A program made the position numbers and the translations under genes. DNA of 34,276 nucleotides from a virus. Numbering within the stretch: position 1 is the first letter of the stretch; each line of letters begins with the position of its first letter. The DNA lies in the IMG/VR virus record IMGVR_UViG_3300047300_000344, positions 1 through 34,276 of that record; one strand, given 5' to 3'. Below, in pieces: positions 1-34,276 of this stretch. The notes under the pieces are model-generated. The model did not search any database and was not told the origin of the DNA. It saw nothing but the letters and a program-made list of their open reading frames with translations.

Positions 1-191
1 CCAAGGATAGGCTTAATACCTGCTGCTTTGGCAGCACGATACATCTCACGGTGTCCAGATAGCGAACCGTGGTCAGTAATTGCAATAGAAGTCATGCCAA
101 CTTCTACAGCACGGTCAACGTACTCTTGTGGGGTTGCAATGCCATCGAATAGGCTATAGTGTGTGTGAACGTGAAGTGGAGCGTAGCTCAT
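1..191 (-). CDS. dnaE: DNA polymerase III alpha subunit (DnaE-like), N-terminal PHP part, cut by window edge
   Basis: Replicative polymerase catalytic subunit; only the first 63 codons are in the window. The reading frame from the ATG at 191 gives a PHP-domain start: LHVHTHYSLFDG at residues 6-17, the metal-binding His motif of DnaE and PolC polymerases, then AITDHGSLSGHREMY and the helix and strand leading to GIKPILG at the cut end. This order is diagnostic of the bacterial DnaE PHP domain. AGAGGAAACA precedes the ATG as ribosome binding site. It is the last visible gene of a co-directional replication set (helicase, primase, single-stranded DNA-binding protein, polymerase), so the phage probably brings its own replisome core. 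Whether the PHP site keeps all its metal ligands and whether the polymerase domain is complete cannot be seen here. Confidence 0.93.
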   Translation of the reverse strand, partial: MSYAPLHVHTHYSLFDGIATPQEYVDRAVEVGMTSIAITDHGSLSGHREMYRAAKAAGIKPIL

Positions 192-254
192 TGTTTCCTC
201 TGTTAGATTGAAAGTTTAAGTGGGGCAGTTTATAGTGATGCCCAGCACATTGTT

Positions 255-923
255 TTACCAGTCCGAGTTGCTGGAGGTGACGGAAGCAGCCTGACCAAAG
301 CCGAAGTAGAAGTTCTCCTGCTCTGCATAAGGAATCTCACGAACAACCTTTTCAAGGTCGAAAGCATCTAGCTCTCCCCACTTGTAAGGCTCTGAGTCTG
401 GCTTGGTTGGAAGCAAGGTGTAGCTGGTTTCAGTTCCCTGACCATTACGCTTAATCTTCCACTCAAGGTTTGAGATTGAACCAGTCTCTAGTGCGTACTC
501 ACGAATGGTGTTGAACGCTGACTGCTTGCTGATACCTTGTGACCATACAGCCACATAAGGAGCTTCTGTGCCATCGTCAATAATGACGTTGCAGTAGAAG
601 CGGAGGCGTGAACGCCATCCTGATTTTGGCTCCTTGCGAGCCATCTCACAGCCGTAGCAACGACCCTCAGAGTCAATTGTACACGCTGCCTTGAGCTTAT
701 AATCCTTTGGATTAGTGTGCTCTGCGATTACCACGGATAGTCCACGGTCCTCTGCGTAGTTTGCTGAGTCGCTGTCTAGCTCTTCAACGAAACGAATCTT
801 GGCTGATTGACCGTCTGCTAGTTTTACCCAGCGTACTTTCTGTCCAGAGCCACCTGCGTTGCTGTCATATTTTGGCTTATCAAGTAGTGCGTTGATATCT
901 TTTAGCCCTTTAATTACGCTCAT
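255..923 (-). CDS. ssb: Single-stranded DNA-binding protein, zinc-site phage type
   Basis: 222 residues. Probable single-stranded DNA-binding protein coating template at the phage fork. It is not a standard bacterial SSB. It has a basic, aromatic core and a likely zinc site made of His69, Cys81, Cys89 and Cys92 (the CYGC motif at 89-92), which recalls the His-Cys3 zinc site of T4 gp32-type proteins. The N-terminal part (about 27-48, VRWVKLADGQSAKIRFVEEL) reads like the first strands of an OB fold. The Ser-rich tail ends in Asp-Trp; it is not a DnaE-recruiting DDDIPF tip. The start has AAGGAGAATATT before the ATG. It lies 29 nt after the primase and 63 nt before the polymerase gene. The assignment rests on position plus the zinc motif; a different nucleic-acid-binding role is possible. 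Confidence 0.72.
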   Translation of the reverse strand: MSVIKGLKDINALLDKPKYDSNAGGSGQKVRWVKLADGQSAKIRFVEELDSDSANYAEDRGLSVVIAEHTNPKDYKLKAACTIDSEGRCYGCEMARKEPKSGWRSRLRFYCNVIIDDGTEAPYVAVWSQGISKQSAFNTIREYALETGSISNLEWKIKRNGQGTETSYTLLPTKPDSEPYKWGELDAFDLEKVVREIPYAEQENFYFGFGQAASVTSSNSDW

Positions 924-952
924 AATATTCTCCTTATGTTTTTAGCGGATTA

Positions 953-1894
953 CTAGTTTAGCATACCAGCGATAGTCTTGTCAAATGTTTCCTCAAGACT
1001 TTTTATTGCTTCATCTGACATATCGCCAATATCCTTATATTGTTTATCTAATTTAATTACGATAACACGAGAGCCAAGCTTTTCTATAATCTTATCTTTC
1101 ATGTTACCGCCAGCTTCATCATTGTCTGCAATGACATATATCTCATTGAAGTATTTTTGAAGTAGGTCTGTTTGTATCTTGGATACGTTTGCACCCAAAG
1201 TTGCTACAGCAGGAAAGCCACACTGGTCAAGACGGATAGCGTCAAATGAAGACTCTACTACGTATACCTTGCTAGATGCTTTTACTCTGTGTAGATTGAA
1301 TAATACTTTTGACTTTGGTAGTCCAGGTGTGTTCTTGAACTCTTTACCCTCCACAGAACGCCCTACAAAGCCCACAGGGACACCATCTGGAGAGGTCACA
1401 GGGATTGTAACCATATCTTGTTTCTCGCTGTAGCCAAGGTCAAACTTTTTTATAGATTCTTCTGTAATCAGTCTGCCATTGTAGTAACGCAAAGCACGAG
1501 GTGACTCAAGTGCTTGCTGATTTAGTCGCTTAATCTGTAATTCATCATATGGTAGGTAGTCTGGTTTTGTAACCAATGTTTGATTGATTTGATAAGAAAG
1601 GTCAGTCTCTGTTTCTTTAGACTTGATGAATCGTACCGCTTCAAAGTAGGTGCGAGCAGAAGTATGCATAACAAAAGCGGTTAAGTCACAGACGTGCTGA
1701 CAGGAAAAGCAGAAGAAGAATCCAGAACGCTTGTCAATTTCTCCAGCAGGTGAGCGATAGTTATTGTGGAATGGGCAGAAGATAATGTAGTCAGAATCTA
1801 CTTCTGATTCGATGTTGATTCCTGACCCTGCAAGGACTCGTTTGATTTGTTCTGGCGTGTATACGCTACCGTTCCGTCTATTCCTGTAATCCAT
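953..1894 (-). CDS. dnaG: DnaG-like DNA primase (CHC2 zinc finger plus TOPRIM)
   Basis: 313 residues. Makes RNA primers for lagging-strand synthesis. The N-terminal zinc finger is clear: Cys40-x2-His43 and Cys62-x2-Cys65 (FCPFH and CFSC). The TOPRIM catalytic core follows: VYVVESSFDAIRL with Glu214, then YVIADNDEAG with Asp257 and Asp259 of the DxD metal site. It is about half the length of host DnaG (near 600) because the C-terminal helicase-binding domain is absent, as is common in phage primases that work with a separate DnaB-like helicase. The helicase lies just upstream in the same transcript. A purine-rich AGGAAGAAGAAAGAG lies before the ATG. The first 97 nt overlap the end of the preceding small ORF in another frame. 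Confidence 0.92.
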   Translation of the reverse strand: MDYRNRRNGSVYTPEQIKRVLAGSGINIESEVDSDYIIFCPFHNNYRSPAGEIDKRSGFFFCFSCQHVCDLTAFVMHTSARTYFEAVRFIKSKETETDLSYQINQTLVTKPDYLPYDELQIKRLNQQALESPRALRYYNGRLITEESIKKFDLGYSEKQDMVTIPVTSPDGVPVGFVGRSVEGKEFKNTPGLPKSKVLFNLHRVKASSKVYVVESSFDAIRLDQCGFPAVATLGANVSKIQTDLLQKYFNEIYVIADNDEAGGNMKDKIIEKLGSRVIVIKLDKQYKDIGDMSDEAIKSLEETFDKTIAGMLN

Positions 1895-2139
1895 TCGCTC
1901 TTTCTTCTTCCTACATATGTTCCGTACATTGATAATTGAAATGTAAAATATTCTGTTTTGCTATTAAATTCTATCGTAAAATCTGGGTCAATGTCAAGTC
2001 TTGGCACATATCCAGATAGACGCATTTCTGCGGTGACTAACCTAATGTATTCAATTTTTAGCCTACCGATAGCTGCTTCATCATGGATTTGACCATCCAA
2101 GAAAAACTGTTTAATTGGTTTATGGTGTATATTGACCAT
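1798..2139 (-). CDS. Small protein between helicase and primase, function unknown
   Basis: 113 residues, not recognised. Mixed alpha/beta, with charged helical-looking segment 22-42 and a strand-rich middle (FTIEFNSKTEYFTFQLSMYG at 54-73). It is probably a real gene: it fills the space between helicase and primase exactly, has a TATAAT box 5 nt before its ATG, and its sequence upstream of the overlap looks protein-like. Its last 32 codons overlap the start of the primase in a different frame, an unusually long overlap for this genome, so one of the two termini may be less constrained. GGAG sits only one base before the ATG, too close for a normal ribosome binding site, so a leaderless start is more likely. 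Its neighbours suggest a replication accessory role, but nothing in the sequence proves this. Confidence 0.6.
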   Translation of the reverse strand: MVNIHHKPIKQFFLDGQIHDEAAIGRLKIEYIRLVTAEMRLSGYVPRLDIDPDFTIEFNSKTEYFTFQLSMYGTYVGRRKSEWITGIDGTVAYTRQNKSNESLQGQESTSNQK

Positions 2140-2144
2140 ACTCC

Positions 2145-2150
2145 ATTATA
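2145..2150 (-). promoter_or_regulatory. Candidate -10 box for the small replication ORF
   Basis: On the minus strand this reads TATAAT, 5 nt before the ATG at 2139, just after the helicase stop. There is no usable Shine-Dalgarno between box and start, so any transcript from it would begin at or inside the start codon. It lacks the TG dinucleotide seen at other promoters here and no clear -35 is visible. Confidence 0.35.
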
Positions 2151-2151
2151 A

Positions 2152-3372
2152 CTAGTTTTCTTCAAAGTCCTTGTATCGATAGTAGCCCTTGTCAAAATCA
2201 GCCTGAACCATAAATTCACCCATAAAACCATTACGGTTCTTACGGAACACACACTCAATAACATCAGAGTTAGTGGCACGACCAAGAGCAAGCACCCAGT
2301 CAGCATCGTAAGCAATCTGACGTGACCAAGCGGTCTGACCCAGTGTGGGAACAGTATCAAGCTTATTAACATCGTCAGGTGTTGCGGATGAGATGGCAAT
2401 GATAGGCATCTCTTCGCTAATAGCCATAAGCTTAAGTTCACGAGACAAGTTCTTCATGCGTACCGTCTCGTTATCTGACTTCTGATTAGGCGACATAAGT
2501 TGTAGGTAGTCTACGATAACCATGTCTGGCTTATACTGGTCAATCTTACCACGAATTACTGATGGAGTAACTTCACCACCGCCATCGTTAGAAATAATGT
2601 GGAACTCTGGCTTGCCAGCAAGTTCCTTTTTGTGCCAACGCTTCAGGTCTTCAATCTCTACTTGACCATTGCTCATTTTACGGTGCGACCATAGACCCTC
2701 ACCCATAATTGTAAATACACGGTTACGAACCTCAGTTTCACTCATTTCAAGCGAGATGATTAGTGGCGACTTACCCTGTTTCCAAGCCTGTACAGCAAAG
2801 TATAGAGCCATCCATGACTTACCAATACCTGGATAGGCTAGGAACACACCAAGCTGACCTGGCATAATACCAGCAGGTAGGTAGTTGTCAAAGCCAGCTA
2901 GACCAGTCTTAATACCGATAGCACCAAGTTCTTGTTGTCTGGCAAGGTTTTCAAAGTATGCAACAGCAGAATCTAGGTCTGTAGCATCGATGTCACGAAT
3001 GACAGCAGTATTTTTGCGTAGCTCTGATGTCTTTTGAATTAGGTCTTCTAGAGCTTTTGTGCCTTGCCCAGACTGAACATCTGCAGCAGTAGAGCGTAGA
3101 ACATCCTTAAGACTGTCATTAAGAAACTCAGACTGTAGTTCTTCAAGGTGGTACTTGGTAGCACCAACACCATCGATAGGAGCAAAGTCACGGAACTTTT
3201 CTACAACAAGAGATACAGGTGGAACTGTGCCATTAGCTTCAGAGTAGTTTCGAATAAACGTCCAGATATCGTTATGAGTACGAAGGATGTTGTCTACGTT
3301 TGCTTGTAGCAATACGTGGACCTGTTTGTCCTGTAGTACCGCTGAAATTAGCTTTGATTCTGTATTAGTCAT
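2152..3372 (-). CDS. dnaB: Replicative DNA helicase, DnaB-like
   Basis: 406 residues. Ring helicase that unwinds the phage fork and recruits primase. The short N-terminal helical domain (1-100) is followed by a linker and a RecA-like motor from about residue 150. The motor contains Walker A YPGIGKS (180-186), LIISLEMSETEV (204-215, the H1a-type motif of DnaB), Walker B VIVDYLQLM (285-293) and a late arginine-rich segment FRKNRNG (376-382). It is somewhat shorter than host DnaB (about 450-470), as usual for phage versions. AAGGAGTGGTTAA lies before the ATG, which overlaps the end of the preceding 102-residue protein by 8 nt. Direction and neighbours fit a compact replication operon. Confidence 0.95.
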   Translation of the reverse strand: MTNTESKLISAVLQDKQVHVLLQANVDNILRTHNDIWTFIRNYSEANGTVPPVSLVVEKFRDFAPIDGVGATKYHLEELQSEFLNDSLKDVLRSTAADVQSGQGTKALEDLIQKTSELRKNTAVIRDIDATDLDSAVAYFENLARQQELGAIGIKTGLAGFDNYLPAGIMPGQLGVFLAYPGIGKSWMALYFAVQAWKQGKSPLIISLEMSETEVRNRVFTIMGEGLWSHRKMSNGQVEIEDLKRWHKKELAGKPEFHIISNDGGGEVTPSVIRGKIDQYKPDMVIVDYLQLMSPNQKSDNETVRMKNLSRELKLMAISEEMPIIAISSATPDDVNKLDTVPTLGQTAWSRQIAYDADWVLALGRATNSDVIECVFRKNRNGFMGEFMVQADFDKGYYRYKDFEEN

Positions 3373-3673
3373 TTAACCACTCCTTGGCTTTCGCCCTACG
3401 TTCTGCTCTCTCTTTAATGTCCTGCTGAAGTTGCTCTCTTGCATCGACTACTTTGTCTGCGTAGTTTGCAAAGTATTTCCAGTTAGGATTAGGGCTGACG
3501 CTAAAATAGTATTCTAGCAAGTCATAGCACTCTGGTAGTCCGTATGACTCTATGAGAGCGTCTGCAGCCCATTGCTCAACGTTAAGGTTGAGTGTTACTC
3601 TTTGCTCATAGTGCTTGGTGTGCAACTTAGCGTAGCGACTGAGCAAAGCCATTCGGTCTTTGCGTTCAGCCAT
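3365..3673 (-). CDS. Small helical protein upstream of DnaB, possible helicase loader
   Basis: 102 residues, strongly helical. Segments include LNVEQWAADALIESYGL (31-47), then a CYDLLEYYFSVSPNPNWKYF stretch (50-69) and a basic C-terminal helix rich in Arg, Glu and Lys. An aromatic YYF followed by a tryptophan and a long charged helix is reminiscent of small phage helicase-loader or replisome-organiser proteins encoded beside DnaB. Its end overlaps the helicase start by 8 nt, so the two are likely translationally coupled. This functional idea is inference from size, shape and position; no catalytic motif is present. The start overlaps the stop of the preceding gene as TAATG, without a strong ribosome binding site. 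Confidence 0.6.
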   Translation of the reverse strand: MAERKDRMALLSRYAKLHTKHYEQRVTLNLNVEQWAADALIESYGLPECYDLLEYYFSVSPNPNWKYFANYADKVVDAREQLQQDIKERAERRAKAKEWLND

Positions 3674-3882
3674 TACTTACCGTCTGCCTCTTCTTGAGAC
3701 TCTCGTACTTTTTCTGCAAGCTTTGTTTCTACAAAGCCATAGACACGCTCAAACGCTTCGTTGACTGTTTCGCCCTCACGTCTATTGTCTGTAATGCTAA
3801 GGTCAATTCTTAGCGACTGGAAGTTGCCAAGGTTAAGCGTATAACCAAGTCCAACTGTCACTTTAGTGTTTTCGTTTTCCAT
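3673..3882 (-). CDS. Small conserved-looking protein of unknown function
   Basis: 69 residues when started at the ATG at 3882, which has AGAGAG about 8 nt upstream; a TTG two codons earlier would be too close to that site. The sequence begins with strand-like segments (VTVGLGYTLNLGNFQSLRI, 7-25) and ends in an amphipathic acidic helix with a Glu/Lys-rich tail. Small beta-then-helix proteins of this sort sit near helicase genes in several actinobacteriophages to my recollection, but no function is known to me. It overlaps the next gene as TAATG, so the two are likely made together. Confidence 0.6.
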   Translation of the reverse strand: MENENTKVTVGLGYTLNLGNFQSLRIDLSITDNRREGETVNEAFERVYGFVETKLAEKVRESQEEADGK

Positions 3883-3900
3883 ACCCAATACTCTCTTCTA

Positions 3901-4422
3901 TTAGATTTCTTCATTCCACACAGGAATGAAACGACCATCTTCGGTCCTTGTATAAGTAAGTATACCATCACCCATACGTCTTGTCAACTCCTGTTTGGTA
4001 GGAGTTATGTCATTTGTAATCAGCTTATCTTTGCGAGGCTGACCAATGTGGTAGGTAGCTAGTATATCACGAATTTCGTGAACCTGCAACTCAGAGTAAT
4101 AACTTCTTACCTGCCACCCAGTTGCCCCACCTTTTTGGCTACCAGTTGGATGTGGAATTACTCCACGCTTCATTAGGTTTGGCATATATTTCTTATGTCT
4201 GTTGACTAGTATTGCTGTCTCTCCAACAGTATAAGCTTTTTTACGATTACGTTTGAAATCAGAAACAAGACAGCTTTCAATTTGGTCCTTAATTATATTA
4301 TAAACAGACATGATTCCATTGGAGCGATTGATGTGATGTACTCTTACCAGGTCTCCATTTAAGAACCAAACCTTTTTGCTACCTGGGATTACTGGAGCAC
4401 TGTTATATGCTTCTCTGTCCAT
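3901..4422 (-). CDS. Helix-turn-helix DNA-binding protein (MerR/excisionase-like fold)
   Basis: 173 residues. Residues about 63-125 look like a winged or MerR-type helix-turn-helix: AYTVGETAILVNRHKKYMPN (63-82) supplies the first two helices, then MKRGVIPHPTG and GWQVRSYYSELQVHEIRDIL as wing and following helix. The N-terminal 40 residues look like a small beta domain (VWFLNGDLVRVHHINRS). It is the first gene after the tail/fibre block and leads into the replication genes, a place where a transcriptional switch or replication-origin binder would make sense. Only 2 nt separate it from the upstream stop and there is no Shine-Dalgarno, so translation is probably coupled. The direction of regulation is unknown. 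Confidence 0.6.
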   Translation of the reverse strand: MDREAYNSAPVIPGSKKVWFLNGDLVRVHHINRSNGIMSVYNIIKDQIESCLVSDFKRNRKKAYTVGETAILVNRHKKYMPNLMKRGVIPHPTGSQKGGATGWQVRSYYSELQVHEIRDILATYHIGQPRKDKLITNDITPTKQELTRRMGDGILTYTRTEDGRFIPVWNEEI

Positions 4423-4424
4423 AA

Positions 4425-4874
4425 TTATACGTCGTTTGGAATTCCGACTGCAATAATATTTACGCCTATGCTTGCATTACCCTTGCGGTCAAAGTCCACT
4501 GTGAATGTGACCTTTGATGTTGTAATTTGGGTAATCACAATCTTTGCATCCTTGCTGGCTGCTGTTTGGTTGACGCTCTGAATAGTTGCAGTAACAATTG
4601 GTGGATATTTGAATGTTGTATCAAAATCAATACTTTCAGAGATTGATGTTGTTGCTGTTACAGTTTTATTATTTGTAATGTTCTTGTATCGTGCAACAAC
4701 CATAGTCTCTGCTGTGCTAATAGAAATTGGTCTCTGTCCAGAGCCAATATCGACCTTTGACTTTGTAAAATTAATTGAAGCTTTTTTAGATAAAGCGTTA
4801 AGAGTTTCAACTATTTTTGAAATATAGAAAAAGTCAATCGGCTGACCTCTTTGTGGAATTGGTAAGTTTGCCAT
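4425..4874 (-). CDS. Small beta-rich tail/fibre protein, lectin-like C-terminus
   Basis: 149 residues. The N-terminal 45 residues look like a short trimerisation or attachment segment (PIPQRGQPIDFFYISKIVETLNALSKKA in outline). The remainder is Thr/Val/Ile-rich beta sequence: FDTTFKYPPIVTATIQSVNQ (84-103), then ITQITTSKVTFTVDF and a closing NIIAVGIPN. The aromatic-x-x-PP-x-V-x-x-T-I pattern followed by a hydrophobic SKVTFTV strand resembles the H-type lectin-like ends found on some phage fibres, so receptor or glycan contact is plausible. This is a fold-level impression. It follows the fibronectin-like protein gene and has its own promoter. It is the last structural gene before the replication side. 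Confidence 0.55.
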   Translation of the reverse strand: MANLPIPQRGQPIDFFYISKIVETLNALSKKASINFTKSKVDIGSGQRPISISTAETMVVARYKNITNNKTVTATTSISESIDFDTTFKYPPIVTATIQSVNQTAASKDAKIVITQITTSKVTFTVDFDRKGNASIGVNIIAVGIPNDV

Positions 4875-4883
4875 AGTAAGTAT

Positions 4884-4892
4884 ATTATACCA
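4884..4892 (-). promoter_or_regulatory. Extended -10 promoter, near-leaderless start of the lectin-like gene
   Basis: On the minus strand this is TGGTATAAT, an extended -10 (TGN plus TATAAT), ending 9 nt before the ATG at 4874. A second overlapping TATACT lies 4 nt before the ATG. No Shine-Dalgarno is present, so the mRNA should have a leader of only a few bases. The upstream gene ends at 4896, so the box lies in a 21-nt gap. Confidence 0.6.
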
Positions 4893-4895
4893 TAA

Positions 4896-5393
4896 CTAAA
4901 TGGTTCCACCATCAAAACCTAGTTGCTCTGTGCTAACTGAGTCTGACTCAAATACTTTAAAAGCAGCAAATAGTTGTTTTGGGTATGTGGGTAATTGGAC
5001 TAATGCCTTTACATATTGCATACCTGCTGGAATTGTAGCGTAAACGCTGTTTCCAGATACAGTTGTAAAATATGTAACTGTGTCTGTTACTGGTGTAGAT
5101 GTTCCCCAAGCTATATATACATCAAATGTATCTGCCCCAAGACCTTCTGGAATATCCCAGCTTATTCTCATTCCAGTTCCATCTGAAATAACCGTATGAG
5201 TTACAGAATAACCAACACCAAGAAGCTCTTCTACTGTCTTTGCAGTAATTGTGTGAAATGATGACCATTGAGATGTTTTTAAGAGGTCGTCAGACACTAC
5301 TCTGTATCTTACGACATATGTGCCATCTATTGTAGCATTAGGCAAATCTTTTCTTAAAATTCTTACCTTTTTGACTACCTCGTCAGTTGCCAT
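4896..5393 (-). CDS. Minor tail/fibre protein with fibronectin type III-like domain
   Basis: 165 residues. The arrangement TYVVRYRVVSDDLLKTSQWS (24-43) followed by a second strand set with ISWDIPEGLGADTFDVYIAW (about 73-92) and a final YVKALVQLPT strand is typical of fibronectin III-like beta sandwiches used as spacers on phage tails. No enzymatic motif is seen. TTGGAGCACCATA precedes the ATG, and stop and start overlap as TAATG with the preceding gene, so this is part of the tail-tip operon. It is probably an accessory spike or adhesin spacer; a baseplate-fibre connector is also possible. Confidence 0.55.
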   Translation of the reverse strand: MATDEVVKKVRILRKDLPNATIDGTYVVRYRVVSDDLLKTSQWSSFHTITAKTVEELLGVGYSVTHTVISDGTGMRISWDIPEGLGADTFDVYIAWGTSTPVTDTVTYFTTVSGNSVYATIPAGMQYVKALVQLPTYPKQLFAAFKVFESDSVSTEQLGFDGGTI

Positions 5394-6448
5394 TATGGTG
5401 CTCCAATGTCTAGAGCAAATCTAAACTCTACATAGTTTGAAGTATTTTCTTGCTTAATAACTGGCAAAAGGTCTGATGTTTTTAGTACAGAATATCCTGT
5501 CAGTCCGTACACTGGATTTGTTGTAGCAACATTTTCTAGCCTAATTCCATCAAGAGCAATCCAGTGTCCAGTCGTTGTGCTTGTTGCAACCTCAATAGTC
5601 ACTCTTGTTACCTGGTTCCAGGCAAATGTTGAGGTCGGTATAGGATATGTCATGTTTTGAATTTCTGTATCTACTACAACATATCTATTATTTGTTAAAT
5701 CATATTCTCCAGCACCTGTTCCATTAGTAATAGTTTTATTTATTTGTGCATAAGTAGTTCCAGCTGTTCCATTTGAATCTGAGAATGTTACAGTTAAGTT
5801 TACTGTTGCTGGGGTAGTGCTAGACGAACCATTAATAACTGTAAAAGCTACTTTGATAATATCTGTTGGAGAGTTCTGGCTTAAATCTATGTTGACACCA
5901 TCTAGTTTGATTGTGCTTGTATCTCCATTTAAAAGAATAACGTTGTTTAAATACCTTGGTCGTTCATATCTTGCCAATCTAGCAGCATCTTCAAATCCAG
6001 CATTGTCTGCAGTTATTTGATATGTTCCAAAAGATGCTGTTGAAAGTGTTGCAAAATCAATGGTACTTGTTTCTATGGTAATCTCTGAACCGTCGGTGTT
6101 TACCCAATTTTCCCCATCTGCAAAAGTAAACAGCTGCTTGCTGTCATATAGCCCCGCTATTGAGTTAGATGCTGCTGAAAAAATGCCAACCTCTGTAATT
6201 TCATATCTTTCTTCAGTTGGAAGCTCTGCTGTCAAAACGACGTGGGATACGCCATCGTCTGTTGTGACAAATCCACGAGATGTAATTGGCACTCTAAACA
6301 TTTCGAAGTCTAGGTAGTCTTTTGTCGAATAATCACTAAAGGTATTTGTTGGCTTTGCTCCACAGCCTATTGCCATGTATGCAGCATATCCTGGCACCTG
6401 ACCAATAAGATATTTTCCTAAAATTGATTTTCCAGTATTCGTAATCAT
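5393..6448 (-). CDS. Tail-collar-like minor tail/fibre protein
   Basis: 351 residues. It opens with ITNTGKSILGKYLIGQVPGY, then AYMAIGCGAK and, at about 105-112, RYEITEVGIFSA. This pattern of an N-terminal 'new object' segment, a glycine-rich strand and an E-x-G-I/L-F motif is typical of the base domain by which tail-collar and side fibres attach to a tail tip. The second half is a Thr/Ser-rich beta sandwich with a likely jelly-roll (ATVNLTVTFSDSNGTAGTTY and following strands). The start overlaps the upstream stop as ATGA with no evident ribosome binding site, so translational coupling is likely. Probable role: host-contact fibre or adaptor between hub and fibres. Confidence 0.6.
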   Translation of the reverse strand: MITNTGKSILGKYLIGQVPGYAAYMAIGCGAKPTNTFSDYSTKDYLDFEMFRVPITSRGFVTTDDGVSHVVLTAELPTEERYEITEVGIFSAASNSIAGLYDSKQLFTFADGENWVNTDGSEITIETSTIDFATLSTASFGTYQITADNAGFEDAARLARYERPRYLNNVILLNGDTSTIKLDGVNIDLSQNSPTDIIKVAFTVINGSSSTTPATVNLTVTFSDSNGTAGTTYAQINKTITNGTGAGEYDLTNNRYVVVDTEIQNMTYPIPTSTFAWNQVTRVTIEVATSTTTGHWIALDGIRLENVATTNPVYGLTGYSVLKTSDLLPVIKQENTSNYVEFRFALDIGAP

Positions 6449-6933
6449 GTTGTATATATTGTATCATCTTCAACAGAGGTGTATGTTAAAAACTCTACTT
6501 CTACCCTTTCGTCTTCTCTAATATTAGAGACTTCTATAATTATATCATTTGTACCAGCCTCAAGATATACCACGAGATTATTGGTTGGCTCTGATGGAAT
6601 ATATCTCTCAATGCTTAGGATATAATTTTCAATTAAATCTTTTTCTGTTTGACTAAAGGATAGGATGTTTTGTGGATTATACTCAAAAGCCAGTTGCGTA
6701 ATATTTTTGATTGGCTGATAAATAATGTCTTGACCATTTAGCGAATCGTGTCTAGAAAGATTGATAAGCTCAGTTGCAGAAAAGTCTTCAAATAGCAGGT
6801 TAGTCATCTCATCAATATCCTGAGTTCTATCATCAACTATAAACAAGTTTGATGTAGCAATTTTGTTTGACTGCATACGTCTAATAGACAGGTCATTTTT
6901 TGATGTGCTATTTTTTGGTACTGCGTCTACCAT
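6445..6933 (-). CDS. Small tail-tip protein, function not recognised
   Basis: 162 residues between the large hub protein and the collar-like fibre. The N-terminal half is polar and helical (SNKIATSNLFIVDDRTQDID at about 22-41, then a helix-rich region up to 110). The C-terminal half is beta-rich, with NLVVYLEAGTNDIIIEVSNI (118-137) and a closing strand. Nothing enzymatic is visible. GAGGTAGTGTAAT precedes the ATG, which falls one base after the hub gene stop. By position it could be a small baseplate or fibre-adaptor protein; I do not recognise a family. Confidence 0.55.
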   Translation of the reverse strand: MVDAVPKNSTSKNDLSIRRMQSNKIATSNLFIVDDRTQDIDEMTNLLFEDFSATELINLSRHDSLNGQDIIYQPIKNITQLAFEYNPQNILSFSQTEKDLIENYILSIERYIPSEPTNNLVVYLEAGTNDIIIEVSNIREDERVEVEFLTYTSVEDDTIYTT

Positions 6934-6934
6934 A

Positions 6935-9900
6935 TTACACTACCTCGCTTAAATAAATTGTTGTGGATGGACCATCCTGATTTCTATTATACTCTATAGA
7001 ATACACCACAAATCTAGAGCCATCTGCAGAAATCTGATTTATCTCTGTACTGTTAGTGTTGCTTGTTGGCATTTGGTAATCAATTTCTAGAATGTCTCCC
7101 AGCTGAATAATTGGCATACCAAAAACCTCTATTCCTACAGAACGTCTTGGCTTCATTAGTTTTGTTGCAATCCAGTCCATCAGCCCTTCGGCTGCATCTT
7201 GAGACTGAATGTACTGACCACTAATATTAAACTCTTTCTTTCCATATGTCATTCTGCTATTTTTAATATCATAATAAATATTATTTGCATTAACTGGATT
7301 GTCAAATAATGAGTCACCGCTAAATGTTGGGTTAGAGAAATCTGACTTCTTTGCAAAGAATTCATCGACTGTCAAGTCGTGCTCTGACTGCTGTGTAAAG
7401 GTTACGCCAAGAATTCTTAGGTAATTTCCAGTTGTAGAGTCTAGGTTTAGTACTGTGTCTGTTGTATTAAATATCAAGAACTCTGCTCCGTATGGGTCTG
7501 CTGCAAACCCAGAAATGGTGTAGCCTTGCAGTTTATTGAATGTTGGAGCTATCTTAGCTTGTAGAGCTGGATAAGCCTTGTCATACTTAATGTTAAAGTA
7601 TGAGCACTCACGCATAATGGTTCCAAACTCATCGTAGTATATTAAATATTCTGGTGGCTGTAATGCACTAAGACTTTTTACGTATGTTGACTGAATACCT
7701 GCACCCAAAGCATACTTTGAGTATGTTCCAGATGTACTAGAAAGTTTACCGTCGTCAAAGACTGTTGCAAATGGGGTGTCTGCTTTTGGTTGCTTATTGT
7801 ATGCCTCGTTTGGTGTGATGGCATAAACATTCTCAAACATTACCCTAGACGCACCACGAACAAACAGTGCTACGTTATTTACCATGTTTATTGGAGAAGT
7901 ATCTGTTATAGAGGCGATAAGGTTATTGTTAATAAAAAGATTAAAGACCCTCTTCTTTCCAATCTTTGTATGCTCTATAGCTAGGTCATATACTGTTGGA
8001 TATTCTTCCCCAGTTACCCTGGACTGACCAGTAAACTTTCCGTCATCAACAAGTATCTGGTGCTGCCCCCTCCAAAGCAATAGTGGTATGGCTGGGTCAG
8101 TAGAGGTTTTTCCAGTTTCTTTTTGTATCTTATAAAAAAGAACATTGTGAAAACCATTATAAACGTTGTTTTCTGTTAGAGCAACTACTTCAAAGTAGTA
8201 TCCTGCATTGGTAGCATTATCAATTCCAATTGCAATACCTCCAGATGCACCAGCAACTAGCGTATTTTGACTTGGTTGCTTTGACTCAATGTTTGCCAAT
8301 GACATACTTCCAACTGGTGTCTGGAATCTGTCTTTTGAGTTCTCGTAGTTTCCAACTATTCTAAGCCTTGTTCCTAAATGAGCATACTCTCTTGTTAGTG
8401 GCTTGTATACATAAGATATATGGTCAGATGGTTTTGTTCCTGTTCCCGAAAAGCTTGGTCCATCAAAAACAAATGCTGATGACTGAACAGAACCTACCTG
8501 AGTTGTCTTTAAGCTATTGACTTTTGTTTCCGTAAGCTGCTCTGAAGATAGAACATTTTTAATAATTCCATTTCTAGTTGACTTTTGTGCAACAGCGTTA
8601 TTCTGACCTGCTAAGGCATTTGTAGTTGCTGGAACCACCTCTGGTAAAGTTGTTCCATAGAACAAAAACTTAGATTTCATTTTGCAACCTTTTACATAGG
8701 TGTTGCTTGCCCAATCAGCAGACAGTCCTGCTGGATGAGAAACTACAGATGTTCCAAACTGACCTCTACCGTGCTTTACCACACTGCCATTAACAATATC
8801 TCCATTTGAATCGTACTGTGGCTCTGTAAAAATTCTTACCCTGCCTGTTGGATATATTTTTCCACCAAAAGTTAGTTTTGAAAAATAGTTTTGATACTCT
8901 TCTACACTCTTAATCCAAACGTTTCCATAGACTGGAACATTATATTCTACAGCGTCATATCTAATAATTTCTCCGTTTGCATAAAAATATCCTTTGTATC
9001 TAGATATCCAATAAATTCCTTCACCAAAATCGATGATGTTGTTGATAACTTCGCCAGAGCTTACTGTGGGCAATGTTGCCGAAAGCTCTGTGTTTAGAGG
9101 AATGGCACTAAGTGAATATGCCGAAGCAGTAGAAAGCTCATCATTGACCGACTTAGTATTTTGTTCTGGAGCAATCTCCCAAAGCAATACAGGCTTATAT
9201 TGCCAGGTTCTTTCTGAATCAACCAAGTAGGACTGTTTCAAAGAGCCATATGATTTTTGAATGTACTTAGATGAATACATGATTTTACCGTCATTGTATA
9301 CGTCGGCAACCTGTGCTTTGATATCCATAATGTTTGATAGGTTTGATGGATTTGTAGAGCTATTTTCAATAGCACCAGACTCAGCAAAATCAATGCTTCC
9401 ATAAAGAGTTGCATTAGTTGAACGCTGTGTGCTGGTAGGCATCATGTAGTTTTTTGACATAAAGATTAGGTTGTTTGATTCGTCAAAGAAGATGGCTGTC
9501 TGGGTTGATATCGCTAACTCATTTAGCACCTCTGCTACAGTTGTCTCTGGTCCAATAAAGAAGTATGGAATGATTGGGTCATCTTCATAAACAGTATTTC
9601 CATTTTCTGTAATGGTGTTACCATCTGCGTCTACCTTCGGAACTTTCAAAAATGAATAATTTGAGAAACCAACGGAATCTAAAAGAACTGATGCTGCATA
9701 GCTTAGTGAAACATCTTCTAATAGAATCTGTGGTGCAGTTAGTGATTCGAAGTAGAAGTATAGGTCTCTTAGTCTTATTGTAACTGCCCTGGTCTGATTA
9801 TTGATATCTGGGAAGCCTTCTGCATACAAAACTTTTTGAGGAATGTAGTAGTCATAGCCATTAACATCAAGAACTATTTCATAGAATTTAATTTGTAGAT

Positions 9901-11296
9901 TTTGTGTAGATAGCGATTTAATGATGCTGCTACTGTTATAAATATTAAATGCTTGGTCATAGTCAAACAAAGTGATGGACCCTGTGCCAGCAAGCAACCT
10001 TCCTACTGGCAAACCGCTAGTACCAATATCTGATGCATCCTTTTTAATTGAATAGTTTTCTGTTTTTTCTGTTAAGTCTATAGCAAGTCTAGGAGAAATT
10101 TCAATTAGGTCAAATGTTGAGTCTGCTTTATTCATTGTCTCTACAACAACACGAACACCTTTAATGTTTTGAAATTCTCTATAATATGTCGTCCCACCAC
10201 TAGAATATGACTTAGTATCCACTAGCTCTGTGACATATGGAGTTGTTCTGTTTACAGATTCGTCGTACTTGTACCAGCCATATGTTGGGGTAAATGGTGC
10301 ATCATAAGATAAGCCATTCCACACGTAGTATTGACCGATGTCTGTAGAACTTGTTTTTACCAAGTAAGCATATCCAGTAACTGATGTTGTTGGAAGTAAG
10401 TCTGAGCTTGAATACTCTCCAGCATAAACAAAGTTTGTTGTATAGCTTCCTGGAATATTTGTTAAACCATAAGCAAGCTCTACATAGCCATTGTATGTGA
10501 CAACATCTGTAGTAAAGTTTGTGGCTGTGGTCCACTTTGAAGTAGCAGGGTCAAGGTACTGAATCTTCCATTTCAGTGGTGTTGCTTTGTTGGTTGAACC
10601 GTAGAATGGGTCAGAGAAGCTTCTATATCCGTCTTTAAATGTTCCTAGGTCAATTGAGCCGATGTGAGACTGCATCTTTACAACAATTCTATTTGCAGAG
10701 ACAGCGTTTCTATATACAACAAATGGTGCTGCATCGTCAATAAAATGTTCGCCACCAGATGTTTTTGAGATTCCTCGCTCTACAGTCGTAGAACCAGATG
10801 TTTCTGTTCTAAAAGAAGTCCAATACTTAAATTTGTCATTCTTGTCGGCTAGGTAATACCTCGGTCTCTTAGCCATTTCTGGGTGAGTGTGATTAATCCA
10901 ATCATCTGCAAAGTATACAAGCTTATTGATTCCTGAGCGTGGTCTAAATCTATTTAGACAATCTTCTAGGGAAAATAATTGTTTTCTTTTTTCATCAGTT
11001 GTTGCAAAAACAGCAGGGGTTGATGTATCGCTATATCCAGAGTTTAGCACAACATCTGCATCTGTTGCACCATAATAATATTTTGGTGATGAGGCAGATG
11101 TTTCTAGTGCCCAGTCATCTTGCACTACGCCAAAATTTGCTTCTGTAGGGCTGGCTACTGTTGGACGGAATCTGTAGTTACCAATCTCAAGAATATTTTG
11201 TGCTGTATTAAGATTCCATTCTGCACAAACAAGCGAACGAATTTTTAAAGATGAAGAAGATTCTAGGTGTGCCTTTAATGTTGCGTCAGTATACAT
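6935..11296 (-). CDS. Large tail hub/tip protein (tail-associated, Tal-like) with concanavalin-like domain
   Basis: 1453 residues. N-terminal third: beta-rich regions, including a discoidin-like stretch ending in LGTFKDGYRSFSDPFYG. Middle: hub-type sequence with IIPYFFIGPETTVAEVLNEL and TAIFFDESNNLIFMSKNYMM, typical of the ring-forming domains of baseplate hub proteins. Residues about 960-1160 form a concanavalin/LamG-like jelly roll (LRIVGNYENS ... AGYYFEVVAL ... RVFNLFINNNLIASI). The C-terminus returns to hub sequence: FGMPIIQLGDILEIDYQMP and then SIEYNRNQDGPSTTIYLSEV. Such a protein closes the tail tip and may carry a sugar-binding insert. No obvious peptidase or lysozyme catalytic motif was found. 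GGAAGAGGTTTAA precedes the ATG; the spacing to the previous stop is zero. Confidence 0.75.
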   Translation of the reverse strand: MYTDATLKAHLESSSSLKIRSLVCAEWNLNTAQNILEIGNYRFRPTVASPTEANFGVVQDDWALETSASSPKYYYGATDADVVLNSGYSDTSTPAVFATTDEKRKQLFSLEDCLNRFRPRSGINKLVYFADDWINHTHPEMAKRPRYYLADKNDKFKYWTSFRTETSGSTTVERGISKTSGGEHFIDDAAPFVVYRNAVSANRIVVKMQSHIGSIDLGTFKDGYRSFSDPFYGSTNKATPLKWKIQYLDPATSKWTTATNFTTDVVTYNGYVELAYGLTNIPGSYTTNFVYAGEYSSSDLLPTTSVTGYAYLVKTSSTDIGQYYVWNGLSYDAPFTPTYGWYKYDESVNRTTPYVTELVDTKSYSSGGTTYYREFQNIKGVRVVVETMNKADSTFDLIEISPRLAIDLTEKTENYSIKKDASDIGTSGLPVGRLLAGTGSITLFDYDQAFNIYNSSSIIKSLSTQNLQIKFYEIVLDVNGYDYYIPQKVLYAEGFPDINNQTRAVTIRLRDLYFYFESLTAPQILLEDVSLSYAASVLLDSVGFSNYSFLKVPKVDADGNTITENGNTVYEDDPIIPYFFIGPETTVAEVLNELAISTQTAIFFDESNNLIFMSKNYMMPTSTQRSTNATLYGSIDFAESGAIENSSTNPSNLSNIMDIKAQVADVYNDGKIMYSSKYIQKSYGSLKQSYLVDSERTWQYKPVLLWEIAPEQNTKSVNDELSTASAYSLSAIPLNTELSATLPTVSSGEVINNIIDFGEGIYWISRYKGYFYANGEIIRYDAVEYNVPVYGNVWIKSVEEYQNYFSKLTFGGKIYPTGRVRIFTEPQYDSNGDIVNGSVVKHGRGQFGTSVVSHPAGLSADWASNTYVKGCKMKSKFLFYGTTLPEVVPATTNALAGQNNAVAQKSTRNGIIKNVLSSEQLTETKVNSLKTTQVGSVQSSAFVFDGPSFSGTGTKPSDHISYVYKPLTREYAHLGTRLRIVGNYENSKDRFQTPVGSMSLANIESKQPSQNTLVAGASGGIAIGIDNATNAGYYFEVVALTENNVYNGFHNVLFYKIQKETGKTSTDPAIPLLLWRGQHQILVDDGKFTGQSRVTGEEYPTVYDLAIEHTKIGKKRVFNLFINNNLIASITDTSPINMVNNVALFVRGASRVMFENVYAITPNEAYNKQPKADTPFATVFDDGKLSSTSGTYSKYALGAGIQSTYVKSLSALQPPEYLIYYDEFGTIMRECSYFNIKYDKAYPALQAKIAPTFNKLQGYTISGFAADPYGAEFLIFNTTDTVLNLDSTTGNYLRILGVTFTQQSEHDLTVDEFFAKKSDFSNPTFSGDSLFDNPVNANNIYYDIKNSRMTYGKKEFNISGQYIQSQDAAEGLMDWIATKLMKPRRSVGIEVFGMPIIQLGDILEIDYQMPTSNTNSTEINQISADGSRFVVYSIEYNRNQDGPSTTIYLSEVV

Positions 11297-12178
11297 TTAA
11301 ACCTCTTCCAGTGTAATAGAAATATTCCATAGGTCGTGATTAGTTCCTCCACGTCTTTCAACTGTGTATGAGAAATCAGAAATAAACATTTCTACTATTT
11401 GATTGTATTTTCCAAGGTTTGCATATTTATCAGTTACACCAGTAACTGCATCAAAGTTATTAAACTTATCGTAAGCTAGGTATACCCAGAAAGAACCCTT
11501 GTGATTTTCGTACCAGTCTAGCAAATCCACTCCTCCAGCACCGCCGTCTGATGTGTATTGATACAAAAATGTTCCACTAGACGGACCAATTGTATCCTTT
11601 AGTCCTGCGTATCCAGTAGTAGATGCTTCTCCAGTTGAATAGTTAAAGTCTGGGCTGTTAGAGAAAGAACGAGATGGCAACAGTTGCCAAGATGTGGAAA
11701 TTTGAAGTTTATCTGCAATATGATATGACCGCATACGACCATTAACCATTCTTCTACGAGACTCAATACGCATAGGCTTTACATCTATTCCAGAGCGATT
11801 GTCGTCAGACAGGATTAGAAACTCTCCTACTGCTGTTGCCTTTGCGTTAGTTAAAGTTGGGGTTCCAGTTGTGGTATTTGTTACCCTAAAGTATGTTGAA
11901 GTAGCAGCAGTAACTGTAAATTGACCGTTAAACCCAGAAATAGATAGACCAGAAATGATAACAACATCTCCAACCTGAAACGTATTGTTTGCTGTATACT
12001 CTACTGTGCCAGAGCTTGGATAAGCGTCGTTTACTGCAGTAATTGAAGCTATAGAGTTTACCTCTTGTCCTAGTGGAACGTAGGTTCCGCTTACAAGAGT
12101 TCCAGAATTTTCTGAGAACATAATTCCCTGTGGTCTTTGGTATTGTTTTCTACCAGTCATGTACGCTAGTCCAGCCAT
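11297..12178 (-). CDS. Distal-tail-like minor tail protein
   Basis: 293 residues, directly after the tape measure and before the hub protein, the usual place of the Dit (distal tail) protein. The order is: N-terminal arm, an inserted beta domain at about 40-120 (VEYTANNTFQVGDVVIISGL then a short FRVTNTTTGTPTL strand) and a C-terminal half with GSFWVYLAYDKFNN and ISDFSYTVERRGG that looks like the ring-forming core. The insert is similar in style to the KOW/Ig-like loops found on tail proteins. AGGAGCAATAGG precedes the ATG, which overlaps the tape-measure stop (TAATG). Dit is the most economical call, but sequence similarity is too weak to be certain. Confidence 0.6.
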   Translation of the reverse strand: MAGLAYMTGRKQYQRPQGIMFSENSGTLVSGTYVPLGQEVNSIASITAVNDAYPSSGTVEYTANNTFQVGDVVIISGLSISGFNGQFTVTAATSTYFRVTNTTTGTPTLTNAKATAVGEFLILSDDNRSGIDVKPMRIESRRRMVNGRMRSYHIADKLQISTSWQLLPSRSFSNSPDFNYSTGEASTTGYAGLKDTIGPSSGTFLYQYTSDGGAGGVDLLDWYENHKGSFWVYLAYDKFNNFDAVTGVTDKYANLGKYNQIVEMFISDFSYTVERRGGTNHDLWNISITLEEV

Positions 12179-15100
12179 TAAAACCTATTGCTCCTAATAT
12201 TTTGAGATTCTACACGTCTAATGCTATCCATTACTCTGTTTGCAATTTCATTTGCATCAGAGGCTGACGACACGTTAACGCTTATACTATAATTATACAC
12301 TGAACTGCCTAGCATTCCAGTATCTTTTACAGTTCCACCATTTGCATATCCATTTATCTTGCTTAGTGTATCTACACCAATTCTATCTACCGCAGATTTT
12401 CTAATAACGAATTCTCCAGGAGTTAACATAGCTGGAACGGTATCTGTTCCATTAGCAAAGCCACCAGCAGCAAAGTATGATGGAACCATACCGCCCTTTG
12501 AGAACTTAAACTTAGTATTTCCAAACTGATACAAGTTGTCCTTATATTGTAGCAACGCAATCTGTGCTTCAATCTGACTTCTGTTTTTGCCGCCAGCTGT
12601 AATTGCAGATAGGTCCCTTTGACGCTGTGCTTCAATGGCTGCACCCTGTCTGTCAAAGCCTAGGTTTGAAGCATATGACCTTGATTCTGCAGCAGCATTA
12701 GCAGCAGCAGCAACGTCACCACGAGATACGGCATCAGCGAGGTTTAGCTGTAATTGCTGTTGACGAGTAATTTCTTCATTAGCTTGCTTAACCTTTTCTA
12801 AGGCTTCAACCCTCTTGTCATAAGTTTTATTAATCTTATCTTCTTTATAGGCAATAATGTCAAGTGCTATTTGAAGAAGGTCAATCTTCTTTTGTGTGGC
12901 TTCTAGTCGTGCCTCTAGTGCTGTCTTTTTATCTCCACCGCTAGTATCGGTAAGCTTGCCAAAATCTGTTGTCTTATAAAGATTCATAATTTTTGCAATT
13001 GCAATTGCTTGTTCTGTAAATGTTCCATTGTTTAGCAATGCTTGGGTTTGATTATCAATCATATTATTTTGAGCCATAACTAGAAGCTTAAACTGTTCAT
13101 TAATGTCTCTCATATTGCTAACAACCTTTGTAAGATTAGCATCCCCAATTTCTTTGAGCATTTTAGCAACAACTAATTGCTTTGCCTCTTTTTGTAATCC
13201 ATTAAATTGTTTAGAAAGTTGAGCAACTCCACGTCGATATTGGTTTGCTGAAATCAGACCAGCGTGATATTGGTCTTTAAGTGCTTGTAATGCAGCAAGA
13301 CTTCCGCCTGCTGCTGTTTCAAGGTTTTTCTTTCCTGCTTCTGTTGTTGGTGATGTGTCTGTTCCATACTTTACCATTCCAGAACCACCATTTAGACCAA
13401 TAAGGTCTGTGGTTTTTATTGAACCAATACCACGTGCTGCTGCACCGACCTGACCGACCGATACTCCAAATGCTTTTTGTCCAACTTTTGTTCCAATTCC
13501 AAACTGACTTCCAACACTTGTTGCACGACCAGCCATCATAGAAATTGCTTGTAGCTGCTGCTGAACTTCTTCATTGCTATATCCTTGTGCTCTTAATTGC
13601 ATTCCAAGATTTTGAAGTGTCATTTGTGCATCTACTGGATTCATGTTCTTTAGTCTAGATGCTAGCTGCTTATTTTGCTTTTTAAATTCTGGGTCTTTGG
13701 CTAGGGCAGCAACAGTTCCAGAGTTTTGAGCACCAAAACCACCACCAAGAGATGTCTCACGAATTGATGAAGTAGGAGTAATGTCTCTGCCAAAGAATTG
13801 AGATGCAGCAGATTTTTGACCCTGTGAAGCCAACTGGGACCTACCAACAGCTACCCTGGCTTCAACTCTCTTCTTTTCTTCATCTGCTGCTGCTTTTGCA
13901 ACTGCACCAAGCAAACTTATTGCTGTAATTGCAATACCAATTGGTCCAGCAAATCTAAGGAGTAGTGGAACAACTTTGCCCAATACCCCACCAAACATAC
14001 CAACAATAGATGAAACCATTGATACAGTATTAAGCATTCCTTGCATTTCTGGTGGTGCTGCCATAGATGCCATGGCTGCAGCACCTGCTACACCAAAGCC
14101 ACCACCACTAATTTTTCCGCCAATATTAATCTTGCCAGTTTTAACTTGATTGTATCTAACCTTTGCTCTAGCAAGCCTCATTTGGTTCTTTGTTTTTCTT
14201 GACAAAGCATTTCCGTTTGCTCTCATTGCTGCTGCTTCAGCAGCCTGTCTTGCTTCTAGGTCTCCAGGAGTTTGAACTCTTCTTCTACCACCAGACTGTG
14301 TTCCACCTGGTGTAATAATCATTGGTGCTGTGCTTCCACCTGGGTCCTGTGCTCTTCTAGCTTTTCCAGATGCTCCACCAACAACAGCATTTGCAAGTGT
14401 TTGTCCAGCAGCCTTAGCATCATCTACCTGAGACTTTGCACCACTATTAAGAGCCCTTCCATAATCTTCACCTGCATCAATGGCTTCTTGTGGTGGAGAG
14501 TTACGCTTAGTTGCTCTATCAAATCCGTTGGCAACTGCATCATTCCAAGCTTTCTTAACTCTTTCAGCAAATGACATTCCTTTTGCTCTTAGTTGTTGTG
14601 TTGGAACTGTTACAGCTTTACCAATTTCGCCTTCTTTTGTTATTTGTGTAACGCCCTGCTGACCTCTTTGTACCATTGCCTGTGCAGACTTAGTAAGATT
14701 TCCAGATTTAGCATATTCTGACATTGGAACTGATTTAGGGTCTGTCAGGTGTGCAAGAACTAGCTCTTCTTCTGGAGGAAGCATTCCAGATAAATTTTCC
14801 CCTGTTTGTAGATAACCACGTTTTTTATTTTTATAAGATGCCAGTCTCTTAAAGATACCCATTCTTCCAATTGAGTCAACTCTTCCACTCTTTCTAATTC
14901 TTAGCTTAGTTGGGTCTTCTACCGTAGTTAGCTGTGACTGAACTCTTTGCACTGCAGAAAGTTGCTGTGGTGTAAGCATATCTGAGTTTGCAGCTACTGC
15001 TTTTTTAAATTCTGCTCCAACAGCTGCGTCACCAATTTTGCCTGGAATTCTTGAAATGCTTTCACCTAGGGTCTTTGAAGTTTTTTCTACAAACGCAACT

Positions 15101-17487
15101 AGTTCTGGATTTCTTTCAATTTCTCTTCTAATATTTGCTTGAGAAACTCTCTGACCGCTTTCAATAAGCATCTGAGTTGCTGCTTCGTGTAGAATTGGTG
15201 AAAGAACTTTTCCTCCACGAGCCAAAATATTTTTACCAAGACTTCCAGCATCTGCCTTGCCAGCTTTTAAGTCATAGTTTTCTGTTGCTGTAAATAATCC
15301 AACTGCGTTTGTGTAAGACTTTACGTCTGGACCTCCAACAATGCTTCCACCATCTGGACTTGCATATCCTGGAACCGTTCCTGCTGCAATATTTTGCAAC
15401 AATGGAAGATACTGCTTAGTTCTCTTTGCACTTGTAATAAACTCTCCATTAGATACCATAGCTGGAATAGAGTCTGATGTTCCACTTCCTGGACCCATAA
15501 TCATTCCACCTTCAGCAAATCTTTTAACTGGTGTTGCTGGTCTCATTCCAGAAGCAGCAATATTTCTTTGATAAGCAGCAGTTAGTTGATTAAGTGCTCC
15601 TGCCTCAAGAGTAAATGTTTGGCGAAGTTTATTGTGTGCTTGGTCAAGTGAGGATGCGATTGCAGCAGCCTCTACTTGCTCATTGGTCATATATTGTGTT
15701 TGACTTGCTAAGTCTCTAGAGCTACCGCCAAGTTTATTAAAACCATTCTTCATAAGAGCAAATAGTTTAATGATGTTTGCTGCACCGTTTGCAATCAGAC
15801 CGAATGTCATTAGGAAGATTGGACCGATACCACCAATTAGACCAGTAGCATTAACAATAAACTGCTTGATACCACTGTCAAGATTATTAAACGATTTTAG
15901 AATATCTGAACCAAACTGGACAATTGGGGTAATAGCTTTTAAGAATTCTTCTCCAACTGGGGCAAGCTGAACCTTAATATCTTCAATGGCTTTTTGAAAC
16001 TTATACATAGGTGATTCTGACAGCTTCTTAAGCTCTGAATTGGCAAGTTTTGCAAGGTCCGTAGAAGATGATGCAGCCATTTCTAGTACACGACTAGCCT
16101 GAGTACCCTCTCCAATTACGTTTTTAAATAGTGTTGATAGACGTGAGAACTGGAACTTACCAAACAATTGCTCAATTGCTTGTGCACGGTTTAGTGGGTC
16201 TAAGGTATCTAAGGCTTTAGCAAATTCAATAACAGTTCCTCTAACGTCACCCTTATTTGCTTCTACAATTTGTTTTAGATTAATTCCAAATCCAGCTAAA
16301 AAGTTTGATGCTTTTTCAGTTGGATTAATCATAGAGGCAAGACCAGACTTTAGTGCGTTTGCACCTTCAGAGGCATTGATACCACCTTCACGCATTGCTG
16401 TTAGGAAGAATGTTAGGTCTTCTACGTTACCACCCAATTGTTTAATTACTGGTCCTGCTTTTGGAATAGCCTCTGTTAGGTCTTCAATAGATGTTACAGT
16501 TTGGTTTTCAACTGCGTTTAAGAAATTAATTTTTTTACCTAAATCTTGAGCTTTTACTCCAAATGCATCTGTTAGGGACATTGTAGTTTGCAATGCCTGT
16601 TGTTGCTCTACGTTACCAAGAACTGCTAGTCTGTTTGCCTGATTAACCTGAGATAAAAGTGCAGCACCAGTTTTACCAGTTGCAGCAGCGGAAGCTGCCA
16701 ATTCCATAGTTTTTGATGCAGCGACACCATACTTAGTAAACTCTGTTGCTAGGTCACGAATATCTTTGAGTGCTTTATTTGTTTCTTGAGAAGTAGTAAA
16801 GATATCTCCATAAACACGTTTGAACTTGATAGCTTGAGCTTCCATTTCCATAAATGTTTTAGCTGCTGTACTTCCTAGAATACCCAAAGGAATTGTAAAA
16901 CCAACCATAAGCTGACGACCAGCCCACTGGGTGTTTTTACCAAAGTTTAGAAGGTTTGTTGAGCCTTGCTTTAATAGTTGATTTAGCAATGCTTGCTTTT
17001 GTGCAGCCATGGCTGTTTTTGTTGCAAGATTTTCCATGTCAAGCACAAGTGGTCTGACTTTGATTGCTTGCATTGCACCATTTGCATCACGCCCCAATTG
17101 AATGTATTGTGTCTGCAGGTCTTTTACACGTTCACGTGCAACCTTGTTTATAGTGTCAAATTCAGACTTAAATAGTTTTCCAAAGCTTTTGGATGCCCCA
17201 CCTGCATAACGAAAATACTCTCGCATTGAGAGCTTGTTCTTTTCAAGTGAGCTAGTGAAAGACTCTGTAGTAGTCTTAATTGTTGTTAGACTTGCTGCAA
17301 ACTTACCGCTTGCATTTACATTGTCAAGTAGTGTTCTTTGTAGATTCTTGGCTGCCGCTGCTTGTGCAGATGACGACCTTGCCATTTGGGTTTGAAAGGC
17401 TGATATCTGATTCTGAAGTGCCTTGATACTCGCCATTGCATCTGACGTATCAACGTTTACTTTTATATTAGATTGGATATCAGCCAT
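12178..17487 (-). CDS. Tail tape measure protein
   Basis: 1769 residues. Sets tail length and is ejected with DNA. The N-terminal 150 residues are coiled-coil-like and Gln/Ala-rich. Residues about 190-500 match the TP901-type tape-measure core (GRQLMVGFTIPLGILGSTAA, then AREGGINASEGANALKSGLA in near form). Hydrophobic segments lie near 545-575 and 1150-1190. Two copies of the motif G-T/S-D-x-V/I-P-A-M-x-x-x-G-E-F occur, at about 665-690 and 1680-1700; these are common in tape measures. Between them is an extra region (about 700-1150) unlike the core. At the usual 0.15 nm per residue, 1769 residues predict a tail near 265 nm, so a long-tailed siphovirus. AGGGGTG precedes the ATG; the gene follows the second chaperone by 15 nt. 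Confidence 0.93.
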   Translation of the reverse strand: MADIQSNIKVNVDTSDAMASIKALQNQISAFQTQMARSSSAQAAAAKNLQRTLLDNVNASGKFAASLTTIKTTTESFTSSLEKNKLSMREYFRYAGGASKSFGKLFKSEFDTINKVARERVKDLQTQYIQLGRDANGAMQAIKVRPLVLDMENLATKTAMAAQKQALLNQLLKQGSTNLLNFGKNTQWAGRQLMVGFTIPLGILGSTAAKTFMEMEAQAIKFKRVYGDIFTTSQETNKALKDIRDLATEFTKYGVAASKTMELAASAAATGKTGAALLSQVNQANRLAVLGNVEQQQALQTTMSLTDAFGVKAQDLGKKINFLNAVENQTVTSIEDLTEAIPKAGPVIKQLGGNVEDLTFFLTAMREGGINASEGANALKSGLASMINPTEKASNFLAGFGINLKQIVEANKGDVRGTVIEFAKALDTLDPLNRAQAIEQLFGKFQFSRLSTLFKNVIGEGTQASRVLEMAASSSTDLAKLANSELKKLSESPMYKFQKAIEDIKVQLAPVGEEFLKAITPIVQFGSDILKSFNNLDSGIKQFIVNATGLIGGIGPIFLMTFGLIANGAANIIKLFALMKNGFNKLGGSSRDLASQTQYMTNEQVEAAAIASSLDQAHNKLRQTFTLEAGALNQLTAAYQRNIAASGMRPATPVKRFAEGGMIMGPGSGTSDSIPAMVSNGEFITSAKRTKQYLPLLQNIAAGTVPGYASPDGGSIVGGPDVKSYTNAVGLFTATENYDLKAGKADAGSLGKNILARGGKVLSPILHEAATQMLIESGQRVSQANIRREIERNPELVAFVEKTSKTLGESISRIPGKIGDAAVGAEFKKAVAANSDMLTPQQLSAVQRVQSQLTTVEDPTKLRIRKSGRVDSIGRMGIFKRLASYKNKKRGYLQTGENLSGMLPPEEELVLAHLTDPKSVPMSEYAKSGNLTKSAQAMVQRGQQGVTQITKEGEIGKAVTVPTQQLRAKGMSFAERVKKAWNDAVANGFDRATKRNSPPQEAIDAGEDYGRALNSGAKSQVDDAKAAGQTLANAVVGGASGKARRAQDPGGSTAPMIITPGGTQSGGRRRVQTPGDLEARQAAEAAAMRANGNALSRKTKNQMRLARAKVRYNQVKTGKINIGGKISGGGFGVAGAAAMASMAAPPEMQGMLNTVSMVSSIVGMFGGVLGKVVPLLLRFAGPIGIAITAISLLGAVAKAAADEEKKRVEARVAVGRSQLASQGQKSAASQFFGRDITPTSSIRETSLGGGFGAQNSGTVAALAKDPEFKKQNKQLASRLKNMNPVDAQMTLQNLGMQLRAQGYSNEEVQQQLQAISMMAGRATSVGSQFGIGTKVGQKAFGVSVGQVGAAARGIGSIKTTDLIGLNGGSGMVKYGTDTSPTTEAGKKNLETAAGGSLAALQALKDQYHAGLISANQYRRGVAQLSKQFNGLQKEAKQLVVAKMLKEIGDANLTKVVSNMRDINEQFKLLVMAQNNMIDNQTQALLNNGTFTEQAIAIAKIMNLYKTTDFGKLTDTSGGDKKTALEARLEATQKKIDLLQIALDIIAYKEDKINKTYDKRVEALEKVKQANEEITRQQQLQLNLADAVSRGDVAAAANAAAESRSYASNLGFDRQGAAIEAQRQRDLSAITAGGKNRSQIEAQIALLQYKDNLYQFGNTKFKFSKGGMVPSYFAAGGFANGTDTVPAMLTPGEFVIRKSAVDRIGVDTLSKINGYANGGTVKDTGMLGSSVYNYSISVNVSSASDANEIANRVMDSIRRVESQNIRSNRF

Positions 17488-17502
17488 TCATTTGCACCCC
17501 TA

Positions 17503-17820
17503 TTAGACGTTACCGCCGATTACTGCACTTCCAGTTAGGTCAATACCTGATGCCTCATTGATGATAGCATACACTGTTGGAAGGTCTAGTACCTCTTCTA
17601 GTTTTTCTAGTTCAGCAAGCTCTGGTTCGAACTGCTGCATTGCAAGAACAACGCAGTTCATAAGAACGGTCATTGATTTGTTGTTGTCTTCTGCAACTTC
17701 GCTAATCTCGTCAAATGTTTCCATAAACTTTTTTAGCAATGATATTTTTAAAGGTCGCACCTTGATAACTGTTCCATCAAGTAGAGCGATTTCTTTTTCT
17801 TGAGTAATGGTTAAAGCCAT
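17503..17820 (-). CDS. Tail assembly chaperone, short form (G-like)
   Basis: 105 residues. Binds and protects the tape measure before tail tube growth. The whole protein corresponds to the N-terminal domain of the preceding gene: LLDGTVIKVRPLKISLLKKF here against LIDGTELYIVPLKIKYLRDF there, then C-V-x-x-AM-x-Q in both and a similar acidic end. So it is a duplicated stand-alone G-type chaperone, with no T-like extension. It ends 15 nt before the tape measure. Unlike the long form, it has its own -10 box and a strong TAGGAGGAATCA before the ATG, which should give much more short protein than long protein. In most long-tailed phages the same two products come from one gene by programmed frameshift. 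Confidence 0.8.
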   Translation of the reverse strand: MALTITQEKEIALLDGTVIKVRPLKISLLKKFMETFDEISEVAEDNNKSMTVLMNCVVLAMQQFEPELAELEKLEEVLDLPTVYAIINEASGIDLTGSAVIGGNV

Positions 17821-17848
17821 TGATTCCTCCTACTAGGTTTGTAATAGA

Positions 17849-17857
17849 AGTATATCA
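17849..17857 (-). promoter_or_regulatory. Extended -10 promoter of the short tail-assembly chaperone
   Basis: Minus strand TGATATACT (TGA plus TATACT), 28 nt before the ATG at 17820, followed by a leader with TAGGAGGAATCA. The 12-base string TGTGATATACTT is shared with the ribonucleotide reductase promoter, and both continue within a few bases to ATTACA. No convincing -35 is visible. Transcription from it would reach the tape measure and tail-tip genes. Confidence 0.6.
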
Positions 17858-17861
17858 CATT

Positions 17862-18542
17862 CTAGTCCCATTTTTCGTAAGATAGACCCATCCCTAAACC
17901 AAAACCAGCTTTTTGAGCATTTTGTCCTTGTAGTGCCAAGATGTCATCTGGGTCACTTGTTGCCCCTCCACTAAATACCCTAGCCTTCATAGCTTCCCAT
18001 GGGTCCTGCTCTTTCTTACCACTTTGCTCGTCTAGGTCAACGCCTTGTAGACCTGCCAAGAATCTTTTATCTAAATAATCTAAGTCTCTTTTTATACTTA
18101 GTGTCGCCAATAGTTCTGGCAATGACATCGATGATTCTAGCTCTTCATAGTCTTTCCAAATACCAAGCAAAAAAGCCTCTGACTCTATCTTGGCTAAGTC
18201 AAAGTCTGCCCAAGTACTTGTCTCTTTTTCTTCATCATTTTTAGCGTCACCATCTTTAGCTGGACCAAGGTATCCAGCTATCTCAACAATTTTATGCATT
18301 GTGGCAATATCTATATTATCCTCAACATCTTCTACTGTTTTAATTGCTGGTAGATATTGCTTCATGGCTACCAGAACGCATTCAGACATTTTGGAAATAC
18401 TCTCTATGCTATTAGGAGAACCTTTTACTAACTCTAGCTTTTCCATAAAATCTCTTAAGTATTTTATCTTTAATGGAACGATATATAGTTCTGTTCCGTC
18501 AATTAGCGATACCGTCGCCGTTTCATATATTTTAGTAGCCAT
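17862..18542 (-). CDS. Tail assembly chaperone, long form (G-T-like fusion in one frame)
   Basis: 226 residues. Residues 8-93 are the chaperone N-domain shared with the next gene. A charged linker (94-110, KDGDAKNDEEKETS) leads to a second domain (111-226) with AFLLGIWKDYEELESSMSLP and LDYLDKRFLAGLQG, which corresponds in position to the T-like extension normally added by ribosomal frameshift. Here the two domains are in one uninterrupted frame. No canonical slippery heptamer is needed or obvious at the joint. The start is unusual: TGGTATACT lies 6 nt before the ATG, with no ribosome binding site, so the mRNA would be leaderless. The gene begins just after a strong terminator that follows the major tail protein. 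Confidence 0.8.
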   Translation of the reverse strand: MATKIYETATVSLIDGTELYIVPLKIKYLRDFMEKLELVKGSPNSIESISKMSECVLVAMKQYLPAIKTVEDVEDNIDIATMHKIVEIAGYLGPAKDGDAKNDEEKETSTWADFDLAKIESEAFLLGIWKDYEELESSMSLPELLATLSIKRDLDYLDKRFLAGLQGVDLDEQSGKKEQDPWEAMKARVFSGGATSDPDDILALQGQNAQKAGFGLGMGLSYEKWD

Positions 18543-18548
18543 CTATCT

Positions 18549-18557
18549 AGTATACCA
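18549..18557 (-). promoter_or_regulatory. Extended -10 promoter giving a leaderless mRNA for the long chaperone
   Basis: Minus strand TGGTATACT, ending 6 nt before the ATG at 18542. A start 6-7 nt downstream of the box falls on or next to the A of ATG, so the message should be leaderless. No Shine-Dalgarno is present. The box abuts the T-run of the upstream terminator, so termination and re-initiation are packed into about 45 bases. Confidence 0.65.
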
Positions 18558-18590
18558 AAAAGAAACTCCCCCTACCGAAGTAAGGGGAGT
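18558..18590 (-). terminator. Strong intrinsic terminator with UUCG loop after the major tail protein
   Basis: Reading the minus strand, an 11-bp stem (18565-18575 with 18580-18590; one G-U pair) is capped by TTCG between C and G, the very stable cUUCGg tetraloop, and followed by TTTCTTTTT. It lies 20 nt after the major tail protein stop and directly before the next promoter, so it should cap tail-protein transcription and reduce read-through into chaperone and tape measure. Confidence 0.88.
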
Positions 18591-18609
18591 CTCAACTATT
18601 AAGTTATGT

Positions 18610-19293
18610 TTATAGAGAGTTGTAGTTAACTCCAGGGTAACCAGCCTTGCTGCCAGCTGCAACGGTGCGGTCAACAATCTTTCCGTATGAACCTGAGTCA
18701 TTTGGAAGTAGACGGAATGAAACGTCAAACATTGTTGCTGCATCTCTCTTTGCTGCTACTGTAACGCTATCGATTGAGATAGCACGGTAAGCAACATAGA
18801 TACGTTCGATTGCAGAACCAACTTCACAGTCACCAGTTCCTGGACCAACTGCGACTAGACCAGTCTCAATTGGGCAGTCTCCGATGTTTCCTGCAGATAG
18901 GTTAAGAGTATCCTCTTGACCAATCGGGAAGTTACTTGGAGCAATATATGCATCGGTTGTTGGACGAGCCAGAACCAATAGCAAGTTTTCTAGCGTAGCT
19001 TCTGCAAAGCTTGTGTTAAGGTTAACAGTCATGCCCTGCTTGTAAAGCTTGGCTACGTCTAGTACCTGGTCAACAGAAACTTCTCCAAAGTCTGGAGCGA
19101 AGGTTAGTTCAATACCGTTGCTGGTGTAACCAACGTTGCGGAATGTTCCAGTTGCAGAAGATAGTGTTTCTTTGTATGCAGTGCCATTTGTCGCCAATGG
19201 AAGGTTTGCATCCGCCATTTCGCCTTCTTTGAAAGCGAAGAGAGCAGCTGCACCAACAATGATGTTAGCACTTGTACCACGTGTATATGCCAT
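18610..19293 (-). CDS. Major tail (tube) protein
   Basis: 227 residues. Forms the tail tube. It lies between the neck genes and the two chaperones, the standard place in long-tailed phages, and has the expected size and composition: few charges, Ala/Gly/Thr/Val-rich, alternating strands such as GIELTFAPDFGEVSVDQVLD (60-79) and TMFDVSFRLLPNDSGSYGK. Its base composition is visibly richer in G and C than the flanking tail genes, as for the capsid gene. AAGAGGTGAATAAATT precedes the ATG, and a -10 box TATACT lies about 56 nt upstream. A strong terminator stands directly after the stop. All of this fits a very highly expressed virion protein. Confidence 0.85.
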   Translation of the reverse strand: MAYTRGTSANIIVGAAALFAFKEGEMADANLPLATNGTAYKETLSSATGTFRNVGYTSNGIELTFAPDFGEVSVDQVLDVAKLYKQGMTVNLNTSFAEATLENLLLVLARPTTDAYIAPSNFPIGQEDTLNLSAGNIGDCPIETGLVAVGPGTGDCEVGSAIERIYVAYRAISIDSVTVAAKRDAATMFDVSFRLLPNDSGSYGKIVDRTVAAGSKAGYPGVNYNSL

Positions 19294-19348
19294 AATTTAT
19301 TCACCTCTTATTTCTTATGGAATTAATAGGCGGTGTTTCCTCAATATA

Positions 19349-19354
19349 AGTATA
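19349..19354 (-). promoter_or_regulatory. Candidate -10 box of the major tail protein
   Basis: Minus strand TATACT, 55 nt before the ATG at 19293 in the 75-nt gap after the previous gene. It is preceded by CGT and so lacks the TG extension of the other promoters; the -35 position is weak. The leader would be nearly 50 nt and contains a good Shine-Dalgarno, in contrast to the leaderless starts elsewhere. Confidence 0.5.
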
Positions 19355-19368
19355 ACGACTTTTTATGA

Positions 19369-19899
19369 TTAAATAGATTCTTGATTAACCATATGGTAGT
19401 CATACTCAATAATAATCTTGTTACCGCCATAAGTTCTGGCAGTACCAAAATCAATAATGTCTCTTACCTCTTCAAGTTGATAGACCTTGAAATTGTGAAA
19501 GAAAAAGTTTGGTTCAATAACGATACCATTTACAGTAATTGAGCCCTTTGCTCTTGCCCAGTCGTTTAATTCTTGGGCAGTTTCATCTTCTCTGTCCATA
19601 AGTCTAAGAATTTTTTCAGTAATCTTGACCATGTTTAGAACAGAATTTTCTGCTGTAGCATAAAAATAGTATAATGCCTGTTCACATTTAATGTGTGGAA
19701 ATGGCTTCTTTCTCATACGTATTAGTCTGTCATAAGTACACATAATTCCACCATCTGGAAATGATGATGTTAGGTTGTCAATTGTAGAAGGTGTTGTTGG
19801 AAAAAATGGAATGGTGTCAAAACCCAATGCCTGTAATTTTTCTTTAAGATATTCATTTATCCACAACATTGGTGTATTTAATACTGTAGTTTTTGTCAT
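19369..19899 (-). CDS. Tail terminator / tail completion protein
   Basis: 176 residues. By position (last neck gene, just before the major tail protein) and size it should be the protein that caps the tail tube and joins it to the connector. It starts with a helix (LWINEYLKEKLQALGFDTIP, 12-31), has a central Leu-rich helix with a CEQALYYFYATAENSVLNMV stretch, and ends in strands (NKIIIEYDYHMVNQ). This helix-strand plan is compatible with the gpU/gp17-like tail terminator fold. A strong AGGAGG lies 9 nt upstream of the ATG, which overlaps the previous stop as TAATG. The call depends on synteny more than on motif. Confidence 0.62.
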   Translation of the reverse strand: MTKTTVLNTPMLWINEYLKEKLQALGFDTIPFFPTTPSTIDNLTSSFPDGGIMCTYDRLIRMRKKPFPHIKCEQALYYFYATAENSVLNMVKITEKILRLMDREDETAQELNDWARAKGSITVNGIVIEPNFFFHNFKVYQLEEVRDIIDFGTARTYGGNKIIIEYDYHMVNQESI

Positions 19900-20576
19900 T
19901 AGTTAGCTCCTCCTGCTGCCCCTGAAATCCAGCGATATCCTGTTGTATAGCCTAAAGACTTCCCACCACGTTTTGCACTAGATAGGTTTTTTCTATACAA
20001 TTCTGGAGTCTGTAAATATTTCTCAATTCCACTTGCTCTCAAAAATGATTGAGTAAGATATGTCTTAAAGAATGATTCAAATACCTTTTTAAATCCACCC
20101 TCAGCTTCAGAACCGCCAGGATTTTTAACCTCTACTGAACCAGACACAAAAAACTCTTTTCCATCCTCTTCAAACCTTAGCACCCTTGCTTTTGTTGGCT
20201 TAATTTTAACAGAAATTCCACCCTCCATAATTCTTGCCTTGTTATAAAAGGGAACATTTGAACCAGTTTTAATAGACTTTGATTGAGAAAATGTTGAGAA
20301 AAAGGTTAGGTTTTGGTTGTCGGATGTGTAGCCAATATCAAACAATCTTGCTCCTGGCTTTCCTACCTGATACCATTCATAAACGTGATGTAGCATTGCT
20401 GGGTCTACCCTTGCGTTTGTATCTACATAATCGTATATTGCTTCTTTTAATTCTGCACCAAGGTTTTTTAAGAATTCTGCTTTCCCTGCCTGAACACCAT
20501 TTAGAAAACCTTCGGTATATCCCAAAATGTTTTTCATGTCTTTTGCAAACTGCTTAGAATCGGTTGTGACTATCAT
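19899..20576 (-). CDS. Neck protein, HK97 gp10-like
   Basis: 225 residues. It carries the opening pattern of gp10-like neck proteins: a long N-terminal helix (FAKDMKNILGYTEGFLNGVQ then an LKNLGAELKEAIYDYVDTNA stretch) and a following segment with HHVYEWYQVGKPGARLFDIG (63-82). The C-terminal quarter is basic (KNLSSAKRGGKSLGYTTGYR). It lies in the connector cluster between head-closure and tail-terminator genes. The ATG overlaps the preceding stop as ATGA, with GGTGACCT upstream. The exact role in the neck (stopper, completion or adaptor) cannot be told from sequence alone. Confidence 0.68.
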   Translation of the reverse strand: MIVTTDSKQFAKDMKNILGYTEGFLNGVQAGKAEFLKNLGAELKEAIYDYVDTNARVDPAMLHHVYEWYQVGKPGARLFDIGYTSDNQNLTFFSTFSQSKSIKTGSNVPFYNKARIMEGGISVKIKPTKARVLRFEEDGKEFFVSGSVEVKNPGGSEAEGGFKKVFESFFKTYLTQSFLRASGIEKYLQTPELYRKNLSSAKRGGKSLGYTTGYRWISGAAGGAN

Positions 20577-21025
20577 AGGTCACCAGCCTGATTGTCTGAA
20601 CGTTTTAGAATGACTCTGTAAAATTCAACATTTCCGAAAGGACCAACAAATGGGTCAAAGGTTGCTATCTCAAACAATGTAGATTGACCAGAACGTGAGC
20701 CAGATGTTTCCATGTAAACCAGATTTCCATTTTTATCACGAATGTTTGTAATCAGAATATTGGTTAATGAGTTTTTCTGGTCTTCGGTAGAAAATCTAAT
20801 GTCGCTTTTTACCCTACCAATGAGAACTGTGTCTTGCAACAGCTTTGCTTCTGGCTTTATCTCTTCTTTGTTTGCCGTCCCTGCTGAATTAAACTGACAA
20901 GCAATAGTCTTGTCTAATACCCAGTTTTTAGTCACAACACCATAACCTGCTCCAAGCTCAACAATCGGATAGTAAACATCTGCCAACATTGGGAAGGTAA
21001 AGTCTGGTGTCTCACAAATAACCAT
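20573..21025 (-). CDS. Head closure / stopper-like protein
   Basis: 150 residues, second gene of the connector cluster. Beta-rich with a central ELGAGYGVVTKNWVLDKTIA (23-42) and a C-terminal FDPFVGPFGNVEFYRVILKR (123-142). The short barrel-like plan and the position between adaptor and gp10-like protein fit a head-closure (stopper) protein such as HK97 gp7 or SPP1 gp16. It starts at an ATG overlapping the preceding stop (TAATG), with CAGGAGTTTTG upstream. The assignment is by synteny and fold impression. Confidence 0.58.
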   Translation of the reverse strand: MVICETPDFTFPMLADVYYPIVELGAGYGVVTKNWVLDKTIACQFNSAGTANKEEIKPEAKLLQDTVLIGRVKSDIRFSTEDQKNSLTNILITNIRDKNGNLVYMETSGSRSGQSTLFEIATFDPFVGPFGNVEFYRVILKRSDNQAGDL

Positions 21026-21948
21026 TACAAAACTCCTGGGCGTGTAACTGGCTTCTTATATTTTTCTAGAATCTTATCTACTAGAATGTTACCAGTGCCC
21101 TGAAATACTGCTTTATCAAACTGGATTCTAAATTGGTCTGTATTATATGCTCCAATATAACGCTTATAGTAATCTAGTCTTCCACAGCTAATATCTTCAA
21201 TAAGTAATTCTGCAGCCCTCTTAATATCTGATGGTACATTTATATATCCAACATCAGCATTGATTCTATAATCATATTCTCTGGGAAATCCTGTATAGCC
21301 ATAAATTAGTGCTGCATAGTCTGAGCTTGATGCTGGTAACAATACAGGTGCAGACTCACTTCTATTAAGTTCTCCTGTATATGTTTGAGTAATTGCAGAA
21401 CCATCTTTAGTTAACTCAAATGTTTTGCTTGTTACCAAAACATTATTTTCATAAACAGAATTAATTTTTATAACCCTATCCCAAAGTGGAATGAAGTCGC
21501 TGCCATTGCCTATTGCAAGAATATCCTTCTTTTCATAGTAAAATCCATCATTAACAATTGAGTCAATTATTGCTCTTGCAAGTTGTTCATCTGTTGCATA
21601 TGAAGCAATTTCTGTTGCAGTAGTACCCTTAGTATTTGGGTCTGTGTATGGTCTACGAACCTCATAAAAGTCTTCAAAGATTAGGTTTGCTGATACAGGT
21701 GTTGTATGACCAGAATATACCTGAACCCTATAATCTGCATCATATTTTAAAGGAACAGAAATTGTTACCTTTGATGCTGATGTTGTTGTAGCCTGAACTG
21801 CGTCCATGGCAACTGTTGAATCTTTTAAATCTATTACATTAATTGTTACAGCAGTTGCTGCATATCCTGTGACTACGACATCAAAAGAGAACTTTTGTGT
21901 TCCCTGATTAAATGGTGTAGTAGTTGTGTGTACTCTAAGAATTTCCAC
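21025..21948 (-). CDS. Head-tail adaptor (connector) with N-terminal Ig-like domain
   Basis: 307 residues. The C-terminal two-thirds resemble the helical adaptor that docks under the portal: ASYATDEQLARAIIDSIVND (114-133), then INVPSDIKRAAELLIEDISC (246-265 approximately) and a final helix-rich segment. The N-terminal 90 residues are different: Thr/Val-rich strands (FSFDVVVTGYAATAVTINVI ... YRVQVYSG) with an Ig-like look. An Ig-like domain fused to an adaptor is not the usual arrangement and may be displayed on the neck. The start is GTG, overlapping the previous stop as TAGTG, with no clear ribosome binding site, so translation is probably coupled. Function is inferred from position in the neck cluster. 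Confidence 0.6.
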   Translation of the reverse strand: MEILRVHTTTTPFNQGTQKFSFDVVVTGYAATAVTINVIDLKDSTVAMDAVQATTTSASKVTISVPLKYDADYRVQVYSGHTTPVSANLIFEDFYEVRRPYTDPNTKGTTATEIASYATDEQLARAIIDSIVNDGFYYEKKDILAIGNGSDFIPLWDRVIKINSVYENNVLVTSKTFELTKDGSAITQTYTGELNRSESAPVLLPASSSDYAALIYGYTGFPREYDYRINADVGYINVPSDIKRAAELLIEDISCGRLDYYKRYIGAYNTDQFRIQFDKAVFQGTGNILVDKILEKYKKPVTRPGVL

Positions 21949-22361
21949 TAATTATCAAACGCCTCTTTAATTTCGGCTGGAGTTGCCACTCTAATGTGAC
22001 CCCTAGTTTTCCACTTCTCAGCCTGTGCTGGTGATACAAAATTATATCCACGCTTTACTTCTCCAACACCATCCCAAAAAACATTTTTAGTTGAGAAAAG
22101 TGCTACAGTTTCCTTTTTAGTTTTTGGCTCTTCTACAGTCTTCACTTGGTCTTTACGATTTGCACCAGGTGAACCAATTGCTCCGTCAACTACTATAATA
22201 GATGATGCTGGCTTACTTTTCTTTTTATTGGGTGATGTGATTACGCCATTAGTGTCTGTTTGAATACCAACCTTTGTTGTGGCTGATGTTACTTCTAGGT
22301 TTACCTGAACGTTGTCTACTGCAACGTCAACAAGTGTATCATTTAATGTTTCATCTGACAT
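21948..22361 (-). CDS. Small protein between capsid and connector, possible head accessory
   Basis: 137 residues from the ATG at 22361, chosen because GGAGGAAATC lies just before it; an earlier in-frame TTG would fall inside that site. The N-terminal half is low-complexity and polar (VDVAVDNVQVNLEVTSATTK, 11-30; then a Lys/Ser stretch). The C-terminal 55 residues look folded: VALFSTKNVFWDGVGEVKRG (86-105) and SPAQAEKWKTRGHIRVATPA (109-128). The last part resembles a short domain seen on phage capsid-associated proteins that read 'sequence W..G.G.v..G...V....A..W...G', but I cannot name a family. It follows the capsid terminator and has its own promoter. Confidence 0.55.
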   Translation of the reverse strand: MSDETLNDTLVDVAVDNVQVNLEVTSATTKVGIQTDTNGVITSPNKKKSKPASSIIVVDGAIGSPGANRKDQVKTVEEPKTKKETVALFSTKNVFWDGVGEVKRGYNFVSPAQAEKWKTRGHIRVATPAEIKEAFDN

Positions 22362-22378
22362 GATTTCCTCCAATTTAC

Positions 22379-22387
22379 ATTATAGCA
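22379..22387 (-). promoter_or_regulatory. Extended -10 promoter of the neck gene cluster
   Basis: Minus strand TGCTATAAT. It ends 17 nt before the ATG at 22361; transcription would begin about 11 nt before the ATG, just upstream of GGAGGAAA (22364-22371), so the leader is little more than the ribosome binding site. It restarts transcription immediately after the capsid terminator. Confidence 0.6.
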
Positions 22388-22390
22388 GAT

Positions 22391-22429
22391 AAAAAAGTAG
22401 AAAGGGGCAGAAGCCGAAGCCCCTGCCCC
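22391..22429 (-). terminator. Strong intrinsic terminator with UUCG loop after the capsid gene
   Basis: Reading the minus strand, an 11-bp stem (22404-22414 with 22419-22429; two G-U pairs) closes on TTCG and is followed by TTTCTACTTTTTT. It begins 22 nt after the capsid stop. With the tail-protein terminator this is the second stable UUCG hairpin in the window, placed after the most abundant virion protein. Confidence 0.9.
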
Positions 22430-22451
22430 CTCTAAGTGGGATAACTCAAGA

Positions 22452-23546
22452 TTATAGGCTTGAGTCGATTGAGTCGCTGTCAACGTATGCGATAGCGTCC
22501 TGCTCTTCCCACTGAATACCAAAACGTACGAATACGGTGTATTCAATGGTGTCTTTCTTAGGAACGTACTGACGGTTTACAGTGATGTCTCTCTGGAAAC
22601 CCCAAATACGGTTGCTTGGGAAAGTAAGGTCAACAAAGCCCTCTGGGTAATATGGAACTTCCATAACAGGAATACCTAGTACACGAGTAACACGAGCGTC
22701 ACCTAGTACTTGGTCGTTACCATTTAGGTAAGTGTTACGGTATTCATATGACCAGATGTTGTTTGCCGCTGTACCATTGTTGCGTACAATTCCCTGGAAT
22801 GCTGAAGTTCCTGCGTAGAACTTAAGACCATTCTTTAGAGCACGGTACTTACGTGGTAGACGGTCTACAACTTGCTGTAGAACCTCTGGTGTGAATGCGT
22901 TGTTAGCTACAGTAGCAACATATTCGTGTGCATAGCCATCGGTCTTGGTACGGCTTACGAAACCTTCCATAATGTTAAGGAAGTTGTTCACCCCTGTACC
23001 AGTACCGTTGATTGCTAGGTCCTCAATGTCATTTGCGAATGCATTTGTCATTAGACGGACTAGGTGGTCTTCAAGAGCCGCACCTTCAACGTTGTCTTCT
23101 AGAGCTTCTGCTGAAACTTCCCAGTCAAGACGAATCTTCTTTGTAGTAAGTTCGACCTTAGAGAATGTTGCACCAGCGTTGGTGTATGTTGCGTCACCCT
23201 GGTTGGCTGCACGAATAACACGCTCTCCAACGTTAACCTTTTCAAGTTCCATTGTGTTGGCTCGCATTGTTACACGGCGACCGTCCTTGGCTAGGACTGT
23301 ACCGTCCCAAACATAATCGATAAATCTACGAGCCTGTTCTGGACGTAGGATACCGCTGGCTGCAGAACCACTAGGGGTTACAGCGTTAGGACCAGTTAGT
23401 ACACCATATTCGGCAGTTGGAACGTTTCCAAGAGTTGAAGCTCCTGGGTTGGTAACGCCACCAATGCCACCTGAAGCGAAAGCACCTTCTGAGTTAACCT
23501 CGTTAGCACCTGCTCCTGGATAGTTTTTAATAATTTCTTCCGACAT
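22452..23546 (-). CDS. Major capsid protein, HK97 fold
   Basis: 364 residues. It builds the head shell. The order protease/scaffold then capsid, the size, and features such as LRPEQARRFIDYVWDGTVLA (67-86), the central DWEVSAEALEDNVEGAALED (135-154 approximately) and the C-terminal strand FGFQRDITVNRQYVPKKDTI-type region followed by VFVRFGIQWEEQDAIAYV fit an HK97-fold capsid. The first 60 residues are Gly/Ala/Asn-rich; the scaffold domain is encoded in the previous gene. The start is the ATG at 23546 because AGGAGGTGA lies 5 nt upstream; an in-frame GTG at 23555 lies inside that site. Base composition is richer in G and C (about 47% in one hand-counted row) than in fibre genes. A UUCG terminator follows. 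Confidence 0.9.
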   Translation of the reverse strand: MSEEIIKNYPGAGANEVNSEGAFASGGIGGVTNPGASTLGNVPTAEYGVLTGPNAVTPSGSAASGILRPEQARRFIDYVWDGTVLAKDGRRVTMRANTMELEKVNVGERVIRAANQGDATYTNAGATFSKVELTTKKIRLDWEVSAEALEDNVEGAALEDHLVRLMTNAFANDIEDLAINGTGTGVNNFLNIMEGFVSRTKTDGYAHEYVATVANNAFTPEVLQQVVDRLPRKYRALKNGLKFYAGTSAFQGIVRNNGTAANNIWSYEYRNTYLNGNDQVLGDARVTRVLGIPVMEVPYYPEGFVDLTFPSNRIWGFQRDITVNRQYVPKKDTIEYTVFVRFGIQWEEQDAIAYVDSDSIDSSL

Positions 23547-23551
23547 AATTG

Positions 23552-23560
23552 TCACCTCCT
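23552..23560 (-). promoter_or_regulatory. Ribosome binding site deciding the capsid start
   Basis: Minus strand AGGAGGTGA, a near-perfect complement of the 16S anti-Shine-Dalgarno, 5 nt before ATG 23546. The in-frame GTG of a longer reading frame overlaps this site, so the capsid must begin at the ATG. Confidence 0.85.
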
Positions 23561-23568
23561 AGTGATTT

Positions 23569-24078
23569 TTATTTGAATAAATCGGTTGTCTTGAGGAAAC
23601 GACCGTCCCATAGGGATTTTTGAACCTGTTCTGGCTCAAACTGTACGACATCACCGATGTCGCCAGACTTGCGGAAAGCAGTATCGGCTTCAACAGCGTC
23701 TACTCTCTTTCCAAATTCGTTAAATACATCCTTTGATTCCTTTACCTCAGTTTTTACGGAATCAATTGATTTGTTGAGTTCATCAACCTGAGCTTGTAGG
23801 CTCTTTACGATTGATGCAAGGTCGCTAAAGGCTGATGTTAGAGTATCCTTGATTTCTGAAACTGCGTTAACAACTAGTGTCTTCTCAGTGTCTTCGTCTG
23901 CTGGAGATACCTCTTCAGCTTCTTCTGCAGGAGCTTCTTCAGCTACCTCGTCTGCTACTGGAGCATCTTCGGTAACTTCTTCTGCCACTACTTCTTCAAC
24001 TACGGCATCTGCCTCTGGAGCAACCTCTACTGTCTCAACTGTGGTTTCTTCAACCACTTCATTTGTTGCGTCAGTCAT
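23569..24078 (-). CDS. Nested scaffold protein from an internal start in the protease gene
   Basis: 169 residues, the same frame as the C-terminal part of the protease, beginning at its Met252 (MTDATNEVVEE). AAAGGAGGAAAGTCCT stands directly before this ATG, at ideal spacing; such a site inside a gene is unlikely by chance and marks a second translation start. The product has the acidic segment, coiled coil and basic C-terminus but no protease domain, exactly what a stand-alone scaffold needs. This is the lambda C/Nu3 arrangement. The parent protease start is leaderless and presumably weaker, so many scaffold copies per protease are expected. The nested product is inferred; no protein evidence is available. 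Confidence 0.78.
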   Translation of the reverse strand: MTDATNEVVEETTVETVEVAPEADAVVEEVVAEEVTEDAPVADEVAEEAPAEEAEEVSPADEDTEKTLVVNAVSEIKDTLTSAFSDLASIVKSLQAQVDELNKSIDSVKTEVKESKDVFNEFGKRVDAVEADTAFRKSGDIGDVVQFEPEQVQKSLWDGRFLKTTDLFK

Positions 24079-24831
24079 AGGACTTTCCTCCTTTGTTATC
24101 TTAGAAGTTTTAATGCCTTTAGCACTATCAACTAAGAACTTTAGCATTTCTGTTTTTTCGTTATCTGATTTTTCAACGAAACCAATGTTCTGCATAGGTA
24201 GACCACTTGTTGGGCTGACCTCTGTCTCATTCTCTGAAAGCAATACTAGCCCAGATTCTGAGTCCCAGAATACATTTTCGATAATTGTGTCAACGCCCTT
24301 GATAACGTCAACACCATCTACCTTTTCAACAGAAAGAATATTTGCAAATTGGTTAGCAGGGGTATCTACAAGAGAAAGCTCAACTAGGTCGTAGTCTTTA
24401 ATGATACGAACTTTTGAGTCCATCTTTTCATCATAGCCATCATCCCACTTGTTCATCTTACCACCAATTGAGAAACCCGAAAGGGTTCCATCCAAAACCT
24501 TTTCCCAAGTGTCTTGAGCACCCTTTGAGATATAGGTTGAAACATAAATACCAGAGTACATCTTCTTTGTCTCTGGGTCGAAGAATTTATCTTCTTTAAA
24601 AGAAATCATCTTACCAACAGCAACAGGTTGGTGCATTTCACGGATGTTTCCACGGAATTTTTTAAATGCATTCATGGATGCTTCTGGTGTAACAATGTCA
24701 TTCTGCTTGTCTAGGTTATCAAGTGTAGCAAAGCCAGAAACGATTCTTCGTTCCTTGTCTACTTTAGAGAATGGCATCGAAAGACGAACATTGTCGCCAT
24801 CGGTATTCCAATGAGCCTTTTGAATAGTCAT
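23569..24831 (-). CDS. Prohead protease fused to scaffold domain
   Basis: 420 residues. Residues 1-175 are an HK97-type (U35) prohead serine protease: EMHQPVAVGKM with the likely catalytic His67, LSGFSIGGK with Ser121, and LVELSLVDTPAN with acidic residues near 151-156. It cleaves scaffold and capsid during maturation. Residues about 252-320 are highly acidic and low in complexity (Glu/Val/Ala). Residues 325-395 form a coiled coil (LASIVKSLQAQVDELNKSID), the scaffold part. The C-terminus (WDGRFLKTTDLFK) is basic and probably binds capsid. A second start for the scaffold alone lies inside this frame. No Shine-Dalgarno precedes the ATG at 24831; TATAAT lies 9 nt upstream, so the mRNA is near-leaderless. 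The gene follows the portal. Confidence 0.88.
   Translation of the reverse strand: MTIQKAHWNTDGDNVRLSMPFSKVDKERRIVSGFATLDNLDKQNDIVTPEASMNAFKKFRGNIREMHQPVAVGKMISFKEDKFFDPETKKMYSGIYVSTYISKGAQDTWEKVLDGTLSGFSIGGKMNKWDDGYDEKMDSKVRIIKDYDLVELSLVDTPANQFANILSVEKVDGVDVIKGVDTIIENVFWDSESGLVLLSENETEVSPTSGLPMQNIGFVEKSDNEKTEMLKFLVDSAKGIKTSKITKEESPMTDATNEVVEETTVETVEVAPEADAVVEEVVAEEVTEDAPVADEVAEEAPAEEAEEVSPADEDTEKTLVVNAVSEIKDTLTSAFSDLASIVKSLQAQVDELNKSIDSVKTEVKESKDVFNEFGKRVDAVEADTAFRKSGDIGDVVQFEPEQVQKSLWDGRFLKTTDLFK
24084..24093 (-). promoter_or_regulatory. Internal ribosome binding site for the nested scaffold
   Basis: Minus strand AAGGAGGAAA inside the protease reading frame, with GGAGG 8 nt before the internal ATG at 24078. 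It is one of the strongest Shine-Dalgarno sites in the window and stronger than the signal at the protease's own start. Confidence 0.8.
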
Positions 24832-24840
24832 ATTAATCTT

Positions 24841-24846
24841 ATTATA
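24841..24846 (-). promoter_or_regulatory. Candidate -10 box for the protease/scaffold/capsid unit
   Basis: Minus strand TATAAT, 9 nt before ATG 24831, without a Shine-Dalgarno. The position where a -35 box would lie is covered by an 18-bp palindrome. It lacks the TG extension. It sits in the 57-nt gap after the portal stop. Confidence 0.5.
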
Positions 24847-24864
24847 TACCCTTTTTATAAATAC

Positions 24865-24882
24865 TGTTACTATATTGTAACA
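24865..24882. repeat. Palindrome TGTTAC-N6-GTAACA over the -35 region, possible operator
   Basis: Perfect 6-bp arms (24865-24870 and 24877-24882) around an AT-only hexamer. The whole site is AT-rich and lies where RNA polymerase would contact -35 for the downstream -10 box. It could bind a dimeric regulator; a small hairpin is the alternative, but it lacks a T-run and a GC-rich stem and is no terminator. No second copy was noticed. Confidence 0.4.
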
Positions 24883-24888
24883 TACTTT

Positions 24889-26481
24889 TTATTGGACTGC
24901 TCTACCCTCGCCTTGAGCGTTTCTACCAGAAATAGTTGCTGTGCTGTCTGAAGCATTATTGGCTCTTTGTGCATCACGTTGTCTATTCCCTGCTAGATTT
25001 GCTCTGGCATCAGTGGCTTGTCTTGCTGTCATTTGAAAAGCCTGGTCACCATCTGGTCTTTGTGGTAAACCAAGAACTTCACGAGCCTCATTAGGAACCA
25101 TAATCTGTGTCTTAACATAACGCTCAAGAATTTGTGACTGTGCAATTTCATCTGTAAGAGTAAGTTCATTAAATTTAAGTTCAAGTATGTCTGTCTTTTC
25201 TTTAATAATTCTGTTAATAAGCTTTTCAATGTTGCGTTGTGCTGGTCTTGCTACCTGCTCTTTGAATGTACGGTCTTGTGCTAAGGCAGCTGCAATAGAT
25301 GCTGCATCACCGCCACCAATTTTTGATAGTGGAACTTGGTGAGCAACCAAGATATCATCACGGTTACGAATTCTGTATTCATTGAAAGATGCCTCCTGTA
25401 CTCCATTTTCAATTGGTTCCATTTTAAATTCAACCTTGTTTGTGTCTGAGTCTCCTGGAAGCGGAATGTAGAGTGTACGGTGAGACTGACCCTTAAGACT
25501 TGTCTGTAAAAATCTGAACATCTTGTCTTCTGCGTCAGACGATAGCTTTGCACCCTTTAGGGTTACAACATAACGAGGAACAGCTTTGTTTCCAAAGTAA
25601 TCGATGTTATACTGCGAGGCAAGCTGGTCGCCCTGCAGTGCTGTAATAGCAGAAATAATATCTGGAACGCCATAGTAAGTGTTTAGTGGAGAGTATTGCT
25701 TAAAGTGAATAATCTCATTTGGTCTTGGGTCAGACGTAATTGGGTTTGGATTCTTTGCACCAAAGTTACGGAAATAAACTACTTTCTCGCCAATAATCTG
25801 AACATATCCATCTTTTAATCTACGTACACGCATAGTGGTTGTTGGAATATGTCCAACATAACCAATCTCTCCAGTAACAGTTCTACCAATCTCTAGGTAA
25901 CCGTTTCCAGTTGACTCATAGTCTGTAAATACTTTCATCATTGTGTTTGTAAATGAATCTTCATCATTTAGTGTTTCAAACCATTCTTTTAGTTCTACCT
26001 TGGCACGTTCGATACGAATACGTGCTCGTTTAATTGCAGCTTCATCATCCATTGTTTCTAGACGCATTGCTGTTCTGGCTGTGGTCTGAAAATCATAACC
26101 AAGACCAACAATATTTTCTACCTTTGCCTCAATAGCAGCATGGTTAGCAAAGGATGTGTCGTAGTAGTTTGCAAGCTCGTATAAGTTCCATGGTGGGGTA
26201 ATTACATCAAAAAGACCATAGCCGTTCTTAAATACTTTTCCTGGATTTAATTCTTTAGACTTTGCTCCACCAACACCAGAACTAACAGCCATGGCACTGT
26301 CTAGATATGCATCACTCATGTCTGCCTTTGACATTCTTGCAGAGCGTCTCTTAAAGTTTACGTCAAGACCATTGAGACCTTTTAGGTCGTCCCATGACTT
26401 AACAAATGGGTCTTGCTTTTTAAACAGGTCTTCGTCTTGCTCAAATTCTGGCAGCGATGCACCAACAATGTATTCGTTCAT
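24889..26481 (-). CDS. Portal protein, HK97/SPP1-type
   Basis: 530 residues. Dodecameric ring at the packaging vertex. Typical features in order: helix-rich N-terminal part, the NGYGLFDVITPPWNLYELAN region (85-105), then ESTGNGYLEIGRTVTGEIGY and the conserved IIHFKQYSPLNTYYGVPDII (about 250-269), the QGDQLASQYNIDYFGNKAVP segment and a Gln/Ala/Arg-rich basic tail. It is a little longer than HK97 portal. The ATG overlaps the preceding stop (TAATG), with GGAGATGAAGAG upstream. It is followed by protease/scaffold and capsid in the standard order. The terminase that should precede it is not next to it and is not in the window. Confidence 0.92.
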   Translation of the reverse strand: MNEYIVGASLPEFEQDEDLFKKQDPFVKSWDDLKGLNGLDVNFKRRSARMSKADMSDAYLDSAMAVSSGVGGAKSKELNPGKVFKNGYGLFDVITPPWNLYELANYYDTSFANHAAIEAKVENIVGLGYDFQTTARTAMRLETMDDEAAIKRARIRIERAKVELKEWFETLNDEDSFTNTMMKVFTDYESTGNGYLEIGRTVTGEIGYVGHIPTTTMRVRRLKDGYVQIIGEKVVYFRNFGAKNPNPITSDPRPNEIIHFKQYSPLNTYYGVPDIISAITALQGDQLASQYNIDYFGNKAVPRYVVTLKGAKLSSDAEDKMFRFLQTSLKGQSHRTLYIPLPGDSDTNKVEFKMEPIENGVQEASFNEYRIRNRDDILVAHQVPLSKIGGGDAASIAAALAQDRTFKEQVARPAQRNIEKLINRIIKEKTDILELKFNELTLTDEIAQSQILERYVKTQIMVPNEAREVLGLPQRPDGDQAFQMTARQATDARANLAGNRQRDAQRANNASDSTATISGRNAQGEGRAVQ

Positions 26482-26861
26482 TACTCTTCATCTCCATAAA
26501 GTGCGATAGTCTGCTTTGCTGCATGAACTGCACCCAGGTCATTTAAGTTTGGAATAAGCCCTTGCTTCATACGGTCTAGCTGTTCGCTGTGTTCCTCGTC
26601 TGTAATTCTTCCAAGACCAGGATAAAATACTGGGTGACCATTTGGCTCACCAAAATGCGTTGCTGCATCTTTTAGTTTTGCAATCTGTGCTGGGTCATTT
26701 TTCTTTGATGGAATGTTTAGTACGTTACCTTCGCCATCTGTAAATGGCTTTCCATTCTCACGAATCCAGATATAGATACCCCAGTCGTAGTGCTTTTCAA
26801 TTACTTGAATACGTGCTTTGCCCAGAGCTTGCTCAATTGGGTCTAGTTTTTCTTGTTTCAT
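26481..26861 (-). CDS. Small protein just upstream of portal, function unknown
   Basis: 126 residues when started at ATG 26861. A GTG two codons earlier is possible but would lie only one base after the -10 box, inside the untranscribed region, so the promoter decides for the ATG. Sequence features: charged N-terminus, YDWGIYIWIRENGKPFTDGE (27-46 approximately), a GHPVFYPGLGRITDEEHSEQ segment, and a helical end. It is not a recognised terminase or protease. It overlaps the portal start by one base (TAATG) and so is co-expressed with the head genes. It could be a portal-associated head protein; I do not recognise a family. Confidence 0.6.
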   Translation of the reverse strand: MKQEKLDPIEQALGKARIQVIEKHYDWGIYIWIRENGKPFTDGEGNVLNIPSKKNDPAQIAKLKDAATHFGEPNGHPVFYPGLGRITDEEHSEQLDRMKQGLIPNLNDLGAVHAAKQTIALYGDEE

Positions 26862-26868
26862 AACCACT

Positions 26869-26877
26869 AGTATACCA
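26869..26877 (-). promoter_or_regulatory. Extended -10 promoter, leaderless start before the portal unit
   Basis: Minus strand TGGTATACT, ending 7 nt before ATG 26861, with no Shine-Dalgarno. The 9-base box is identical to the one before the long tail-assembly chaperone at 18549-18557, and both continue with AG. It lies in the 12-nt gap after the large fibre gene plus the first codons of the GTG variant, and so also argues against the GTG start. Confidence 0.65.
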
Positions 26878-26879
26878 CA

Positions 26880-29800
26880 TTATGTCGCTGGAAGTATTGT
26901 TGTGGTCTTAAAGGTGTCAGAATATGACTTGTACTCGTAGTCTCCTACCTTAAGTTGATAGCTTGTATTAGAGTCAAATACAATTTTGTTAGTTCCTGTA
27001 AATGATTTATAGATTTCTTCTGGACTTATCGTTATTACTTTTGTTGTTGTAGAACCAGATGTAACATAATATCCCCAGGTTTGGTTATCTACGGTACCCC
27101 AGGTTGTTCCAACACCAGACGGATACTCTACCTCATACCAATATGTAACGTCTGGAATGGTTAGTTCTTGATTTGCAGTTGCCTGATAAAACGAAACATT
27201 GTTTACCAACATTGGATATTTAATTCTAAAGTATCCTTCGCTTCCTGCAAAACTAAACAATGTTTTAAATCTAATTCCTATTGTATTCCACTGCCTAAGA
27301 GAAACAATTGGATTTGCTACAAGTTTTCCATTTAAGAAAAACTCTACGTCAGTTGAGCTTGAAGAAATAATGCCTCTAGAATTATCTCCACCATTAGAAT
27401 CGATGGTGAAGGTTACTGATGATGTTCCATTATAGATTTCTAGCATTGTTGCTGCAGTCGTCGAAAATTCATCTAGGTCAAACTTCATGGTTATTTGAAC
27501 AGAGCTAATCTTGTATGGATTTAGCAGCTCTTCGTTTAGGTTTATCTGAAGACCTCTATTTGTCCCAGAGTCATAGTTTCCAATCATGGAGATTCCGCTT
27601 TGATTTGACAAATATAGGTGAGGAGAACTTCCTTTGTAAATCTTAAACTCATTTTGAGTCTTATAGTTATATGAGCCAGAAGAATATGTATAAGGTATTA
27701 CATCAGTTCCGAATCTTGTTCCGACAGGATTTTCTAGAACATCGTTTAAAGACTTAGGGGCTATTTGCAAAGACCTTACGCTAATCGGTGTATTGATTAC
27801 TCCATCCGACTCTATGGTCATATGTATTGCTAATGCATAAGCATCTAAAGAGTACCCTCCGTCTGTTGGCATATAGACTACAGTTCCGTCTATAACTTCA
27901 TATTTTTTTGTTGCCCATCCAGTTGCAGGAACGTGAATACCATTTGCTGTAGCAGAAATTGTTGTAAGGCTATCTAGGTCTGCATTTGCTCCAGAAGAAA
28001 TAGACTGAAAGCTAACATATGTTTTAACCTTAGAGTTAGATGTGTCTATATTTGTTCCAGACAAAATTAGTGATGGTGGATAGTTTACGTTAAACTGAAC
28101 AAAGTCCAATTCATAATAGTCATTTCCACTAGAGTCTTTTACATATTTTGCCAATGACTGCAAAGGAACATAGTCCTGCCACCTTGAGCTTGTAGAAATA
28201 TCTATGTAGCTACGACCAACAATTGTACGTGAAACTAGCGTATAGCTTGATGTCAGTGTTTGAAGGATGGCGTAGTTTGCATCTGTATCAGACATTATTC
28301 CATTTGAATCAAACAGCGTTGAGGTTGCTGCTTTTGCAATTTCCCTGCTCTTTCCAGTACCAATTCCAATACTATAAATCTTTCCAGCAAATGTGTCTGC
28401 TGAATCTAGGTCTTTATTTCCACCAATATAAATTTTTGTAAGAGAAGAGTTTCCAAGAAGTGTTTTAACTGCAGGGTATGCAGTTGTCAAGACATCGATG
28501 TCTAAGCCAACCGCAAACAGGTCTCCTACGGCAATTGAAGAAACTGTCTTTAGGGTAGTAACTGTACCAGCAATTGATGTTTTATAATAAACAGAGCCAT
28601 ATTCATAAGTAATTTCTAGATAATCTTCTGTGTAGTCATTTTCTAGCCTTATCAGTGTTTTTGGAACACCAGAAGAAGAGTCTGCAGATACAGCTTTAAA
28701 TACTCCATAAATTATTTTTGCTTGGTCATTTAGAATATCTAAGTTTTCAATCAGTATGTATCCTGACTCGTCTGTTCTAGTCCATCCTGATGGCTTCAAA
28801 GAAAAGCTGTTAACTGTTTCTGTTTGTGTTTGGTTTCCAGTAGAGTCTATAAAATCTTTAAATGTTCCTTCTGCAAAAACAAAGCTTGGCAACTCATATG
28901 ATGGTGTCTTTAAAATATTTTCAGCTACTTGGGTATTGTCTGAGTACCCCTGCTTCCAATTATTTTTTGAACCGCTACCATAATTATGATTGTTTACATA
29001 TTTTGCAAATGGGTAGTCAAATACCGCAGCCTTTCCTGCATAAGCTTTTACTGACTTTGTTGGAAAGTCTACTGCCTGAGCATAACCGTATCGTCTTAGA
29101 GATAAAACTTGATTTATTTGATATGGATATATAGCAACACAGTCTAGCTCATATGTTCCGATTTCAGATGTGCTATAGAATCCAACAAAGTTATTATCTT
29201 TAGAATTTACTTCTGATTGTGCAAAAGTTATTTCTGACATATCTATTGTTTTAGAAGAAATCTGTTCTCCGTTTAGGAACATAGACATATTATCTGGGGA
29301 CAGACAGAGCTGAACGAGCATTGGTCTACCCCACTCACCAACAAAATGAGAAATGATGTTGTTTCCAACTTTATAAATCAGAAATGGTCCATCCACATAT
29401 AGACCATCGGTAGTTGACAATGGACCAAAAATCTTTGTTGCTGATGTAGTCTTTGGATTTATTCTTAGCCACATTTCAAATGTTGTTTTATTGTACTGAC
29501 CTATTTCATTTAAGAATCCATAAGCTGGAACTATTAACGATGCTTCGCCAGACAAATTTTCTGATATAACAGTAGAACTTCCTGAGCCGTAAACCATTGG
29601 CACAGAGGCGTTTCTTGCCGAAATCACATTTTTATTTACTAAATAATATCCAGAATCTGTTCCTAATCCATATGCTTTTGCTTCTATATAGGAGTCATCT
29701 GCTGTATTGCCGTCAAAAAATTCTGATGCTGTTGAAGATATCTCAAACATTGCGGCATCAAAATACACTGTCTTACCAGCATCTCCAACAGCAAATGTTG

Positions 29801-30914
29801 TTGTTGAATATGTGTATGGTCTTGCATATGCTGCACCAGATGGTACGGTTGCTGTTACAGTAACTCTTGTCCACTCTGATGTTGATACTGTTGTAGTTGT
29901 TCCATTAACACCACTTCCAGTAATAAATGTTGGGGTTGCGTCATAAAAATCTATATATGAACGATAAGATTTTGCTGTATCAACGTCTTTAACATAAATT
30001 GAATATGTTACAACTTGACCAGGTGTAACTGGTGGCATATAAGTGCTATTTGGAGAACAGTTTATTCCAGCAGTTTGTCCAGAAGAGCCAACGGTAAAAA
30101 GTGCAGAACGTGTTCCCACATATTGAGATGTGGTTGATGTTGCAACAGTTCCATTTCTAACGCTCCATCCAGTTGTAGCAGATTCAAAATTTGGCTGCTT
30201 AATATAATTTGTTTTTACTGAGCCATTTGCATTTGTTTTTGTGCTTGTGCTTAAATTTACTGTTCCAGTCCAAGCATAAGTATTTCCAAAAGCAACTGTA
30301 CCTGGAATAGCTGTCGAAGATGCACCAAAAGATGAAGAGTTAAATTCTTCTGCATACTGACCAGCGGTGTATCCAGATAAATATATTTCATAATCGTCTG
30401 TTGCTACGGTGTTTTTATCGTAGCCTATTTCAATGCTTAATGTTGCTCCATACATTGCTGGGGTAATCAATGTTTTTGATATAAACACCCAAGAACCTGC
30501 TTGTGAAGAATTAAGAGTATATGATTCAGTATAAGTATTAGTAGCTGTGGCTTTAAAAGTAATTGTCTTAAAATATGGGTTTGTAAAAAATACATAAATA
30601 CCTGCAGAAAAACCACCAATAGGAATGTCAAATGTTCCCAAAGATAATGTTGCTGTAGCATCTGGATTAGATGTTGTTGAAGATGGTTCTGGAACAGAAA
30701 CTCTATATACTACAAAATTATCAACAGGTCTTTTTGGTTGTGCCAGAATCCCAACCTCTGAAGCAGATACACTTGCCGATGGAGTCCATGTTGTAAGATT
30801 TCTATTTGCTTCTGAAATAATAGATAGGTAGTCAATGTTATCATCTAGGGTAAATAGGGCTGATGGATGCTCTGCAAATATTTTCTCTGCATAAAGATTA
30901 GAAGGATTAGCCAT
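26880..30914 (-). CDS. Large fibre-like virion protein with carbohydrate-binding and LamG-like domains
   Basis: 1344 residues. Domains seen in order: N-terminal attachment region (1-60), beta region to 230, a CBM4/9-like sandwich at about 238-410 (NYIKQPNFESATTGWSVRNG opening, closing with VYFDAAMFEISST), a LamG/concanavalin-like domain near 455-595 (TTFEMWLRINPKTTSATKIF ... FLNGEQISS), a second near 705-870 (IYIGGNKDLDSADTFAGKIY) and a third near 1138-1240 (VEFFLNGKLVANPIVSLRQW). Such stacked jelly rolls bind sugars and suggest a host-contact or capsid-decorating fibre. It sits before the portal, away from the tail genes, which leaves open whether it is on the head or tail. The ATG has TGCTAAAAT 9 nt upstream and no ribosome binding site. 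Base composition is very AT-rich (about 27% GC in one row). Confidence 0.75.
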   Translation of the reverse strand: MANPSNLYAEKIFAEHPSALFTLDDNIDYLSIISEANRNLTTWTPSASVSASEVGILAQPKRPVDNFVVYRVSVPEPSSTTSNPDATATLSLGTFDIPIGGFSAGIYVFFTNPYFKTITFKATATNTYTESYTLNSSQAGSWVFISKTLITPAMYGATLSIEIGYDKNTVATDDYEIYLSGYTAGQYAEEFNSSSFGASSTAIPGTVAFGNTYAWTGTVNLSTSTKTNANGSVKTNYIKQPNFESATTGWSVRNGTVATSTTSQYVGTRSALFTVGSSGQTAGINCSPNSTYMPPVTPGQVVTYSIYVKDVDTAKSYRSYIDFYDATPTFITGSGVNGTTTTVSTSEWTRVTVTATVPSGAAYARPYTYSTTTFAVGDAGKTVYFDAAMFEISSTASEFFDGNTADDSYIEAKAYGLGTDSGYYLVNKNVISARNASVPMVYGSGSSTVISENLSGEASLIVPAYGFLNEIGQYNKTTFEMWLRINPKTTSATKIFGPLSTTDGLYVDGPFLIYKVGNNIISHFVGEWGRPMLVQLCLSPDNMSMFLNGEQISSKTIDMSEITFAQSEVNSKDNNFVGFYSTSEIGTYELDCVAIYPYQINQVLSLRRYGYAQAVDFPTKSVKAYAGKAAVFDYPFAKYVNNHNYGSGSKNNWKQGYSDNTQVAENILKTPSYELPSFVFAEGTFKDFIDSTGNQTQTETVNSFSLKPSGWTRTDESGYILIENLDILNDQAKIIYGVFKAVSADSSSGVPKTLIRLENDYTEDYLEITYEYGSVYYKTSIAGTVTTLKTVSSIAVGDLFAVGLDIDVLTTAYPAVKTLLGNSSLTKIYIGGNKDLDSADTFAGKIYSIGIGTGKSREIAKAATSTLFDSNGIMSDTDANYAILQTLTSSYTLVSRTIVGRSYIDISTSSRWQDYVPLQSLAKYVKDSSGNDYYELDFVQFNVNYPPSLILSGTNIDTSNSKVKTYVSFQSISSGANADLDSLTTISATANGIHVPATGWATKKYEVIDGTVVYMPTDGGYSLDAYALAIHMTIESDGVINTPISVRSLQIAPKSLNDVLENPVGTRFGTDVIPYTYSSGSYNYKTQNEFKIYKGSSPHLYLSNQSGISMIGNYDSGTNRGLQINLNEELLNPYKISSVQITMKFDLDEFSTTAATMLEIYNGTSSVTFTIDSNGGDNSRGIISSSSTDVEFFLNGKLVANPIVSLRQWNTIGIRFKTLFSFAGSEGYFRIKYPMLVNNVSFYQATANQELTIPDVTYWYEVEYPSGVGTTWGTVDNQTWGYYVTSGSTTTKVITISPEEIYKSFTGTNKIVFDSNTSYQLKVGDYEYKSYSDTFKTTTILPAT

Positions 30915-30923
30915 GATGTTACT

Positions 30924-30932
30924 ATTTTAGCA
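30924..30932 (-). promoter_or_regulatory. Extended -10 promoter, near-leaderless start of the large fibre gene
   Basis: Minus strand TGCTAAAAT, ending 9 nt before ATG 30914; predicted leader of 2-3 nt and no Shine-Dalgarno. It follows directly on the T-rich end of the reductase terminator, the same terminate-and-restart layout as at 18549-18590 and 22379-22429. Confidence 0.5.
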
Positions 30933-30969
30933 CATAAAGAAATGCCCTGCCGAATTAACGACAGGGCAT
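30931..30969 (-). terminator. Intrinsic terminator after the ribonucleotide reductase gene
   Basis: Minus strand: 8-bp stem ATGCCCTG (30962-30969) with CAGGGCAT (30942-30949), a 12-nt loop that can form an inner CG/CG pair, then TTCTTTATG. It lies 12 nt after the reductase stop. The loop is not UUCG. The T-run is interrupted, so moderate strength is expected. Confidence 0.75.
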
Positions 30970-30981
30970 AACTTATGTTAT

Positions 30982-33000
30982 TTAATTTTTGTCTGGAATC
31001 TTAATCTCACAGTAATCGGTGGTGCAATATGCCTCACCCTGTGCTTCAAGATTATCCACACCATCGTAGATTGCTGAGAAATCAATCTTAGCAATTCTAC
31101 CAATGTAGTAGTCATACTCTTCTTCTGAGATTTCTGTGTATGGCTGTTGCTCATAAACATCATTACCCATTGGAAGGAATGATACAGCCTTTAGCTGACC
31201 CTCGTACATATTAAGTACAGAAGCAACGTGCTGTTTTTCAGTTTCCTTATCAAATGACAAGGTTACTGACACACCATTGTCTGACCAGTACTTTTGAGCA
31301 GTAGCAGCAAGTGCCATCTTCTCAAAGATAGTTACATCCTTTTCTGAACGCTTAATGCCTGAAGAAATTGGGAAGTATACTACTGAAGTATTGTCTGAGT
31401 ATAGTGCTGGTTCTACCTTGTACCCTGCTGCCTTGAAAAGGTGTAGCATTGGGTCTGTGTTTCCAAAACGAATAGCACGTAGGTAGAACTTGCCTCCTGG
31501 CATCCAGTGGACACCTGGAGTTGCTCCAGATAGAATTGATACTGAGCCAGATGGCTTGACTGTAGTTACACGAATTGATTCACGAACACATAGCCACTCT
31601 GAGTATTTTCTGTCATAGAAACGAATCTTGTTGTAACCCTCGTCCATCCATTCACGAGTTGCTGGTAAACCATGAGCGTCAGCAAATGATGCAATACCAG
31701 TTAGTGATGTTCCGATACGACGGTTACGTTGCATAATACCATTGGTTTGCTGCCAGTGCGTAGGAAGAAGTGTTACAGTCTTTCCGTACAAGTAAGCAAA
31801 CTTTAGAGTGCGTAAGAAGTCTTCCTTGCTCTCGTGACGGTTTAGGTGAACCTCAACTAGGGTACATAGTTCATATGACTCTAGTGGCTGTTCTGCACAT
31901 GGGTTGAATCCCATAACACGGTAGTCTTTGCCATCTGCAGGGTCTGCTAGGCGACCATAGTTGCGAGCAACATCTAGCCAGATAAAGCCTGGCTCTCCAT
32001 TGTCTGCAATGCGGTCAACATACTGTGTGTAGTCCATACCAACCTTGGCAGAAATAGAGTTGTTTGACATCCATGCCCAAGGGGCACGGTCTGGGAACTT
32101 CTCATAGTTCTTTAGGTTGATAAATTCTTCATCTTCTGCACCACCCAAAGCGAGGGTAGCAGAACGACGAACGTTACCTGCAACAACACAGGTTCCAATG
32201 AGGTTAACAATGTCAACGATTGCACGAGAGTCTAGTTTTTCTCCTGCACGTCCACCGATAACTTCACGAAGTTGATTATGTACCTTAATTAGTGGAGCTG
32301 GTCCAGAGGCTGTTCCACCAAAGCCCTTAATTGGAGCACCTTCGGGACGAATTAGAGAGTAGTCAAATTCTTGAATAGCCTGATTTGGTCTTAGGAATGA
32401 GTTTAGAAGCAGTCGTAGTGACTCTACCCATCCTTCACGAGTGTCTGGAATCTCGTAGGTTACTGCTGGCTCTACTGGTGTGTAGATTGGGAAGTTCTTT
32501 TCTGCACCAAGTGTATCAAAGCCTACACCGATACCTAGCATCAGGGCATCCATTACCCAAGCAAATAGTGCTCCTGGGTCATTCTTGTCTAGGTCTTTTG
32601 TAGATACCATCGCACAGTTCTGGAGGGCAGCTGAGTTACGCTTTTCCATTGTTAGTGGTGTACCAAATGTCCACATACCACGACCTGGTGGTGTCCACTT
32701 AAGGGTAAACATTCTGTCGAATGCTTCCTGTGCTGACTTCTGTGCCTTGTAGTCATTCCATGGGAGACGGTTCTCCTTTGCATGGTTTTTCTGGACAGAA
32801 TACATACCTTCGATAACTCTGCGTACAACTTCGTACCAGCGTTCTTTAGTTCCATCTTCTTTGACTCGTGAGTAGGTTCTGACAAAGGTAATTTCACCTA
32901 GAGAGTTTCCACCTGCATCCACGAATCCAAAGGGTGATTCCGCTGTTTTGTACTTTTCTACAAAATCATTCGGTAGGGTAAATGAGAAAAATTCCGACAT
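30982..33000 (-). CDS. Adenosylcobalamin-dependent (class II) ribonucleoside-triphosphate reductase, monomeric
   Basis: 672 residues. Converts ribonucleoside triphosphates to deoxy forms using coenzyme B12, with no oxygen and no second subunit. All five cysteines known from the Lactobacillus leichmannii enzyme are present with the right spacing: Cys129 in AALQNCAMVS, thiyl-radical Cys368 in NPCAEQPLESYELC, its partner Cys379 exactly 11 residues on, Glu370, and the C-terminal relay pair Cys659/Cys664 in YCTTDYC. Also visible are VKPSGSVSILSGATPGVHWM (481-500) and the AGNVRRSATLAL segment. It is slightly shorter than the 739-residue bacterial enzyme. It has its own -35/-10 promoter, AAAGGTGG before the ATG and a terminator, so it is a self-contained unit between two fibre genes. 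Likely role: raises dNTPs for phage replication. Confidence 0.96.
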   Translation of the reverse strand: MSEFFSFTLPNDFVEKYKTAESPFGFVDAGGNSLGEITFVRTYSRVKEDGTKERWYEVVRRVIEGMYSVQKNHAKENRLPWNDYKAQKSAQEAFDRMFTLKWTPPGRGMWTFGTPLTMEKRNSAALQNCAMVSTKDLDKNDPGALFAWVMDALMLGIGVGFDTLGAEKNFPIYTPVEPAVTYEIPDTREGWVESLRLLLNSFLRPNQAIQEFDYSLIRPEGAPIKGFGGTASGPAPLIKVHNQLREVIGGRAGEKLDSRAIVDIVNLIGTCVVAGNVRRSATLALGGAEDEEFINLKNYEKFPDRAPWAWMSNNSISAKVGMDYTQYVDRIADNGEPGFIWLDVARNYGRLADPADGKDYRVMGFNPCAEQPLESYELCTLVEVHLNRHESKEDFLRTLKFAYLYGKTVTLLPTHWQQTNGIMQRNRRIGTSLTGIASFADAHGLPATREWMDEGYNKIRFYDRKYSEWLCVRESIRVTTVKPSGSVSILSGATPGVHWMPGGKFYLRAIRFGNTDPMLHLFKAAGYKVEPALYSDNTSVVYFPISSGIKRSEKDVTIFEKMALAATAQKYWSDNGVSVTLSFDKETEKQHVASVLNMYEGQLKAVSFLPMGNDVYEQQPYTEISEEEYDYYIGRIAKIDFSAIYDGVDNLEAQGEAYCTTDYCEIKIPDKN

Positions 33001-33007
33001 AGTGTTT

Positions 33008-33015
33008 CCACCTTT
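33008..33015 (-). promoter_or_regulatory. Ribosome binding site of the reductase gene
   Basis: Minus strand AAAGGTGG, 7 nt before ATG 33000. A normal leader with a good Shine-Dalgarno, unlike the leaderless starts of the flanking structural genes. Confidence 0.75.
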
Positions 33016-33034
33016 CCATAACTGTAATGTATAA

Positions 33035-33062
33035 AGTATATCACAGTTTTATGAAATGTCAA
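33035..33062 (-). promoter_or_regulatory. Consensus-like promoter of the reductase gene with flanking inverted repeat
   Basis: Minus strand: -35 TTGACA (33057-33062), 16-bp spacer, -10 TATACT (33035-33040) with the TG extension (TGATATACT). This is the only promoter in the window with a perfect -35. An inverted repeat AACTGT (33043-33048) and ACAGTT (33020-33025) brackets the -10 box, so a regulator could control it. The -35 lies only 4 nt after the end of the upstream fibre gene. Confidence 0.8.
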
Positions 33063-33065
33063 ACA

Positions 33066-34276
33066 CTATGCCCAAGTACCGATATCTGTTGTTCCTTCAG
33101 CACCTAGTGGAGTTAGTTTAAGATATGAGCCACCGTAAATTGTTCCAGTAACGCTACCACCTGCACCTGGTGTAAAGGCTAGTCTAATAGTAAAGTTTCC
33201 AGCAGTAGCAATATTAACGATACCTTTAACAAGTGCCCTAAGATATCTTGTAGTTCCAGTAGCAATTGTAATTGTGTTAAGTGATGGAAATGTAGTAGTT
33301 CCAGCTCTTAATACTCCAGATGTTGCTGCAGCAAGGCTTATGGCAGTTGTGCTATCAGAATATGTGTAGTAAAGATGTGTAGAAGATGGTACTGCTGGTG
33401 AACTTGGAGAACCTGGTGTAACAATTAATGTTGAAGAGTTGCTAGCTGTAGTTGCAGTAAGTAGCAATACCATTTCTAATTCATATGAGCCTACTGGTAG
33501 ATTAATACCATTTGTTCCAAATGCACTATATGTTGCTGCTACACCACCAGATGTATTAATAAGTGTTGTATTATCTGATATTAACATCTTATAATAAGTT
33601 GCAGGAACAAGAGCAGAGTCGTAAGTAAGTCTGCCTGTTCCAGCTCTACCCAATGCTTTAGAATCTCCATTTCCAAAAACAACATAAGCATTTGCAGCAT
33701 TTTGCTGACCTCTAATGCTTAGTGTATTTGCTGTATTAATGTCACCAATCCAAGTATCGTCACCAACTTTAAAGTTTGTTCCATTACCATTGTTTGTGGA
33801 AAGAACTTGGTCAGCAGACACATTTCCAGCAAGTGTTAAAGTATTTGCAGATGCGTCATAAGAAATGCCAGAAATGTCTGTATGTGGTGCTTGGTTTCCT
33901 GTAGTATTTGCTGCTACCAAAACAGGATACATCGTGGTGTCTGATGCATTTCCAGTTGTCGTAGAAATATTAATATTGTTAGCATTTGTAGCTGTTGGAG
34001 CAGTACCTCCAGATACAGCAACATATGTTCCAGATAGGTCAGGAATATCTGCTGATACTAAGGCACGGAATGATGGTGCAGCACTAGGACCTCCAGCAGG
34101 ACCAGCAAGAACATAGTTTGTAGTCTTAGAACCATATGGATTTGTAGTGTCTCCGTATCCAGCAGATGCTGCTGAAATTGCTGTTCCATTACCAGAAAGA
34201 AGTCCTGTGATAGAAGTAGAAATTGTAATTGCTGGAGTAGTTGTTGCGTTTGCTACTGTACCTGCAAAACCATTGG
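33066..34276 (-). CDS. Fibre/tail structural protein, 5' part beyond the window
   Basis: 402 codons visible, open to the right edge: no stop occurs in this frame from 34276 to the TAG at 33066, so the gene starts outside, and an internal Met at 33932 is not the start. The visible N-terminal part is Ala/Thr/Gly/Ser-rich with TNYVLAGPAGGPSAAPSFRA and then LVSADIPDLSGTYVAVSG, a pattern familiar from many phage fibres (a repeated stalk module). Next comes NASDTTMYPVLVAANTTGNQ and then a beta-helical-looking region (ISGISYDASANTLTLAGNVS). The C-terminal 130 residues are beta-rich with few charges and end in GTTDIGTWA. Probably a trimeric fibre or head/tail appendage. It precedes the reductase promoter, so it belongs to a different transcript. 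Confidence 0.8.
   Translation of the reverse strand, partial: NGFAGTVANATTTPAITISTSITGLLSGNGTAISAASAGYGDTTNPYGSKTTNYVLAGPAGGPSAAPSFRALVSADIPDLSGTYVAVSGGTAPTATNANNINISTTTGNASDTTMYPVLVAANTTGNQAPHTDISGISYDASANTLTLAGNVSADQVLSTNNGNGTNFKVGDDTWIGDINTANTLSIRGQQNAANAYVVFGNGDSKALGRAGTGRLTYDSALVPATYYKMLISDNTTLINTSGGVAATYSAFGTNGINLPVGSYELEMVLLLTATTASNSSTLIVTPGSPSSPAVPSSTHLYYTYSDSTTAISLAAATSGVLRAGTTTFPSLNTITIATGTTRYLRALVKGIVNIATAGNFTIRLAFTPGAGGSVTGTIYGGSYLKLTPLGAEGTTDIGTWA

Follow-up and report, generated by a model that had tools for sequence, protein, structure and literature searches.

The tail assembly chaperone locus analysed here, in a viral sequence of 34,276 nucleotides (IMG/VR record IMGVR_UViG_3300047300_000344, referred to in full as the window), consists of two genes which, with a probability that we put at about 0.84, have replaced an ancestral one-gene system based on −1 frameshifting. 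The comparisons given below establish, at the level of sequence, a domain shared by both genes, an in-frame fusion in one of them, the loss of the slip site, relatives that keep the ancestral arrangement, contrasting start signals and purifying selection. That a duplication may stand in place of the programmed frameshift had been proposed in a preliminary description made from the letters of the window only, and the proposal is supported by our results, with homologues carrying one N-domain and a slip site sitting basal in the tree.

All genes of the locus lie on the minus strand, in the order major tail protein, long gene, short gene and tape measure. The long gene (17862-18542; TAC-NC or GT-like) encodes 226 amino acids in a single open frame, and the short gene (17503-17820; TAC-N or G-like) encodes 105 amino acids that comprise the N-domain without a C-domain. 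The N-domain of the long form (residues 1-92, 18267-18542), delimited by BLASTP against the short form and by AlphaFold2, aligned with the short protein over 87 residues with 32% identity (E 2e-15), and both N-domains matched the same family, phrog_10504 (E 2.8e-15 and 1.7e-16). The DGT, PLKI, FME and C-V-x-x-AM motifs from which a common domain had initially been recognized were found in both copies. Fused to the N-domain in frame 0, the T-like C-domain of the long form (approximately residues 109-221, 17880-18218) matched a separate family, phrog_10474 (3e-13). Thus open reading frames and phrog matches agree with the earlier reading of the first gene as a one-frame fusion to a T-like extension and of the second as the domain alone. 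Pfam and NCBIfam searches returned no family for the long or the short gene, and a profile search of the two chaperone genes against sequences of solved structures gave no significant match.

Regarding the flanking genes, the tape measure protein gene (12178-17487, minus strand) was recognized by TIGR01760 (E 1.9e-32). The gene at 18610-19293 (minus strand) matched phrog_2175 (1.4e-29) and, weakly, the major tail protein family phrog_885 (6e-4). In PHROGs, phrog_2175 carries the labels 'protein with Ig domain' and 'other'. The position of the gene, together with homologues annotated as major tail protein in NiceHouse and SparkleGoddess, points to a major tail protein gene.

The long and the short protein were modelled with AlphaFold2 on alignments of their own clades. 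Both N-domains were predicted to contain two strands and four helices, equivalent in position and order, with pLDDT values of the long-form N-domain mostly between 73 and 91 per ten-residue block; the C-domain was modelled with lower confidence. In VIA-align comparisons, the HK97 tail assembly chaperone 2OB9 headed the lists of both models with weak Z scores of 4.4-4.5 (Z 4.4 over 87 residues, and Z 4.5 over 86 residues for the short protein, where it was tied with 5IR0), and Foldseek found no significant fold match for either model. The predicted order of strands and helices thus gives no indication of different folds in the two N-domains; the resemblance to 2OB9 is weak.

Cultured relatives of the locus were found in Streptomyces phages of the Stanwilliamsviridae (Gilson, Yaboi, Braelyn and Peebs) and in Rhodococcus phage NiceHouse, all of which carry a single N-domain followed by a C-domain in the −1 frame. 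Their homologues are annotated as tail assembly chaperones, N- and C-domains being joined as a frameshift product in the Yaboi and NiceHouse records. The C-domain of the long gene is homologous to this −1 frame extension of the Stanwilliamsviridae and NiceHouse, and by this comparison two families listed as unknown, phrog_10504 and phrog_10474, are identified by homology as the putative halves of the tail assembly chaperone. In the records of Gilson (L086), Braelyn (L088), SparkleGoddess (L090) and Peebs (L091), the −1 frame C-domain appears as a separate truncated gene, sometimes annotated as hypothetical. No cultured record of the phage collection had the N-domain at two places.

In order to survey the locus more widely, IMG/VR loci were collected with seven queries, and 208 distinct loci were classed by profiles of both domains. 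Type A, with one N-domain gene and the C-domain in the −1 frame, comprises 84 of the 208 loci, including those of the cultured Streptomyces relatives; type B, in which an in-frame N-C gene precedes a distinct N gene, comprises about 120 of the 208, including the window. Genuine intermediates between both types were absent among the 208 loci, the few exceptions being due to contig ends or, in L154, to a one-base deletion. L154 was considered as an intermediate combining a frameshift with a short gene and was assigned to type B, because one base near its contig start is deleted relative to L152, with which it shares an identical C-domain. Similarly, L042, L052 and L243 were rejected as loci without a short gene, since nothing more than the contig end cuts them off, and the short gene was present in every type B locus uncut by a contig end. 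At L164 (4202-5000), an open reading frame resembling, as judged by its translation, a SAM-dependent methyltransferase lies between the long and the short gene, so that both genes are separable, yet both are kept. A scan of genome contigs yielded one distant relative of the frameshift type, L254 (CCCAAAC), on a contig of a metagenome-assembled genome labelled uncultured cyanobacterium, a bin label that may be mismatched to the phage host.

We then compared the two copies of the N-domain with each other and with those of frameshifting relatives. In the N-domain tree, the long copies form one clade and the short copies another (98/92, 99/94), the latter lying together with the N-domains of the frameshifting relatives. 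In 25 of the 27 independent pairs compared, the long N-domain showed a higher rate of change than its short counterpart. Median dN/dS values over the 27 independent pairs were 0.21 for the long N-domain, 0.155 for the C-domain and 0.138 for the short N-domain, which indicates purifying selection on both copies. These results bear on the possibility that the short gene took a new role, as a regulator or as an additional chaperone serving a different tail protein, for example, and left the long form as sole chaperone. The identity of only 32% between the two N-domains would fit such a change; however, the short form is the slower-evolving copy, is the one nearest to the G-like N-domain found in frameshifting relatives and has been kept in all uncut type B loci, and we consider a new role improbable.

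The direction of change was addressed with a C-domain tree of 99 rows rooted with the Stanwilliamsviridae. Its deepest branches (the outgroup, L254, L251 and L114/L120) are all of the frameshift type (99/95, 99/86), and 51 of the 53 fused rows form one clade (97/88); a single clade of all 53 was not rejected (p-AU 0.415). Since frameshift types occupy every deep branch, frameshifting is taken as ancestral and duplication with fusion as derived, probably on a single occasion. In the N-domain trees, the long copies branch outside the frameshift and short copies taken together and are not sister to the short ones (94/92), although long and short copies as one clade were not rejected (p-AU 0.169). 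The trees of the major tail protein and the tape measure need two type changes instead of one; two-gene rows are basal in the former, and one two-gene clade was not rejected in the latter (p-AU 0.203). Recombination, or a second origin of the two-gene type, may also have been involved.

Read the other way, the outer position of the long N-domain and the basal two-gene rows of the major tail protein tree would favour two separate genes as the ancestral state and frameshifting as derived. We hold this reversal to be very unlikely, because the Stanwilliamsviridae, NiceHouse, L254 and L251 are all of the frameshift type and the fused C-domains nest within the frameshift C-domains with strong support, and because the faster evolution of the long N-domain could have pulled it towards the root and can explain a false deep placement. 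If frameshifting was ancestral, the present arrangement would have arisen from a tandem N-C-N-C copy, suggested by the gene order N-C then N, in which the first copy was fused and the second C-domain was lost.

Loss of the slip site is consistent with this direction. In type A, exactly one in-phase canonical heptamer was found within the overlap in 81 of 84 loci (GGGAAAC in 36, CCCAAAC in 34, CCCAAAT in 10 and GGGAAAT in 1). The three loci without it are the Yaboi, Braelyn and Peebs group (L087, L088 and L091), which have CCCGGAA where relatives show CCCAAAT and may use it as a non-canonical slip site. Gilson has CCCAAAT, and NiceHouse has GGGAAAA, in phase and directly 5′ of the stop codon. 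At the fusion junctions of type B, a canonical heptamer was absent in 108 of 118 long genes, including that of the window; the other 10 junctions have scattered in-phase A- or T-type heptamers, mostly AAAAAAN, and a GGGAAA- or CCCAAA-type heptamer was present at the junction in none of the 118 long genes examined. The ends of the short genes lacked a heptamer in 109 of 113 cases, and at the slip-site position the short gene of the window reads ACT GGA AGT, compared with GAG GGA AAC in frameshifting relatives. The search for slippery heptamers, recommended at the outset, thus revealed no conserved one in the two-gene type. Two type B loci (L020:4995 and L023:5776) show an in-phase GGGAAAC near the 3′ end of the short gene. 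It was rejected as a working frameshift site since the −1 frame yields an unrelated tail of about 17 residues, and it is possibly due to chance or a relic. Continued frameshifting of the long gene at A-rich junction runs, which would give extra short product and keep recoding in part, could be read into the heptamers at 10 of the 118 junctions and is scarcely credible, as the heptamer is not conserved, is missing from the window and is at no type B junction of the GGGAAA or CCCAAA type.

Start signals were compared across loci, with a duplex energy of −4 kcal/mol or better as the criterion for a Shine-Dalgarno sequence and TANNNT ending 4-9 nucleotides 5′ of the start as the criterion for a near −10 box. 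A near box was found in 118 of 118 long genes, in 0 of 115 short genes and in 0 of 44 type A genes; a comparable box occurred at 4-9 nucleotides in 2.5% of random positions. Conversely, a Shine-Dalgarno sequence was present in 1 of 118 long genes, in all 115 short genes (median energy of −10.2) and in 42 of 44 type A genes. The short genes have their own −10 box 24-39 nucleotides upstream in 114 of 115 cases, and that of type A genes is mostly located 24-37 nucleotides upstream. The extended TGn form of the box was observed in 115 of 118 long, 107 of 115 short and 41 of 44 type A genes. Type A start signals thus resemble those of the short gene, with a Shine-Dalgarno sequence and without a near box, and from this we infer that the long copy lost leader and Shine-Dalgarno sequence while the short copy retained both. 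The spacing between box and ATG of the long gene is exactly 6 nucleotides in 89 of 118 cases, so that transcription would be expected to begin with the A of the start codon.

In the window, the long gene is preceded by a strong intrinsic terminator 3′ of the major tail protein gene (18562-18593, minus strand), with a 14-pair stem and a T-run, and then by an extended −10 promoter, TGGTATACT (18549-18557, minus strand), located 6 nucleotides 5′ of the ATG, from which a leaderless mRNA is predicted. The short gene has an extended −10 promoter, TGATATACT (17849-17857, minus strand), 28 nucleotides 5′ of its ATG, and a Shine-Dalgarno sequence, AGGAGG, that can be read at 17826-17831 (minus strand). 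Both start signals put forward in the preliminary description, a leaderless-type start without Shine-Dalgarno sequence for the long gene and a strong Shine-Dalgarno sequence for the short one, accordingly hold in the window and are conserved across the clade. No terminator-like site was detected in the interval between the long and the short gene of the window; read-through from the long gene would therefore raise expression of the short gene.

According to the mechanism that we propose, the minor G-T-like form would be translated straight from the long gene, an in-frame fusion, on an mRNA whose predicted 5′ end lies at or close to the ATG, and the short gene would produce the abundant G-like form via its own promoter and Shine-Dalgarno sequence. 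Slip frequency, the former determinant of the ratio of long to short form, would have given way to promoter strength and to the difference between leaderless and Shine-Dalgarno initiation. Many short forms would coat the tape measure and few long forms would recruit the tube protein via the C-domain. Both proteins are presumably made, the short one in excess of the long one, and by analogy with lambda the N-domain would bind the tape measure and the C-domain the tube protein. Leaderless translation can be efficient in actinobacteria, so that the long form is not necessarily made at a low level. It is a tentative suggestion, which we hold to be rather doubtful, that the clade gave up recoding in return for a fixed combination of initiation modes, leaderless for the long form and Shine-Dalgarno for the short one, so that the stoichiometry follows the use of initiation modes by the host and could vary with host state.

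The −1 frameshift that yields G and GT ranks with the most broadly conserved cases of recoding in phages and is described as conserved in long-tailed phages except T4 (PMC5009743, a review citing Xu et al., 2004, 2013, 2014), and in lambda the slip frequency sets a molar ratio of short to long form of about 30:1 (PMC5009743). Like lambda gpG and gpGT, the genes of the window lie between major tail protein and tape measure and encode a short and a long form that have the N-domain in common, the long one being extended at its C-terminus; unlike them, they have neither a slippery site nor a −1 extension and are two genes with separate start signals. Chaperones of the gpG and gpGT kind are further characterized by binding of tape measure and tube protein, by absence from the virion and by the importance of their ratio. 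Compared with the Stanwilliamsviridae and NiceHouse, N- and C-domains are homologous and gene order is the same, whereas those phages encode the N-domain once and the C-domain in the −1 frame, with slip sites of the CCCAAAT (Gilson), GGGAAAA (NiceHouse) or non-canonical CCCGGAA (Yaboi and Braelyn) type.

Some T4-like phages have a short TAC-N gene and a separate fused TAC-NC gene without a frameshift (Vladimirov, Gautam and Davidson, 2022, as cited in PMC10885494), and the two-gene principle as such was thus already known. The likeness lies in a short gene accompanied by a separate in-frame long gene, which joins the short form to a downstream part. It concerns the arrangement alone, and common descent with the T4 proteins is not claimed. 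The genes of the window differ in being adjacent and in belonging to an unrelated lineage with affinity to actinobacterial phages, and their clade has frameshifting sister groups and a fixed contrast of start signals. The two-gene solution described here is apparently independent of the T4-like one. What is new are the lineage, the adjacency of the genes, a direction of change that leads from the frameshift to the two-gene state and can be read because sister groups with the ancestral frameshift exist, and the fixed combination of a long gene predicted to be leaderless with a short gene that has a Shine-Dalgarno sequence.

If the main reading is right, the clade, made up mostly of uncultured phages, represents a large natural experiment in which a near-universal recoding event was lost and replaced by gene duplication, and it opens the testable question of whether what selection maintains is the ratio as such, as opposed to the mechanism of recoding. 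Two products of one complex would also be seen to come from a conserved pair of genes, one leaderless and the other with a Shine-Dalgarno sequence. For annotation, frameshift calls should not be forced on two-gene loci.

Elsewhere in the window, extended −10 boxes of the TGnTANANT type were observed at 4884, 6458, 22379 and 26869 (minus strand), at most about 10 nucleotides from gene starts, so that further genes of the phage may be leaderless. A ribonucleotide reductase gene (30982-33000; phrog_367, 9.7e-143) adjoins the structural genes.
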